In this document: piece by piece, positions 1-54,719 of the stretch
How the letters are laid out: the number at the start of each line of letters is the position of its first letter
Position numbering within the stretch: position 1 is the first letter of the stretch
NCBI GenBank assembly: GCA_017557405.1
Contig: JAFYYV010000008.1
Location: forward strand, 1 to 54,719
DNA: 54,719 nucleotides
Direction of reading: 5' to 3'
From: Prevotella sp.
GTDB taxonomy: Bacteria > Bacteroidota > Bacteroidia > Bacteroidales > Bacteroidaceae
The notes under the pieces: model-generated
Database searches by the model: none
Told to the model about the DNA's origin: nothing
Seen by the model: the letters and a program-made list of their open reading frames with translations, nothing else
Position numbers and translations under genes: made by a program

Positions 1-27
1 AAAATTATCCCTCACCTTCCGCTGAAG

Positions 28-60
28 AATAAGATGGCAAAAACGCCATCTTATTTTTTT
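28..60 (+). terminator. Intrinsic terminator of a gene left of the window
   Basis: A perfect 11-bp stem (28-38 with 45-55), a 6-nt A-rich loop and a run of T give a rho-independent terminator on the plus strand. The gene it ends lies outside the window. Between here and the first tRNA (61-144) I see nothing that I can assign. Confidence 0.75.
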
Positions 61-144
61 GTAAATAAGAAAAACCATAAGTTGGGAGAATCGTTAAATA
101 AAAACTTAAATGACAACCACGCAAATGCTTGATTATCAATGAAG

Positions 145-215
145 AGCGGAATACGGGAGTCGAACCCGCCTCCGCGGCTTGGGAAGCCGCTGCACTACCG
201 ATGTGCTAATTCCGC
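145..215 (-). tRNA. tRNA-Gly (anticodon CCC)
   Basis: Read on the minus strand, this 71-nt segment folds as a tRNA: acceptor GCGGAAT pairs with ATTCCGC, a T-arm with GGTTCGACTCC, and an anticodon stem GCGGC/GCCGC closing the loop TTCCCAA. Anticodon CCC reads GGG (Gly). The discriminator base is U, as is usual for bacterial tRNA-Gly. No CCA end is encoded. It lies 32 bp downstream of tRNA-Thr and is probably cotranscribed with it. Confidence 0.93.
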
Positions 216-247
216 TTATGAAAGAAAAGAAAGTGGATTATTTACGC

Positions 248-323
<76 letters not shown>

Positions 324-367
324 TTGTCTCCATGCTCAAAACTTAACATCGTTTTGTTAAGCGAGTG

Positions 368-398
368 CAAAAGTACATTATTTTTTCGGAAGCACAAA
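368..398 (-). promoter_or_regulatory. Bacteroidota promoter of the tRNA-Thr/tRNA-Gly unit
   Basis: Minus-strand TTTG (398-395), 19 bp, then TACTTTTG (375-368) matches the Bacteroidota primary-sigma consensus TTTG-N19-TAnnTTTG. It lies about 45 bp upstream of tRNA-Thr, a fitting distance for a tRNA leader. Confidence 0.6.
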
Positions 399-490
399 GA
401 AAATCCCGAACTTTTTTATTTCTTTTCTTCACATCTGCAGAAAAGTCTGCTGGCAATACTTCATGCTTCTGCCGTACGATACTTCATGCT

Positions 491-802
491 TCAACCGTCC
501 ACCACTTCGATGTAATAGCTCACTGGGCGGAAACCGTCATTGCAGCTGATCATAGCGCTCATGGGGTTCTTCATCCATCCATCGTAGAAGTTGCCCTCGC
601 CTCTTGCCAGCGACTCCACAAACGGCTTCATCGAGTACCAGGCAGCACTACACATGCCCTCTGGACATTGGCCATCCTCGGAAATCCATTGCTGCCCCAC
701 CCTCACATCGCAGGCGTGCTCAATGAGGTTCTCATATTGCTCCATCAGATCGGAATAGACCGTCCGGCGCATAGCTGTGATTCTCACCTTGTTCATAATC
801 AT
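491..802 (-). CDS. TIGR04076 family small protein
   Basis: This is a 103-residue protein of unknown function. The sequence matches what I know of the TIGR04076 family: an N-terminal MNKVRITAMRRT strand, a central IEHACDV segment with a conserved Cys, and a C-terminal FYDGWMKNPMSAMISCNDG block followed by RPVSYY. It has no signal peptide or membrane segment, so it is probably cytoplasmic. It starts 12 bp after the nitroreductase gene and is very likely cotranscribed with it. The second Met (796, MNKVRI) may be the true start. No reaction can be assigned; the conserved cysteines and the redox-type neighbour only hint at a redox or metal role. Confidence 0.75.
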   Translation of the reverse strand: MIMNKVRITAMRRTVYSDLMEQYENLIEHACDVRVGQQWISEDGQCPEGMCSAAWYSMKPFVESLARGEGNFYDGWMKNPMSAMISCNDGFRPVSYYIEVVDG

Positions 803-814
803 CTAGGGTTATAT

Positions 815-1552
815 TCATTCCGTTGTCCACTCGAAATTTTCCACGCCCGCACCAATCTCGAAATGATACTTGACGATGCCGAGGTCAACCTTCGAGAAGA
901 AGCCCAAACCAGCCTTCGCAGAGACCTTCGGGCGAATGGGATTACTAGCCTGAAGAGCGCTTTGAGCAGGCTCGTGGAGGGTGAACGTGAACTTCTGCTG
1001 ATTCAACGATGTGGGAGCCAATAAAGCCGCTTCCACGCCTCGTTTGAACCACTCTGGAAGCACATCGCAAGGCAACGATTTGCCTTCCTTAGAGCGCATC
1101 CTAGCCACCTTTCCGAGCGACTTGATTTTGTGGCCAGAGCCTTGTGTGACACCATATCCGAGCGAGATGACGCAACGGAGTTTCTCGCCTTCACGAATCT
1201 GCACCACCTCGCGATTCTTCTTGAAAGACAGTCCCACCCAACAAGTATTGAGTCCGAGCATCTGCGCCTTCAAAACCAGTTTCTCGCCATAGTAGCCCAC
1301 ACGCTCGTCCAATTCGGCATTGTCGGGGCCAACCATCGCGAAATAATTGCTGACACCTGCAAATCGGCCGTAATGAGCCATCATGCAATCGAATGCCACA
1401 GGGTCGTCTGTTATCAATTGGATGTTCAACCCGCTCGCTTCGTTGCACTCGTTCACCAGCGCCTTGAGCGCCTCCAGTTTCTCTTGTTCAATCGGCCGCT
1501 CTGCGTATTTCCGCACGCTATGCCGTTGGTTGATTGCTTCTGCTATTGTCAT
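815..1552 (-). CDS. Nitroreductase family protein
   Basis: This 245-residue protein begins with MTIAEAINQRHSVRKY, the opening of FMN-dependent nitroreductases where the RxSxR-type motif binds the flavin phosphate. A second block, YGEKLVLKAQMLGLNTCWVGL, corresponds to the helix and G-rich part of the fold. The C-terminal half (about 165-245) carries EAALLAPTSLNQQ, a second flavin-contact motif. This layout suits the single-chain 'putative TM nitroreductase' branch. The expected activity is NAD(P)H-dependent reduction of nitro or quinone compounds; the natural substrate is unknown. It is the first gene of a two-gene unit with the TIGR04076 protein and has a clear promoter about 70 bp upstream. 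Confidence 0.85.
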   Translation of the reverse strand: MTIAEAINQRHSVRKYAERPIEQEKLEALKALVNECNEASGLNIQLITDDPVAFDCMMAHYGRFAGVSNYFAMVGPDNAELDERVGYYGEKLVLKAQMLGLNTCWVGLSFKKNREVVQIREGEKLRCVISLGYGVTQGSGHKIKSLGKVARMRSKEGKSLPCDVLPEWFKRGVEAALLAPTSLNQQKFTFTLHEPAQSALQASNPIRPKVSAKAGLGFFSKVDLGIVKYHFEIGAGVENFEWTTE

Positions 1553-1619
1553 TGGTTTTAGGGGTTCTAGGAAAGACTAGGGGGGGTATCAATTTCCATA
1601 TTCGCCCAGATTTCGCATA

Positions 1620-1650
1620 CAAAGATAGTGAAAAGCGAGGGAAATGCAAA
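1620..1650 (-). promoter_or_regulatory. Promoter of the nitroreductase operon
   Basis: On the minus strand, TTTG (1650-1647) is followed after 19 bp by TATCTTTG (1627-1620), a full match to the Bacteroidota consensus. It lies 68 bp upstream of the nitroreductase start. Confidence 0.65.
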
Positions 1651-1777
1651 AAAAATGAAGGTTTTTCCTCAAAAACGCACGGAAATGGATGCAAAAACAA
1701 AGCCATCGAACAAATAGTTGTCCAATGGCCTTTATGTTGAGTTACTATACTGCAAAAAGATGTTGGGTGGAGCGATT

Positions 1778-2182
1778 TTACTTGTTGCGCTTGTAGTATT
1801 CAAGTCCAAGTTTCACGTTTTCTTTCACGGCGTTCGAGGAGAGAGTGGCTCCAGTAAGGGCATCAACCTCGAGTTTCTCGGCCTGCTTCACGGTCTTGCC
1901 GTTCCACGAGTCGAGCAGTTCCTGCTTGATGCGAGCCCAATACTTGGGAGTCTCCATGTTCTTGAGCGACTCGATTTTGAGCACTTTTCCGTCCTTGATG
2001 TGGATTTTCAGGGGAGTTGTACCCTTGTAACCCTTCACGTTTTTGCCTAGTTCAGTTGTGTTGACGATGTAGACGCCACCCTCCTTGGTCATGACCTTGT
2101 CGGCAGGGAGTGCGCTCATCAATGTGAATGCCCCGAAGGCGAGCGCGATGGCAGCCAGGGGTGTTGCAATTTTACGTTTCAT
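1778..2182 (-). CDS. Secreted FMN-binding domain protein
   Basis: This 134-residue protein has an N-terminal signal peptide (MKRKIATPLAAIALAFGAFT, then LMSALPA) and a single FMN_bind domain like those of RnfG/NqrC. The flavinylation motif is visible as D107-A-L-T-G-A-T113 followed by SS; in this family ApbE attaches FMN through a phosphoester to the last Thr. That predicts a periplasmic, covalently flavinylated electron carrier. It is much shorter than RnfG and lacks a membrane anchor beyond the signal peptide. No apbE or partner membrane protein lies nearby, so its electron donor is unknown. It is monocistronic with its own promoter. Confidence 0.82.
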   Translation of the reverse strand: MKRKIATPLAAIALAFGAFTLMSALPADKVMTKEGGVYIVNTTELGKNVKGYKGTTPLKIHIKDGKVLKIESLKNMETPKYWARIKQELLDSWNGKTVKQAEKLEVDALTGATLSSNAVKENVKLGLEYYKRNK

Positions 2183-2276
2183 TTGCTTTTAATCTATTGT
2201 TACCTGATTCAATTTTCAGAGGTTAGAAATAATGGTTCGGAGGCGAGAGGCTGCGCAATCACCTGTTTCCACGCCG

Positions 2277-2308
2277 CAAAATTAGGGTATATTTTTGTAT
2301 TTCGCAAA
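2277..2308 (-). promoter_or_regulatory. Promoter of the FMN-binding protein gene
   Basis: Minus-strand TTTG (2308-2305), 20 bp, TAATTTTG (2284-2277). The match to TTTG-N19/20-TAnnTTTG is complete. The leader to the start codon is about 90 nt. Confidence 0.65.
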
Positions 2309-2359
2309 GGTTTTAATCATTATTTAGAATAGAAAGTGGCAGATTTAATAGTTTTTTTG

Positions 2360-2367
2360 TAATTTTG
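2360..2367 (+). promoter_or_regulatory. Probable -7 element of valS
   Basis: TAATTTTG followed by CA is a typical Bacteroidota -7 box, 56 bp before the valS start. I see no good TTTG at the -33 distance, so only half of the promoter is supported. Confidence 0.45.
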
Positions 2368-2422
2368 CACCGTTTTTATAAATAAGGTAGAGACCTAAAA
2401 TATAGAATTCGAAAAAACAGAT

Positions 2423-5200
2423 ATGGAATTAGCAACAAAGTACGATCCACAGATAGTGGAGTCGAAATGGTATCAGTATTGGATAGACCACAAACTCTTC
2501 AGTAGCAAACCCGATGGACGCGAGCCCTATACGATAGTGATTCCGCCGCCCAACGTGACGGGTGTGCTGCATATGGGTCACATGCTGAACAACACGATTC
2601 AAGATATCCTCGTGCGCCGTGCACGCATGGAGGGCAAAAACGCCTGCTGGGTGCCTGGCACCGACCACGCTTCGATTGCAACCGAGGCGAAAGTGGTGAA
2701 GAAGTTGGCTGAGCAGGGCATCAAGAAGCACGACCTGACTCGCGACCAATTTTTGGAGCACGCGTGGGATTGGACCCACGAGCATGGAGGCATCATCCTG
2801 AAGCAGCTGCGCCGTTTGGGTGCTTCGTGCGACTGGGACCGCACTGCCTTCACAATGGACGAGAAACGTTCTGAGAGCGTCATCAAGGTGTTTGTTGACC
2901 TCTACAACAAGGGCTACATCTATCGCGGCCTGCGCATGGTGAACTGGGACCCGAAGGCTCTCACCGCCCTCTCCACCGAGGAGGTGATCTACAAGGAAGA
3001 GCAGAGCCATCTGTTCCATCTGAAATATTATGTGGATGGCCTAGAAAACCTAGAGAATCAAGAAAAACTTGAAGCTGAAGGAAACATCATCCACAAGGAC
3101 GAGAAAGGCTATTATGCCGTTGTGGCCACCACGCGTCCTGAAACCATCATGGGCGATACCGCTATGTGTATCAACCCGAAAGACCCGAAGAACCAATGGC
3201 TGAAAGGCCGCAAGGTGATTGTGCCGCTGGTGAATCGCGTGATTCCCGTAATTGAGGACCGCTATGTGGACATCGAGTTCGGAACGGGTTGCTTGAAGGT
3301 GACCCCCGCACACGACACCAACGACTACATGCTGGGCAAGACGCACAACTTGGAGACCATCGACATCTTCAACCCCGATGGCACTATCAGCGAGCAGAGC
3401 CCCATCTACGTGGGTATGGACCGCATGGATTGCCGCAAGCAGATTGTGGTTGACCTGCAGGCAGCCGGATTGATGGAGAAGATTGAGGACTACACGAACA
3501 AGGTGGGATACTCGGAGCGCAACCCCGATACGGCCATCGAGCCACGCCTCTCGTTGCAGTGGTTCCTGAAGATGAAGCACTTTGCAGAAATCGCCCTGAA
3601 GCCCGTCATGGAGGGCGAGATGCACTTCTATCCGCAGAAATACGTGAACACCTATAAGAATTGGTTGGAGAACATTCAAGACTGGTGTATCTCTCGCCAG
3701 CTGTGGTGGGGACATCGGATTCCAGCATACTATATCGAAGCCCCCTCTAACATCCCTCAATTAGGGGAGGCTATTCCTGAAGGAGCTTTCGTGGTGGCTG
3801 AAACCGAAGAAGAAGCCTATAAACTGGCTGTGGAGAAATTCCCGCAATTGAAGAACCTCCCCCAGTCGGGGGAGGCAGGTAGGGGCTTCCAACTGCGCCA
3901 AGACGAAGATGCGCTTGACACATGGTTCTCTTCGTGGCTGTGGCCTGTGAGCCTCTTTGATGGCATCAACAATCCTGGCAACGAGGAAATCAACTACTAC
4001 TACCCCACCAGCGACCTTGTTACGGCTCCTGATATCATCTTCTTCTGGGTGGCCCGCATGATTATGGCTGGTGAGGAGTATATGGGCACGTTCCCCTTCA
4101 AAAACGTCTATTTCACGGGTATCGTGCGCGACAAGTTGGGGCGCAAGATGTCAAAATCCCTGGGCAACAGCCCCGACCCCATCGAGTTGATTGACAAGTT
4201 CGGCGCCGATGGTGTGCGTATGGGTATGATGCTCTCGGCTCCTGCCGGCAACGATATTCTGTTCGACGAGGCTCTCTGCGAGCAAGGTCGCAACTTCAAC
4301 AACAAGATTTGGAACGCCTTCCGCTTGGTGAAAGGCTGGCAGGTGTCGGCTGAGAAGCCAGCAAGCGACAACAACAAGATTGCCGTGCGCTGGTTTGAGG
4401 CAAAACTGAAGCAGACAAACGCCGAGCTCGACGACCTGTTCTCGAAATATCGCATCAGCGAGGCCTTGATGGCCGTCTACAAGCTGTTCTGGGACGAGTT
4501 CTCGAGCTGGTATCTTGAAATGGTGAAGCCCGCCTACTCGAATGGCAAGCAAGAGCCCATTGACCAAGAGACCTACGATGCAACGCTGCGTTTCTTCGAC
4601 ATTCTGCTGAAGATGCTCCATCCCTTCATGCCCTTCATCACAGAGGCTTTGTGGCAGGCTCTCTACGAGCGCGCCGAGGGCGACAGCATCATGCGCGAGA
4701 AGCTCGAAATTGGCAAGGCTTCGGCTGAAGATGAGAAGTTGGCAGCCGACATCGAGATGGTGAAGCAAGTGGTGGGTGGTGTGCGTATGGTGCGCAGCCA
4801 GAAGAACATCGCTCCGAAGGAGCAGCTCGAACTGCTGGCCATCAACGCGAACAACTTCGAGGCCTACAACGATGTCATCAGCAAAATGGCCAACCTGAAA
4901 GCCATCACCGTGACCAACGAGAAGACTGCCGATGCATCGGCCTTCATGGTGGGAACCGATGAGTTTGCTGTTCCTCTGGGCGCCTTGATTGACGTTTCGG
5001 CTGAGATTGAGAAGCAAGAGAAGGAGTTGGCTCACATGGAAGGATTCCTGGCTGGCGTGTTGAAGAAGCTGGGCAACGAGCGCTTCGTAGCCAATGCACC
5101 CGAGGCCGTTGTGGCTTTGGAGCGCAAGAAGCAGAGCGATGCCGAAGAGAAGATTGCCGCGCTGAAACAATCGATTACTGAACTGAAAAAACTCGGATAA
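2423..5200 (+). CDS. valS: Valyl-tRNA synthetase
   Basis: The enzyme charges tRNA-Val with valine in the cytoplasm. At 925 residues it is near the upper end of the usual 870-950. The class I signatures are clear: [13 protein letters not shown] (HMGH at residues 50-53) and KMSKS at 575-579. The editing-domain block [13 protein letters not shown], the anticodon-binding region and a C-terminal coiled-coil arm (about 850-925) rich in Glu/Lys are all present. Three stretches look inserted compared with relatives I know: a charged segment after YYVDG (about residues 204-225), and two C/G-rich palindromic repeats at 3737-3775 and 3854-3890 that stay in frame and encode [10 protein letters not shown]-like and [11 protein letters not shown]-like peptides. 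The clostripain gene follows after 14 bp. Confidence 0.97.
3737..3775 (+). repeat. C/G-rich palindromic repeat inside valS (copy 1)
   Basis: The segment begins GAAGCCCCCTCTAAC and ends near TTAGGGGAGGC. It contains CCCC/GGGG arms and reads in frame as [12 protein letters not shown]. Related ValRS sequences pass directly from AYY to the GG/F-VVA segment at this place, so roughly 13 residues look extra. It is related to copy 2 in inverted orientation. Confidence 0.6.
3854..3890 (-). repeat. C/G-rich palindromic repeat inside valS (copy 2, inverted)
   Basis: This copy contains the perfect hairpin CCTCCCCC-AGTC-GGGGGAGG (3856-3875) followed by AGGTAGGGGCTTCC. Its reverse complement resembles copy 1: both have a GAAGCCCC end and a CTCCCC/GGGGAG core. 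The two copies therefore face each other 78 bp apart within one open reading frame. Confidence 0.6.
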
Positions 5201-5214
5201 TAGAGGTTGAGCTT

Positions 5215-6402
5215 ATGAAGAAGTGGCTGATGTCGATAGGGATGTTCTTGGCGTGTTGCATCGCCTTCATCTCGTGCGATGATGATAGTGTTGAGGTTGA
5301 CCAACTGACCCAGCAAACCATCATCATGTTCTGCCCGTGGAGTGGAGACATGATGCACGACATCATTCAAGTCAACATCGATAGCATCGAATCGGGCATC
5401 AGGAAGAAGAAAGGTCTTGGAAAGACGCGCCTGCTGGTGTTCTTCAGCGAAAACTCACACTCGGCAAGACTCTTCGAGATTACCTACAAGAAGAATACCT
5501 TCGAGCAGACAATCATCGAACAATACTCCGACAATTCGTACACAACCGCCCAGGGCATCTGCAACATCATCAAGAAAGCCAAGGAAGTGGCTCCCGCTTT
5601 GAACTACGCCATGATTATCGGCGGACATGGATGCGGATGGACAGAGGCGAAGGATTGGGAGGATTATCCCTACCGAGTGAGGAGGCGCAGAGCTATTGAT
5701 GATGACTTGGAAACGCGCTTCTTTGGTTCGGTTGACGACAAGAAATACGCCATCGAGGTGGAGGAATTGGCAAAAGGAATCGCCGACTCGGAAACGAAGA
5801 TGCAATTCATCCTCTTCGACGATTGCTACATGGCGAACGTGGAGGTGGCTTATTCGCTCAGAAACGTCACAAACTACTTGGTGGCTTCCACGAGCGAGGT
5901 GCTTGCCATTGGAATGCCCTACTCCACCATGTGGGCTTCGCTGGCTTCGGGCACACCCAACTATTCGAATATGGTGAGCAGCTTCAAGACGTTCTATAGC
6001 AACTATCAGGCGCCGTATGGCACTCTGTCGGCCATCGATTGCCGCAAGGTGGAGGCTTTGGCGAACGTGATGAAGCAAATCAACGCCCGATACACGTTTG
6101 ACGAGGAAGAGCTCGACAACCTCCAACCACTTGACGGATTGGTGCCCACGCTGTTTTACGACATGGGCGACTATGTGAAGAAGCTGTGTCCCGATCCCAA
6201 TCTCTACACGCAGTTCAAGACGAACTTGACGGAGGTTGTAAAGAATACGGCGAACACTGATTCCATCTATTCGTTCATCTATGGTGTCCGCGTTTTCAAG
6301 AAACTCGAGACCTACTCTGGATTGACCATCTCCGACCCCAGCCTGCATAGTGTGGCGCTCAAAGGGAAAGAAAAGACGGGATGGTGGAAGGCAACACACT
6401 AA
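5215..6402 (+). CDS. Clostripain-like (C11) cysteine protease, lipoprotein
   Basis: This 395-residue protein has a lipoprotein signal peptide (MKKWLMSIGMFLACCIAF, then ISC-DDD), so it is probably exported and lipid-anchored. The clostripain/C11 catalytic pair is visible: His138 in IGGHGCGW and Cys204 in ILFDDCYMANVEVAY. Family members cut after basic residues, usually Arg. The stretch RVRRRRAI at about 158-165, between the two catalytic residues, is where some C11 enzymes process themselves; that reading is inference. It starts 14 bp after valS, so it may share its transcript, and a second secreted protease follows 70 bp later. Confidence 0.87.
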   Translation: MKKWLMSIGMFLACCIAFISCDDDSVEVDQLTQQTIIMFCPWSGDMMHDIIQVNIDSIESGIRKKKGLGKTRLLVFFSENSHSARLFEITYKKNTFEQTIIEQYSDNSYTTAQGICNIIKKAKEVAPALNYAMIIGGHGCGWTEAKDWEDYPYRVRRRRAIDDDLETRFFGSVDDKKYAIEVEELAKGIADSETKMQFILFDDCYMANVEVAYSLRNVTNYLVASTSEVLAIGMPYSTMWASLASGTPNYSNMVSSFKTFYSNYQAPYGTLSAIDCRKVEALANVMKQINARYTFDEEELDNLQPLDGLVPTLFYDMGDYVKKLCPDPNLYTQFKTNLTEVVKNTANTDSIYSFIYGVRVFKKLETYSGLTISDPSLHSVALKGKEKTGWWKATH

Positions 6403-6403
6403 T

Positions 6404-6447
6404 TTACGATTGGACGATTTAAGATTTACAATTGGACGATTTAAGAT
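6404..6447 (+). repeat. 22-bp tandem duplication
   Basis: Two adjacent copies (6404-6425 and 6426-6447) share ATTGGACGATTTAAGAT and differ at one position. They fill most of the gap between the two protease genes. This repeat is unrelated in sequence to the GTCAAAG minisatellite found elsewhere in the window. Confidence 0.85.
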
Positions 6448-6472
6448 TGACACCAACAAGAAATTCATCAAT

Positions 6473-8287
6473 ATGAGAAAACTATTATTGGCAAGCTTTA
6501 TGATGTGTATCGCCATTTGCGCAAATGCCGCAAAAGCATACCCATTCCCAGTCACAATCACGCAGAGCGATGGCAGCCAACTGACCATCAAACTGAATGG
6601 TGATGAAGACATTCATTGGACAACAACCACCGATGGTGTGATTCTTGTTCGCGAGGGTCGCGATTATTTCGTGGCCGACATCGACAAGGAGGGTAATCTG
6701 AAGGCTACCACCCAACTGGCGCACAACGAGGGTGAACGTACGCCATTGGAGAAGCTTTTGATTGAAAAGCAAGACCGCGCCGTCTTCCTCGATTCTGCCA
6801 AGCGAATCATGGAGAAGTCGGCAAGGAGAAGAATCCCCATTTCAGGCAACACCGACAAGCATTATTTCCCACATCACGGCACGCCCAAAGCACTCGTTAT
6901 TTTGGTGGAGTTCGCCGATTCAACGTTCAGCCTCTACGAACCCGAAAGGGCTTTCAACTATTATCTGAACGGTGTTGGTAAATGCGATACCATTCACAAC
7001 AGAGAAGATGTGCTTCCTTACAGCGTGAAAGAGTATTTTAGATTGATGAGCAATGGCGATTTTCAACCCGAGTTCGACATCTATGGGCCTGTGAGATTGA
7101 GCGGGAAGACGGGGGCTTACAAGAACGCACGTTCAACATTGGTGAAGGAAGCTTGTCAGGCTATGGATGATGTCATCGATTTCACAAACTATGACAGCGA
7201 TAACGATGGCTATATCGACCTCGTGTACGTTATCTATGCGGGTTATTCTGCAAGCATCACAGGCAACGCAGACGACTGTATCTGGCCTGCTTCGGGCGAG
7301 AACAATCTAGGAACATTCGATGGAAAAATAGCCTATCGATGGGGTGTGAACAACGAGCTTAACGGCTATCCTGGTGCCTTCTCGTCTAGACCCTACAAGC
7401 GCATTAATGGACAAGGCCTCTTCTTGCACGAGTTCTCTCACACCCTCGGCCTCCCCGACTTCTATCCCACCGTATCGGATTCTCAAGTGGACAACCAAGG
7501 AATGGAGTTCTGGGACCTCATGGATGGTGGTGAATATACTGCCAACGGCTATAGGCCTACTGCCTACACTGGATGGGAAAGAGAGGCTATGGGATGGTTG
7601 AAAGTGGATACGCTCGACGAAGCGCAGACAAATATTGAACTCTCCGCTCTCGATTTGGGTGGCAAGAGCTATCGTGTTCCGAACCTCAATGACAACACAG
7701 GCAGGGAGTATTTCATGATTGAGAACCATGCCATTTATATAAGATATAGTGATTATTTATATGATTTGCCAACACAAGGTTTGATGGTATACCACGTGAA
7801 CTACCCCAAAGCCGAAATCAACTCGAGCGATCGTCCCAACAATACGAAGGGTGCACCTGCAATGACGGTGATTCCTGCCGATGGCAACCTTCTCGCTTCG
7901 TATGTGATTGGAAAGAAAGACAACCCCGCCACTGGTAAGAAATATACGCAAACCGATTACTATAACGACCTTGCTGGCGACATGTTCCCCTACAAAGGTG
8001 TCTCTTCGTTCGACTGCAATTCCAACCTTCCGAATAACAACTGGTTCAAGGGTGAAGACAAAGCTATCAAGTTCGCCCTCACGAACATCAGTTATGATAC
8101 CGAAACAAGAATTGCCACCTTCGATTTCATTCCCGATGTAACCCTCGGCATTGAAATGGCTAACTTCGCCACCCAACTCCCATCTTCGTCAACCATCTAC
8201 ACCATCGATGGTCGCGTGGTTCTCACTGGCTCACCTCTACCGAAGGGCATCTACATCCAAAACAACAAGAAGTTTGTAGTGAAGTAA
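6473..8287 (+). CDS. Secreted M6 family metalloprotease
   Basis: The protein has 604 residues when started at MRKLLLASFMMCIAICANA, a clear signal peptide; the longer open frame from 6350 would put 41 charged residues before it and overlap the previous gene. The zinc site HEFSHTLGLPD starts at residue 319 and is the M6 (immune inhibitor A-like) form HExxHxxGxPD. A Ca-site-like DSDNDGYID lies at about 240. The C-terminal 40 residues (IYTIDGRVV, then PLPKGIYI and a basic end) look like a type A sorting domain of the type IX secretion system. It probably acts outside the cell or on its surface. A strong terminator follows directly. Confidence 0.9.
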   Translation: MRKLLLASFMMCIAICANAAKAYPFPVTITQSDGSQLTIKLNGDEDIHWTTTTDGVILVREGRDYFVADIDKEGNLKATTQLAHNEGERTPLEKLLIEKQDRAVFLDSAKRIMEKSARRRIPISGNTDKHYFPHHGTPKALVILVEFADSTFSLYEPERAFNYYLNGVGKCDTIHNREDVLPYSVKEYFRLMSNGDFQPEFDIYGPVRLSGKTGAYKNARSTLVKEACQAMDDVIDFTNYDSDNDGYIDLVYVIYAGYSASITGNADDCIWPASGENNLGTFDGKIAYRWGVNNELNGYPGAFSSRPYKRINGQGLFLHEFSHTLGLPDFYPTVSDSQVDNQGMEFWDLMDGGEYTANGYRPTAYTGWEREAMGWLKVDTLDEAQTNIELSALDLGGKSYRVPNLNDNTGREYFMIENHAIYIRYSDYLYDLPTQGLMVYHVNYPKAEINSSDRPNNTKGAPAMTVIPADGNLLASYVIGKKDNPATGKKYTQTDYYNDLAGDMFPYKGVSSFDCNSNLPNNNWFKGEDKAIKFALTNISYDTETRIATFDFIPDVTLGIEMANFATQLPSSSTIYTIDGRVVLTGSPLPKGIYIQNNKKFVVK

Positions 8288-8290
8288 TAT

Positions 8291-8326
8291 AACGTGAGTT
8301 CGGTTTTCGAGCTCACGTTTTTTTCT
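8291..8326 (+). terminator. Terminator after the M6 protease
   Basis: AACGTGAG (8291-8298) pairs with CTCACGTT (8312-8319) and is followed by a T run. It separates this gene from the convergent gene at 8340. Confidence 0.75.
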
Positions 8327-8339
8327 TCTAATAATCTTG

Positions 8340-8936
8340 TTAATCTTCTTTGTTTTCGTTCTTGATAAAGCAGTTGAATTTGTCAGGAAAGTTTGCTTTG
8401 ATATAGGCATTTCGATAGCAAAACATGGCTCTTTTCCGACAAAATGCGCGGCTTATAACTGTACCCTTGCGCTCTTTTATTTCATAAGTGAGAATCTTGA
8501 TGGCCATCTCATACTTCATCTTATCTGCATCACTCATATTGGCTATATAGTCGGTAATGGCAACCACTTGTTCCTTGTATAGTAGTATTCCATGTGAATC
8601 CTTCAAGATGTCATTTACGGCATCTATTTCTTTGCAAGGAGGATATGAACAAGGTTGTACCTTTTGTTTTTTCAAATAAGTGTATATGTACGGATTTTGT
8701 TGTGGGAAACCTAGTGCTATGCAAGCAGTTAATTCATCAAAGTTCTTAGGTTGAATCTGAAGAAGGTCATATTTTACCGATTTCGATTCCAGCCAAAAGA
8801 CACCATCAGTATCTGCTTCCGCCAGAAGGTCATAAGTCTTCTGGTCATCAAGCGGGATATTATCAATGTCAATTGCGTCAGCAATAAAAGCAAACAATTT
8901 CTTTGCGTTACTCTCATACATGTTCTTTTCCATCAT
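8340..8936 (-). CDS. Truncated DnaE-like protein (Pol III alpha fragment)
   Basis: This is a 198-residue protein. Residues about 23-85 align by eye with the region of DNA polymerase III alpha that in E. coli reads DIEALPLDDKKSF..AVFQLES: here DIDNIPLDDQKTYDLLAEAD, then GVFWLESKSVKYDLL and a DELTACIALGFP block. A second block, HGILLYKEQVVAITDYIANMSDADK, matches the DnaE segment GIILYQEQVMQIA. The catalytic PDFDxDF motif and the PHP domain lie upstream in DnaE and are absent, so it cannot be a polymerase. It diverges from the WYL operon and shares an AT-rich intergenic region with it. Its role is unknown; binding to replication proteins or DNA is a guess. Confidence 0.65.
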   Translation of the reverse strand: MMEKNMYESNAKKLFAFIADAIDIDNIPLDDQKTYDLLAEADTDGVFWLESKSVKYDLLQIQPKNFDELTACIALGFPQQNPYIYTYLKKQKVQPCSYPPCKEIDAVNDILKDSHGILLYKEQVVAITDYIANMSDADKMKYEMAIKILTYEIKERKGTVISRAFCRKRAMFCYRNAYIKANFPDKFNCFIKNENKED

Positions 8937-9022
8937 TTAAATATGTTTTTTCCTTTCCTATATTTATATACGAAAAGAAGATGGTTATTTAGGATTAAAA
9001 GCGTCTTTGGTGTGCCATAACT

Positions 9023-9066
9023 ATGCACATCAATATAAAAAAGAAATAAACTTCATAAGTGTGCAT
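9023..9066. promoter_or_regulatory. Inverted repeat in the divergent control region
   Basis: ATGCACA (9023-9029) and TGTGCAT (9060-9066) form perfect 7-bp arms 30 bp apart, immediately upstream of the -7 box of the WYL gene and facing the DnaE-like gene. The placement suits an operator for the WYL regulator, but that is inference. Confidence 0.35.
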
Positions 9067-9087
9067 TGTTTTTTCATACATAATTAT

Positions 9088-9095
9088 TATCTTTG
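9088..9095 (+). promoter_or_regulatory. -7 element of the WYL operon
   Basis: TATCTTTG followed by CA is a perfect Bacteroidota -7 box, 19 bp before the start codon, so the leader would be very short. The -33 region has only TTGT. Confidence 0.5.
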
Positions 9096-9114
9096 CAAAA
9101 ACATCTAATACCTT

Positions 9115-10035
9115 ATGGTAAGTAAAACTATCAATCGATACATTTGGCTTCTGAATATTCTCTTGCAGAAGAAGAAACTAACCTTCGAGGAAATAAGTGA
9201 TCTTTGGAGGGATTGTTATTTGGGGGATGGCACCCCTATTCCACTTCGTACATTCCACCAACACCGCAAAGCAGTTGAAGAATTGTTCGGAGTAAAAATC
9301 AAGTGTAATCCGTCTGACGGCTATCATTATTACATTGACAACCCTCAGACAATGCGAAATGACAGAACTCGTCAATGGCTGCTCAACTCCTTCTCTCTGT
9401 CAAACATGATTATTGCTGGCCACAATATGAATGGTAGAATCTTGTTTGAGAATATTCCTGCTGGCACAGAGTATATTCAACCAGTTATTGAAGCCATGCA
9501 ACAGAACAAGGTATTAAAGATAGACTATCAACCATTTGGTGGTCATCTTGATACCTTCCATATGGAGCCATACGCAATGAAGGTTTATCATCAACGTTGG
9601 TACATTATTGGAAAACTTAAGGAACAAAAATCTATCCGTCATCTTGCGTTAGATAGAATAATCGAACTCCAGCAGACAGACAATTCATTTATGATGCCAA
9701 AGAGTTTCAATGCTGACAAGTACTACGCAAACACAATTGGCATCTATGTGAATGATAAATTGAAACCACAAAAGGTTCGCATCCGTGTCTATGGCAAGCA
9801 AGTTGAATATCTTCGCACACTCCCCTTGCATCGCTCTCAAGAAGAGGTACTCACCAAGCACGAACAGTTCAGCGAGTTTCAATATAAAGTCTGTCTCACA
9901 CCAGAACTCTCTACCCAACTGCTTTCTATGGGCGAAAGCGTCGAGGTCTTAGAGCCTCAAGAGTTGAGAAAGGAAATAAAGAAGAGAATAGAGGATTGTT
10001 TTACTAAATATAATCGCAATTATGATGGAAAATAA
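9115..10035 (+). CDS. WYL-domain transcriptional regulator
   Basis: This 306-residue protein has an N-terminal winged-helix part (about 1-80, with RTFHQHRKAVEELFGVKI resembling a DeoR-type recognition segment). A WYL domain covers about 115-200, with W162-Y-I and a downstream basic RHLALDRI block, the ligand-binding surface of the family. A C-terminal extension (about 210-300) resembles the WCX module. WYL proteins often control phage-defence genes and may sense nucleic acids. Its stop overlaps the next start by 14 bp, so the nuclease-like gene that follows is translationally coupled. It probably autoregulates through the upstream inverted repeat. Confidence 0.85.
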   Translation: MVSKTINRYIWLLNILLQKKKLTFEEISDLWRDCYLGDGTPIPLRTFHQHRKAVEELFGVKIKCNPSDGYHYYIDNPQTMRNDRTRQWLLNSFSLSNMIIAGHNMNGRILFENIPAGTEYIQPVIEAMQQNKVLKIDYQPFGGHLDTFHMEPYAMKVYHQRWYIIGKLKEQKSIRHLALDRIIELQQTDNSFMMPKSFNADKYYANTIGIYVNDKLKPQKVRIRVYGKQVEYLRTLPLHRSQEEVLTKHEQFSEFQYKVCLTPELSTQLLSMGESVEVLEPQELRKEIKKRIEDCFTKYNRNYDGK

Positions 10036-10987
10036 TATCAAAAAAACTCTTGAATTATTGAATAATGATTTGGAGTGGGAAGAAAGGTATGCAAAGTATA
10101 TCACATACCTAGAAGGCAAACAATCAAAGGGGTTCAAAAAGCCCGAAGGTCTATCTGTATACAGCTCTATTAGCAAGTATAAAGGTTCTACATATGATTT
10201 GCGTTATGACGGGCAGAGCGTTGGACTTGTAGTATCAAGACAAGATAAAATCAGTTTACGCCCACAAAAAGAAGCAAATCTAAAGTATTTTAATGATAGC
10301 TTTATAAAGGACAAGGAGGAAGTTGATTGGCATAGCAAAGAAGCTACAGAATTCAGGAGATACTTTAGAGACCATGCTAAGAATTCTTCAAAATTCAACC
10401 TTAAGAGTTCAGAGCACAGGGTAGAAAATCGTTTGCTAAGGGAATTTGCGAAAAAGACTAGGGCAGAAAACAAATCATTAACCAACATACAGCCAATAAC
10501 GCTAAACGGTTGTTTCTTCCAATTGCCAACTCCACTGAAAGCTAGTAATCATGCTCCTTCATATGCCAAGCAATATGGAGGAGGCATAGACATTTTATCA
10601 AGAATTAAAATTAATGGTAAGTCAAGAATATGTGTAATGGAAGTAAAAGATGAGAATAAAGACTCTGAAAGTCAAGCTCAAGCTATGGAGCAAGCACTCA
10701 CATACGCTACTTTCATTGCTACTTTACTTAAGAGCAAATCTGGGCAAGAATGGTGGGATTTCTTTATGGGACGGGGTTCTAAAACAAGAAAGATGTCAAC
10801 ACTCCTTGACATAGACGTTGTAACCATTATGCCAAAAGGCAATTCAGAAGAATTTGCAGACAAACAAATACGCTTTCCCAATTTGGCTACTTTTCATTGT
10901 CACTCTTTATACTATGACGATAGTGTTTTTAATAAAGGATTGGGAGAATTTAAATTCTCTGGTAGTTTCCTTGAACATTGGAAATAG
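10022..10987 (+). CDS. Putative PD-(D/E)XK nuclease-like protein
   Basis: I do not recognise a named family for this 321-residue protein. Residues 186-209 read GGGID190ILSRIKI, then CVME207VK209DEN: an Asp on a strand, about 17 residues, then E-x-K, the active-site pattern of the PD-(D/E)XK nuclease fold. A helix with AMEQALTYATFI follows, as expected. The N-terminal 150 residues are rich in Lys, Arg and Ser, with no recognisable motif, and could bind DNA. It overlaps the WYL gene by 14 bp and is followed by a second nuclease-like gene, which suggests a restriction or phage-defence role. Alternatives are a DUF-type nuclease of a mobile element or a DNA repair enzyme. Confidence 0.55.
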   Translation: MMENNIKKTLELLNNDLEWEERYAKYITYLEGKQSKGFKKPEGLSVYSSISKYKGSTYDLRYDGQSVGLVVSRQDKISLRPQKEANLKYFNDSFIKDKEEVDWHSKEATEFRRYFRDHAKNSSKFNLKSSEHRVENRLLREFAKKTRAENKSLTNIQPITLNGCFFQLPTPLKASNHAPSYAKQYGGGIDILSRIKINGKSRICVMEVKDENKDSESQAQAMEQALTYATFIATLLKSKSGQEWWDFFMGRGSKTRKMSTLLDIDVVTIMPKGNSEEFADKQIRFPNLATFHCHSLYYDDSVFNKGLGEFKFSGSFLEHWK

Positions 10988-11106
10988 TTGATATCAACAA
11001 AAAACCAGTTACCTCTGCATCCTTTTTGCACACCATTGTAGGATTTATATTCAAAATAGCAGTTTTCTTTCGTATAATATATAGAATGACTTAATAGATT
11101 TAGCAT

Positions 11107-12096
11107 ATGACATACGAGGTAAAACAACGAAAGCGGCAAGAGTTATTCCGCAAGAGTATAACAAGCAAAGGCTTTAAATATATTCTTGATGATAGCGAAA
11201 GGGATAGGAATCTATACAACTGGCAAGACAAAGACTCTGTACGGAGGGTCAAAGACTATTTCAAGGGAAATAAGATAAAATGGTGGAACTATTATTTTGA
11301 TGCGCCAGAAGGTCAGAAACCAGATGGGGTGAATATGACCCGTCATCTTGTGTCATCGCAGATAGCTTGTATCAATCACCTTTTCTTTATCAAACATGAT
11401 AAGGAAGCTGTGCTGTCAATTATCAATGGTATCAAAAATATGCCTGCAAGAATCAAGGATGTTATGAATATTCCATGCGATAAAGGTATAGATAATTATA
11501 TTGCTTTCGAAGTGGTTCCAAGTAAGGATTATCTTCACGAAAAAGACCTAAAACGCGGTGAGTTTTGTACATCAGTTGATGCCTTTATATATGCCCTTGA
11601 CGAGAACAACGAGCGTTGGCTCATCCCTATAGAGTGGAAATACACAGAGACCTACGAAAGAGATGACATGTCAAATGGCAGAAAGGGCAAAACGCGATTA
11701 TCCCGTTACTGTAACACGGAGGGTAATAACCTAATAGGAAATAGCAATCAACTCAAAAGTCTGCCAGATTATAAACATAGCATTTACTTTCAGGAGCCTT
11801 TCTACCAGTTAATGCGTCAGACACTATGGGCAGAATGTATATGCAGTAATAAAGAAGAGAAGGTCCTGCCAGCTGAGCATTTCGTACATATTCACGTATG
11901 TCCTAAAGAGAATAAGGAATTATTGAATAGATGTTATTCAGAAGTAACAGATAAAAACTCTATGGAAGAAGCTTGGAGAGAAATGTTGTCCGACCAATCA
12001 TTATATCATTTGGTTGATCCTAAGGAATTGATGTCACCAATAGCCAACTCGTATCCAGAACTCTATAATTACTTACAAAGCAGATATTGGCAATGA
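11107..12096 (+). CDS. Second putative PD-(D/E)XK nuclease-like protein
   Basis: This 329-residue protein shows the same kind of core: CTSVD158AFIYALDENNERW followed by IPIE176WK178YTE, i.e. D-x17-E-x-K. The Trp-rich IEWKYTETY and a later YQLMRQTLWAE helix recall the PGN_0703-like restriction endonuclease group, but I cannot confirm that. There is no obvious similarity to the preceding nuclease-like protein outside the motif. It lies 119 bp after that gene, a gap that starts with a GTTGATATCAAC palindrome (10987-10998) and has no good promoter. Its stop codon forms an ATGA overlap with the sigma-like gene that follows. Confidence 0.55.
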   Translation: MTYEVKQRKRQELFRKSITSKGFKYILDDSERDRNLYNWQDKDSVRRVKDYFKGNKIKWWNYYFDAPEGQKPDGVNMTRHLVSSQIACINHLFFIKHDKEAVLSIINGIKNMPARIKDVMNIPCDKGIDNYIAFEVVPSKDYLHEKDLKRGEFCTSVDAFIYALDENNERWLIPIEWKYTETYERDDMSNGRKGKTRLSRYCNTEGNNLIGNSNQLKSLPDYKHSIYFQEPFYQLMRQTLWAECICSNKEEKVLPAEHFVHIHVCPKENKELLNRCYSEVTDKNSMEEAWREMLSDQSLYHLVDPKELMSPIANSYPELYNYLQSRYWQ

Positions 12097-12479
12097 GAAA
12101 ACATATTTTATATATGGAAAAGAAAAAAATCACAATACGCAAGGGGGATGAGACACTCTTTCATTTGATTAAGAATGGTGCCCCATTACCAACAAAGGAG
12201 CAGGAACATGAAATCATTACCCGTGTTCAACAAGGCGATCAAGATGCAGAAGAAGAACTAAAGCAAGCTTACACTCGCTTTGTAGCAAGCACGGCCAGAC
12301 AGTATTTAGATAAAGGTTTGAATACGGACGAACTCCTCAAAGCGGGATTTAAAGGGCTTGTGAATGCAGGGCATAAATATGAAGAATCACTAGGCGTTAA
12401 GTTTCTTCTCTATGCCATTTGCTGGATCAGACAATCTATTCAAGAAGCTTTGAAGGAGTGCGTGAGCGAGCAGAAATAG
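12093..12479 (+). CDS. Sigma-70 region 2-only protein
   Basis: This is a protein of 128 residues if started at the ATG of the ATGA overlap (12093), or 121 from 12114. The part from ITIRKGDETLF onward aligns by eye with RpoD regions 1.2 to 2.4 of Bacteroidota. Blocks include PLPTKEQEHEIITRVQQGD, ELKQAYTRFVASTARQYLDKG, an ELLKAGFKGLVNAG core-binding helix, and KFLLYAICWIRQSIQEALKE matching the RpoD segment YAVWWIRQSILQAL. Regions 3 and 4 are missing; the frame ends cleanly after 2.4. It could bind core RNA polymerase or -10 DNA without recognising -33, either as an auxiliary sigma or as an interfering fragment. It is the last gene of the WYL operon. Confidence 0.75.
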   Translation: MRKHILYMEKKKITIRKGDETLFHLIKNGAPLPTKEQEHEIITRVQQGDQDAEEELKQAYTRFVASTARQYLDKGLNTDELLKAGFKGLVNAGHKYEESLGVKFLLYAICWIRQSIQEALKECVSEQK

Positions 12480-12492
12480 ATAAAGCTCGCTC
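12464..12492. terminator. Hairpin between convergent genes
   Basis: GAGCGAGC (12464-12471) and GCTCGCTC (12485-12492) form a perfect 8-bp GC-rich stem that overlaps the end of the sigma-like gene and abuts the yggS stop. It lacks a T run, so it is a weak terminator candidate for both strands. Confidence 0.4.
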
Positions 12493-13173
12493 TCAATACA
12501 CTCGCTCACCGAAGATGGTGGTGCCTACTCTAACCATTGTGGAGCGGCATTCAACGGCGATGGGATAATCGTGGCTCATGCCCCACGAACGCTCGCAGAA
12601 GGCATCGTCATCAGCGAAATACTGGGCTTTCACCTCATCGAAGAAGTCAGCTGCTGAGAGCATTTCCGAACGAATCTGCTGTTCATCGTCCACGAACGAA
12701 GCCATCATCATCAAGCCACATATCTTCACATTCTTCAACTCACGCCATTCACCCGAAGCCAACAACTCACGGCAAGCATCGAAGGTCAATCCATATTTCG
12801 TCTCCTCCTCAGCGATGTGCAATTCAAGCAAAACGCGCACCACACGATCGTTCTTTGCCGCCTGCTTGTTGATTTCCTGCAACAACTTCAGCGAATCCAC
12901 CGATTCAATCATCGAGATGTAGGGAACGATGTATTTCACCTTGTTCGTCTGCAGATGACCAATGAGATGCCATTCAACATCCTTCGGCATCTGCCCCACT
13001 TTCTGCTGCAGTTCCTGCACGTGGTTCTCACCAAACACACGCTGACCGGCATCGTAGACCTCACGCAGCATCTCCAACGGATGGAACTTGCTGACAGCCA
13101 CGAGTTTCACCGATGCAGGCAGGTCGTTCAGAACCTTTTGCAGATTGCGTGCTATGTCAGGCTTTGTGCTCAT
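12493..13173 (-). CDS. YggS/PLPBP family pyridoxal phosphate homeostasis protein
   Basis: This is a 226-residue protein from MSTKPDIARNLQ; the open frame extends 12 residues further upstream but that start is less typical of the family. VKLVAVSKFHP carries the PLP Lys, and FGENHVQELQQK, WHLIGHLQTNKVKY and MGMSHDYPIAVE-like blocks (here SWGMSHDYPIA) are the PLPBP hallmarks. It folds like the N-terminal barrel of alanine racemase but has no known catalytic activity; it buffers free PLP and affects amino-acid pools. The start overlaps the end of the DUF4494 gene by 17 bp, so the two form one unit. Confidence 0.92.
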   Translation of the reverse strand: MSTKPDIARNLQKVLNDLPASVKLVAVSKFHPLEMLREVYDAGQRVFGENHVQELQQKVGQMPKDVEWHLIGHLQTNKVKYIVPYISMIESVDSLKLLQEINKQAAKNDRVVRVLLELHIAEEETKYGLTFDACRELLASGEWRELKNVKICGLMMMASFVDDEQQIRSEMLSAADFFDEVKAQYFADDDAFCERSWGMSHDYPIAVECRSTMVRVGTTIFGERVY

Positions 13174-13609
13174 AGACGTCCATGATTTTCGTCTCCATGA
13201 TGTTGGCAATCACATAGTCAATCATCGTTCCGCTCATCACCTCCTCAATGTTCTTCACCGCTCCGTTGAACGTAGAAGCCTGCACCAGATAGGTCACCGA
13301 TGTGCGTTTCTCCTTTTCCGTCTTCTCGTCTATCGTGATGAACGACAGGCGCGCCTTGTACCAACGGTCGTCTGCGGCATTCTCACTGAAGAAAACCTCA
13401 CCATAGGCGGCAGGATTAATGTTCTTCACCTCGAACTCACCGCTCACGTAGGCCGTCATCTCCTTGGTGATGGACTCCTCAGCCTCTCCGAAACTCAAGG
13501 CGTCAACCACGTAGAGTTCGTTCACCTTCTTCGTCATACCGTCCTCCATCTGGCGTTCATAGCGCACCGTGCATTCAAACCAATTCGCTGTTCTGCTTTT
13601 CATTGTCAT
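13157..13609 (-). CDS. DUF4494 domain-containing protein
   Basis: This 150-residue protein belongs to a family restricted, as far as I know, to Bacteroidota. NWFECTVRYERQMEDG at the start, VNELYVVDALSFGEAE in the middle and VTYLVQASTFNGAVKNIEEVM are typical. There is no signal peptide or membrane segment. The function is unknown. The start may be the second Met at 13603. It is the first gene of the pair with yggS, and a -7 box lies about 40 bp upstream. Confidence 0.82.
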   Translation of the reverse strand: MTMKSRTANWFECTVRYERQMEDGMTKKVNELYVVDALSFGEAEESITKEMTAYVSGEFEVKNINPAAYGEVFFSENAADDRWYKARLSFITIDEKTEKEKRTSVTYLVQASTFNGAVKNIEEVMSGTMIDYVIANIMETKIMDVYEHKA

Positions 13610-13649
13610 TTCTTTTCGTTATTTTTATGTGTCTTTTAATTTCAGAGTG

Positions 13650-13657
13650 CAAAGATA
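13650..13657 (-). promoter_or_regulatory. -7 element of DUF4494-yggS
   Basis: Minus-strand TATCTTTG, followed by CA, 40 bp before the DUF4494 start. No TTTG is seen at the proper -33 spacing. Confidence 0.45.
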
Positions 13658-13722
13658 ATCAATAAATTTAATTCGATTCAATAAAACTTCCAAAATGTTT
13701 CGGTCGTTAACGAATAATTTCG

Positions 13723-13730
13723 TAATTTTG
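13723..13730 (+). promoter_or_regulatory. -7 element of the aminotransferase gene
   Basis: TAATTTTG followed by CA, 26 bp before the start. Together with the box at 13650 it makes the 147-bp gap a divergent control region. Confidence 0.45.
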
Positions 13731-13756
13731 CAACGCAATAATTATTTTTTATAAAA

Positions 13757-14959
13757 ATGCCGGAAATATCAGTTCGCGGCCTTGAGATGCCTGAGTCGCC
13801 AATCCGCAAATTGGCACCCTTGGCACAAGCCGCCAAAAACCGTGGTATCAAAGTCTACCACCTCAATATCGGACAGCCCGACCTGCCAACGCCACAGGTC
13901 GGACTCGATGCATTAAAAAATGTAGATCGCAAGGTTCTGGAGTATTCTCCCAGCCAGGGTTATCTGAGTTATCGCGAGAAGCTCGTAGGCTATTATCAGA
14001 AATACAACATCAACGTATCGGCCAGCGACATCATCATCACTTCGGGTGGTAGTGAGGCGGTGCTGTTCGCATTTCTCAGCTGTCTGAACCCGGGCGATGA
14101 GATCATCGTTCCCGAACCTGCATACGCCAACTACATGGCTTTTGCCATCTCGGCTGGAGCGAAGATTCGCACCATTGCCACCACCATCGAGGAAGGTTTC
14201 TCGCTTCCGAAGGTTGAGAAGTTCGAGGAGCTCATCAATGAGCGCACCCGAGCCATCATGATCTGCAACCCCAACAACCCCACCGGCTACCTCTACACAC
14301 GCAGGGAGATGAACCAAATTCGCGATCTCGTAAAGAAATACGACCTCTATCTTTTTAGCGACGAGGTGTATCGCGAGTACATCTACACGGGTTCACCCTA
14401 CATCTCGGCCTGCCATCTGGAGGGAATCGAGCAGAATGTCATCCTCATCGATTCCGTATCAAAACGCTACTCGGAGTGCGGAATCCGCATTGGCGCGCTC
14501 ATCACCAAGAACGCCCAGGTAAGGGCTGCCGTGATGAAGTTCTGTCAGGCTCGCCTCTCACCTCCACTGATTGGCCAGTTGGTGGCAGAAGCATCGCTCG
14601 ATGCCCCTGAAGAGTACTATCGCGATGTATATGACGAATTTGTGGAACGTCGTAAATGTCTCATCGATGGCTTGAACCGCATACCTGGCGTCTATTCCCC
14701 CATCCCCATGGGAGCCTTCTACACCGTTGCCAAACTGCCTGTTGACGATTCCGAAAAGTTCTGCCGCTGGTGTCTGGAGACCTTCAACTACGAGGGCGAG
14801 ACCGTGATGATGGCCCCTGCAGCTGGCTTCTACACCACCCCTGGCGCCGGCATCAACGAGGTGCGTATTGCCTATGTGTTGAAGAAAGACGATCTGGAGC
14901 GCGCGCTCGTGATACTTCGCAAAGCGCTCGAGGCCTATCCAGGGCGTGTGGACGACTGA
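13757..14959 (+). CDS. PLP-dependent class I/II aminotransferase
   Basis: This 400-residue fold-type I aminotransferase moves amino groups between amino acids and 2-oxo acids in the cytoplasm. Key blocks are HLNIGQPDLPTP near the start, SQGYLSYREKL, SGGSEAVLFAF (PLP phosphate), CNPNNPTGYLY (Asn and Pro near the ring), LFSDEVYREY (Asp and Tyr at the cofactor) and SVSK236RYSECGIRIG with the Schiff-base Lys. A C-terminal Arg in NEVRIAYV binds the substrate carboxylate. The closest general class is aspartate/aromatic aminotransferase, but specificity cannot be read from sequence. The stop is followed by short tandem repeats and then the permease gene. Confidence 0.92.
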   Translation: MPEISVRGLEMPESPIRKLAPLAQAAKNRGIKVYHLNIGQPDLPTPQVGLDALKNVDRKVLEYSPSQGYLSYREKLVGYYQKYNINVSASDIIITSGGSEAVLFAFLSCLNPGDEIIVPEPAYANYMAFAISAGAKIRTIATTIEEGFSLPKVEKFEELINERTRAIMICNPNNPTGYLYTRREMNQIRDLVKKYDLYLFSDEVYREYIYTGSPYISACHLEGIEQNVILIDSVSKRYSECGIRIGALITKNAQVRAAVMKFCQARLSPPLIGQLVAEASLDAPEEYYRDVYDEFVERRKCLIDGLNRIPGVYSPIPMGAFYTVAKLPVDDSEKFCRWCLETFNYEGETVMMAPAAGFYTTPGAGINEVRIAYVLKKDDLERALVILRKALEAYPGRVDD

Positions 14960-14970
14960 GGAATGCAATG

Positions 14971-15012
14971 CTTAATGCTTAGTTCTTAATGCTTAGTTCT
15001 TAATGCATAATG
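14971..15012 (+). repeat. 14-bp tandem repeat
   Basis: CTTAATGCTTAGTT occurs at 14971-14984 and 14985-14998, and a third degenerate copy (CTTAATGCATAATG) continues to 15012. Such A/T-rich slippage tracts between genes are common in this group. Confidence 0.85.
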
Positions 15013-15023
15013 CATAAAAAACC

Positions 15024-16271
15024 TTGAACTTCCCTCTTTTCATAGCAAGGAAGATATATGGCGACAACGAGGACAAACGTAAAGTCTCGAAACCTGCCAT
15101 TCGCATAGCCACCATCGGCGTGGCTATCGGATTGGCTGTGATGATTGTCTCCGTGGCTGTCGTGTTGGGATTCAAGCACACCATCCGCGACAAGGTGGTG
15201 GGATTTGGCAGCCACATCCAGGTGGCCAACTTCCTCACCCAGCAAACCACACTTGAATACCCCATTGCCATTGACGACTCGATGATGAACGTGCTCAAGG
15301 GCATTGACGGAGTGCAGCACGTGCAGCGCTATGCTATGAAACAGGGCATCCTGAAGACCGATTCCGATTTTCTGGGCGTTGTCTTCAAGGGAGTGGCTCA
15401 GGAGTTCGATTCCACCTTCATCCACGAGAACATGGTGGAGGGTGCCATCCCCCAATTCTCCGACTCCGCCAACAGCAACAACATCCTCATTTCTAAGATC
15501 ATGGCCGACAAGCTGCGGTTGAAGACAGGTCAGCGGCTATACGCCTACTTCATCGACGATAACGGTGTGCGCATGCGTAAGTTCAACATCTCGGGCATCT
15601 ACGAAACCAATCTCTCGCAATACGATGAGACCATCTGCTTTGCCGACCTCTACACCACCGTCAAGCTGAACGGATGGAAGAACGACCAGGTAACTGGCGC
15701 CGAGATTGTGGTGAACGACTTCCAACGTGTGGACGACACCGAGAGCATCCTCATTGAACGAGTCAACCGCACCACCGACCACTACAACGAGACCTACTCC
15801 TCGAAAACCATCCGCGACATCAATCCCCAAATCTTCTCGTGGCTCGACCTGCTCGATCTCAACGTGTGGATTATCCTCGCGCTGATGGTGGCCGTTGCGG
15901 GTGTCACCATGATCAGCGGACTCCTCATCATCATCCTTGAGCGCACCACCATGATTGGCGTCTTGAAAGCCCTCGGAGCACGCAACAAGACCATCCGCCA
16001 CACCTTCCTCTGGTTCGCCGTCTTCATCATCGGCAAAGGTCTCCTTCTCGGCAACCTCATCGGCATCGGACTCATCGCCCTGCAGCATTACACGGGATTG
16101 GTGAAGCTCGACCCAGCCACCTATTACGTCAGCACCGTCCCCGTGGAATTCAACCTGCCGCTCATCGTCATCCTCAACATCGCCACCCTGCTCATCTGCG
16201 TGTTCGTGCTCATCGGCCCCAGCTACCTGATTTCGCACATACACCCCGCCAAATCAATGCGTTACGAGTGA
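15024..16271 (+). CDS. LolC/LolE-like ABC transporter permease (FtsX family)
   Basis: This 415-residue inner-membrane protein has one transmembrane segment near the N-terminus (about 27-50, IATIGVAIGLAVMIVSVAVVLG), a periplasmic domain of about 220 residues and three C-terminal segments with GVLKALGARNKTIR, the coupling-helix motif of FtsX/LolC proteins. It probably works with an ATPase encoded elsewhere in lipoprotein release to the outer membrane. The start appears to be TTG at 15024: an in-frame stop lies just upstream (15015) and the encoded NFPLFIARKIY matches the normal beginning of the family. A different lipid or peptide substrate cannot be excluded. Confidence 0.85.
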   Translation: MNFPLFIARKIYGDNEDKRKVSKPAIRIATIGVAIGLAVMIVSVAVVLGFKHTIRDKVVGFGSHIQVANFLTQQTTLEYPIAIDDSMMNVLKGIDGVQHVQRYAMKQGILKTDSDFLGVVFKGVAQEFDSTFIHENMVEGAIPQFSDSANSNNILISKIMADKLRLKTGQRLYAYFIDDNGVRMRKFNISGIYETNLSQYDETICFADLYTTVKLNGWKNDQVTGAEIVVNDFQRVDDTESILIERVNRTTDHYNETYSSKTIRDINPQIFSWLDLLDLNVWIILALMVAVAGVTMISGLLIIILERTTMIGVLKALGARNKTIRHTFLWFAVFIIGKGLLLGNLIGIGLIALQHYTGLVKLDPATYYVSTVPVEFNLPLIVILNIATLLICVFVLIGPSYLISHIHPAKSMRYE

Positions 16272-16471
16272 TTCACATCACCTTCAGCCTGCACCTTCCT
16301 GCCCCTATTTCTTACTCTGATTGCCCCTTTTCATTGTGCTTGAAGTAACTTCTCAATTACAATACAAAGATACGAAAAATTGCGCAAACCACCAAATTTG
16401 AACTCCTCTGGCGTGCAAATTTTTGTTAATTACCTATAGTTGTTTATATAAATATTGTGGAAACACCAAAA

Positions 16472-16707
16472 TGCAACATTGCAACATTGCAACATTGTTA
16501 CATTAAGGTGGTTTCAACTTTCCGAGACAAAAATCTGCTTATAGATTGATGGATTTTTGGTAGTGAAAATTAATGGAGTATAATAATAGTAATTTTATTA
16601 TAATATATAATAATAATTATATATTATAATAACTCATAGTAGAGGGAGGCGTTTTGCACATGTGGAACATGCTTATTGTAACAATGTTGCAATGTTGCAA
16701 TGTTGCA
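16472..16707. repeat. Inverted-repeat element with perfect 31-bp arms
   Basis: Arms at 16472-16502 and 16677-16707 are exact reverse complements over 31 bp. Each is built from three GCAACATT units and ends inward with TGTTACA. The 174-bp interior is AT-rich and holds a nested palindrome (16595-16632). No open reading frame fits inside, so it is either a non-autonomous mobile element (MITE-like) or a structured RNA region. A second partial copy lies at the right end of the window. The element fills much of the 835-bp gene-free gap 16272-17106. Confidence 0.8.
16595..16632. repeat. Nested AT-only palindrome
   Basis: TTATTATAATATAT (16595-16608) and ATATATTATAATAA (16619-16632) are perfect 14-bp arms around a 10-nt loop, at the centre of the larger inverted-repeat element. 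Confidence 0.85.
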
Positions 16708-16750
16708 AAACGTTTTTTTAACAGATTTTCACGAGCTACGGCCTCAAAAA

Positions 16751-16782
16751 TTTGGTGGATACAGAAAAATTGTGTATCTTTG
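16751..16782 (+). promoter_or_regulatory. Orphan promoter upstream of the acyl-CoA ligase genes
   Basis: TTTG (16751-16754), 20 bp, TATCTTTG (16775-16782) is a full consensus promoter, yet the next gene starts 325 bp later and has its own -7 box. A 7-bp hairpin, TCGATAT-GGAG-ATATCGA (16794-16811), would be at the 5' end of the transcript. It may drive a small RNA, a long leader, or be a remnant within a repeat region. Confidence 0.5.
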
Positions 16783-16846
16783 TAATGTGAAAATCGATAT
16801 GGAGATATCGAATTGAAAGTAAAGCTCCCCCCTGCCCCCCTCGCAC

Positions 16847-16912
16847 GTCAAAGACCACAAATGAGCACCTTAAAGACCACAAATGAGACGGTCAAAGCTA
16901 TGCAATGACACA
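16847..16912 (+). repeat. 22-bp-period minisatellite, locus A (3 units)
   Basis: Three units begin at 16847, 16869 and 16891. Two carry the core AAAGACCACAAATGA and one carries GTCAAAGCTATGCAATGA. The period is exactly 22 bp. The other loci are at 29431, 35817, 42612 and 54544. Confidence 0.9.
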
Positions 16913-17075
16913 TCGTGAGATGATAGATAGAAGACGAAAGACTCTGAGTGGACAAAGAGAACACAAAATCGGCAAAATGGATGAAAAATAAGTGAAAAAA
17001 GCGAGTTTTCGAAAAAAAGTTCACGAAAAGCACAAAATATTGCACAAAAGTTTCGAGAATGAGCAAATAAATTAT

Positions 17076-17083
17076 TAACTTTG
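17076..17083 (+). promoter_or_regulatory. -7 element of the acyl-CoA ligase pair
   Basis: TAACTTTG followed by CA, 24 bp before the first ligase start. The -33 region has TTTC at 21 bp spacing, a near match. Confidence 0.45.
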
Positions 17084-17106
17084 CACAAAATTTTAACGAC
17101 TGTGCA

Positions 17107-18777
17107 ATGAAAGAAATACCCAGCTTTAATTCATATATTGAAAAGAGCATTAAAGACAATTGGGAAAAAGACGCACTAACCGACTATAAAGGCGCCACCC
17201 TGCAATATCACGATGTGGCTCGCATTATAGAAAAACTGCACATTGTCTTCGCAGAGATTGGTGTGCAACGAGGTGACAAGATTGCCATGTGCGGACGTAA
17301 CAGTTCACACTGGGCTGTGGCTTATTTGGCCACGCTGACCTACGGTGCTGTTGCGGTTCCTATTCTTCACGAATTCACTCCTGAGCAAGTTCACAACATT
17401 GTGAACCATTCCGAAGCCAAACTGTTGTTTGTGGGCGATGTGGTAGCCCCCACGATTGACGAGAACGCCATGCCCAACTTGGAAGGCATTGTCAATCTGC
17501 CCGACTTCTCCATCCGTTTGGCTCGACTGGAAAAACTTACATATGCGCGTGAGCATCTTAATGAACTCTACGGAAAGAAATACCCGAAGTATTTCCGCAA
17601 AGAGCACGTGCACTATTACGAGGACAAGGCCGACGACTTGGCAATGATCAACTACACAAGTGGTACGACCGGATTCTCGAAGGGTGTGATGCTCCCCTAT
17701 CGCGCTTTGTGGGGAAACCTCGACTTCTGTCTGACCCGTCTGGGTGACAAGGTGAAGCCAGGAACAAACCTCGTAAGCATTCTCCCGATGGCCCACATGT
17801 ATGGTTTGGCCATCGAAATGATATTCCCCTTCTGCCAAGGTCTTCACATCTTCTTCCTCACTCGACTGCCGAGCCCATCGCTCATCGCACAAGCTTTTGC
17901 CGACACCAAGCCATCTCTCATTGTGGCTGTGCCGCTGGTGATTGAGAAGATTGTGAGGAAGCGCGTATTCCCGAAGATTCAGAACAACCTCATGAAGCTG
18001 CTGCTCAACATGCCCGTAGTGAACAAGAAGGTGAAGCAGAAGATTTGCGAGGAGGTCTACAAGGCCTTCGGTGGCAACGCCTACGAGGTGATTGTGGGTG
18101 GAGCCGCGCTGAACCAAGAGGTGGAGGCTTTCATGAAAAGCATCGATTTCCCTATCACGGTGGGCTATGGCGCCACAGAATGCGCACCGCTCATCAGCTA
18201 TTGCGACTACTTTGACTTCGTGCCACGCTCGTGCGGAAAGGCCGTTGACCACATGGAGGTGAAAATCGACAGTGCCGACCCACTACGCATTCCCGGTGAG
18301 ATTCTCGCACGTGGAACGAACGTGATGTTGGGCTACTACAAGAACGAAGAGGAGACCGCCAAAGCGCTCGATGCCGAAGGATGGTACCACACGGGCGATT
18401 TGGGATTGATGGACGCCGAGGGCAATATCTTCATCAAAGGACGCTCGAAGAACATGCTGCTGGGCGCCAACGGTCAGAATGTGTATCCCGAGGAGATAGA
18501 AGACAAACTGAGCTCGATGGCGATGGTCAGCGAGTGTATTGTCGTTCAGAATGGAGACACGCTGATAGGTCTTGTCTATCCCGATCTTGAGGAGGCTCAA
18601 TCCATGCACTTCACCCACGAAGACCTCGAGGGAATCATGGAGCAGAACCGCCAAGAACTGAACGCACAACTACCACAGTTCAGCAAACTGTCGGCCATCG
18701 TGCTGAAAGATGAGGAGTTCGAGAAGACCCCGAAGAAGAGCATCAAGCGATATTTGTATCAGAATATAACAAAATAA
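17107..18777 (+). CDS. AMP-dependent acyl-CoA ligase (long-chain fatty acid type), copy 1
   Basis: This 556-residue ANL-superfamily adenylating enzyme activates a carboxylic acid, most likely a fatty acid, with ATP and CoA. The A3 phosphate-binding motif is NYTSGTTGFSKGVMLPYRAL (about 181-200), then VGYGATECAPLI (A5), GWYHTGDLG (A7), KGRSKNMLLGANGQNVYPEEIE (A8 hinge region) and TPKKSIKRYLY with the catalytic Lys near the end (A10). Soluble or loosely membrane-bound. It ends 4 bp before a close paralogue, clearly a tandem duplication. The substrate range cannot be read from sequence. Confidence 0.9.
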   Translation: MKEIPSFNSYIEKSIKDNWEKDALTDYKGATLQYHDVARIIEKLHIVFAEIGVQRGDKIAMCGRNSSHWAVAYLATLTYGAVAVPILHEFTPEQVHNIVNHSEAKLLFVGDVVAPTIDENAMPNLEGIVNLPDFSIRLARLEKLTYAREHLNELYGKKYPKYFRKEHVHYYEDKADDLAMINYTSGTTGFSKGVMLPYRALWGNLDFCLTRLGDKVKPGTNLVSILPMAHMYGLAIEMIFPFCQGLHIFFLTRLPSPSLIAQAFADTKPSLIVAVPLVIEKIVRKRVFPKIQNNLMKLLLNMPVVNKKVKQKICEEVYKAFGGNAYEVIVGGAALNQEVEAFMKSIDFPITVGYGATECAPLISYCDYFDFVPRSCGKAVDHMEVKIDSADPLRIPGEILARGTNVMLGYYKNEEETAKALDAEGWYHTGDLGLMDAEGNIFIKGRSKNMLLGANGQNVYPEEIEDKLSSMAMVSECIVVQNGDTLIGLVYPDLEEAQSMHFTHEDLEGIMEQNRQELNAQLPQFSKLSAIVLKDEEFEKTPKKSIKRYLYQNITK

Positions 18778-18781
18778 CCAT

Positions 18782-20446
18782 ATGGAGTCTATACCAAGCT
18801 TTAACGCGTTGATTGAGAAAAGCATCATCGACCATTGGAATCTTGATGCTTTGACCGATTACAAAGGTGCGACCTTGCAATACCATGACGTGGCACGGAA
18901 GATTGAAAAGCTGCACATCATGTTCGAGAACAGCGGTGTGGTAAAGGGTGACAAAATAGCGCTCTGCGGCCGAAATAGTGCTTGCTGGGCGGTAGCTTTT
19001 CTGGCCACGCTGACGTATGGAGCCGTGGCGGTGCCTATTCTTCACGAGTTCACCGCCGACCAGATTCATAACATCGTGAACCACTCGGACGCGAAGATAT
19101 TGTTCGTGGGCGATGTGGTAGCAACGGTTATTGACGCTACAAAGATGCCTGGTCTTGAGGGCATCATCTACATCCCCGACTACTCGTTGGTAGTGTCGCG
19201 CACCGATAAGTTGACCTATGCTCGCGAGCATCTGAACGAGATGTTCGGCAGGAAATACCCCAAATATTTCCGCAAGGAGCACGTGTCGTACTACCACGAG
19301 GAAGACCCCAACCAGTTGGCGCTCATCAACTACACCAGTGGCACGACCGGCTTCTCGAAGGGTGTGATGATTCCATATCGCGCATTGTGGAGCAACTTCG
19401 ATTTCGCTTGCAAAGCAATGGGAGCGAACCTGAAAGGCGACAACATCATCAGCATCCTGCCGCTCGCCCACATGTATGGAATGGCTTTCGAGTTCACTTT
19501 CGAATTCCTCACGGGTAAGCACATCTTCTTCCTCACTCGAGTGCCGAGCCCCGCCATCATCGCACAGGCGTTTGCCGACATCAAGCCCACGGTCATCATT
19601 GCCGTGCCGCTCATCATCGAGAAGATCATCAAGAAGAAGGTGTTCCCAAGAATTCAGACCAACAGCATCCAAATTCTCCGCCAGATGCCTGTCATCAACA
19701 GGAGGGTGAACGATCGCATACGCGAACAAGTGGTGAACGCCTTCGGTGGCAACTTCTACGAGGTCATTATCGGAGGAGCCGCCTTCAACCAGGATGTGGA
19801 AAAGTTCCTCAAGCAAATCAACTTCCCATACACCGTGGGATATGGAGCCACTGAGTGCGCCCCCATCATCTGCTATGCCCCATGGGAGGAGTTCGTGGTA
19901 GGCTCGTGCGGAAAGGCTGTCACTCACATGGAAGTGAAGATTGCAAGCCCCGACCCAGCAAACATTCCAGGCGAGATTCTCGCACGTGGTCTCAATGTGA
20001 TGTTGGGCTACTACAAGAACGAGGAGGCAACCGCCGAAACCATCGACAAAGATGGCTGGTACCACACGGGCGATTTGGGATTGATGGACGCCTATGGCAA
20101 TGTTTTCATCAAGGGACGCTCGAAGAACATGCTGCTCAGCTCGAATGGTCAGAACATCTACCCCGAGGAGATCGAGGACAAACTCAACTCAATGCAGCTA
20201 GTGGTGGAGAGTGTGGTCATTCAGAAGGAAGACAAGCTTGTCGGCCTTGTATTCCCCGACTTCGATGAAGCGAAGAACTTGGGATTCAACCGCGAAGATT
20301 TGGTGAATCTCATGGAGCAGAACCGCCAGGAACTGAACAAGGTTCTGCCTCCCTACTGCAAGTTGGCTGCCATCAAGATTCATGACGAGGAGTTCGCCAA
20401 GACGCCGAAGAAGAGCATCAAGCGCTATCTGTATCAGAACGAATAA
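18782..20446 (+). CDS. AMP-dependent acyl-CoA ligase (long-chain fatty acid type), copy 2
   Basis: This 554-residue protein is the paralogue of the preceding gene. The two match along their whole length, starting with IPSFNxxIEKSI and ALTDYKGATLQYHDVARxIEKLHI, and all ANL motifs are kept (NYTSGTTGFSKGVMIPYRA, VGYGATECAPII, GWYHTGDLG, TPKKSIKRYLY). Differences cluster in the middle (about 210-330), which forms the acyl-binding pocket in this superfamily. The two copies may therefore prefer different chain lengths; that is inference. They share one transcript that ends at the hairpin after this gene. Confidence 0.9.
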   Translation: MESIPSFNALIEKSIIDHWNLDALTDYKGATLQYHDVARKIEKLHIMFENSGVVKGDKIALCGRNSACWAVAFLATLTYGAVAVPILHEFTADQIHNIVNHSDAKILFVGDVVATVIDATKMPGLEGIIYIPDYSLVVSRTDKLTYAREHLNEMFGRKYPKYFRKEHVSYYHEEDPNQLALINYTSGTTGFSKGVMIPYRALWSNFDFACKAMGANLKGDNIISILPLAHMYGMAFEFTFEFLTGKHIFFLTRVPSPAIIAQAFADIKPTVIIAVPLIIEKIIKKKVFPRIQTNSIQILRQMPVINRRVNDRIREQVVNAFGGNFYEVIIGGAAFNQDVEKFLKQINFPYTVGYGATECAPIICYAPWEEFVVGSCGKAVTHMEVKIASPDPANIPGEILARGLNVMLGYYKNEEATAETIDKDGWYHTGDLGLMDAYGNVFIKGRSKNMLLSSNGQNIYPEEIEDKLNSMQLVVESVVIQKEDKLVGLVFPDFDEAKNLGFNREDLVNLMEQNRQELNKVLPPYCKLAAIKIHDEEFAKTPKKSIKRYLYQNE

Positions 20447-20471
20447 TCGAAACGTTTGATAATAAAAAACA

Positions 20472-20528
20472 AAGCAAACCAAGAAGTGGTTGCCCGATGT
20501 GATAGGCGCCTCGCTTGGTTTGCTTTTT
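20472..20528. terminator. Bidirectional terminator
   Basis: AAGCAAACCAAG (20472-20483) pairs with CTTGGTTTGCTT (20514-20525), with A and T runs outside both arms. It can end the ligase operon (plus) and the Crp-type regulator gene (minus). Confidence 0.75.
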
Positions 20529-20551
20529 TATATGGATATTCGTGAGAGATG

Positions 20552-21151
20552 TCAATCTTCGAAGACAGTGGCCGCACGCACACGGCTCAACGTTTCGGGG
20601 GTCATCTGTAGATAGTTGGCGATATACACCAACGGTGCACGCAACACCACCTGCGGATATAGCTTGCACATGCGCTTGTAGCGGTCGTGGGCAGATTCAA
20701 ACCTCACGAGGTCAGCATGTACCTGAGAGGTAATCAACGACTCCTCCAAAATCTTGCGATACAATATCTGGATGTTCACGTTGTGAAGCGCCACTTGCTC
20801 CAACTTATGCTTCGGCAAGGCATAGATGACCGTGGGCTCCAAAGCCTCCACCTGCAACTTGGTAGGCTCTTCCTTAAACAGGCTCTCTATGCACATGAAT
20901 ATCGTGTGGTTCTCACCCAGATGCTCTGTCACGTTCTTCCCTTTCTTGCGATAGAACTGGCGAATCAATCCGCGATCGACATAGTAGATGTTCTTGCAGA
21001 CCTCGCCTTCTTTGAGAATCAACTCGCCCTTGTTGAACTTCATGGGAACCAAAATGCTCTCGAGCGTGTCAAGCTCCTCATGGGTCATCGTACTGTATTT
21101 GCGAGCCAACTCACGAGCAATGTCTCTTGTCGTGTTAACCAATTCTTTCAT
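20552..21151 (-). CDS. Crp/Fnr family transcriptional regulator
   Basis: This 199-residue protein has an N-terminal cyclic-nucleotide-binding-type beta-roll (about 30-120, with KGELILKEGEVCKNIYYVDRGLIRQFY). A C-terminal helix-turn-helix carries YIANYLQMTPETLSRVRA, the recognition helix of the Crp family. It lacks the Fnr-type N-terminal cysteine cluster, and the residues for cAMP binding are not obvious, so the ligand is unknown. It stands alone between the ligase operon and lepA, which is on the same strand upstream. Members of this type in Bacteroidota often control redox or stress genes, but I cannot name a target. Confidence 0.85.
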   Translation of the reverse strand: MKELVNTTRDIARELARKYSTMTHEELDTLESILVPMKFNKGELILKEGEVCKNIYYVDRGLIRQFYRKKGKNVTEHLGENHTIFMCIESLFKEEPTKLQVEALEPTVIYALPKHKLEQVALHNVNIQILYRKILEESLITSQVHADLVRFESAHDRYKRMCKLYPQVVLRAPLVYIANYLQMTPETLSRVRAATVFED

Positions 21152-21247
21152 AACATCCTTCCTTTCTAATATGGGATTTCAAGTTAAAACTTTATTGCTA
21201 AACTAAACTAGATTCTTTACTATTAATTAGATTTTGAAAACTATCCG

Positions 21248-23029
21248 TTAATCCAACTTCAAGACGGCAAGGAAAGCCTTCTGCGGCACTTCCACATTGC
21301 CAATCTGCTTCATTCGTTTCTTTCCTCTTTTCTGCTTTTCCAACAACTTGCGCTTACGGCTCACATCACCACCATAACACTTGGCTGTCACATCCTTGCG
21401 CACGCACTTGATGGTCTCGCGAGCGATGATCTTGGCTCCGATGGCGGCTTGTATGGCAATATCAAACTGCTGACGTGGAATCAAGTCCTTCAGCTTCTCA
21501 CACATCCTGCGCCCCAACGAAACGGCATTGTCTTGATGGGTCAAGGTTGAGAGTGCATCCACTGGTTCTCCATTGAGCAGTATGTCGAGCTTTGCCAACT
21601 TCGAAGGACGGAATCCATCAATGTGGTAGTCAAACGATGCATAACCTTTGGAGATGCTCTTCAACTTGTCGTAGAAATCGATGACTATTTCACCCAATGG
21701 CAGATAGAAATGCAACTCCACACGATTGCCGCTCACAAACTCTTGCTTGATGAGCTCACCACGCTTGTCGAGACACAATGTCATGATGGGGCCAATGAAC
21801 TGCGTGGTGGTGATGATGGAGGCTTTGATGTAAGGCTCTTCAATATGCTCTATCATTGTCTGCTCGGGCAATCCTGAAGGATTGTGCACCTCCTTGCTCC
21901 CACCCTGCTTGTCGTAAACCATGTAGGATACGTTGGGCACAGTGGTGATGACATCCATGTTGAACTCACGATCAAGACGCTCTTGCACAATCTCCATGTG
22001 CAATAATCCAAGGAATCCGCAACGGAATCCGAATCCCAAGGCGACTGACGACTCTGGTTGGAAGGTCAACGAAGCATCGTTCAATTGCAACTTCTCCAAC
22101 GAAGCACGCAAGTTCTCGTAATCGGTGGGATCAATGGGATAAACTCCCGCAAACACCATCGGCTTCACTTCCTGGAATCCCTCGATGGCTTTCTCGCACG
22201 GGCGTGTCACATGCGTGATGGTATCACCCACCTTCACTTCCTTCGCGTCCTTGATGCCGCTGATAATGTAACCCACTTCACCGGTATGCATCTCGTTGCG
22301 GGGAATCATGTCCATCTTCAAGACACCCACCTCATCGGCCGTGTATTCCATCCCTGTGTTGAAGAACTTCACCTGTTGGCCCTTCTTAATGCTTCCATTC
22401 ACAATCTTGAAGTAGGCGATGATACCACGGAAAGAATTGAATACCGAGTCGAAAATCAAAGCTTGCAAAGGAGCCGATTCATCGCCAACAGGATGAGGAA
22501 CACGCTCAATGACAGCCCTCAGTATTTCATCAACACCCTCACCAGTCTTACCAGAGGCTCGGATGATTTCAGAACGGTCGCAACCAAGTAGTTCCACAAT
22601 CTCGTCTTCCACTTCATCAGGCATAGCACTCGGCATGTCAATCTTGTTGATGACAGGGATGATTTCCAAATCGTGCTCGATGGCCATGTAGAGGTTGGAG
22701 ATGGTTTGTGCCTGAACACCTTGGGTGGCATCAACCACCAACAGAGCACCTTCGCAGGCAGCTATGCTTCGTGAAACTTCATAAGAGAAATCCACATGTC
22801 CCGGAGTGTCAATCAAGTTCAACAGATATTTTTCGCCATCGAGCGTGTATTCCATCTGAATGGCATGGCTCTTGATGGTGATACCGCGTTCTTTCTCCAG
22901 ATCCATGTCATCAAGCATCTGGCCTTCGGTAATCTGTATGGTATTGGTGCGCTCAAGCAAACGGTCGGCTATGGTTGACTTACCATGGTCGATATGTGCT
23001 ATGATGCAGAAATTTCTTATATGATTCAT
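21248..23029 (-). CDS. lepA: Elongation factor 4 (LepA)
   Basis: This 593-residue translational GTPase acts on stalled or mispositioned ribosomes in the cytoplasm. The G-domain shows AHIDHGKST (G1), DTPGH (G3) and NKID (G4). The LepA-specific C-terminal domain is complete, ending in [41 protein letters not shown]. The length is typical of the family (about 595-600). It is divergent from a small lipoprotein gene, with which it shares a 112-bp control region. Confidence 0.98.
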
Positions 23030-23051
23030 TTGTTTGTTTCCCTTTAAGTTG

Positions 23052-23059
23052 CAAATTTA
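23052..23059 (-). promoter_or_regulatory. -7 element of lepA
   Basis: Minus-strand TAAATTTG followed by CA, 22 bp before the lepA start. I see no TTTG at the -33 spacing. Confidence 0.4.
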
Positions 23060-23115
23060 CATAATTTAATTCATATTTCACATCAGATTGTTCATAATTT
23101 TACAAAAAAAATTAT

Positions 23116-23123
23116 TATCTTTG
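23116..23123 (+). promoter_or_regulatory. -7 element of the small lipoprotein gene
   Basis: TATCTTTG followed by CC, 18 bp before the start codon at 23142. The short leader supports that start over the upstream in-frame ATG at 23088. Confidence 0.5.
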
Positions 23124-23141
23124 CCAATAAAAATATCAAAT

Positions 23142-23537
23142 ATGAAAAAAAGCATACTTTTTTTAATCATGGCCATTGCCCTCGTGGGTTGTCAGAAAAG
23201 TTTGGAGGAAAGAGCCGAACTGGAAGCCAAGGAATACACCAAGAAATATTGTCCGACGCCCATTGTGAACTATAGTCGCACCGATAGCATGGTGTTTGAC
23301 AAGGCTAATCGCACCTATATCTATTATTGCACGCTAACCGACATGATGGACGACAAGGAAGTGATTGACAGTAAAAAAGATGTACTTTCCGATGGATTGC
23401 TCGAAGCCATCAAAGGTTCAACCTATCTGAAAGCCTACAAGGATGCTGGATTCGGATTCAGATACATTATCCGTTCGGAAAAGAATCCTCAAGAAGTGTT
23501 GTTCGATGCAACGTATACCAAGAAGGAATACGATTAG
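23142..23537 (+). CDS. Small lipoprotein of unknown function
   Basis: This 131-residue protein starts with a lipoprotein signal peptide (MKKSILFLIMAIALVGC; lipobox LVGC). The mature part opens with a charged helix (SLEERAELEAKEYTKKYC) followed by a mixed domain ending FDATYTKKEYD. I do not recognise a named family. The open frame extends 18 residues upstream, but that would precede the signal peptide and start before the promoter, so 23142 is chosen. It faces away from lepA and ends at a strong terminator, so it is monocistronic. It is probably anchored in a membrane facing the periplasm or the outside. Confidence 0.75.
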   Translation: MKKSILFLIMAIALVGCQKSLEERAELEAKEYTKKYCPTPIVNYSRTDSMVFDKANRTYIYYCTLTDMMDDKEVIDSKKDVLSDGLLEAIKGSTYLKAYKDAGFGFRYIIRSEKNPQEVLFDATYTKKEYD

Positions 23538-23567
23538 AGATAAAAAGATATAAGATTATAGATAAAG

Positions 23568-23605
23568 AAAACGTCCGAAATCGCATTGATCTCGGACGTT
23601 TTTGT
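23568..23605. terminator. Bidirectional terminator
   Basis: AAAACGTCCGA (23568-23578) pairs with TCGGACGTTTT (23592-23602), with T and A runs outside. It separates the lipoprotein gene (plus) from the pheT-yebC unit (minus). Confidence 0.8.
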
Positions 23606-23645
23606 TTGATGGAGTATCACTCATCCTGTTTTCGAGGACAGTTGT

Positions 23646-23915
23646 TCACTCGGCTTTCTTGTTCTTCAATTGTTTGAGTGCCTTTGCCAATTGATCGGGG
23701 CAACTGGTGTCTTTACTACCACACCTGATTCCTTCAATCTTGCTGATGACATCATCGATGTGCTGACCACGAATCAAGCTCGATATTCCCTGCAGGTTGC
23801 CATTGCAACCACCCAAAAAGAACACCTGTTGGATGATGTTGTTCTCATCGGCTGTCACGTCAATAAGACGTGAACAAGTGCCACTCGTTTCGTATTGGAT
23901 GTGTTTGACTGCCAT
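23646..23915 (-). CDS. TIGR03905 family TSCPD domain protein
   Basis: This 89-residue protein has the family signature YETSGTCSRLIDVTADENNIIQQVFFLGGCNGNL and a later CPDQLAKAL, with four conserved cysteines (GTCS, GGCNG, RCGS, SCPD). The TSCPD domain also occurs at the C-terminus of vitamin B12-dependent ribonucleotide reductase, where the cysteines may bind metal or take part in redox. The free-standing form has no known function. It follows yebC after 3 bp and is the last gene of the pheT-yebC unit. Confidence 0.85.
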   Translation of the reverse strand: MAVKHIQYETSGTCSRLIDVTADENNIIQQVFFLGGCNGNLQGISSLIRGQHIDDVISKIEGIRCGSKDTSCPDQLAKALKQLKNKKAE

Positions 23916-23918
23916 TCC

Positions 23919-24644
23919 TTATTCAGGTTTCATGTTGGTGTAGACGGTTTGCACGTCATCGAAGTCCTCCAAACGCTCTACCATCTTGTCAATGGTCTCA
24001 CGCTGTTCGGGTGTAACATCCTTCAAATCATTAGGGATGCGAGTGAACTCGGCACCAGTCACCTCGAAACCATTCTCCTCAAGATGCTTCTGAATGGCTC
24101 CAAATGATGTGGGATCGCCATAGATGGTGATGGAGTTCTCTTCCTCATCCTCATCGAACTCGTCTTCTACGCCATAATCAATCAAGTCAAGAATCATCTC
24201 GTCCATATCAAGACCTTCCTTCTTCTTGAAGGTGAAAACGGCTTTGTGGTCGAACAAGAACGAAAGTGAACCTTGTGTACCCAGGTTGCCATTGAACTTG
24301 TTGAACACCGAACGAACATCACCCACCGTACGAGTGGTGTTATCGGTCAATGTCTCCACGAAGATAGCGATTCCATGAGGGCCATATCCTTCGTAAGTCA
24401 CCTCCTTGTAATCACTCTGGTCTTTACCCATCGCATTCTTGATGGCGCGTTCGATGTTGTCCTTCGGCATGTTCTCACGCTTTGCATTGGCGATGATGGC
24501 ACGAAGGGCAGGATTCATGTCGGGTTCTGGGCCGCCAGCTTTCACGGCAATAGCAATCTGCTTGCCGATCTTCGTAAACGTTTTGGCCATGTGTCCCCAT
24601 CTTTTCAGCTTTGCAGCTTTGCGGTATTCAAATGCTCTTCCCAT
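23919..24644 (-). CDS. YebC/PmpR family protein
   Basis: This 241-residue protein has the three-domain YebC fold. The start is typical (GRAFEYRKAAKLKRWGHMAKTFTKIGK), followed by RAIIANAKRENMPKDNIERAI and the YEGYGPHGIAIFVETLTDN block. Members were described as DNA-binding regulators, and more recent work links YebC-type proteins to translation of proline-rich stretches. It lies between pheT (50 bp upstream) and the TSCPD gene (3 bp downstream), a translation-linked context that fits the second view. Cytoplasmic. Confidence 0.93.
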   Translation of the reverse strand: MGRAFEYRKAAKLKRWGHMAKTFTKIGKQIAIAVKAGGPEPDMNPALRAIIANAKRENMPKDNIERAIKNAMGKDQSDYKEVTYEGYGPHGIAIFVETLTDNTTRTVGDVRSVFNKFNGNLGTQGSLSFLFDHKAVFTFKKKEGLDMDEMILDLIDYGVEDEFDEDEEENSITIYGDPTSFGAIQKHLEENGFEVTGAEFTRIPNDLKDVTPEQRETIDKMVERLEDFDDVQTVYTNMKPE

Positions 24645-24694
24645 AGTTTTATTATCTTTTTAATTCTACATTTTCCTAAATCATTTACCGTCTA

Positions 24695-27157
24695 TCAACG
24701 GAGTTCGGCATTGAGTTGCTTCTTCAGATTGGCAATCAACTTGTTCATGATGGCCTCAATCTGCTTGTCGTTGAGTGTCTTCTGTTCGTCTTGCAGGATG
24801 AAGTTTACGGCATAGCTCTTCTTTCCTGCAGGCAGGTTCTTGCCTTCATAGACATCGAAGAGTTCCACCTTCTTCAAGAGTTTCTTCTCTGTCTGACGGG
24901 CAATCTGCTCAATCTGCTCGAACTCAACGTTCTTGTCAATCAACAATGCAAGGTCGCGGCTCACGGCGGGATACTTGGAAATCTCGTAAAACTCCACCTT
25001 GTTCTTACGGATAGCCTTCATTACAGCCGACCAATGGATGTCTGCATAATATACTTCGTTGGCGATGCCAGCATCTTTCTGAATCTTGCGACTCACAATA
25101 CCCAATTCAGCCAACATCTTGCCACCACGATTCTTGATGGCCAAGCCTTTCGAGAAGATGTCATTCTGACTGCTCTCGCGGACCATCATGCCAGCAGGAA
25201 CTCCCAAACGAGCGAAGATGTTCTGCACATAGGCGTTCAACTCGTAGAACGAACTGTCTTCATTTGCATGAATCCAACTGCCTTCCACACGCTTACCAGT
25301 CACCCAAAGTCCCAAGTGCATCTCTTCTGAATATGCCTTGATGGGAGCTTCTTCGGTTTCCTTCTCCTTATTATAATGATAGCAGTTGCCGAACTCGAAG
25401 AACTTCAGATTGGGATTCTTACGATTGGCATTGCGCACGATGCTCTCCAATCCTCCGAAAAGCAATGTCTGACGCATCACACCAAGATCGGCTGAAAGCG
25501 GATTCATCACCTTCACCGTCGTATCCATTGAATACGTGTTGGTCAATCCATCATAATAAGCCACCTTGCTCAAGGAGTTGTTCAGAATCTCATTGAAGCC
25601 ACTACCCACCAACTGCTCGCTCACAAGATTCAGAAGACGATATTGCTTGTCCTCCTCACCTTGCACCGTGAGTGAACTCTTCAACTGCGTAGGTATCTCC
25701 ACATTATTATATCCATAAATGCGAAGAATATCTTCAACAACATCGCAAGGACGCTGGACATCAACGCGATAGGCAGGAACCTGCAACTTGAAACCATCCT
25801 CGTTCTCTTCGAGAACTTGCATCTCAAGCGATGTCACAATGCTCTTGATGGTTTCCTTGCCAATCTCCTTACCGATGAGCTGATGCACATAGTCGTATTT
25901 CAAATCCACACGAGCATCCTCAATGGGTTCGGGATAGACATCCTTGATTTGCATGGACACCTTACCACCAGCCAACTCACGGCAGAGAATAGCGGCTTGC
26001 TTCATGGCATAAATAGTACCATTGGGATCGATACCACGCTCAAAACGATAGCTGGAATCTGTACTCAATCCATGACGGCGAGCGCTCTTGCGAATCCATG
26101 TTGGATGGAAATAAGCGGCTTCAAGCACCACGTTGCGAGTGGTCTCATACGTTCCACTACCCTTTCCACCAAAGATACCAGCAATACACATGGGCTCTTC
26201 AGCATTGCAGATAGACAAATCGTGCTCGCCCAACTCATGTTCATCGCCATCGAGTGTCACAAACTTGGTACCTTCAGGTTGAGTACGAACCACAATCTTA
26301 TGGCCAATCACCATATCAGCATCGAAGCAATGCATCGGCTGACCATAAGCCATCATGATGTAGTTGGTGATATCAACGATATTATTGATAGGACGAAGTC
26401 CGATTACTTTCAGTTTGTTCTGCAACCATTCAGGGCTTTCCTTCACATCGCAATCGGTCACACTCAAGCAGACATAACGTTTGCAAGCCTCCTTGTTCTC
26501 AATCTCGACATCGATGGGCATGTCCTCATTGTCAACCTTAAATGCCTCGCAATCAGGACGATGCAACGATGTGTTATAGCCATTCTGCACCAACCAAGCA
26601 TACAAATCGCGAGCCACGCCCCAATGGGATAGTGCATCAGCACGGTTGGCAGTGATGTCAATCTCGATAATCCAATCGCTCTCCAGATGATAATATTCGG
26701 CGGCTGGAGTGCCAACAACTGCATCTTCGGGCAGGACAATAATGCCATCATGGCTCTTGCCAACACCAATTTCGTCTTCAGCACAAATCATGCCATTCGA
26801 TTCAATGCCACGCAACTTAGCCTTTTTGATAACGAACTCCTTATCGCCATCATAGAGCACACAACCCAAATCGGCCACAATCACCTTCTGACCAGCGGCC
26901 ACATTCGGTGCACCACAGACAATCTGCTGAGGTTCAGCTTTTCCTAAGTCAACAGTGGTGAGATGAAGATGGGTGTCGGGGATATCCTCACATGTGAGAA
27001 CCTTGCCTACAAACAACCCCTTCAAACCGCCTTTGATAGTTTGCACTTCCTCCAAAGCATCAACCTCCAAACCACATGAAGTCAAGGCATCAGCCGTCTC
27101 CTGCGGAGTGAGGTCAAAGTCGACATACTCTTTAAGCCATTTATAAGAAATATTCAT
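24695..27157 (-). CDS. pheT: Phenylalanyl-tRNA synthetase beta subunit
   Basis: This 820-residue protein is the beta chain of the alpha2-beta2 enzyme that charges tRNA-Phe. The order of domains is the usual one: B1 start (MNISYKWLKEYVDFDLTPQE), an EMAP/tRNA-binding (OB) domain at about 40-150, the B3/B4 editing module with SDSSYRFERGID-type sequence (here STDSSYRFERGIDP), B5 with RPCDVVEDILRIYGYNN, and the C-terminal FDX anticodon-binding domain (SKYPAVSRDLALLID). The alpha-subunit gene is not adjacent. Its leader is short, with a -7 box about 60 bp upstream. Confidence 0.98.
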   Translation of the reverse strand: MNISYKWLKEYVDFDLTPQETADALTSCGLEVDALEEVQTIKGGLKGLFVGKVLTCEDIPDTHLHLTTVDLGKAEPQQIVCGAPNVAAGQKVIVADLGCVLYDGDKEFVIKKAKLRGIESNGMICAEDEIGVGKSHDGIIVLPEDAVVGTPAAEYYHLESDWIIEIDITANRADALSHWGVARDLYAWLVQNGYNTSLHRPDCEAFKVDNEDMPIDVEIENKEACKRYVCLSVTDCDVKESPEWLQNKLKVIGLRPINNIVDITNYIMMAYGQPMHCFDADMVIGHKIVVRTQPEGTKFVTLDGDEHELGEHDLSICNAEEPMCIAGIFGGKGSGTYETTRNVVLEAAYFHPTWIRKSARRHGLSTDSSYRFERGIDPNGTIYAMKQAAILCRELAGGKVSMQIKDVYPEPIEDARVDLKYDYVHQLIGKEIGKETIKSIVTSLEMQVLEENEDGFKLQVPAYRVDVQRPCDVVEDILRIYGYNNVEIPTQLKSSLTVQGEEDKQYRLLNLVSEQLVGSGFNEILNNSLSKVAYYDGLTNTYSMDTTVKVMNPLSADLGVMRQTLLFGGLESIVRNANRKNPNLKFFEFGNCYHYNKEKETEEAPIKAYSEEMHLGLWVTGKRVEGSWIHANEDSSFYELNAYVQNIFARLGVPAGMMVRESSQNDIFSKGLAIKNRGGKMLAELGIVSRKIQKDAGIANEVYYADIHWSAVMKAIRKNKVEFYEISKYPAVSRDLALLIDKNVEFEQIEQIARQTEKKLLKKVELFDVYEGKNLPAGKKSYAVNFILQDEQKTLNDKQIEAIMNKLIANLKKQLNAELR

Positions 27158-27218
27158 TGAATGATAATTTATGAGTTTTCTTTGAACTGTTTTTACTCCA
27201 TTTATTTCAAATTCGGTG

Positions 27219-27226
27219 CAAAATTA
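27219..27226 (-). promoter_or_regulatory. -7 element of the pheT operon
   Basis: Minus-strand TAATTTTG followed by CA, 62 bp before the pheT start. The -33 element is not evident. Confidence 0.45.
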
Positions 27227-27301
27227 CTAAAAAGATTAGAGATTAAGGATGAAAGAAGCGAGTTTTTTGCAATTTTCCGTACTATGTATTAAAATTTTTC
27301 G

Positions 27302-27309
27302 TATCTTTG
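27302..27309 (+). promoter_or_regulatory. -7 element of the zinc peptidase gene
   Basis: TATCTTTG, 55 bp before the start codon at 27364. No matching -33 TTTG at the right distance. Confidence 0.45.
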
Positions 27310-27363
27310 TCCGCGAAGAACTTAAAACAACCTGATTATTAAACTAAAAACTTCAATAAAGCT

Positions 27364-28239
27364 ATGAGATTAAACGGACGTAGAGAAAGTGACAACGTAG
27401 AAGATCGCCGCGGTATGAGTGCTGGCGCAAAAGCTGGTATCGGTGGTCTTGGTGGCATTATCCTTATCGCCTTGTTCACCCTTCTCACGGGTGGAAACCT
27501 TGGTGATATTGTCAACAACGTGGTGCAGAGCGGAGGCTTGGGAGCTGTTCAAGAAGAACAAGCCGAAGGCCAGCGCGAGTTTACAGAAGAAGAGCAAGAG
27601 CTTGCAAAGTTCTCAAGGCAGGTGCTTGCTGGTACTGAAGACGTTTGGGGCGAAGTGTTCCAAAAAATGGGACGCAAATACACACCTCCCACATTGGTGC
27701 TCTTCACCAATCGCGTGAATAGTGCTTGTGGAACCGCCAGCAGTGCTGTAGGACCCTTCTACTGCTCGGGTGACCAAAAGCTTTATATCGACTTGAGTTT
27801 CTTCACCACCATGAAGAGACAGTTGGGAGCTGATGGCGACTTCTCGTATGCTTACGTGATTGCCCATGAGGTGGGACACCATGTGGAGAATCTGCTTGGA
27901 ATTTTGGGTAAGGCTCACCAACAGATGAACCAGACAGACAAGGTTTCGGCTAACAAGATCAGCGTACGCTTGGAGCTTCTTGCCGACTATTATGCTGGCG
28001 TTTGGGCTCACTATGACAACAAGCAGTACAACTCTTTGGAGCCGGGGGATGTTGAAGAGGCCATCGATTGCGCTCAGAAGATTGGTGACAACTATTTGCA
28101 GAAGAAAGCCCAAGGTTATGTTCAACCCGAATCGTTCACTCACGGAACAAGTGCTCAGCGCCAGAAGTGGCTTAAGCTTGGCATTCAGACGGGTAACATG
28201 AACACAACTACCTTCGGAATCAGCGAAAGCGAACTTTAA
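27364..28239 (+). CDS. YpfJ/KPN_02809-type neutral zinc metallopeptidase
   Basis: This 291-residue protein begins with the family start MRLNGRRESDNVEDRRG, followed by a single membrane segment (about 21-45, GIGGLGGIILIALFTLL). The catalytic domain carries AYVIAHEVGHHVENLLG, the HExxH zinc motif, and LELLADYYAGVWAHY, where the Glu/Asp supplies a third ligand. ACGTASSAVGPFYCSGDQKLYIDLSFF upstream of it is strongly conserved. The active domain probably faces the periplasm. The physiological substrate is unknown. Monocistronic, closed by a terminator. Confidence 0.92.
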   Translation: MRLNGRRESDNVEDRRGMSAGAKAGIGGLGGIILIALFTLLTGGNLGDIVNNVVQSGGLGAVQEEQAEGQREFTEEEQELAKFSRQVLAGTEDVWGEVFQKMGRKYTPPTLVLFTNRVNSACGTASSAVGPFYCSGDQKLYIDLSFFTTMKRQLGADGDFSYAYVIAHEVGHHVENLLGILGKAHQQMNQTDKVSANKISVRLELLADYYAGVWAHYDNKQYNSLEPGDVEEAIDCAQKIGDNYLQKKAQGYVQPESFTHGTSAQRQKWLKLGIQTGNMNTTTFGISESEL

Positions 28240-28264
28240 TTGAAAAGAAACACATAGCAAAAGA

Positions 28265-28297
28265 GGATGTCGAATCAATCGGCATCCTTTTTTCTTT
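28265..28297 (+). terminator. Terminator after the zinc peptidase
   Basis: AGGATGTCGA and TCGGCATCCT pair (one G-T) around a 5-nt loop, followed by a T run. The A-rich left side could also serve the convergent permease gene. Confidence 0.7.
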
Positions 28298-28346
28298 TAC
28301 CCTATTTCCAATTCAATTATAATGAAGAGGATTGGTTTGAATAAAG

Positions 28347-29378
28347 TCAATAAACGGAAGACTTTTTCAATATGACATAGATGACAATAGGAGCACCAAT
28401 TAATGGCGTAACAGCATTCAATGGTATGATACCGCTTTCTCCAGGAATATGACAAACCAAATTGCACAACAAGGCCACCAAAGCTCCTGTGATGATAGTG
28501 GCTGGCAGAAGTTGCCTATGGTTTTCAGAACCCAAAAGAAGGCGGGCGATATGAGGAACAGCCAATCCCAAGAAGGCTATAGGACCACAATAAGCGGTGC
28601 AAACGGCCGTAAGTATTCCTGTTATCACCAACAACCAATTGCGCACTCTTCGGGTGCTGACGCCTAAATTCTCCGCATATTGTTCACCAAGAAGCAAGGC
28701 GTTGAGTGGTTTGATTAACATCACAGCAGCCAATAAACCAACAACAATGGAAATCGAGAACAAAGGGATGTGATTCAAGGAGACAGCTCCAAATGTACCC
28801 ATTCCCCACATCAAATAGGAACGCACACCCTCTTCGGTAGCGAAAAAGTTCAAAAGCGAGATGGCCGATGAAGAAAGATAACCCACCATAATGCCAATGA
28901 TAAGAAGCATCACGTTGTTTCTGACAATCGTGGAAAAAAAGAAGATGATGCTCGTTATCAACATCGCCCCCACAAAAGCCGAAACAAGTATTGCTACAAA
29001 TCCATTCACGGAAAAGAGTTCGCTTGAGATGCTCCCACCCAAATACAACATCACAATGGCCACACCCAAGCCTGCTCCGTTGGTAATACCGAAAATGGAA
29101 GGACCTGCCAACGGATTTCGGAAAGCTGTTTGCAAAAGCAATCCGCTCACTCCTAATGCCGCACCACAAAACATGGCCGTAATGGCTTGCGGCAAACGGG
29201 TTTCTATCACGATGAAACGCCACGAAGGATGCTCATTCACTATATCAGAAGCACCGCCTGACAATATCGAAAAGACATCATGAATGGGAATTTTCACCGA
29301 ACCTACCACCAAGTTCAATGCAAACAAAACCGCCGTCAGCAATAGCGCCAATATGTAAAAACTGATGTTCTTCTTCAT
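28347..29378 (-). CDS. FecCD/BtuC-type ABC transporter permease
   Basis: This 343-residue inner-membrane protein has about ten hydrophobic segments. RLPQAITAMFCGAALGVSGLLLQTAFRNPLAGPSIFG is the signature of the FecCD family (iron siderophore, haem or cobamide importers), and GPIAFLGLAVPHIARLL is the ATPase-contacting loop. It belongs with the substrate-binding protein gene upstream on the same strand, but a 183-bp gap filled by a 22-bp minisatellite separates them, and no ATPase gene follows: the next gene is on the other strand. The ATPase must be encoded elsewhere, or the system is incomplete. Confidence 0.93.
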   Translation of the reverse strand: MKKNISFYILALLLTAVLFALNLVVGSVKIPIHDVFSILSGGASDIVNEHPSWRFIVIETRLPQAITAMFCGAALGVSGLLLQTAFRNPLAGPSIFGITNGAGLGVAIVMLYLGGSISSELFSVNGFVAILVSAFVGAMLITSIIFFFSTIVRNNVMLLIIGIMVGYLSSSAISLLNFFATEEGVRSYLMWGMGTFGAVSLNHIPLFSISIVVGLLAAVMLIKPLNALLLGEQYAENLGVSTRRVRNWLLVITGILTAVCTAYCGPIAFLGLAVPHIARLLLGSENHRQLLPATIITGALVALLCNLVCHIPGESGIIPLNAVTPLIGAPIVIYVILKKSSVY

Positions 29379-29430
29379 ATTCTTTTTTCATTTATCAAAT
29401 ACCATTTTGCGAAAGCTACTCCATCGTTTT

Positions 29431-29540
29431 GTCAAAGACCACAAATGAGCTTGTCAAAGCTATGGAATGACACCGTCAAAGCTATGCAATGGGACGGTCA
29501 AAGCTATGGAATGACAACGTCAAAGACCACAAATGACAAA
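29431..29540 (+). repeat. 22-bp-period minisatellite, locus B (5 units)
   Basis: Units begin at 29431, 29453, 29475, 29497 and 29519, an exact 22-bp period. The first and last carry GTCAAAGACCACAAATGA; the three inner ones carry GTCAAAGCTATG, then G or C, then AATGR. Only the last four bases of each unit vary freely. It sits between a binding-protein gene and its permease gene. Confidence 0.95.
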
Positions 29541-29561
29541 CTGCTTTTGAGTCAACCTCAT

Positions 29562-30713
29562 TTATCGCAAGGGTGTGAAATATCGAATACTCTCTCCTAT
29601 GCTTTTTTCCCGAGCCTCCGAATGCAGCAGAATGATGTAATCGCGCAACAAGTAATCGGGGCGGAAGGAGACTTCTTCAAAATACGGAACCTTCTGCGTA
29701 TCTATGTACCAAACATTGTGTTCGCGAAATGCTTTCATCTGCTTATAACCATGATATTCAGCCGCCAAAGACTCATAAGTGGGGGGTGCTGAATTACTCC
29801 AATTGAACACCCACACATCGGCTTCACCTGCCTTTTCCAACACCGTTTCGAACGGCAAAGCAAGACTTCCACTATGTTCATCTGCCGCCCACACATATTG
29901 TCCGTTGGCATCAGCTATCAGTTGGCCAACCGTGCTCTTCCCACCAGCCACATACCACGTGCTTCCCGTGAGTTTCTCGGTAATCATCGAACGCTCTTTC
30001 TTCATCATCTTTGCTTCATCCGAGTACACATGATATGCAAAATCAACGAGTTTGAAAAGAGAATCGGCCTCCACTTCCTTTCCATAAAGCAAGCCGTAAA
30101 ACTTCATCCATTCAGCTCGCCCCAACGCCGATGTTTCCATATAATCGGCACACTCGATGATGGGAACGCCAATCTTCTCCAATCGTCCATAACCTCCACT
30201 ATTTTCAAAAGGCGAAAGCAAAATCGCATCGGCTTTCAAATCCACAATCTGCTCGATATCGGGTTGCATGGAATCACCGCAATCGATGATGGCAGTTGCA
30301 TCTTGTTTCGCCATTTTCGCACGCTTCTGGATATTCGGAAGATTCATATATTTCAAATCGCAAACGCCTTTGATTTGCCAATCTGCCCCCAACATCTCCA
30401 ACAACGAAGCATGAGCGGTGTTGAAAACCACACTTCGGCTCAATGGAACTATCACTATCGACCCTTCCACATGTGGCACCTTTGTTTCATCTTCGGTCAA
30501 GATATATCGATGCAACGTGCGACCTTTCTTCCAAGGGTCTTTCAGTTCAACGACCGTGTATTGAGGGTATTTCACCACAACCAGATTCTCCGCATAGCTG
30601 AATCTCAAAGTGTCGCCCGTGTCTTCACGCAAAGACGTCTGGCGTCTGCAATTTGTCAAAAACAAACAACAAACACCTATCACACACAACCCTATAAGCC
30701 AAACTCTCCTCAT
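29562..30713 (-). CDS. ABC transporter substrate-binding lipoprotein (iron/cobamide type)
   Basis: This 383-residue protein has a lipoprotein signal peptide (MRRVWLIGLCVIGVCCLFLTNC) and a type III periplasmic-binding fold of the FecB/BtuF class. PLSRSVVFNTAHASLLEMLGA and QPDIEQIVDLKADAILLSPFENSG are the typical segments around the ligand cleft, and the long helix linking the lobes lies at about 215-245. It captures an iron-siderophore, haem or cobamide and hands it to the permease encoded downstream. The ligand cannot be decided. The promoter lies just upstream, divergent from tcdA. Confidence 0.88.
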   Translation of the reverse strand: MRRVWLIGLCVIGVCCLFLTNCRRQTSLREDTGDTLRFSYAENLVVVKYPQYTVVELKDPWKKGRTLHRYILTEDETKVPHVEGSIVIVPLSRSVVFNTAHASLLEMLGADWQIKGVCDLKYMNLPNIQKRAKMAKQDATAIIDCGDSMQPDIEQIVDLKADAILLSPFENSGGYGRLEKIGVPIIECADYMETSALGRAEWMKFYGLLYGKEVEADSLFKLVDFAYHVYSDEAKMMKKERSMITEKLTGSTWYVAGGKSTVGQLIADANGQYVWAADEHSGSLALPFETVLEKAGEADVWVFNWSNSAPPTYESLAAEYHGYKQMKAFREHNVWYIDTQKVPYFEEVSFRPDYLLRDYIILLHSEAREKSIGESIRYFTPLR

Positions 30714-30753
30714 TTTTCTTCTTCATTTAGGCAACAAGCCGAATAATTTTGTG

Positions 30754-30761
30754 CAAATTTA
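30754..30761 (-). promoter_or_regulatory. -7 element of the substrate-binding protein gene
   Basis: Minus-strand TAAATTTG followed by CA, 40 bp before the start. No riboswitch-like structure fits in this short leader. Confidence 0.4.
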
Positions 30762-30815
30762 AGCATTTTTTCCGTGAAAAGGAAGTATTAGCGATAAAGT
30801 TTCAAATTTAATTCT

Positions 30816-30823
30816 TACCTTTG
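30816..30823 (+). promoter_or_regulatory. -7 element of tcdA-tex
   Basis: TACCTTTG followed by CA, 37 bp before the tcdA start. Confidence 0.45.
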
Positions 30824-30860
30824 CAAAAAGTTCACCAAGCAAACACGCAACACCAACAAC

Positions 30861-31580
30861 ATGCAAAATCCATTTGCAAGAACAGAACTGCTCTTTGGAA
30901 AAGAGGCCATCGAGATGCTTCACCAAGCTCGCGTCATCGTCTTCGGAGTCGGAGGCGTAGGCGGTTATGTGGTTGAGGTGCTCGCTCGTAGTGGTGTGGG
31001 CAACATTTGCATGGTTGACAACGACTCTATCAACCCAACCAACCTCAACAGGCAGATCATCGCGCTTCATTCCACACTCGGTCGTTTGAAGATTGACGTG
31101 ATGGAAGAGCGTATTCTCGACATCTATCCTGAATGCAAAGTCGAGAAACACGCTATGTTCTACCTGCCTGAGAATGCCGATACGATTGACCTCGCGCAAT
31201 ATGATTATGTGGTTGATTGCATCGATACTGTCAAAGCAAAATTGGAAATCATCCGCCGTTGTCATCGGCTCAACACCCCTGTCATTTCAAGTATGGGAGC
31301 AGCCAACAAGATAGATCCGACAGCATTCAGAGTGACTGACATTTCGAAAACCGATACTGACCCATTGGCAAAAGTGCTACGCAAGACGCTCCGCAAAGAG
31401 GGAATCACGCATTTCAAAGTGGTTTGCAGCAACGAAACGCCCATTCTTCCCCCACTCGATTCCGTTGAAGGAAGAGTGCCTGCAAGCAATGCATTCGTGC
31501 CTGCTACAGCAGGGTTAATTATCGGTGGCGAAGTGGTTAAAGACATCATCAATAACAAGAAGCAACATCAAGACAAATGA
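30861..31580 (+). CDS. tcdA: tRNA threonylcarbamoyladenosine dehydratase
   Basis: This 239-residue E1-like enzyme uses ATP to cyclise t6A at position 37 of ANN-decoding tRNAs to ct6A. FGVGGVGGYVVEVLARSGVG is the nucleotide-binding glycine loop; VDNDSINPTNLNRQ and DCIDTVKAKLEI are the ThiF/UBA-type ATP and Mg contacts. The SSMGAANKIDPTAF block is typical of the TcdA/CsdL branch. The stop overlaps the tex start in an ATGA, so the two genes are translationally coupled. Confidence 0.93.
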   Translation: MQNPFARTELLFGKEAIEMLHQARVIVFGVGGVGGYVVEVLARSGVGNICMVDNDSINPTNLNRQIIALHSTLGRLKIDVMEERILDIYPECKVEKHAMFYLPENADTIDLAQYDYVVDCIDTVKAKLEIIRRCHRLNTPVISSMGAANKIDPTAFRVTDISKTDTDPLAKVLRKTLRKEGITHFKVVCSNETPILPPLDSVEGRVPASNAFVPATAGLIIGGEVVKDIINNKKQHQDK

Positions 31581-33715
31581 ACACATTCACACAAATCATA
31601 GCAAAAGCCTTGAACCTGAATGAGCGCAATGTGGAGAACACGTTAGAAATGCTCAACGAAGGTTGCACCATTCCTTTCATCGCCCGTTATCGCAAAGAAA
31701 GAACGGGAGGACTTGATGAAGTGCAGATTGGCAACATCAGCGAATGGAACAATCGCCTTTGCGAAATGAGTAAACGAAAGGAAACGATTTGCAAGACGAT
31801 TGAAGAGCAAGACAAAATGACCGATGAGCTGAAAGCGCGCATCGACAATTGTTGGAATGCAACGGAATTGGAAGACATCTATCTGCCCTACAAGCCGAAA
31901 CGCCGCACACGCGCACAAGTGGCTCGCGAACAAGGACTCGAACCTTTGGCTAACATCATCATGCCTCAACGTGAAAGTGATCCGCAATCAGCCGCCCACA
32001 GGTTTGTGAATGGCGATTCAATCACAACTGTTGAGCAAGCATTGCAAGGCGCCAAAGACATCATTGCCGAGAACATCAGCGAGAACGAACAAACTCGTCA
32101 ACGCCTTCGCAATATGTTTCAACGTGAAGCCACGATTTCATCAAAAGTGGTGAAAGCGAAGATGGATGAAGAAGGTGCCTCCAAATTCCGCGACTACTTC
32201 GATTTCTCAGAGCCTTTGCGTCGTTGTTCAGGCAATCGTCTACTTGCTATGCGTAGAGGAGAGAGTGAAGGATTTCTTCGCGTGAAGATCTCGGTTGATG
32301 ATGAAGAGGCCATCTATCGCATCAAACGCCAATTTGTTCGTGGTTATGGAGAATGTAGCAAGTTGGTGGAGGAAGCCGTTGAAGATTCCTACAAGCGTTT
32401 GCTTTCTCCCTCAATTGAAACTGAAATGGCAACTGCCAGCAAACAAAAAGCCGATGAGGAAGCCATCGATGTGTTTGCAGAAAATCTACGTCAGTTGCTG
32501 CTTGCTGCTCCACTTGGTCAAAAACGAGTGATGGGCGTTGATCCTGGAATCCGAACGGGGTGTAAGGTGGTGTGTCTCGATGCGCAAGGCAACTTGCTCT
32601 TCCACGATGTTGTCTATCCCTTCCAACCTAAAGGAACACGTATGCAAGCGATGATCAAGTTCAGAGACATTGCTGAGAAATATGAGATTGACGCTATTGC
32701 TGTAGGAAATGGAACGGCCAGCCGCGAAACAAGCGATATCTTGAAAGAAGCACATTATTATAAAGAAGGTATAGGCGTTTATGTGGTGAGCGAAGATGGT
32801 GCCAGCATCTATTCTGCTTCAAAGATTGCGCGCGATGAATTTCCCAATGAGGATGTGACTGTTCGTGGAGCTGTTTCCATCGGACGCCGATTGATGGACC
32901 CTTTGGCTGAACTCGTGAAGATCGATCCTAAAAGCATTGGTGTGGGTCAATACCAACACGATGTGGATCAAAGCAAACTGAAGAAAAGCCTCGATATGAC
33001 GGTTGAGAGTTGCGTGAACCTTGTTGGAGTGAATCTTAACACGGCTTCGCAACATCTACTCACATACGTCAGCGGACTTGGTCCTGCTTTGGCGAAGAAC
33101 ATTGTGGAATATCGCCGAGATAACGGAGCATTTTCAAGTCGCGCACAACTGAAGAAAGTGCCTCGTTTGGGTGATAATGCTTTCCAGCAATGTGCTGGTT
33201 TCTTGAGGATTCCAGATGCCAAGAATCCTCTTGACAATAGTGCCGTACACCCTGAAAGCTATCATATTGTTGAGCAAATGGCAAAAGATTGTGGTTGCAC
33301 CGTTGCCGAATTGATCAAAGACAAACCAAAGCAAAAGGAAATCGATTTGAAGAAATATGTCACGAAGGAAATCGGAATGCCCACCCTAACTGACATCATG
33401 AAAGAACTGGAAAAGCCTGGACGCGACCCACGAGCTGAAATCGAGGAATTTGAGTTCGCAGCCGATGTGAAGGAAATTGAAGACCTTGTTGTCGGGATGG
33501 AGCTTCCAGGCATTGTAACTAACATCACGAAGTTCGGCGTGTTTGTTGATATTGGCGTTCATCAAGACGGCCTTGTTCACATCTCACAATTGGCCGACCA
33601 CTATGTGAGCGACCCCAACAAAATTGTTCATCTGCAACAACACGTGAAGGTGAGGGTTACTGATGTAGATCTTCAACGTCATCGGATTTCGCTCAGCATG
33701 AGGAAAAAGAAATAA
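31577..33715 (+). CDS. tex: Tex family S1 RNA-binding protein
   Basis: This 712-residue protein has the modular Tex layout. An N-terminal helical part contains EGCTIPFIARYRKERTGGLDE. A YqgF/RNase H-like domain follows at about 315-440 (RVMGVDPGIRTGCKVV), then helix-hairpin-helix DNA/RNA-binding repeats (LLTYVSGLGPALAKNIVEYR), and a C-terminal S1 domain (about 638-710, GIVTNITKFGVFVDIGVHQDGLVHISQ). The family is tied to transcription and RNA processing. Length is within the normal range. It overlaps tcdA by 4 bp and ends at a bidirectional terminator. Confidence 0.96.
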   Translation: MNTFTQIIAKALNLNERNVENTLEMLNEGCTIPFIARYRKERTGGLDEVQIGNISEWNNRLCEMSKRKETICKTIEEQDKMTDELKARIDNCWNATELEDIYLPYKPKRRTRAQVAREQGLEPLANIIMPQRESDPQSAAHRFVNGDSITTVEQALQGAKDIIAENISENEQTRQRLRNMFQREATISSKVVKAKMDEEGASKFRDYFDFSEPLRRCSGNRLLAMRRGESEGFLRVKISVDDEEAIYRIKRQFVRGYGECSKLVEEAVEDSYKRLLSPSIETEMATASKQKADEEAIDVFAENLRQLLLAAPLGQKRVMGVDPGIRTGCKVVCLDAQGNLLFHDVVYPFQPKGTRMQAMIKFRDIAEKYEIDAIAVGNGTASRETSDILKEAHYYKEGIGVYVVSEDGASIYSASKIARDEFPNEDVTVRGAVSIGRRLMDPLAELVKIDPKSIGVGQYQHDVDQSKLKKSLDMTVESCVNLVGVNLNTASQHLLTYVSGLGPALAKNIVEYRRDNGAFSSRAQLKKVPRLGDNAFQQCAGFLRIPDAKNPLDNSAVHPESYHIVEQMAKDCGCTVAELIKDKPKQKEIDLKKYVTKEIGMPTLTDIMKELEKPGRDPRAEIEEFEFAADVKEIEDLVVGMELPGIVTNITKFGVFVDIGVHQDGLVHISQLADHYVSDPNKIVHLQQHVKVRVTDVDLQRHRISLSMRKKK

Positions 33716-33753
33716 AGGAAAGGAGAAATAAAACATTAAACCTATATAAATAC

Positions 33754-33790
33754 AAAAAGGTGTCGCTTCCTAGTTGGAACGACACCTTCT
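33754..33790. terminator. Bidirectional terminator between tex and rpsP
   Basis: AAGGTGTCG-C-TTCC pairs with GGAA-CGACACCTT around TAGTT, with one bulged C, and with an A run on one side and T-rich sequence on the other. Confidence 0.75.
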
Positions 33791-33814
33791 TGTTTCGAAT
33801 GTCTTAAACTTGAA

Positions 33815-34357
33815 TTAAGCCTCTGCGGGAGCAGCCTCTTCAGCAGGAGCGGCCTCCTCTGCAGGAGCAGCTTCAGCCTCAGCTTGTGCGGCAGCGGCAG
33901 CAGCCTTCTTGTCGGCCACCTTCTTGGCAATAGCCTCGTTGATTTTCTTCTCGGCTTCAAGTTCCTTTGCCACAGCCTCTTTCTTAGCCTTGCTCTCGCT
34001 CTCGCGAACAGCATCCAGGCCCTTGTCCTTAGCTTGCTTCCAAGCGTCGAACTTTGCCTGGGCAGCAGCCTCGTCGAATGCGCCCTTCTTCACACCACCT
34101 TTGAGGTGCTTCATCATGTAAACGCCTTCGCGCTTCAAGATGTTACGAACAGTGTCTGTTGGCTGTGCGCCGACCTCCACCCAATACAGGGCGCGATCGA
34201 AATTCAATTCCACAGTAGCGGGATTGGTGTTAGGGTTGTACATACCAATCTTCTCAGTGAAACGACCATCACGTGGTGCACGAGCGTCGGCGATAACGAT
34301 GCGGTAAACTGCATAACCTTTACGACCACCGCGCTGCAATCTGATTTTTGTTGCCAT
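33815..34357 (-). CDS. rpsP: Ribosomal protein bS16 with C-terminal extension
   Basis: This is a 180-residue component of the 30S subunit. Residues 1-85 are the normal S16 body ([21 protein letters not shown], then [13 protein letters not shown] and [16 protein letters not shown]). The rest is a low-complexity tail: Lys/Glu/Ala helix up to about 150, then alternating AAPAEE-like units to the end. Long tails of this kind are usual in Bacteroidota S16 but absent from E. coli (82 residues). It is transcribed alone, without the rimM-trmD-rplS neighbours seen in other phyla. Confidence 0.96.
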
Positions 34358-34427
34358 TGTTAATTTTTAATTGTAAATTTGTTAATTGTTAATTGAATTT
34401 CATGCCATCATCTCGTGATAGCGGCTG

Positions 34428-34435
34428 CAAAGGTA
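34428..34435 (-). promoter_or_regulatory. -7 element of rpsP
   Basis: Minus-strand TACCTTTG followed by CA, 70 bp before the start; a TTTG lies 23 bp upstream of it, slightly too far for consensus. The leader contains TTAATTG-type A/T repeats (34366-34396). Confidence 0.45.
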
Positions 34436-34550
34436 CTGAAAAATTGGGAGTTACGAGTCAAAAGCCAAGAGTTATTTTCAAATCTTAATATTTTTTTACA
34501 TTATAAACTCGCTGATGACCTGAATTAAGACCATTTTTCCAACAAAATGT

Positions 34551-35588
34551 TTACATCACCCCATCTTCGCGAAGCTTCTTCTGCCACTTCCAAGCAGAGG
34601 CGAGTACATCCTCAACAGGCGTGTCGGCCTTCCAACCCAACACCTTGTTGGCCTTGTCAACATTACCCCAAACCTTCTCGATATCGCCTTCGCGACGCGG
34701 AGCATATTCCCAATTCACTTTCACACCAGTGGCCTTCTCGAATCCCTCCACCACCTCGAGGGTTGAAAGTCCGCGACCTGTTCCGATGTTGAAATATTCG
34801 ATTGGATCGGTTTCCTCATCGAGCACACGAGCCATAGCCTTCACGTGAGCCTTAGCCAAATCAACCACATAGATGTAATCGCGAATGCAAGTGCCGTCGG
34901 GCGTGTTGTAATCGTTGCCGAAAATCTTCAGTTGCTTGCGAATACCGATGGCTGTTTGGGTCACAAATGGGATGAGGTTCATGGGCACTCCATTGGGTAG
35001 TTCTCCGATATAAGCTGTGGGATGAGCGCCGATAGGATTAAAATAGCGCAACACAATCGATTTGATAGGCGCACCCGAGTGAATGTAATCGGCGATAATC
35101 TCCTCATTGATCTGCTTCGTGTTGCCGTAGGGCGACAAAGCCTTCTGAATGGGAGCCTCTTCCGTAACGGGCAGATTCTCCTTGGTGGGTTGACCATAAA
35201 CAGTACAACTGCTCGAGAAAATGATGCCTTTCACATTGTATTTCGGCATCAATTCCAAAAGGTTGAGCAACGAAACGATATTGTTGCGATAGTAAAGCAA
35301 AGGCTTCTCAACACTCTCGCCCACAGCCTTCGAAGCGGCGAAATGGATGATACCCTCAATCTTGGGATACTTCGCGAAAACGGCCTCAGTAGCCTCCTTG
35401 TCGCGCAAATCCACCTGCTCAAAAGCAGGACGTATGCCTGTAATCTTCTCAATGCCATCGAGCACCTCGATCTTCGAATTGGAAAGGTTGTCAACAATGA
35501 CAACTTCGTAGCCCGCCTGTTGCAGTTCTACGGTGGTGTGCGAACCGATGAAACCGGTTCCGCCAGTTACCAGAATAGTTTGTTTCAT
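34551..35588 (-). CDS. galE: UDP-glucose 4-epimerase
   Basis: This 345-residue short-chain dehydrogenase-type enzyme interconverts UDP-galactose and UDP-glucose with bound NAD. TGGTGFIGSHTTVEL is the NAD glycine motif; SSSCTVYG and Y-G-N-T-K (SPYGNTKQINEE) hold the Ser and Tyr-xxx-Lys catalytic residues; RYFNPIGAHPTAYIGE and GTCIRDYIYVVDLAKAH are typical GalE blocks. It completes the Leloir pathway together with galM and galK, which sit 8 kb away as a separate operon. It is transcribed alone from its own promoter. Confidence 0.95.
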   Translation of the reverse strand: MKQTILVTGGTGFIGSHTTVELQQAGYEVVIVDNLSNSKIEVLDGIEKITGIRPAFEQVDLRDKEATEAVFAKYPKIEGIIHFAASKAVGESVEKPLLYYRNNIVSLLNLLELMPKYNVKGIIFSSSCTVYGQPTKENLPVTEEAPIQKALSPYGNTKQINEEIIADYIHSGAPIKSIVLRYFNPIGAHPTAYIGELPNGVPMNLIPFVTQTAIGIRKQLKIFGNDYNTPDGTCIRDYIYVVDLAKAHVKAMARVLDEETDPIEYFNIGTGRGLSTLEVVEGFEKATGVKVNWEYAPRREGDIEKVWGNVDKANKVLGWKADTPVEDVLASAWKWQKKLREDGVM

Positions 35589-35625
35589 AGCAGTTTTTAC
35601 AATTATTGTTGTTTTTTCTATGGTG

Positions 35626-35633
35626 CAAAATTA
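35626..35633 (-). promoter_or_regulatory. -7 element of galE
   Basis: Minus-strand TAATTTTG followed by CA, 38 bp before the galE start. Confidence 0.45.
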
Positions 35634-35816
35634 CAAATAAATAATGAAAAATGAAAGGGAAACGATAAAAAATATTTCAATCGAGGGAAGTTCGAAGCAT
35701 TAGTGGAAAACCCGAAAATCAATTTGTCAGCAAAAAGGCGATTTTCCTATCAAATTGTAAAGCAAAAAGCCGATTTAAATAACCGATTTGTTGAATCTTT
35801 TTACTTATCGTCTGAT

Positions 35817-35899
35817 TTTCCCATAGCTATGCTTTGACCCTCTCAAAGATATGCTTTGACCGCCTCATAGCTATGCTTTGACAAGCTCAAAGCATAGCT
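35817..35899 (-). repeat. 22-bp-period minisatellite, locus C, with palindrome
   Basis: On the minus strand three units end in the conserved GTCAAAG at 35838-35832, 35860-35854 and 35882-35876, 22 bp apart; the core is GTCAAAGCATAGCTATG. The last unit is followed by an inverted copy, giving a perfect 13-bp palindrome (35869-35881 with 35887-35899, loop CAAGC). The remainder of the 347-bp gap 35589-35935 holds the galE promoter and no gene that I can see. Confidence 0.9.
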
Positions 35900-35935
35900 T
35901 ACACTTTGTCAGATGGGGCATCTGGGAAAAGCAGG

Positions 35936-36415
35936 TCAATTCTGCCGTTTTTCTTGAAGATATTCAGCGAACACTCGGGCGGCACTTTCAACCTTTGCAA
36001 CACACGGCCGACGCTTGTAATACTCGGCATTTCGCTCATCAGGAACATAGTTGGTGGAGACTTGGCAACCGTTCAATCCGAGCAGTTCAGCACAAATAAC
36101 GCTCCCATTCAACTCCTTGAATCGTTCCAAAAGCCGTTGCACCACCTTGTAGCAAGCAGCCTTGCCCTCGCGGTCGCTTCCTTCCGTTTGCCCACAATCC
36201 ATTCCCACCAAGATGACAATGCCCGAAACGGCGCCACACATCATGCGCAACCGCCCCACTCCGCCTCCAAATCCAGCAGCCACCTGCTTGGCTTGAATGT
36301 CGGTGAAACCATACAAATCGGCAAAAGCAGCGACCACCGATTGGCAGCAACCGTAGCCTTGCATGAAATTCTCAACGGCTCGTTGCACGCGTTCGTTCAA
36401 TTCCTCGTTCATCAT
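35936..36415 (-). CDS. C_GCAxxG_C_C family protein
   Basis: This 159-residue protein, when started at 36415 (MMNEEL), carries the cysteine pattern of the C_GCAxxG_C_C family: GYGCCQSVVAAFAD, GFGGGVGRLRMMCGAVSG, a later VGMDCGQ, a VICAEL segment and RRPCVAKV. The family is thought to be a redox or metal-binding protein related to split-soret-type proteins; no reaction is established. The start codon overlaps the stop of the small membrane-protein gene upstream in an ATGA, which argues for translational coupling and against the longer open frame that begins at 36487. Confidence 0.82.
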   Translation of the reverse strand: MMNEELNERVQRAVENFMQGYGCCQSVVAAFADLYGFTDIQAKQVAAGFGGGVGRLRMMCGAVSGIVILVGMDCGQTEGSDREGKAACYKVVQRLLERFKELNGSVICAELLGLNGCQVSTNYVPDERNAEYYKRRPCVAKVESAARVFAEYLQEKRQN

Positions 36416-36567
36416 CGCATATACATATAATAAACGTACGCAATAATGGCAAGCACAACAAGCCCCACAACGGTGCGAATCAAGCAACTCGCCACTTTCT
36501 TGATGATGATGAAACAGATCACGATGGCCAACAAAGCGCCCGCGTAAATCATGAAATTCTCGTCCAT
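36412..36567 (-). CDS. Small two-segment membrane protein (51 residues)
   Basis: Translation gives MDENFMIYAGALLAIVICF, then IIIKKVASCLIRTV and VGLVVLAIIAYVYYMYMR. Two hydrophobic segments (about 6-22 and 32-48) are joined by a short positively charged loop. The frame is intact, starts with ATG and ends in a TGA that overlaps the ATG of the C_GCAxxG gene (ATGA). I recognise no family. Coupling suggests that the two proteins act together, for example as a membrane anchor for a redox protein; that is inference. Confidence 0.6.
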   Translation of the reverse strand: MDENFMIYAGALLAIVICFIIIKKVASCLIRTVVGLVVLAIIAYVYYMYMR

Positions 36568-36623
36568 ATCTGATTTTATAATTGTTTTATTTATTGCATT
36601 TTACATTAGAATTGTTCAACTGT

Positions 36624-37511
36624 TTATTTAAACAACGAGCGGAATGTGGCTGGAATCGTGGTTTCAAACTCCAAGTTCTCGCCTGTAACAGGATGATGGA
36701 AGCAAAGCACGAAAGCGTGCAAACACAATCGATGCAGAGGATTATCGCCATTTCCGTATTTCACATCGCCGCAAACAGGGTGTCCCATATCGGCAGAATG
36801 AACGCGAATCTGATTCTTGCGACCTGTCTCCAACTGGAATTCCACCAGCGAATGAGTGGTCGTTCTATCGAGCACGTGGAAATGGGTAACGGCGTATTTA
36901 CCCCCATTATCCACAGGCGAAGAATAAGTAATGTAGGCCTTGTTGTCCTTCAACCAGTTGGCAATAGTACCTTCATCGTCCTCCATCTCGCCCGAAACAA
37001 CCGCTACATAACGGCGGTCGTAGACAATATTGTGCCAGTTGTGCTCCAATATCTGCTCGGTTTGCATGTCTTTGGCGTAAATCATCAAGCCACTCGTATC
37101 GCGGTCGAGCCGATGAACTACATGAGCTCGGCAATTCTGGCGCGTCTTCTTGAAATAATCGTCAAGCACGCTCTTCACATTCAACGACTTATGCCCGGCA
37201 GCCATCGAGAGAATGCCCACATTCTTCTCAATCACAACAAGAAAGCGGTCTTCGTAAACAATCTTCACATAACGGCTCTTGAACATGTCGTTTCTTTTTG
37301 ATTTGCTCACGCTGACTCGCATTCCCTTCTTCAAAGGAAAATCGAATTGGGTGACCGTCTTGCCGTCAACCTTGATGCCTCGCCCTTGAAGCGTGGCCTT
37401 CACTTTTGTCTTCGACTCTTTCAGATTAGCCAACAGCCACTCCAACAAAGGGGCGTCTTCGGCTACCTGGTAATGACTGTAGTCGGTTTGTGGATTATTT
37501 GTGTATCTCAT
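36624..37511 (-). CDS. RluA family pseudouridine synthase
   Basis: This 295-residue enzyme converts specific uridines in rRNA or tRNA to pseudouridine. An N-terminal S4-like segment (about 25-75, with TLQGRGIKVDGKTVTQ) precedes the catalytic domain, where HVVHRLDRDTSGLMIYAKD contains the catalytic Asp in HRLDRDTSG. LETGRKNQIRVHSADMGHPVCGDVKYG is the second conserved block. The start at MRYTNNPQ (37511) is preferred because the -7 box lies at 37527-37534, inside the longer open frame. The modified site cannot be decided from sequence (RluD, RluC or TruC type). Confidence 0.92.
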   Translation of the reverse strand: MRYTNNPQTDYSHYQVAEDAPLLEWLLANLKESKTKVKATLQGRGIKVDGKTVTQFDFPLKKGMRVSVSKSKRNDMFKSRYVKIVYEDRFLVVIEKNVGILSMAAGHKSLNVKSVLDDYFKKTRQNCRAHVVHRLDRDTSGLMIYAKDMQTEQILEHNWHNIVYDRRYVAVVSGEMEDDEGTIANWLKDNKAYITYSSPVDNGGKYAVTHFHVLDRTTTHSLVEFQLETGRKNQIRVHSADMGHPVCGDVKYGNGDNPLHRLCLHAFVLCFHHPVTGENLEFETTIPATFRSLFK

Positions 37512-37526
37512 TTTTCTATTTTTTTG

Positions 37527-37534
37527 CAAAGTTA
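37527..37534 (-). promoter_or_regulatory. -7 element of the RluA-type synthase gene
   Basis: Minus-strand TAACTTTG followed by CA, 16 bp before the chosen start. Confidence 0.45.
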
Positions 37535-37608
37535 AAGCAAATCGGCGTAACAAAAGAACATTTTGGGAAGATTAACGATTCTACACCCTCGAAAAGCTGA
37601 CATATTGA

Positions 37609-39306
<1,698 letters not shown>

Positions 39307-39336
39307 ACATAAAATCTGTGACTGACAAACACGATT

Positions 39337-39352
39337 TGGCACATTATTTGCA
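39337..39352 (+). promoter_or_regulatory. Candidate sigma-54 promoter of grpE-dnaJ
   Basis: TGGCACATTATTTGCA matches the sigma-54 consensus TGGCAC(G)-N4-TTGCA with the exact 10-bp spacing between GG and GC. Transcription would begin about 12 bp past the GC, near 39363, which fits translation from 39386 and not from the upstream ATG at 39353. A primary-sigma reading of ATTATTTG is possible but weaker. Confidence 0.5.
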
Positions 39353-39385
39353 ATGAGGCTGTTTGAAAACATAAAGCATAAAATC

Positions 39386-39997
39386 ATGAGTGAAGAAAAG
39401 AACATAAATATCGAAGACGGCGACCTGGAGGAAGCCATCAAGGAGGAAACGATGGAACAACAAGATTCCATCGATGAGGAAAACGTTGAACAAGACGAGC
39501 AAGAAGTAGACAACGAGGAGGAAACCGAAACTCAAGAAGAAGAGGAAAAGGATCCTCTGGAAGCCGCTCAAGAAGAAAACGCCAAACTTCGCGATCAGCT
39601 TCTCCGCACTATCGCCGAGTTTGAGAACTACAAGAAACGCACACTGAAGGAAAAAGCCGAACTCATCCTGAACGGCGGCGAGAAGACCATCACGGCCATC
39701 TTGCCCGTACTCGATGATTTCGAACGTGCTTTGGCTGACAACAACACCGACGACCCTGCCGCCATCAAGGAAGGTATGGACCTCATCTTCAAGAAGTTCA
39801 TCAAGACCTTGGAGGCTTTGGGCGTGAAGAAAATCGAAACCCTCGACAAAGACTTCGATGTCGACTACCACGAGGCAATCGCTATGGTTCCTGGTATGGG
39901 CGACGACAAGAAAGGAAAGGTCATCGATTGTGTGCAGACGGGCTATACGCTCAACGACAAGGTCATCCGCCACGCAAAAGTCGCCGTGGGACAATAA
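39386..39997 (+). CDS. grpE: Nucleotide exchange factor GrpE
   Basis: This 203-residue co-chaperone releases ADP from DnaK. The N-terminal 65 residues are an acidic, disordered stretch. A long coiled coil follows (EAAQEENAKLRDQLLRTIAEFENYKKRT), then the signature GVKKIETLDKDFDVDYHEAIAMV and a C-terminal beta-domain (GYTLNDKVIRHAKVAV). The open frame begins 11 residues earlier (39353), but that ATG overlaps the likely promoter. dnaJ follows after 26 bp; dnaK is not in the window. Confidence 0.95.
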   Translation: MSEEKNINIEDGDLEEAIKEETMEQQDSIDEENVEQDEQEVDNEEETETQEEEEKDPLEAAQEENAKLRDQLLRTIAEFENYKKRTLKEKAELILNGGEKTITAILPVLDDFERALADNNTDDPAAIKEGMDLIFKKFIKTLEALGVKKIETLDKDFDVDYHEAIAMVPGMGDDKKGKVIDCVQTGYTLNDKVIRHAKVAVGQ

Positions 39998-40023
39998 TCA
40001 CTTGACAAAGCAGCATCAATTAA

Positions 40024-41190
40024 ATGGCACAAAAAAGAGATTACTACGAGGTGCTGGGCGTCAGCAAGAGCGCCACAGATGACGAAATCAAAAAGGCATA
40101 TCGCAAAATTGCCATCAAATACCACCCCGACCGCAATCCTGGCAACAAAGAAGCTGAGGAGAAATTCAAAGAGGCGGCCGAGGCTTATAGTGTTTTGAGC
40201 GATCAGCAGAAACGCCAACAATATGATCAGTTCGGATTCGATGGCCCCAATATGGGCGGCGGATTCGGCGGATTCGGTGGTGGCGGATTCTCAATGGACG
40301 ATATCTTCTCCATGTTCGGCGATGTATTTGGTGGACATGGATTTAGTGGCTTTTCTGGCGGTTTCGGTGGAGGTGGCGGACAAAAGGCCCAATATCGCGG
40401 TGCCGATTTGAGGTTGAAGGTTCGTCTTTCACTCAATGAAGTGGCCACAGGTGTTACAAAGAAGTTCAAGGTAAGGAAAGACATTACCTGCTCACATTGT
40501 CACGGAAGTGGTGCTGAGTCAGGAAGTGGTTCGGAAACATGCCCTAATTGTCACGGTCAAGGTTACGTTGTAAAGACGGTTCGCACGATGCTTGGCATGA
40601 TGCAGACGCAAACCGAATGCCCGACTTGTCACGGAGAAGGAACTGTCATCAAGAACAAATGCCACGAATGTGGTGGAACTGGTGTCGTAAAAGGCGATGA
40701 AGTGGTGGAAATCAACATCCCTGCTGGCGTTGCTGAAGGTATGGTTGTCAACGTTCCTGGCAAAGGTAATGCTGGTCAGCACAACGGAATCAACGGAAAC
40801 ATTCAGGTTTATATCGAAGAAGAACATAACGATACGTTCGTTCGCGATGAAAAGGATGTTATCTACAACCTTCTGCTTGACTTCCCCACCGCTGCTCTTG
40901 GAGGCGAAGTGGAGATTCCAACCATCGAAGGAAGCAAGGTGAAGATCAAGATCGAACCTGGAACACAACCTGGAAAGACGCTCCGACTACGCGGAAAAGG
41001 ACTTCCTGCCGTACAAGGTTATGGAAACGGAAATGGTGATTTGGTGGTCAACATCAGCGTTTACGTGCCTAAAGAGCTCAGCCGTTCTGAAAAGGAAGCC
41101 CTCGAACAACTCCGCCAAAGCGACAATTTCAAGGGTGACGCTTCAACCAAGAAGTCCATCTTCGACAAGTTCAAGAATTATTTCAACTGA
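40024..41190 (+). CDS. dnaJ: Chaperone DnaJ
   Basis: This 388-residue Hsp40 co-chaperone delivers unfolded proteins to DnaK and stimulates its ATPase. A J-domain (about 1-70, with YHPDRNPG) is followed by a Gly/Phe-rich linker (about 77-125) and a zinc-binding domain with four CxxCxGxG repeats ([32 protein letters not shown]). C-terminal client-binding beta-sandwiches and a dimerisation end complete the type I layout. It is cotranscribed with grpE. The frame is intact and the length is typical. Confidence 0.97.
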
Positions 41191-41202
41191 TGAATATCCA
41201 AT

Positions 41203-41245
41203 GGGTGTCTGTCGCGACATAAAGGCCGACTGGCACCCATTTCTC
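41203..41245 (+). terminator. Probable terminator after dnaJ
   Basis: AATGGGTG and CACCCATT form an 8-bp stem around a 26-nt loop, followed by TTCTCATTAT. The T run is poor, so termination may be partial and folC could receive read-through. Confidence 0.45.
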
Positions 41246-41264
41246 ATTATAAAACCTAAACGCT

Positions 41265-42560
41265 ATGACCTACGCTGAAGCCATCGACTATTTATACAAT
41301 GCAACTCCTATGTTCGAACACATGGGGGCTTCTGCATATAAGCCAGGTTTGCAGACAACCGAGGCTCTTGACAAGCATTATGGTCACCCACATCGTGCCT
41401 ATAAGACCATTCACGTGGCTGGTACAAACGGCAAAGGCTCGTGTTCACATTCGTTGGCAAGCATCTTACAAGAAGCCGGCTATCGTGTAGGCCTCTATAC
41501 ATCCCCTCATTTAGTTGACTTCCGCGAACGCATCAGAGTGAATGGAGAACCTGTAAGCCAACAATATGTGGTTGATTTCGTGGATGATTTCATAAAATGG
41601 AACACACCATCATCGAACGATAACTATCAATCCGAAAAGCCCGTTGTATTGAGTCCATCATTCTTTGAACTCACAACGGCAATGGCGTTCAAATATTTCG
41701 CCGAACAACATGTTGATATTGCGGTGATTGAAGTAGGTCTTGGCGGCCGTCTTGATTGCACAAACATCATCACTCCCGTGTTGAGTATCATCACCAACAT
41801 CTCGTTCGACCATACTCAATTCTTGGGAAATACACTTGCGGAGATTGCATCTGAAAAAGCGGGAGTCATCAAAGAGAATGTTCCTGTTGTTATCGGAGAA
41901 ACCACCATAGAAACAAAAAGCGTATTCGAGGATAAGGCATTGAAAATGAATGCATCCATCTATTTCGCTGAAGATTTTTCTATGCATACTCCTCTACCCG
42001 ATTTCGAACTCAAAGGCGCTTATCAAGAACGGAATTTGCGTACCATTTTATGCGCCGCTCACCAACTTTGTGAGATGGGAATCTTAAAGCCTGAAGATGA
42101 AGAAAACGGATGGGAACATGCACTTTCGCATGTGACAGAAAACACCAAATTGATGGGCAGGTGGCAAACCTTACAAGAACAACCGCTTGTGATTTGCGAT
42201 ACTGGCCACAATGTAGGTGGTTGGCAATACTTGGCTCCTCAAATCAAAGCCCAACCTTGTCATCAACTCCGCATGGTTTTTGGTATGGTTGACGATAAAG
42301 ACATTGATACCGTACTCGACATGCTTCCCGCGAATGCCATCTACTATTTCACACAAGCCGACAACCATCGTGCCATTCCTGCTTCGGAAGTAGCTAGAAA
42401 AGCTCTCAAACATGGGCTGAAAGGCAATATCTTCACAAGCGTTTACGATGCCTACACTCACGCATTAGCGGATTCTGGCATCGATGATTTCATCTTTGTG
42501 GGCGGTAGCAGTTATATAGTTGGAGAACTTCTTTCAAAGATTATTGACACACCAATTTAA
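41265..42560 (+). CDS. folC: Folylpolyglutamate/dihydrofolate synthase
   Basis: This 431-residue Mur-ligase-type enzyme adds L-glutamate to dihydropteroate or to folates, with ATP. HVAGTNGKGSCSHSLASILQ (about 44-63) is the P-loop, YTSPHLVDFRERI is the folate-binding segment, and DIAVIEVGLGGRLDCTNIITP and FDHTQFLGNTLAEIASEKAGV are strongly conserved. The C-terminal domain begins near 300 (TGHNVGGWQYL). It follows dnaJ after 74 bp. Whether it performs both reactions cannot be told from sequence, but a single FolC is usual in bacteria. Confidence 0.93.
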   Translation: MTYAEAIDYLYNATPMFEHMGASAYKPGLQTTEALDKHYGHPHRAYKTIHVAGTNGKGSCSHSLASILQEAGYRVGLYTSPHLVDFRERIRVNGEPVSQQYVVDFVDDFIKWNTPSSNDNYQSEKPVVLSPSFFELTTAMAFKYFAEQHVDIAVIEVGLGGRLDCTNIITPVLSIITNISFDHTQFLGNTLAEIASEKAGVIKENVPVVIGETTIETKSVFEDKALKMNASIYFAEDFSMHTPLPDFELKGAYQERNLRTILCAAHQLCEMGILKPEDEENGWEHALSHVTENTKLMGRWQTLQEQPLVICDTGHNVGGWQYLAPQIKAQPCHQLRMVFGMVDDKDIDTVLDMLPANAIYYFTQADNHRAIPASEVARKALKHGLKGNIFTSVYDAYTHALADSGIDDFIFVGGSSYIVGELLSKIIDTPI

Positions 42561-42611
42561 ATTGCGAATAGCCATTCTGTAACTTTGCGATTCTCATTAA
42601 CCATCAATGAG

Positions 42612-42680
42612 CCCCTTATTTGTGGTCTTTGACACGCTCATTTGTGGCAAATGGGAACGTCAAAGAATATCAATGACAAA
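42612..42680. repeat. 22-bp-period minisatellite, locus D (degenerate, mixed orientation)
   Basis: One unit (42612-42633) lies on the minus strand with CATTTGTGGTCTTTGAC-like sequence, a second (42634-42655) is decayed, and a third (42659-42680) is on the plus strand, starting GTCAAAG and ending CAATGACAAA. It lies upstream of the galM promoter. The surrounding 273-bp gap has no gene. Confidence 0.75.
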
Positions 42681-42767
42681 ACCGCCTCAGCAAACGAAGA
42701 AACACCAAACGAAAAACACCATTTAATTGTTTTTAACGCAGACAAAACGTCATTTTTCAATTTTATA

Positions 42768-42799
42768 TTTGGGATTATCGTTTTTTTTCACTTACTTTG
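42768..42799 (+). promoter_or_regulatory. Promoter of the galactose operon
   Basis: TTTG (42768-42771), 20 bp, TTACTTTG (42792-42799). The -7 box misses one base of TAnnTTTG. The start codon follows 34 bp later at 42834. Confidence 0.5.
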
Positions 42800-42833
42800 C
42801 AGAATAGTATTTGTAACTAAAAACAATTTCATC

Positions 42834-43922
42834 ATGAACACAGCTGAAACAGAAAACATTTGTGGCCTGAGAAAAGAAGATTTCCAGACCACTATCAACG
42901 GAAAACAGACGGATCTTTACATCCTGAAGAACAGCTTAGGAAACGAAGTGGCCATCACAAACTATGGCGGTGCATTGGTAGCCATCATGGTGCCCGACAA
43001 AGATGGTAAAATGGCTAATGTGATTCAGGGACACGACACCATCCAAGGCGTGATAGATAGTCCTGAACCATATTTGTCAACCCTTATCGGACGCTTCGGC
43101 AATCGAATTTGCAAAGGCAAGTTCCAATTGAACGGCAAGGAATACAATCTGCCCATCAACAACGGTCCCAACTCACTTCACGGTGGTAAGAAAGGCTTCA
43201 ACGCCAAAGTTTGGGAAGCCCTTCAGATGAACGATCAGGCTCTTGTTTTGAAATATGTAAGTCCTTATGGAGAAGAAGGTTACACAGGAGAAGTTAAAGT
43301 AACGGTTGTCTACACTTTCACCGATGATAACGAATTGGTTATCGAATACATGGCAACCACCAACAAGAAGACCATCATCAACCTGACAAGCCACGGATTC
43401 TTCTCACTCCAGGGAATTGCAAATCCCACACCCACCATCGACAATCAGATTTGCGAAATCAACGCTGACTTCTACATCCCCATCGATGAGACAAGCATTC
43501 CAACGGGTGAAATCCGCTTCGTGAAGGACACTCCGTTCGATTTCCGCACTCCGAAACCTGTCGGACAAGACATCGATGCTGATGATGAGCAAATCAAGAA
43601 CGGAGCTGGATACGACCACTGCTTCGTGTTGAACAAGCGTGAAGAAGGTGAGTTAAGCTTTGCTGCCAAGTTGACCGATCCCGTTAGCGGACGTACAATG
43701 GAGGTTTACACCACCGAGCCAGGTATGCAGGTATATTCTGACAACTGGGCAACCGGTTATGAAGGACAACATGGTGCAACATTCCCACGCCGTTCGGGTA
43801 TCTGCTTCGAATGCCAGCACTTCCCCGATAGTCCTAACCGCCCCTATTTCCCAAGTGTGATTCTGCGTCCTCGTCAGCAATACAAGCAGAAGACTATCTA
43901 CAGATTTGGTGTGGACAAATAA
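42834..43922 (+). CDS. galM: Aldose 1-epimerase (cytoplasmic)
   Basis: This 362-residue mutarotase interconverts alpha and beta anomers of galactose and related sugars. GRFGNRICKGKFQLNGKEYNL and NNGPNSLHGGKKGFNAKVW carry the family's Arg and first His. NLTSHGFFSLQG carries the second His region, and the ECQHFPDSPNRP-type block near the end supports the catalytic Glu region. It has no signal peptide, unlike the second mutarotase at 46765. The start at 42834 follows the promoter; the open frame extends 64 mostly hydrophobic residues upstream through the promoter. First gene of galM-galK-transporter. Confidence 0.93.
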   Translation: MNTAETENICGLRKEDFQTTINGKQTDLYILKNSLGNEVAITNYGGALVAIMVPDKDGKMANVIQGHDTIQGVIDSPEPYLSTLIGRFGNRICKGKFQLNGKEYNLPINNGPNSLHGGKKGFNAKVWEALQMNDQALVLKYVSPYGEEGYTGEVKVTVVYTFTDDNELVIEYMATTNKKTIINLTSHGFFSLQGIANPTPTIDNQICEINADFYIPIDETSIPTGEIRFVKDTPFDFRTPKPVGQDIDADDEQIKNGAGYDHCFVLNKREEGELSFAAKLTDPVSGRTMEVYTTEPGMQVYSDNWATGYEGQHGATFPRRSGICFECQHFPDSPNRPYFPSVILRPRQQYKQKTIYRFGVDK

Positions 43923-43968
43923 GAGAACAACTATTTAATGACATTTACAAACATAAAACATAAAAAAC

Positions 43969-45132
43969 ATGGATATTGAATTTGTAAGAAGCCGTTTCAT
44001 CAAGCATTTTGATGGCAAAACAGGAAACATCTATGCATCTCCTGGTCGTATTAACCTCATTGGTGAGCACACCGACTATAATGGTGGATTTGTGTTCCCA
44101 GGAGCAGTAGACAAAGGCATTATGGCCGAAATGCGTCCCAATGGAACAGAAAGTACGATTCGCGCCTATTCAATCGATTTGAAAGACCGTGTTGACTTTG
44201 ATTTCCATGATGGTCAAGGACCTCGCGCTAGCTGGGCACGCTACATCTACGGTATCACCTTGGAGATGGAGAAATTAGGAGTTCCTGTAAAGGGATACAA
44301 CATTGCATTTGCAGGTGATGTCCCCCTCGGTGCTGGTATGTCTTCTTCGGCTGCTATGGAGAGCTGCTTCGCTTGTGGATTGAACGACCTCTTCGGTGAA
44401 AACAAAGTTTCTAAGTGGGACATCGTTTTGGCTGGTCAGGCTACTGAGCACAACTATTGTGGTGTGAATTGCGGTATTATGGACCAGTTTGCCAGCGTCT
44501 TCGGACAGGCAGGAAAACTGATGCGTCTCGATTGCCGTAGCCGTGAGTTCGAGTACTTCCCCTTCAATCCCGAAGGCTACAAGCTTGTGTTGCTGAACTC
44601 GTGCGTGAAACACGAATTGGCAGGCAGCCCCTACAACGATCGCCGCAACTCGTGCGAGAACGTTGTGAAGCACATTGCAGCCAAACATCCAGAAGGAACC
44701 TTCGAGACCTTGCGTGATTGCACATGGGAACAACTCGATGAGGTTCGTGCTGAAGTTGGTGAAGAAGATTACAAGCGTGCACACTTCGTGCTCGGTGAAA
44801 AAGACCGTGTGCTTGCTGTTTGCGATGCATTGGTAGCTGGTGATTACGAGACCGTTGGTAAGAAGATGTATGAAACACACGATGGCCTGTCCAAGGAATA
44901 TGAAGTATCGTGTGAAGAACTCGACTTCCTCAACGACATCGCTAAAGAATGTGGTGTGACAGGTTCTCGAATCATGGGTGGCGGCTTCGGAGGTTGTACC
45001 ATCAACCTGGTGAAAGACGAGCTCTATGAGCCATTCATCAAGACTGCCTGCCAGAAGTATTTCGAGAAATATGGTAAGGCACCGAAGGTCTATGATGTCG
45101 TTATCAGCGATGGTTCGCGCAAGATCTGCTAA
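43969..45132 (+). CDS. galK: Galactokinase
   Basis: This 387-residue GHMP kinase phosphorylates galactose at C1. SPGRINLIGEHTDYNGGFV is the sugar-binding start motif of galactokinases; GDVPLGAGMSSSAAME is the ATP-binding GHMP motif; GVNCGIMDQFASVFG carries the catalytic Asp region; and GSRIMGGGFGGCTINLV is the third motif. Cytoplasmic. It follows galM after 46 bp and precedes a hairpin and the transporter gene. Normal length, intact frame. Confidence 0.97.
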   Translation: MDIEFVRSRFIKHFDGKTGNIYASPGRINLIGEHTDYNGGFVFPGAVDKGIMAEMRPNGTESTIRAYSIDLKDRVDFDFHDGQGPRASWARYIYGITLEMEKLGVPVKGYNIAFAGDVPLGAGMSSSAAMESCFACGLNDLFGENKVSKWDIVLAGQATEHNYCGVNCGIMDQFASVFGQAGKLMRLDCRSREFEYFPFNPEGYKLVLLNSCVKHELAGSPYNDRRNSCENVVKHIAAKHPEGTFETLRDCTWEQLDEVRAEVGEEDYKRAHFVLGEKDRVLAVCDALVAGDYETVGKKMYETHDGLSKEYEVSCEELDFLNDIAKECGVTGSRIMGGGFGGCTINLVKDELYEPFIKTACQKYFEKYGKAPKVYDVVISDGSRKIC

Positions 45133-45152
45133 CAAATCGTCCATGAACAACG

Positions 45153-45180
45153 GATTGGGAGTCTTCCGAGGCTCCCAATC
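45153..45180 (+). terminator. Hairpin between galK and the transporter gene
   Basis: GATTGGGAG (45153-45161) and CTCCCAATC (45172-45180) pair perfectly. The following sequence, TTACACTAATCTTTTAATTT, is only moderately T-rich. It may cause partial termination or stabilise the galM-galK mRNA. Confidence 0.5.
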
Positions 45181-45270
45181 TTACACTAATCTTTTAATTT
45201 AGAAAAGGGGAATGAATCTACTCCACCCCATCTATTGATGGAAAATCAAAAAACGACAAAAACAAAAACA

Positions 45271-46557
45271 ATGAGTACTAGCAAAAATACAAATCTTGTG
45301 GCGATCATCACCATGTGTTTCATCTTCGCCATGATTAGCTTCGTCACCAATATGGGTGCACCTTTTGGTAACATTTGGGGCTTCAAATACGATTTCGCAG
45401 CTTCATGGGGTAACCTCATGAACTTCACCGCCTATCTCTTTATGGGTATTCCTTCGGGTATGCTCCTGAAGAAAATTGGTTATAAGAAGACCGCTCTAGC
45501 CGCATTGCTCGTGGGTATTGTCGGTCTTGCTTTGCAATACCTCTCCAGCATCTACGGTGATGACATCAAGGTGAACGAGATGAATGGTGCTCCTGTAGCC
45601 CTCAACCTCTACATCTACCTCCTCGGTGCTCTCGTATGCGGATTCTGCGTCTGCATGCTCAACACCGTTGTCAACCCGATGCTTAACATGCTCGGTGGTG
45701 GTGGTAACAAGGGTAACCAATTGATTCAGATTGGTGGAACCTTGAACTCACTCACAGCCACACTCACCCCTCTACTCGCTGGTGTGCTTGTAGGAACTGT
45801 TACCGAGAAGACCTCAATGACTGACGTGTCTCCTCTGCTCTTCATCGGTATGGCCGTATTTGCCATCTCGTTCGTTATCATCAGCCGTGTTAATATTCCA
45901 GAGCCTAACATTGGCAAGAGTGACTCGCTGATGGATTCTATGAAGGGCGCACTCCGTTTCCGCCATCTCATCCTCGGTGTCATCGCCATCTTCTTCTACG
46001 TAGGTGTTGAGATTGGTATTCCTATGGAACTCAACTTCTATGTTACCAACTTCCATGGTGGCTTTGAAGGTTCAGCAGCACTCGGTGGAACACTCGCAGC
46101 AAGTTATTGGTTTATGATGCTGATTGGCCGATTCTCATCAACACTCATTTCAGGCAAAGTAAGCACAAAGACCCAGATGACCGTTGTATCTACAGTCGCC
46201 ATCTGCTTGTTGCTGATTGCCATCTTCCTGCCCGAAAGTGCAACCACCAGCATTGGTGGCCACGATGTACCTCTGAAGGTGTTCTTCATCGCAGCTTGCG
46301 GACTTTGCACCTCTATCATGTGGGGTGGTATCTTCAACCTCTCTGTTGAAGGTCTTGGCAAGTACACCGAAGCAGCCAGCGGAATCTTCATGATGATGGT
46401 GGTTGGTGGTGGATTGATGCCTTGGCTCCAAGATATCATTGCCAAGTCAAGTGGTGCCATTACCAGTTATTGGCTCCAAGTGGCAATGGTTGCATACATC
46501 CTCTTCTACGCCCTCATCGGTTGTAAGAATGTCAACAAAGATATCGAAGTTGAATAA
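45271..46557 (+). CDS. MFS sugar transporter (glucose/galactose GluP/FucP type)
   Basis: This is a 428-residue inner-membrane protein from MSTSKNTN, or 439 from the ATG at 45238. It has about twelve hydrophobic segments and the FucP/GluP pattern: FVTNMGAPFGNIWGFKYDF in place of helix 1-2, an LVCGFCVCMLNTVVNPMLNMLGGGGNKGNQLIQIGGTLNSL core, and VSTVAI/ASYWFMMLIGRF in the second half. It probably imports galactose, possibly glucose, with protons. It is the third gene of the gal operon, after a hairpin, and is closed by a good terminator. Confidence 0.9.
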   Translation: MSTSKNTNLVAIITMCFIFAMISFVTNMGAPFGNIWGFKYDFAASWGNLMNFTAYLFMGIPSGMLLKKIGYKKTALAALLVGIVGLALQYLSSIYGDDIKVNEMNGAPVALNLYIYLLGALVCGFCVCMLNTVVNPMLNMLGGGGNKGNQLIQIGGTLNSLTATLTPLLAGVLVGTVTEKTSMTDVSPLLFIGMAVFAISFVIISRVNIPEPNIGKSDSLMDSMKGALRFRHLILGVIAIFFYVGVEIGIPMELNFYVTNFHGGFEGSAALGGTLAASYWFMMLIGRFSSTLISGKVSTKTQMTVVSTVAICLLLIAIFLPESATTSIGGHDVPLKVFFIAACGLCTSIMWGGIFNLSVEGLGKYTEAASGIFMMMVVGGGLMPWLQDIIAKSSGAITSYWLQVAMVAYILFYALIGCKNVNKDIEVE

Positions 46558-46581
46558 TCGAATTTGATTTCATAAACCATT

Positions 46582-46616
46582 AAAGGCCTGCATTCGGAAA
46601 CGACTTGTAGGCCTTT
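46582..46616 (+). terminator. Terminator of the galactose operon
   Basis: AAAGGCCT (46582-46589) pairs with AGGCCTTT (46609-46616), followed by a T/A-rich stretch. It separates the gal and ara operons. Confidence 0.65.
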
Positions 46617-46670
46617 GAATATTTATTATGTTAGCCTTATAATATTTAAAAAGTGTAAAAACAACACATT

Positions 46671-46686
46671 TATGTTATATAACATA
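46671..46686. promoter_or_regulatory. Candidate AraR operator
   Basis: TATGTTATATAACATA is a perfect 16-bp palindrome just upstream of the -33/-7 region of the arabinose operon, 79 bp before its first gene. The operon contains an AraR-type regulator gene, so this is the natural candidate site. I do not have the published motif at hand to compare exactly. Confidence 0.5.
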
Positions 46687-46692
46687 TTTTCT

Positions 46693-46726
46693 TTTGCGAT
46701 AATATCAAATATAAGTTGTAATTTTA
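46693..46726 (+). promoter_or_regulatory. Probable promoter of the arabinose operon
   Basis: TTTG (46693-46696), 22 bp, TAATTTTA (46719-46726). Both the spacing and the last base of the -7 box are off-consensus, as expected for a regulated promoter. Confidence 0.4.
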
Positions 46727-46764
46727 CACCAAAATATCAAGTACTAACTTAATAATCCATTTTT

Positions 46765-47922
46765 ATGCGTAAACTTACAAGTATTTTCATGGGAATCGGA
46801 ATGGCAGCCATTCTGTTCTCATCGTGTTCAAAAGGCAATCAAACCCTTTCAGGACTTGATCCTGCTGCATTCGACACAACCATCAACGGCAAACCCGTGA
46901 AACTGTACACACTGACCAACAAGAGCGGTATGGAAGTTTGTATCACCAACTTTGGCGGACGTATTGTCTCGCTGATGGCAAAAGACAAGAATGGCGCCTT
47001 TGTGGATGTCGTGCTTGGCTATGACAACATCGCCCAGTATGCTGACACGGTTAACAGCCCCAGTGACTTTGGTGCAACTATTGGCCGTTATGCAAACCGT
47101 ATCAACAAAGGTCAGTTGACCATTGCAGGACAGAAGATCCAATTGCCCACCAACAACTTCGGTCACTGTCTCCATGGAGGACCTTCTGGATGGCAATATC
47201 AAGTGTACGATGCTGAGCAGATTGACCAACAGACTTTGAAACTGACCATCGTTTCTCCTGATGGCGACAATGGCTTCCCTGGAACCGTAACAGCTACAGC
47301 CACTTACAAACTGACTGACGACGATGCACTTGATTGCACTTTCGAGGCAACCACTGATAAGGAAACAGTTATCAACATGTGCAACCATTCTTATTTCACG
47401 CTTACAGGAGATCCTTCACAACCTGGCACGAACATGATTCTTCACGTGAATGCTGACAAGATGACTCCCGTTGACACTACCTATATGACAACAGGTGAGA
47501 TTCGTGATGTCTATGGTTCTTCATTGGATTTCAACAAGCCTCGTGCTCTTTATGAACTCATTGGCGACACCACCGAACATCAAATCAAATACGCAGGTGG
47601 TTTCGATCACAACTATGTGTTGAACACATATAAAGATGGACAGGGCAACGAACAGAAACTGGCTGCCAGCCTCTATGCCGAGAACACAGGTATCTTCCTG
47701 CAGGTTTACACCAACGAACCAGGTATCCAGGTTTATACAGGCAACTTCCAAGGCACTGGTATCGTTTGCAAACATGGCATCAAATATCCGAAGCATGTCA
47801 GCGTATGTCTTGAGACACAGAAATATCCTGACTCACCCAACAAGAAAGATTGGCCAAGTCCATATCTGAAGCCAGATGAGAAATACATGAGCCATTGTGT
47901 ATACAAGTTCTCAACCAAATAA
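46765..47922 (+). CDS. Lipoprotein aldose 1-epimerase
   Basis: This 385-residue mutarotase has a lipoprotein signal peptide (MRKLTSIFMGIGMAAILFSSC), so it acts outside the cytoplasm. The fold matches the galM product: ATIGRYANRINKGQLTI, NNFGHCLHGGPSGW (His), MCNHSYFTLTG (second His) and ETQKYPDSPNKKDWP. It is the first gene of the arabinose operon. In the related operon known from Bacteroides thetaiotaomicron a mutarotase also accompanies the arabinose genes. Its likely task is to present the correct anomer of arabinose or other sugars to the symporter encoded next. Confidence 0.92.
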   Translation: MRKLTSIFMGIGMAAILFSSCSKGNQTLSGLDPAAFDTTINGKPVKLYTLTNKSGMEVCITNFGGRIVSLMAKDKNGAFVDVVLGYDNIAQYADTVNSPSDFGATIGRYANRINKGQLTIAGQKIQLPTNNFGHCLHGGPSGWQYQVYDAEQIDQQTLKLTIVSPDGDNGFPGTVTATATYKLTDDDALDCTFEATTDKETVINMCNHSYFTLTGDPSQPGTNMILHVNADKMTPVDTTYMTTGEIRDVYGSSLDFNKPRALYELIGDTTEHQIKYAGGFDHNYVLNTYKDGQGNEQKLAASLYAENTGIFLQVYTNEPGIQVYTGNFQGTGIVCKHGIKYPKHVSVCLETQKYPDSPNKKDWPSPYLKPDEKYMSHCVYKFSTK

Positions 47923-47967
47923 ACTACAAATCTCTAAGCAAACAATAATCATCAAATCATCTATAAA

Positions 47968-49713
47968 ATGAACTGGAATACAAATGAATTCTTATGGCTC
48001 GACTGGGTTGTTCTTGCAATCGGTGTTCTTGCCATTGTATGGGCGGTCTATCACGCCATCAAGAAAGATAAGGAGAAGATGAAGGGAGCAGACTCGCAGG
48101 ACTATCTGTTCGGTAAGGGCGAACCTTGGTATGTGATTGGTGCGGCTATTTTTGCTGCCAACATCGGTTCCGAGCACTTGGTTGGTCTTGCTGGAACAGG
48201 CGCCAAGGATGGTGTCGGTATGGCCCACTGGGAGATGCAAGGATGGATGATCCTCATTCTCGGATGGCTCTTCGTACCGTTCTATCAGTTGCTCAACAAC
48301 AAAATGGGCAAAATCATCACCATGCCCGACTTCTTGAAGTTCCGCTACACACAACGTACAGGCTCCTGGCTGTCAATCATCACGCTGATTGCTTATGTGC
48401 TGACCAAAGTATCAGTTACGGCTTTCACAGGTGGTATCTTCTTTGAATACCTGCTTGGCCTGCCGTTCTGGTATGGTGCCATTGGCCTGATTGCAATCAC
48501 TGCCGTATTCACCGTCTTTGGTGGTATGAAGGGTGTGATGACACTCTCGGCCATTCAGACTCCTATTCTTATCATTGGTTCGTTCCTCGTGTTGTTCCTT
48601 GGTTTGAACATGCTCGGCGATGGTAGCATCACTGCCGGATGGGGCGAGATGATGAAAGTCTGTAATGCAGCTCACGATGGCTTTGGAACCACCCATATGT
48701 TCCACCCCGACAAGGCCGACCCAATGTATCCTCAATTCCCTGGCTACGTAGTGTTCCTTGGAGCCTCCATCATTGGCTTCTGGTATTGGTGTACCGACCA
48801 GCACATCGTTCAACGTGTGCTTGGACAGACCAAAGGCGAGCACAACACCGAAGTGATGAAGCGAGCACGCCGCGGTACCATCTGCGCCGGTTACTTCAAA
48901 CTTCTCCCTGTGTTCATGTTCCTCATTCCTGGTATGGTGGCTTATGCACTCTCGCTGAAGACTGGTAGCGGTATTGAAATGGACATCACCAATACACACG
49001 ACACCGATGGTGCCTTCGCCATGATGGTGAAGAACATTCTGCCAGCTGGTGTGAAAGGTATCGTGACCATCGGTTTCATCTGCGCTCTTGTTGCCTCTCT
49101 GGCTGCATTCTTCAACAGTTGTGCCACCCTCTTCACTGAGGACTTCTACAAGCCCATGAAGAAGGGTAAGAGCGAGGCTCATTACGTATTCGTTGGCCGT
49201 ACCGCTACTGTTGTAGTCGTGATTCTTGGCTTGCTTTGGATGCCTATCATGATGGGTATGGGTAACCTTTACAGCTACCTGCAGGATATCCAGTCACTGA
49301 TTGCTCCCGCTATGGTTGCCGTCTTCACGCTCGGTATCTTCTCGAAGAAAATCACGCCAAAAGCTGGTGAATGGGGTCTCATTGGTGGCTTCCTCATCGG
49401 TATGCTACGCCTGCTCACCAACGTGCTCACCGAATCGGGCAAGGCCACTATGAGCGGTGCCTTCTGGGAGAACACCACATGGTTCTGGCAGACCAACTGG
49501 CTCATCTTCGAGTGCTGGTTGCTGGTGTTCATCATCGTACTCATGATTGTGGTGTCGTTCTTCACTCCTGCTCCCTCGAAGGCACAGGTTGAAGCCATCA
49601 CCTTCACCGGCGATTATCGCCGTCAGATCCGTGAGAGTTGGGGCGTTTGGGATATCGTTGCAACACTTGGTGTTGTAGCTCTCTGCGCTTGTTTCTATGC
49701 TTATTTCTGGTAA
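47968..49713 (+). CDS. Sodium/solute symporter (SSS family, SGLT-like)
   Basis: This 581-residue inner-membrane protein has about 14 hydrophobic segments. FAANIGSEHLVGLAGTGAKDG and GWLFVPFYQLLNNKMGKIITMPDFLKFRY are the typical SGLT motifs of the first half; GFWYWCTDQHIVQRVLGQTKGEH is the helix-loop conserved in sugar symporters; and a FFNSCATLFTEDFYKP segment follows. It probably imports L-arabinose with sodium, judged from the operon. It lies between the mutarotase (45 bp) and araR (21 bp). Confidence 0.93.
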   Translation: MNWNTNEFLWLDWVVLAIGVLAIVWAVYHAIKKDKEKMKGADSQDYLFGKGEPWYVIGAAIFAANIGSEHLVGLAGTGAKDGVGMAHWEMQGWMILILGWLFVPFYQLLNNKMGKIITMPDFLKFRYTQRTGSWLSIITLIAYVLTKVSVTAFTGGIFFEYLLGLPFWYGAIGLIAITAVFTVFGGMKGVMTLSAIQTPILIIGSFLVLFLGLNMLGDGSITAGWGEMMKVCNAAHDGFGTTHMFHPDKADPMYPQFPGYVVFLGASIIGFWYWCTDQHIVQRVLGQTKGEHNTEVMKRARRGTICAGYFKLLPVFMFLIPGMVAYALSLKTGSGIEMDITNTHDTDGAFAMMVKNILPAGVKGIVTIGFICALVASLAAFFNSCATLFTEDFYKPMKKGKSEAHYVFVGRTATVVVVILGLLWMPIMMGMGNLYSYLQDIQSLIAPAMVAVFTLGIFSKKITPKAGEWGLIGGFLIGMLRLLTNVLTESGKATMSGAFWENTTWFWQTNWLIFECWLLVFIIVLMIVVSFFTPAPSKAQVEAITFTGDYRRQIRESWGVWDIVATLGVVALCACFYAYFW

Positions 49714-49734
49714 TAAATAGAAGTATCTACAAAT

Positions 49735-50412
49735 ATGACTCAATATTATAGTGAACATTCCAAAGTATGGGTTTCTGTTGATTGCATCGTCTTTGGATTT
49801 GAAGACAATAAGTTGAAATTACTCATCGGACGACGCCAAATGGATCCAGGACGGGGTGAATGGTCACTTTATGGAGGATTTGTCAAGAATGACGAGAGTC
49901 TGGAGGACGCGGCAAACCGCGTTCTCCAAGACCTCACTGGTCTTAAGAAGATCTACATGAAACAAGTCGGTGCATTCGGTGCCATCGATCGTGACCCAGG
50001 TGAACGCGTTATCTCAGTGGCCTATTGCGCATTGATCAACGTGAAAGACTACGATGACAAACTACGTCAAGAGCATGGACTCCAGTGGGTGAACATCGAT
50101 GCACTGCCCAAGTTGTATTCCGACCATAATATTATGGTACAGAAGGCCATTATCTTGTTGCGCCGCCGCATCAACACCGAGCCATTGAGTTTCAATCTGC
50201 TGCCCGATTTGTTCACGCTTACCCAATTACAACATGTCTATGAGGCTATCCTTGGCGAAGAAATAGACAAACGCAATTTCCGTAAGCGCATCAAGCAGAT
50301 AGACTTCATTGAGAAGACTGAACTTATTGACAAGTTCACATCGAAACGTGGTGCAGCCCTGTACCGCTTCAACAAGAAGATGTATCAAGAAGAACCGAAC
50401 TTTAAACTGTAA
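49735..50412 (+). CDS. araR: AraR, Nudix-type arabinose regulator
   Basis: This 225-residue protein belongs to the NrtR-type regulators. An N-terminal Nudix domain (about 10-145) is followed by a winged helix (about 150-225, with LFTLTQLQHVYEAILGEEIDKRNFRKRIKQ). The Nudix box reads GGFVKNDESLEDAANRVLQDLTGL: the catalytic R-E and E-E pairs are replaced by R-V and Q-D, so it should be a ligand sensor, not a hydrolase. The best-known relative is AraR of B. thetaiotaomicron, which controls an arabinose operon with the same gene content and responds to L-arabinose. Here it would act on the palindrome at 46671. Confidence 0.9.
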   Translation: MTQYYSEHSKVWVSVDCIVFGFEDNKLKLLIGRRQMDPGRGEWSLYGGFVKNDESLEDAANRVLQDLTGLKKIYMKQVGAFGAIDRDPGERVISVAYCALINVKDYDDKLRQEHGLQWVNIDALPKLYSDHNIMVQKAIILLRRRINTEPLSFNLLPDLFTLTQLQHVYEAILGEEIDKRNFRKRIKQIDFIEKTELIDKFTSKRGAALYRFNKKMYQEEPNFKL

Positions 50413-50440
50413 CTAATTCGGAATTCGTAATAAAACTAAT

Positions 50441-51151
50441 ATGCTCGAAGAACTAAAACAAAAAGTATTCAAGGCCAACCTCGACTTGGTAAAGCAAGGA
50501 TTGGTCATCTTCACTTGGGGTAACGTTTCTGGCATCGACCGCGAAAAAGGACTGGTTGTCATCAAACCCTCTGGCGTCAGCTACGATGAGATGAAGGCTG
50601 AAGATATGGTTGTGGTTGACTTGGAAACAGGTAAGGTTGTTGAGGGCGATTTGAACCCTTCTAGCGACACACCTACACACCTTGTTTTATATAAGGCATT
50701 CCCCAACATTCAAGGTGTGGTACACACCCACTCCACCTACGCCACCGCTTTCGCTCAAGCTGGCAAGGATATCCCAAACATTGGCACTACACATGCCGAC
50801 TACTTCTATAAGGACATTCCTTGCACACGCGACATGACTGAGGCTGAAGTGAAAGGACAATATGAGCTGGAAACAGGAAACGTCATCGTGGACGAGATTC
50901 TGAACATCCGCAAGATCAATCCCGATCATACGCCTGCTGTCTTGGTGAAGAATCACGGACCATTCTCGTGGGGTACATCTCCCGACAATGCCGTTTACAA
51001 CGCCAAGGTGATGGAGCAATGCGCCAAGATGGCCTTCGTGGCTTTCTCGGTGAACCCCAATCTGACCATGAATCCATTGCTCATTGAGAAGCACTACATG
51101 CGCAAGCACGGTCCCAATGCCTATTATGGTCAGAAAGGTCAGAAACACTAA
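50441..51151 (+). CDS. araD: L-ribulose-5-phosphate 4-epimerase
   Basis: This 236-residue class II aldolase-type, zinc-dependent enzyme converts L-ribulose 5-phosphate to D-xylulose 5-phosphate. [12 protein letters not shown] and [11 protein letters not shown] bind the phosphate; [15 protein letters not shown] precedes [17 protein letters not shown], which carries two zinc His; and [12 protein letters not shown]-type sequence (here [12 protein letters not shown]) gives the third. The family ends with [14 protein letters not shown]. It is the last step that links arabinose to the pentose phosphate pathway. Fourth gene of the operon. Confidence 0.96.
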
Positions 51152-51301
51152 GCAAATTGACAATTTACGATGTACAATTGCCAAGTGAGAAACAACAAAA
51201 AATCTATTAATATCATTATTAACCAATGATATGCGAAAATTGGAAGTTGAATGAATCAGCAACTATCCATTTTCAATTATCAATTTAAAAATTTAAAAAC
51301 T

Positions 51302-52834
51302 ATGTTTGAGAATTTAGAAGTATGGTGGGTAACTGGTGCACAGTTGCTCTATGGAGGTGACGCAGTCGTGGCTGTCGACGGTCATAGCAAGGAAATGGTG
51401 GAAGGCTTGAACAAGAGCGGCATCATCCCTATCAAGGTTGTCTATAAAGGAACTGCCAATAGTTCGAAGGAAGTGGAAGCCGTCATGAAGGCTGCCAACA
51501 ACGAAGACAAGTGCGTGGGTATCATTACTTGGATGCACACCTTCTCTCCTGCCAAGATGTGGATCAAGGGTCTTCAGGATCTCCAGAAGCCTCTCCTCCA
51601 CTTCCACACCCAGTACAACGCTGAGATTCCCTGGGACAAGATTGACATGGACTTCATGAACCTGAACCAGAGCGCTCACGGAGACATAGAGTTTGGTCAC
51701 ATCTGCACCCGCATGCGTGTACCTCGCAAGGTGGTTTGCGGTTATTGGAAGGATGAGGACGTTCAGAAGAAGATTGCCGTTTGGGCTCGTGTGGCAGCTG
51801 GAGTTGCCGATGCCAAGAACGTGCGTTGCTTGATGTTCGGTATGAACATGAACAACGTGGCTGTGACCGATGGCGACCGTGTTGAGTTTGAGCAGCGTCT
51901 CGGCTACCATGTAGATTACTATCCCGTCTCCTCGCTGATGGAGTACTACAAGAAGGTGACCGATGCTGAGGCTGATGAGCTCGTTGAGGAATACAAGAAG
52001 CTCTACACCATCAAGATTGACGAGAGTGGTGAGGAGGTTTATTGGGAGAAGGTTAAGAACTCTGCAAAGGCTGAAATCGCTCTGCGTCGTGTATTGAAGG
52101 ATGAGGGTGCAACCGCTTTCACCACCAACTTCGATGACCTCGGCGATGCTGACATCGATGCTCCCGACTTCTGCGGCTTCGATCAGATTCCTGGTCTTGC
52201 ATCTCAGCGTCTGATGGAAGAAGGTTATGGTTTCGGTGCCGAAGGCGACTGGAAGACCGCCTGCCTCTATCGTTCGCTTTGGGTCATCCAGCAGGGTATG
52301 CCCACAGGTTGCTCATTCCTTGAGGACTACACCCTCAACTTCGCTGGCGACCGTTCTTCTTGCCTGCAGAGCCACATGCTCGAGATCTGCCCGCTTATCG
52401 CTACTGACAAACCCAAGTTGGAGGTTCACTTCCTTGGCATCGGTATCCGCAAGCAGCAAACCGCCCGCCTCGTGTTCACCTCTAAGGTTGGACGCGGCAT
52501 CAAGGCCACCATCGTCGACCTCGGCAACCGTTTCCGCCTGATTTCTCAGGAGGTTGAGTGCATCGAGCCGAAGCCCATGCCTCACCTGCCCGTTGCCTCT
52601 GCTCTTTGGGTTCCCCAACCCACGTTCGAGATTGGTGCTGGCGCATGGATTCTCGCCGGTGGTACACACCACAGTGCATTCTCCTACGACATCAACGAGG
52701 AGTATTGGGAGGACTTCGCCGAGATGACTGGCATCGAGTATGTCAAGATCAACAAGGACACGAAGACCAGCGAGTTCAAGCAGACGCTCCGCAACAACGA
52801 AGTGTATTATATGCTTAACAAGGCTTTGATGTAA
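51302..52834 (+). CDS. araA: L-arabinose isomerase
   Basis: This 510-residue Mn-dependent enzyme converts L-arabinose to L-ribulose. The start MFENLEVWWVTGAQLLYG is the normal AraA beginning; the open frame extends 17 residues upstream, through an A/T-rich repeat-like leader. The blocks GIITWMHTFSPAKMWIKGL, HTQYNAEIPWDKIDMDFMNLNQSAHGDIE and the metal ligands in GAEGDWK and HMLEICP are visible. The C-terminal GGTHHSAFSYDI closes the site. The 150-bp gap before it contains TTCAATTATCAATTT-type A/T repeats. It could give araA separate mRNA stability or initiation. Confidence 0.97.
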   Translation: MFENLEVWWVTGAQLLYGGDAVVAVDGHSKEMVEGLNKSGIIPIKVVYKGTANSSKEVEAVMKAANNEDKCVGIITWMHTFSPAKMWIKGLQDLQKPLLHFHTQYNAEIPWDKIDMDFMNLNQSAHGDIEFGHICTRMRVPRKVVCGYWKDEDVQKKIAVWARVAAGVADAKNVRCLMFGMNMNNVAVTDGDRVEFEQRLGYHVDYYPVSSLMEYYKKVTDAEADELVEEYKKLYTIKIDESGEEVYWEKVKNSAKAEIALRRVLKDEGATAFTTNFDDLGDADIDAPDFCGFDQIPGLASQRLMEEGYGFGAEGDWKTACLYRSLWVIQQGMPTGCSFLEDYTLNFAGDRSSCLQSHMLEICPLIATDKPKLEVHFLGIGIRKQQTARLVFTSKVGRGIKATIVDLGNRFRLISQEVECIEPKPMPHLPVASALWVPQPTFEIGAGAWILAGGTHHSAFSYDINEEYWEDFAEMTGIEYVKINKDTKTSEFKQTLRNNEVYYMLNKALM

Positions 52835-52852
52835 TCAAAGAACAGTATAATT

Positions 52853-54445
52853 ATGACTGCAAAACAAACAATTGAAAGCGGAAAGGCCATTCTTGGTATC
52901 GAGTTTGGTTCCACCCGCATCAAGGCCGTTCTCATCGATGAGGAGAACAAGCCCATCGCACAAGGCTCTCACGAGTGGGAGAACCAGCTCGTAGACGGCC
53001 TCTGGACGTATAGCACCGAAGCCGTCTGGTATGGTCTTCAAGACTGCTATGCCGACCTGCGTGCCGATGTTCGCAAGCAATACGATATTGAAATCGAGTC
53101 GCTGGCAGCCATTGGCTTCAGCGCTATGATGCACGGCTATATGGCCTTCAACGAGAAGCAGGAGATTCTGGTACCTTTCCGCACTTGGCGCAATACCAAC
53201 ACGGGTAAGGCCGCAGCTGAGCTCTCCGAGTTGTTCAACTACAACATCCCCCTGCGTTGGAGCATCAGCCATCTCTATCAGTGCATCCTCGACAACGAGG
53301 AGCATGTGGGCGACATCAAGTACTTGACAACGCTTGCCGGCTATGTTCATTGGCAGGTAACAGGTCAGTTCGTGCTTGGCGTGGGCGATGCTTCGGGTAT
53401 GATTCCCGTTGATCCAGCCACCAAAACCTACGATGCCGAAATGGTGCGCAAGTTCGATGAGCTTGTCGCTCCCAAAGGCTATTCTTGGAAGTTGCTCGAC
53501 ATCCTTCCCAAATCGTTGAACGCTGGCGAGAATGCTGGCTTCCTCACCCCAGAAGGCGCCAAGCGTCTCGATGTCAGTGGACATCTGAAGGCAGGCATCC
53601 CCGTATGTCCTCCCGAAGGTGATGCTGGCACGGGTATGGTGGCCACAAACGCCGTCAAAGCTCGCACAGGCAACGTATCGGCTGGAACATCATCGTTCTC
53701 GATGATCGTGCTCGAGAAGCCCATCTCGAAGCCCTACGAGGTGCTCGACATGGTGACCACTCCCGATGGCTCGCTCGTGGCTATGGTTCATTGCAACAAC
53801 TGCACCAGCGACATCAACGCCTGGGTGGGTCTCTTCAAGGAGTATCAGCAGTTACTTGGTGTGCCCGTTGACATGAATGAGCTCTATGGAAAACTGTTCA
53901 ACAAAGCCCTCGAGGGAGATGCCGACTGTGGAGGTCTAATGGCTTACAACTACGTCTCTGGCGAGCCTGTAACAGGGCTTACCGATGGCCGTCCTCTCTT
54001 CGTGCGCTCTGCCAACGACAAGTTCAACCTGGCCAATTTCATGCGCGCCCATCTCTATGGAGCCATTGCCGTGTTGAAGTTCGGCAACGACATCCTGTTC
54101 AAGGAAGAAGGCGTACAGGTTGATCGTCTGACGGGTCATGGAGGTTATTTCAAGACAGCTGGCGTAGGTCAGCGCATGCTTGCAGCAGCCCTCAATTCGC
54201 CCATCTCCGTCATGGAGACCGCTGGCGAGGGTGGTGCTTGGGGTATTGCCCTGCTGGCCGCTTTTGCCGTGAACAACCCACGCAATTTGTCGCTCCCCGA
54301 CTATCTCGAGGAGGTGGTGTTTGCTGGCAACACAGGTGTGGAAATCGCCCCCACCGAAGAAGACGTTGCTGGTTTCAACCGCTACATCGAAAACTACAAG
54401 CGTGGACTTGCCATCGAGCAAAGTGCCGTTGACAACAAGAAGTAA
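52853..54445 (+). CDS. FGGY family carbohydrate kinase (probable L-ribulokinase)
   Basis: This 530-residue sugar kinase has the actin-like fold. GIEFGSTRIKAVLID is the N-terminal phosphate loop, GFSAMMHGYMAF and RTWRNTNTG are sugar-binding blocks, GDASGMIPVD holds the catalytic Asp, and TGNVSAGTSSFSM with LTGHGGYFKT bind ATP. By sequence it resembles enzymes annotated as xylulose kinase, but it lies 18 bp after araA in an operon that otherwise lacks a ribulokinase. L-ribulose is therefore the likely substrate; this Bacteroidota kinase is not the classical AraB. A terminator follows. Confidence 0.88.
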   Translation: MTAKQTIESGKAILGIEFGSTRIKAVLIDEENKPIAQGSHEWENQLVDGLWTYSTEAVWYGLQDCYADLRADVRKQYDIEIESLAAIGFSAMMHGYMAFNEKQEILVPFRTWRNTNTGKAAAELSELFNYNIPLRWSISHLYQCILDNEEHVGDIKYLTTLAGYVHWQVTGQFVLGVGDASGMIPVDPATKTYDAEMVRKFDELVAPKGYSWKLLDILPKSLNAGENAGFLTPEGAKRLDVSGHLKAGIPVCPPEGDAGTGMVATNAVKARTGNVSAGTSSFSMIVLEKPISKPYEVLDMVTTPDGSLVAMVHCNNCTSDINAWVGLFKEYQQLLGVPVDMNELYGKLFNKALEGDADCGGLMAYNYVSGEPVTGLTDGRPLFVRSANDKFNLANFMRAHLYGAIAVLKFGNDILFKEEGVQVDRLTGHGGYFKTAGVGQRMLAAALNSPISVMETAGEGGAWGIALLAAFAVNNPRNLSLPDYLEEVVFAGNTGVEIAPTEEDVAGFNRYIENYKRGLAIEQSAVDNKK

Positions 54446-54474
54446 ACCTTCTTACCGTCTCGATTCAAACAAAG

Positions 54475-54510
54475 GCCATCGACTCGCACGAGAGTTCGAT
54501 GGCTTTTTTA
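54475..54510 (+). terminator. Terminator of the arabinose operon
   Basis: GCCATCGA-CTC and GAG-TTCGATGGC pair across GCACGA, followed by six T. Confidence 0.8.
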
Positions 54511-54543
54511 TTCCCTTTTCGACCATTTGTAACATGCGTTCAC

Positions 54544-54628
54544 CTCAAAGACCATAAATGACCGTCTCATTGCATAGCTTTGACTGTCCCATTCCATAGC
54601 TTTGACCGCCTCATTGCATAGCTATCGC
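54544..54628. repeat. 22-bp-period minisatellite, locus E (mixed orientation)
   Basis: One plus-strand unit (54544-54565, TCAAAGACCATAAATGA core) is followed by three minus-strand units ending in CTTTGAC at 54584 and 54606, and a decayed one at 54628. The spacing is 22 bp. The (GCAACATT)n tract follows directly. Confidence 0.85.
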
Positions 54629-54643
54629 CCCCCAAAAAAGCTA

Positions 54644-54719
54644 TTTTGCAACATTGCAACATGCAACATTGCAACAATAAGCTTTTTCGATGTGCACAGA
54701 AGATAAATAATAGTATATC
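54644..54719 (-). repeat. Partial second copy of the (GCAACATT) inverted-repeat element
   Basis: TTTTGCAACATTGCAACATG, then CAACATTGCAACAATAAGC (54644-54682) matches, with one unit and a few bases less, the reverse complement of the right arm of the element at 16472-16707, including the CAATAAGC end. An AT-rich stretch (ATAATAGTATAT) begins as in the first copy and is cut by the window edge. Confidence 0.65.

Follow-up and report, generated by a model that had tools for sequence, protein, structure and literature searches.

A putative WYL-controlled conflict island in Prevotella with nucleases and truncated replication and transcription proteins

Closest described systems

A WYL switch and a REase-fold effector are combined in ARG-centred conflict systems, whose REase evolves rapidly, and both WYL proteins and REase-type nucleases are established components of conflict systems (Viruses 2022, PMC9503650). 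The Prevotella island described here resembles these systems in its WYL switch and REase-fold effector, and in the phosphatases found in relatives. It differs from them in that its five proteins include neither a rhodanese phosphatase nor an ADP-ribosylglycohydrolase, the latter being absent also from seven flanking proteins, and pieces of DnaE and sigma are present instead. The Pfam family REase-ARP probably corresponds, judging from its name, to the REase of that paper.

A sigma-70-like piece in a defence context, as in the island, is also found in the MZA anti-phage system, as a domain of MzaA. The match of MzaA to the island sigma was partial and below cut-off (PADLOC, E = 4e-11; NCBIfam, E = 2e-14, 53 bits versus a cut-off of 800), and MzaA is about 700 aa long, versus 128–130 aa for the island sigma. 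No Mza model matched the other island proteins (PADLOC) or the ten flanking proteins. WYL-regulated defence loci likewise have an HTH-WYL-WCX regulator at the head of a nuclease operon, but the island type adds pieces of DnaE, sigma, DnaB and GyrA, and several of these share control elements.

In plant NLR receptors, integrated decoys are copies of a pathogen's target that have lost their function and act as bait. We tentatively propose, with a probability of roughly 0.4, that the island fragments are mimics of invader targets and the nucleases their effectors. The likeness to plant decoys lies in the bait copy, with no sequence relation claimed; the island type differs in being prokaryotic, in consisting of separate proteins and in having nuclease effectors. 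A literature search yielded no description of such fragment–nuclease islands and, to our knowledge, separate decoy genes guarding core machinery are familiar from plant receptors and from no bacterial system.

Organization of the island

The window, i.e., the whole stretch of 54,719 nucleotides that was analysed, had been described from its letters as carrying a compact operon of four genes in an AT-rich segment between housekeeping genes. This description was borne out: an ORF check showed the four plus-strand genes to be real (Table 1), with overlaps of 14 bp (10022–10035) and of ATGA (12093–12096), and GC content was 0.355–0.39 over 9–12 kb versus 0.47–0.55 in most flanking kilobases. The flanking genes are housekeeping-like by Pfam (valyl-tRNA synthetase, C11 and M6 peptidases, Ala_racemase_N, aminotransferase, FtsX). 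GC contents below 0.42 also occur in a few other kilobases of the window.

The island is larger than these four genes, and includes a divergent DnaE finger fragment and shared control elements. In 4 out of 29 relatives, the M6-peptidase homologue directly adjoins the homologue of the gene at 12493–13209, an island-free arrangement that argues for insertion. None of the ten flanking proteins matched a PADLOC model. No DNA methyltransferase was found among the five island and seven flanking proteins, so that restriction–modification is not indicated there.

Table 1. Features of the island and their positions in the window
Feature	Position	Strand	Properties
DnaE (Pol III alpha) finger-domain fragment	8340..8936	-	198 aa; divergent from WYL gene; Pfam DNA_pol3_finger, E = 3.1e-24
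Promoter-like element TTCGTAT-N6-ATAG	8958..8974	-	Upstream of finger-fragment gene
Operator-like dyad TRTGC-N8-TGCAYA	9011..9029	.	75 bp from finger-fragment start, 86 bp from WYL start
Second dyad, one mismatch	9060..9078	.	About 37 bp upstream of WYL start
WYL-WCX transcription regulator	9115..10035	+	306 aa; Pfam WYL, E = 5.7e-13, and WCX, E = 7.1e-11, both over cut-off
Nuclease 1 (N1), PD-(D/E)XK protein	10022..10987	+	321 aa; E131, H132, D190, E207, K209 invariant
Third dyad, one mismatch	11014..11032	.	75 bp upstream of nuclease 2
Promoter-like element TTCGTAT-N5-ATAG	11069..11084	+	Upstream of nuclease 2
Nuclease 2 (N2), REase-ARP family PD-(D/E)XK protein	11107..12096	+	329 aa; Pfam PF22558, E = 1.3e-36
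Truncated sigma-70 protein, region 2	12093..12479	+	128 aa from ATG; Sigma70_r2, E = 5.4e-10, over cut-off

The functional assignments of the sequence-only reading also stood. The Pfam matches agree with a WYL regulator, which PADLOC matched to CRISPR-associated WYL and Cas3c models. For N1, called a PD-(D/E)XK protein, D190, E207 and K209 were invariant in 34 homologues, and a structure model (pLDDT 89.9) aligned best with PD-(D/E)XK enzymes and contained the core fold. This fold call rests on a cluster of such enzymes among the VIA hits, not on one Z; Foldseek gave weak matches, no Pfam, PADLOC, NCBIfam or PHROG family matched, and a comparison with PDB sequences returned nothing up to E = 1. 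The same call for N2 was confirmed by PF22558 (127.1 bits versus a cut-off of 27) and PDDEXK_13 (E = 1.7e-11, over cut-off), with D158, E176 and K178 invariant in 11 homologues; no PADLOC model matched.

The predicted truncation of the sigma protein was visible when it was aligned to two complete sigma factors from this genome: the protein stops shortly after WIRQSI and has no regions 3 and 4. The listed ORF begins earlier, at TTG 12087; the ATG at 12093 is the start meant in the original description. In the finger fragment, alignment with host DnaE showed that the RKAMGKK and NKSHA stretches are missing, which we take to be involved in substrate binding. A structure model of this fragment, built from a five-sequence alignment, had a pLDDT of 41 and was set aside. 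Between the window finger and that of host DnaE, identity is only 30%, versus at least 68% in host–host comparison; a faithful decoy would be expected to score higher. A homologue of the window finger, 47% identical, lies inside a 288-aa frame in another genome (G086).

Against an expectation of 0.03, the window has two matches to the TTCGTAT-N5-7-ATAG pattern, one at the finger-fragment gene and one at that of nuclease 2, and the dyad had a single exact match (0.11 expected); since both patterns were written after the island sequences had been seen, these counts are not blind tests. The TAnnTTTG box is the promoter element of Bacteroidales, and the TTCGTAT element is not of that type. Elsewhere in the same genome, the dyad matched loci on four contigs (C3, C31, C38, C52) without a recognisable island gene, and at position 9260 of contig C10, outside the second island described below.

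Fragments and nucleases in related genomes

In relatives, members of the same WYL family adjoin a variable nuclease, an MBL (metallo-beta-lactamase)-fold protein, a short sigma-70 and short DnaE palm or finger fragments. WYL, nuclease and sigma fragment recur together, but the exact set of four genes from the sequence-only reading was seen nowhere else and was rejected as a conserved unit: the recurring sets are N1 with MBL, or WYL with a variable nuclease and fragments, often with MBL. Nuclease 2 may stand in this copy for the MBL module of relatives, whose islands vary in the nuclease slot.

Of 301 family genomes, at least 28 have a short palm fragment (one is a remnant, and three matches have stops inside the aligned stretch). 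Within 5 kb of the 25 loci with a short palm ORF, we counted WYL at 20, MBL at 12 and sigma at 10, whereas the 111 kb of outer flank contained none of the three. This count leaves out L171 and L172 (palm ORF unannotated) and L186 (56-aa remnant), and its loci are not all independent, a few being near-identical: the palm fragments of L026, L170 and L175 are 99% identical, and L180–L182 and L184 are closely related. WYL was missing at five of the counted loci (L027, L164, L170, L175 and L178), all except L164 lying at most about 2.5 kb from a contig end. In nine palm-fragment loci, the WYL homologues are 62–69% identical.

The catalytic aspartate pair of the PDIDxDF motif is missing in 32 of the 33 aligned palm fragments, L070 being the one that retains it, and much of the GRGSAAGS motif is lost as well. 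Among the closest palm pairs, dN/dS was 0.03–0.52 in 11 out of 12, with values of 0.43–0.96 in three palm pairs with few changes; the closest 12 sigma pairs gave 0.13–0.41. The duplicates L049, L056 and L057 were omitted from some alignments (palm, finger, sigma, dN/dS). These ratios suggest that palm and sigma fragments of relatives are mostly under purifying selection.

The dyad precedes 15 of 31 palm genes, 6 of 13 sigma genes and 10 of 29 WYL genes, compared with 2 of 297 unannotated ORFs, and is found 40 bp upstream of WYL in five loci (L173, L176, L177, L181, L184). Together with the promoter-like element it recurs before fragment genes elsewhere, and the layout upstream of nuclease 2 is that seen upstream of sigma-fragment genes in other loci. 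It is very unlikely that the island is a restriction-type nuclease operon of the usual kind, regulated by WYL and lying beside gene debris. The parts of such an operon, WYL and REase-type nucleases, are known from conflict systems (PMC9503650); the MBL partner is missing here, and the window's own fragments are too diverged for dN/dS. Against it stand the recurrence of the fragments, their constraint in relatives and their shared promoters, by which the interpretation of the window's own fragments as debris is weakened.

Six of the 14 sigma copies, including that of the window, extend no further than region 2 (in a seventh, L180, the contig end interrupts the gene); L027, L029 and L183 have both region 2 and region 4, and another three copies are full length. 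Most copies retain region 2 up to and including the WIRQSI stretch. Several housekeeping proteins recur in truncated form, sigma among them. The longer copies, and a TTCGTAT element unlike the Bacteroidales box, would fit a working mini-sigma for TTCGTAT promoters, the polymerase fragments being passengers of a WYL–nuclease defence operon. We consider this quite improbable: the copies that stop at region 2 could not read a -35 box, and promoter and dyad are common to the polymerase fragments.

The second island of this genome carries GyrA, DnaB and DnaE pieces, without N1, N2, MBL, dyad or TTCGTAT element, and DnaB or GyrA pieces also occur in L170, L175 and L172. Induced fragments of this kind might instead interfere, by competition or co-assembly, with the polymerase, helicase, gyrase or sigma of the host or a phage and cause an abortive growth stop. 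The choice of essential targets and the predicted WYL-switched expression are consistent with such a shut-off, as is the L170 DnaB piece, which is still close to the DnaB motor (E = 2.5e-67). It nevertheless seems distinctly unlikely, given how far the fragments of this genome have diverged from their host partners: besides the finger, the DnaB piece of the second island is 36–44% identical in local stretches, and the GyrA piece there has no host match at E = 1e-3.

Elsewhere, N1 tends to have an MBL partner: 38 of 50 loci carry the two genes no more than 6 kb apart (at 32 of them, within 300 bp), and in one further locus they are fused. For this genome only a weak match was obtained, and the MBL partner is absent. 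An annotated DnaE fragment was present at only 10 of 49 N1 loci. Outside Bacteroidales, the 83 N1 neighbours of at least 170 aa matched WYL (4) and AbiE, SoFic and RtcR models (1–2 each) in PADLOC, and DNA_pol3_alpha (2, both Anaerovibrio) and DnaB_C (1) in Pfam; because these counts have no control set, we make no defence-island claim from them. In two Anaerovibrio genomes a second PolC copy lies near N1; it keeps PDIDLNF and is nearly full length. One ORF tried as the source of the DnaB_C match, L082:12794-14209, proved to be TrkA.

Fragments might also serve as targeting adaptors, keeping nucleic-acid or core-enzyme binding and bringing nucleases to invader replication forks or transcription bubbles, with sigma region 2 directed to RNAP and melted -10 DNA, and polymerase palm or finger to primed template. 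Every fragment derives from a DNA-handling machine, sigma region 2 is mostly intact, and binding can do without catalytic residues. This role nonetheless appears rather unlikely, in view of the GRGSAAGS losses and of a domain scan of annotated ORFs, which gave N1–MBL fusions (L061, L093) and no fragment–nuclease fusion.

Scans of viral contigs confirmed no relative of N1 (two alignments), N2, WYL or the finger fragment, and phage or plasmid carriage was rejected; these single-protein scans reach close relatives only. N1 matched no plasmid or phage, N2 had one distant plasmid match and none in phage records, and the palm fragment weakly matched two unannotated phage records.

Proposed role of the island

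At the level of sequence, the fragments lack parts for catalysis or for a complete sigma factor, are conserved in relatives and have control elements in common with the nuclease 2 gene. The island is well supported as a predicted WYL-controlled conflict regulon, most likely anti-phage, and we infer a defence role for it. In the proposed scheme, WYL would repress the island promoters through the dyads, and a ligand that arises during infection would lift this repression. The fragments would imitate those proteins of host replication and transcription which an invader attacks or replaces, and would therefore bind the invader's factor. This contact, or simple titration, may protect the host and license the nucleases to cut DNA of either the invader or the host. 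An MBL-fold (RNase J-like) hydrolase and a metallophosphoesterase may add further nuclease steps in relatives.

Several observations speak against mimicry: the low finger identity, the L070 aspartates, the near-full PolC copy, the full-length and region-4 sigmas, the few N1 loci with a DnaE fragment, the bare second island, the high dN/dS of some palm pairs and the lack of confirmed viral relatives among those scanned.

As a tentative proposal of the same standing as mimicry itself, the islands may form a new immune or conflict class, in which dead replisome and transcription fragments (DnaE palm/finger, DnaB motor, GyrA, sigma-70 region 2) act as mimics, WYL-coupled to interchangeable PD-(D/E)XK and MBL-fold nucleases. 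Such a class would parallel target decoys on the prokaryotic side, and Firmicutes may have a variant of it based on PolC. Further members could be sought by the sequence signature that the dyad and the promoter-like element provide. Were the fragments adaptors or poisons, polymerase and sigma pieces would still be serving a new purpose. Mimicry would mean that bacteria protect their core machinery by means of separate decoy genes, and the fragments would then reveal which host proteins are under attack and could serve as baits for unknown takeover proteins.

A polymerase fragment and its island

The sequence-only reading had described a four-gene island of a WYL regulator, nuclease 1 (a PD-(D/E)XK protein), nuclease 2 (of the REase-ARP family) and a sigma fragment; it did not include the DnaE finger-domain fragment (Table). 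The same genome encodes a full DnaE on a separate contig (1246-aa frame). In an alignment with this host DnaE, the fragment retains the first and central parts of the finger domain, and neither the RKAMGKK nor the NKSHA stretch is present; its identity over the finger is 30%, compared with 68% or more between any two of 29 host DnaEs from the family. In the finger tree, whose long branches would allow one or several fragment origins, it clades with the fragments from three other genomes, L130, L179 and L183 (support 100), the remaining finger fragments forming separate groups.

An island-free junction, with a homologue of the window's M6 peptidase directly adjoining the Ala_racemase_N gene (Pfam names; the latter yggS-like), was found in 4 of 29 relatives (L191, L199, L205, L213), the others having different neighbours or being unreadable within the 1.5-kb flanks. 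The M6 homologues are 36-44% identical and possibly paralogues. Elsewhere in the window, two neighbouring genes whose N-termini closely resemble each other, apparently a tandem duplicate, had no PADLOC match.

Coordinates of the features discussed
Feature	Location	Context	Remark
DNA polymerase III alpha finger-domain piece, 198 aa	window 8340-8936	divergent from WYL gene	E 3.1e-24
Dyad TRTGC-N8-TGCAYA	window 9011-9029	WYL-finger intergenic region	exact match
M6 peptidase	window 6350-8287		
Adjacent genes, 556 and 554 aa	window 17107-18777, 18782-20446		
Second island	G000:C10 = L131:536-7088	own genome	WYL, RNase_T exonuclease, PDDEXK_4, PLD nuclease, fragments
Weaker or further REase-ARP matches	L030:2556-3389, L173:10203-11012, L183:9900-10733		diverse proteins
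Distant nuclease 2 relative	NZ_CP101284.1 1828-2529	Phenylobacterium plasmid	27% identity
Nuclease 1 joined to MBL	L061:7541-9685		single protein
Nuclease 1 stretch carried by MBL protein	L093:2392-4032		domain order opposite to L061
Second PolC copies	L088:11047-14862; L086:5475-9277	nuclease 1 neighbourhood, two Anaerovibrio genomes	L086 copy split (G338)
Lone PolC palm-finger fragment, 354 aa	L240:8840-9904	G337, not adjoining nuclease 1	catalytic motif altered

Queried with a palm fragment taken from one of the nuclease 1 islands, at least 28 of the 301 family genomes yielded short frames (56-217 aa) in addition to full-length DnaEs. All 28 loci were retrieved, and neighbours were counted in the 25 with an annotated palm ORF. 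Within 5 kb of it, we found WYL in 20, a metallo-beta-lactamase-fold protein (MBL) in 12, sigma in 10, a metallophosphoesterase in 6 and a finger fragment in 4, versus one metallophosphoesterase and no WYL, MBL or sigma in the rest of the flank (110,775 bp). A frequent order, with many variants, was divergent palm/finger genes, WYL, a variable nuclease, sigma fragment, MBL and metallophosphoesterase. In nine palm-fragment loci the WYL proteins are 62-69% identical to that of the window, and a tenth holds a 115-aa WYL piece (73%). The nuclease slot is filled by the nuclease 2 family in L174 and L183, the latter with two such proteins. Nuclease 2 relatives in L036, L037, L040 and L041 carry an additional N-terminal half (644-677 aa). 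Two unannotated faecal phage records (MT836900.1, MT839029.1) weakly matched the palm fragment.

Putative shared control elements

The exact dyad occurs once in the window (0.11 expected; at least one in 9 of 100 shuffles). With one mismatch allowed, six positions give 10 strand-wise matches (3.9 expected; at least 10 in 2 of 100 shuffles), three of these positions being within the island (9011, 9060, 11014). Across 41 sequences, the dyad lay upstream of WYL (10/29), palm (15/31), complete sigma (6/13) and finger genes (1/10), but not of MBL (0/24), nuclease 1 (0/14) or metallophosphoesterase genes (0/16); upstream of unannotated ORFs it was found in 2 of 297, both inside islands. All seven sigma sites are 75-79 bp from the gene, one gene being cut by its contig, and window dyads lie 75 bp upstream of the finger-fragment gene and of nuclease 2. 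This position and spacing suggest a WYL binding site.

A further pattern, TTCGTAT-N5-7-ATAG, has two matches in the 54.7 kb of the window (0.03 expected; two reached in 0 of 100 shuffles), although it was drawn up from upstream regions including both window sites, so that the count is not blind. These sites precede the finger fragment and nuclease 2, which links the nuclease 2-sigma pair with the divergently oriented DnaE fragment. Among 240 loci it was found in 28, all window or island loci (several overlapping); the genes it precedes include those for palm and sigma proteins and, in L172, the GyrA fragment. Very probably, a WYL switch governs the nucleases and fragments as a regulon.

Nuclease 1 loci and further host-protein fragments

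Nuclease 1, an unnamed family, is present in 7 and nuclease 2 in 13 of the 301 family genomes, own genome counted. Scanning 84,980 species genomes for nuclease 1 yielded 50 loci, which lie in Bacteroidota and in contigs assigned by label to several further phyla; many are from metagenome bins. Of these loci, 38 have an MBL gene no more than 6 kb away, the distance being at most 300 bp in 32; fused forms were also observed (Table). The MBL proteins are Lactamase_B_2 according to Pfam, with an RMMBL tail near cut-off, and may be read as beta-CASP/RNase J-like. No MBL partner was found in the window's genome (best E 1.5e-4). Small sigma proteins and metallophosphoesterase recur around nuclease 1, and 10 of the 49 loci with annotated nuclease 1 also hold a DnaE fragment.

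In the second island of the same genome, the fragments are of GyrA/ParC (122 aa), the DnaB C-terminus (218 aa) and DnaE palm-finger (387 aa); nuclease 1, nuclease 2, MBL and both control elements are absent from it. This island also encodes a hypothetical protein of 187 aa. DnaB pieces occur in L170 (E 2.5e-67) and L175, and a GyrA piece in L172. The second PolC of G337 retains PDIDLNF and shares 79% identity with the other PolC of that genome. At L088, WYL genes (Pfam) flank both sides and no MBL is annotated. Near the lone G337 PolC fragment are two similar 135-aa genes. Nuclease 1 thus adjoins DnaE fragments in Bacteroidales and PolC in two related Firmicutes.

Maintenance and possible role of the fragments

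Palm fragments are usually about 166 aa long, and both aspartates of the PDIDxDF motif, which have a catalytic role in host DnaE, are missing from 32 of 33 aligned (all except L070). Among the 12 closest palm pairs, dN/dS was 0.03-0.22 in the nine whose dS was 0.1 or higher and 0.43-0.96 in the other three, which had fewer changes; it was 0.13-0.41 in the 12 closest sigma pairs, 0.04-0.14 in WYL pairs and 0.20 in one finger pair (two saturated). These fragment values are those of relatives, the window's finger and sigma having no sufficiently close relative. Six of 14 sigma copies, including the window's, stop at region 2; L180 is truncated by a contig end, L027, L029 and L183 have region 4 without region 3, L181 has an unrelated tail, and L030, L085 and L169 are full-length and may be ordinary paralogues.

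The WYL, REase-ARP and MBL parts are individually known. In searches of an open-access library, most subscription papers lying outside it, we found no description of DnaE, DnaB, GyrA and sigma fragments within a nuclease regulon; the gene organisation appears to be new, a claim limited to organisation, with the mechanism put forward as a proposal. Rival readings make the fragments targeting adaptors, a dominant-negative shut-off or, for the short sigma, a mini-sigma, or the genes an ordinary operon. Our preferred but tentative reading (probability about 0.4) is that the fragments mimic invader targets. Their divergence from the host and the nearly full-length PolC version count against mimicry; in its favour, catalysis is lost yet the gene retained, expression appears switched, and well-known points of attack for phage and plasmid factors are among the source proteins (replicative polymerase, helicase, gyrase, sigma). 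As such mimics, the fragments would act as baits or decoys.
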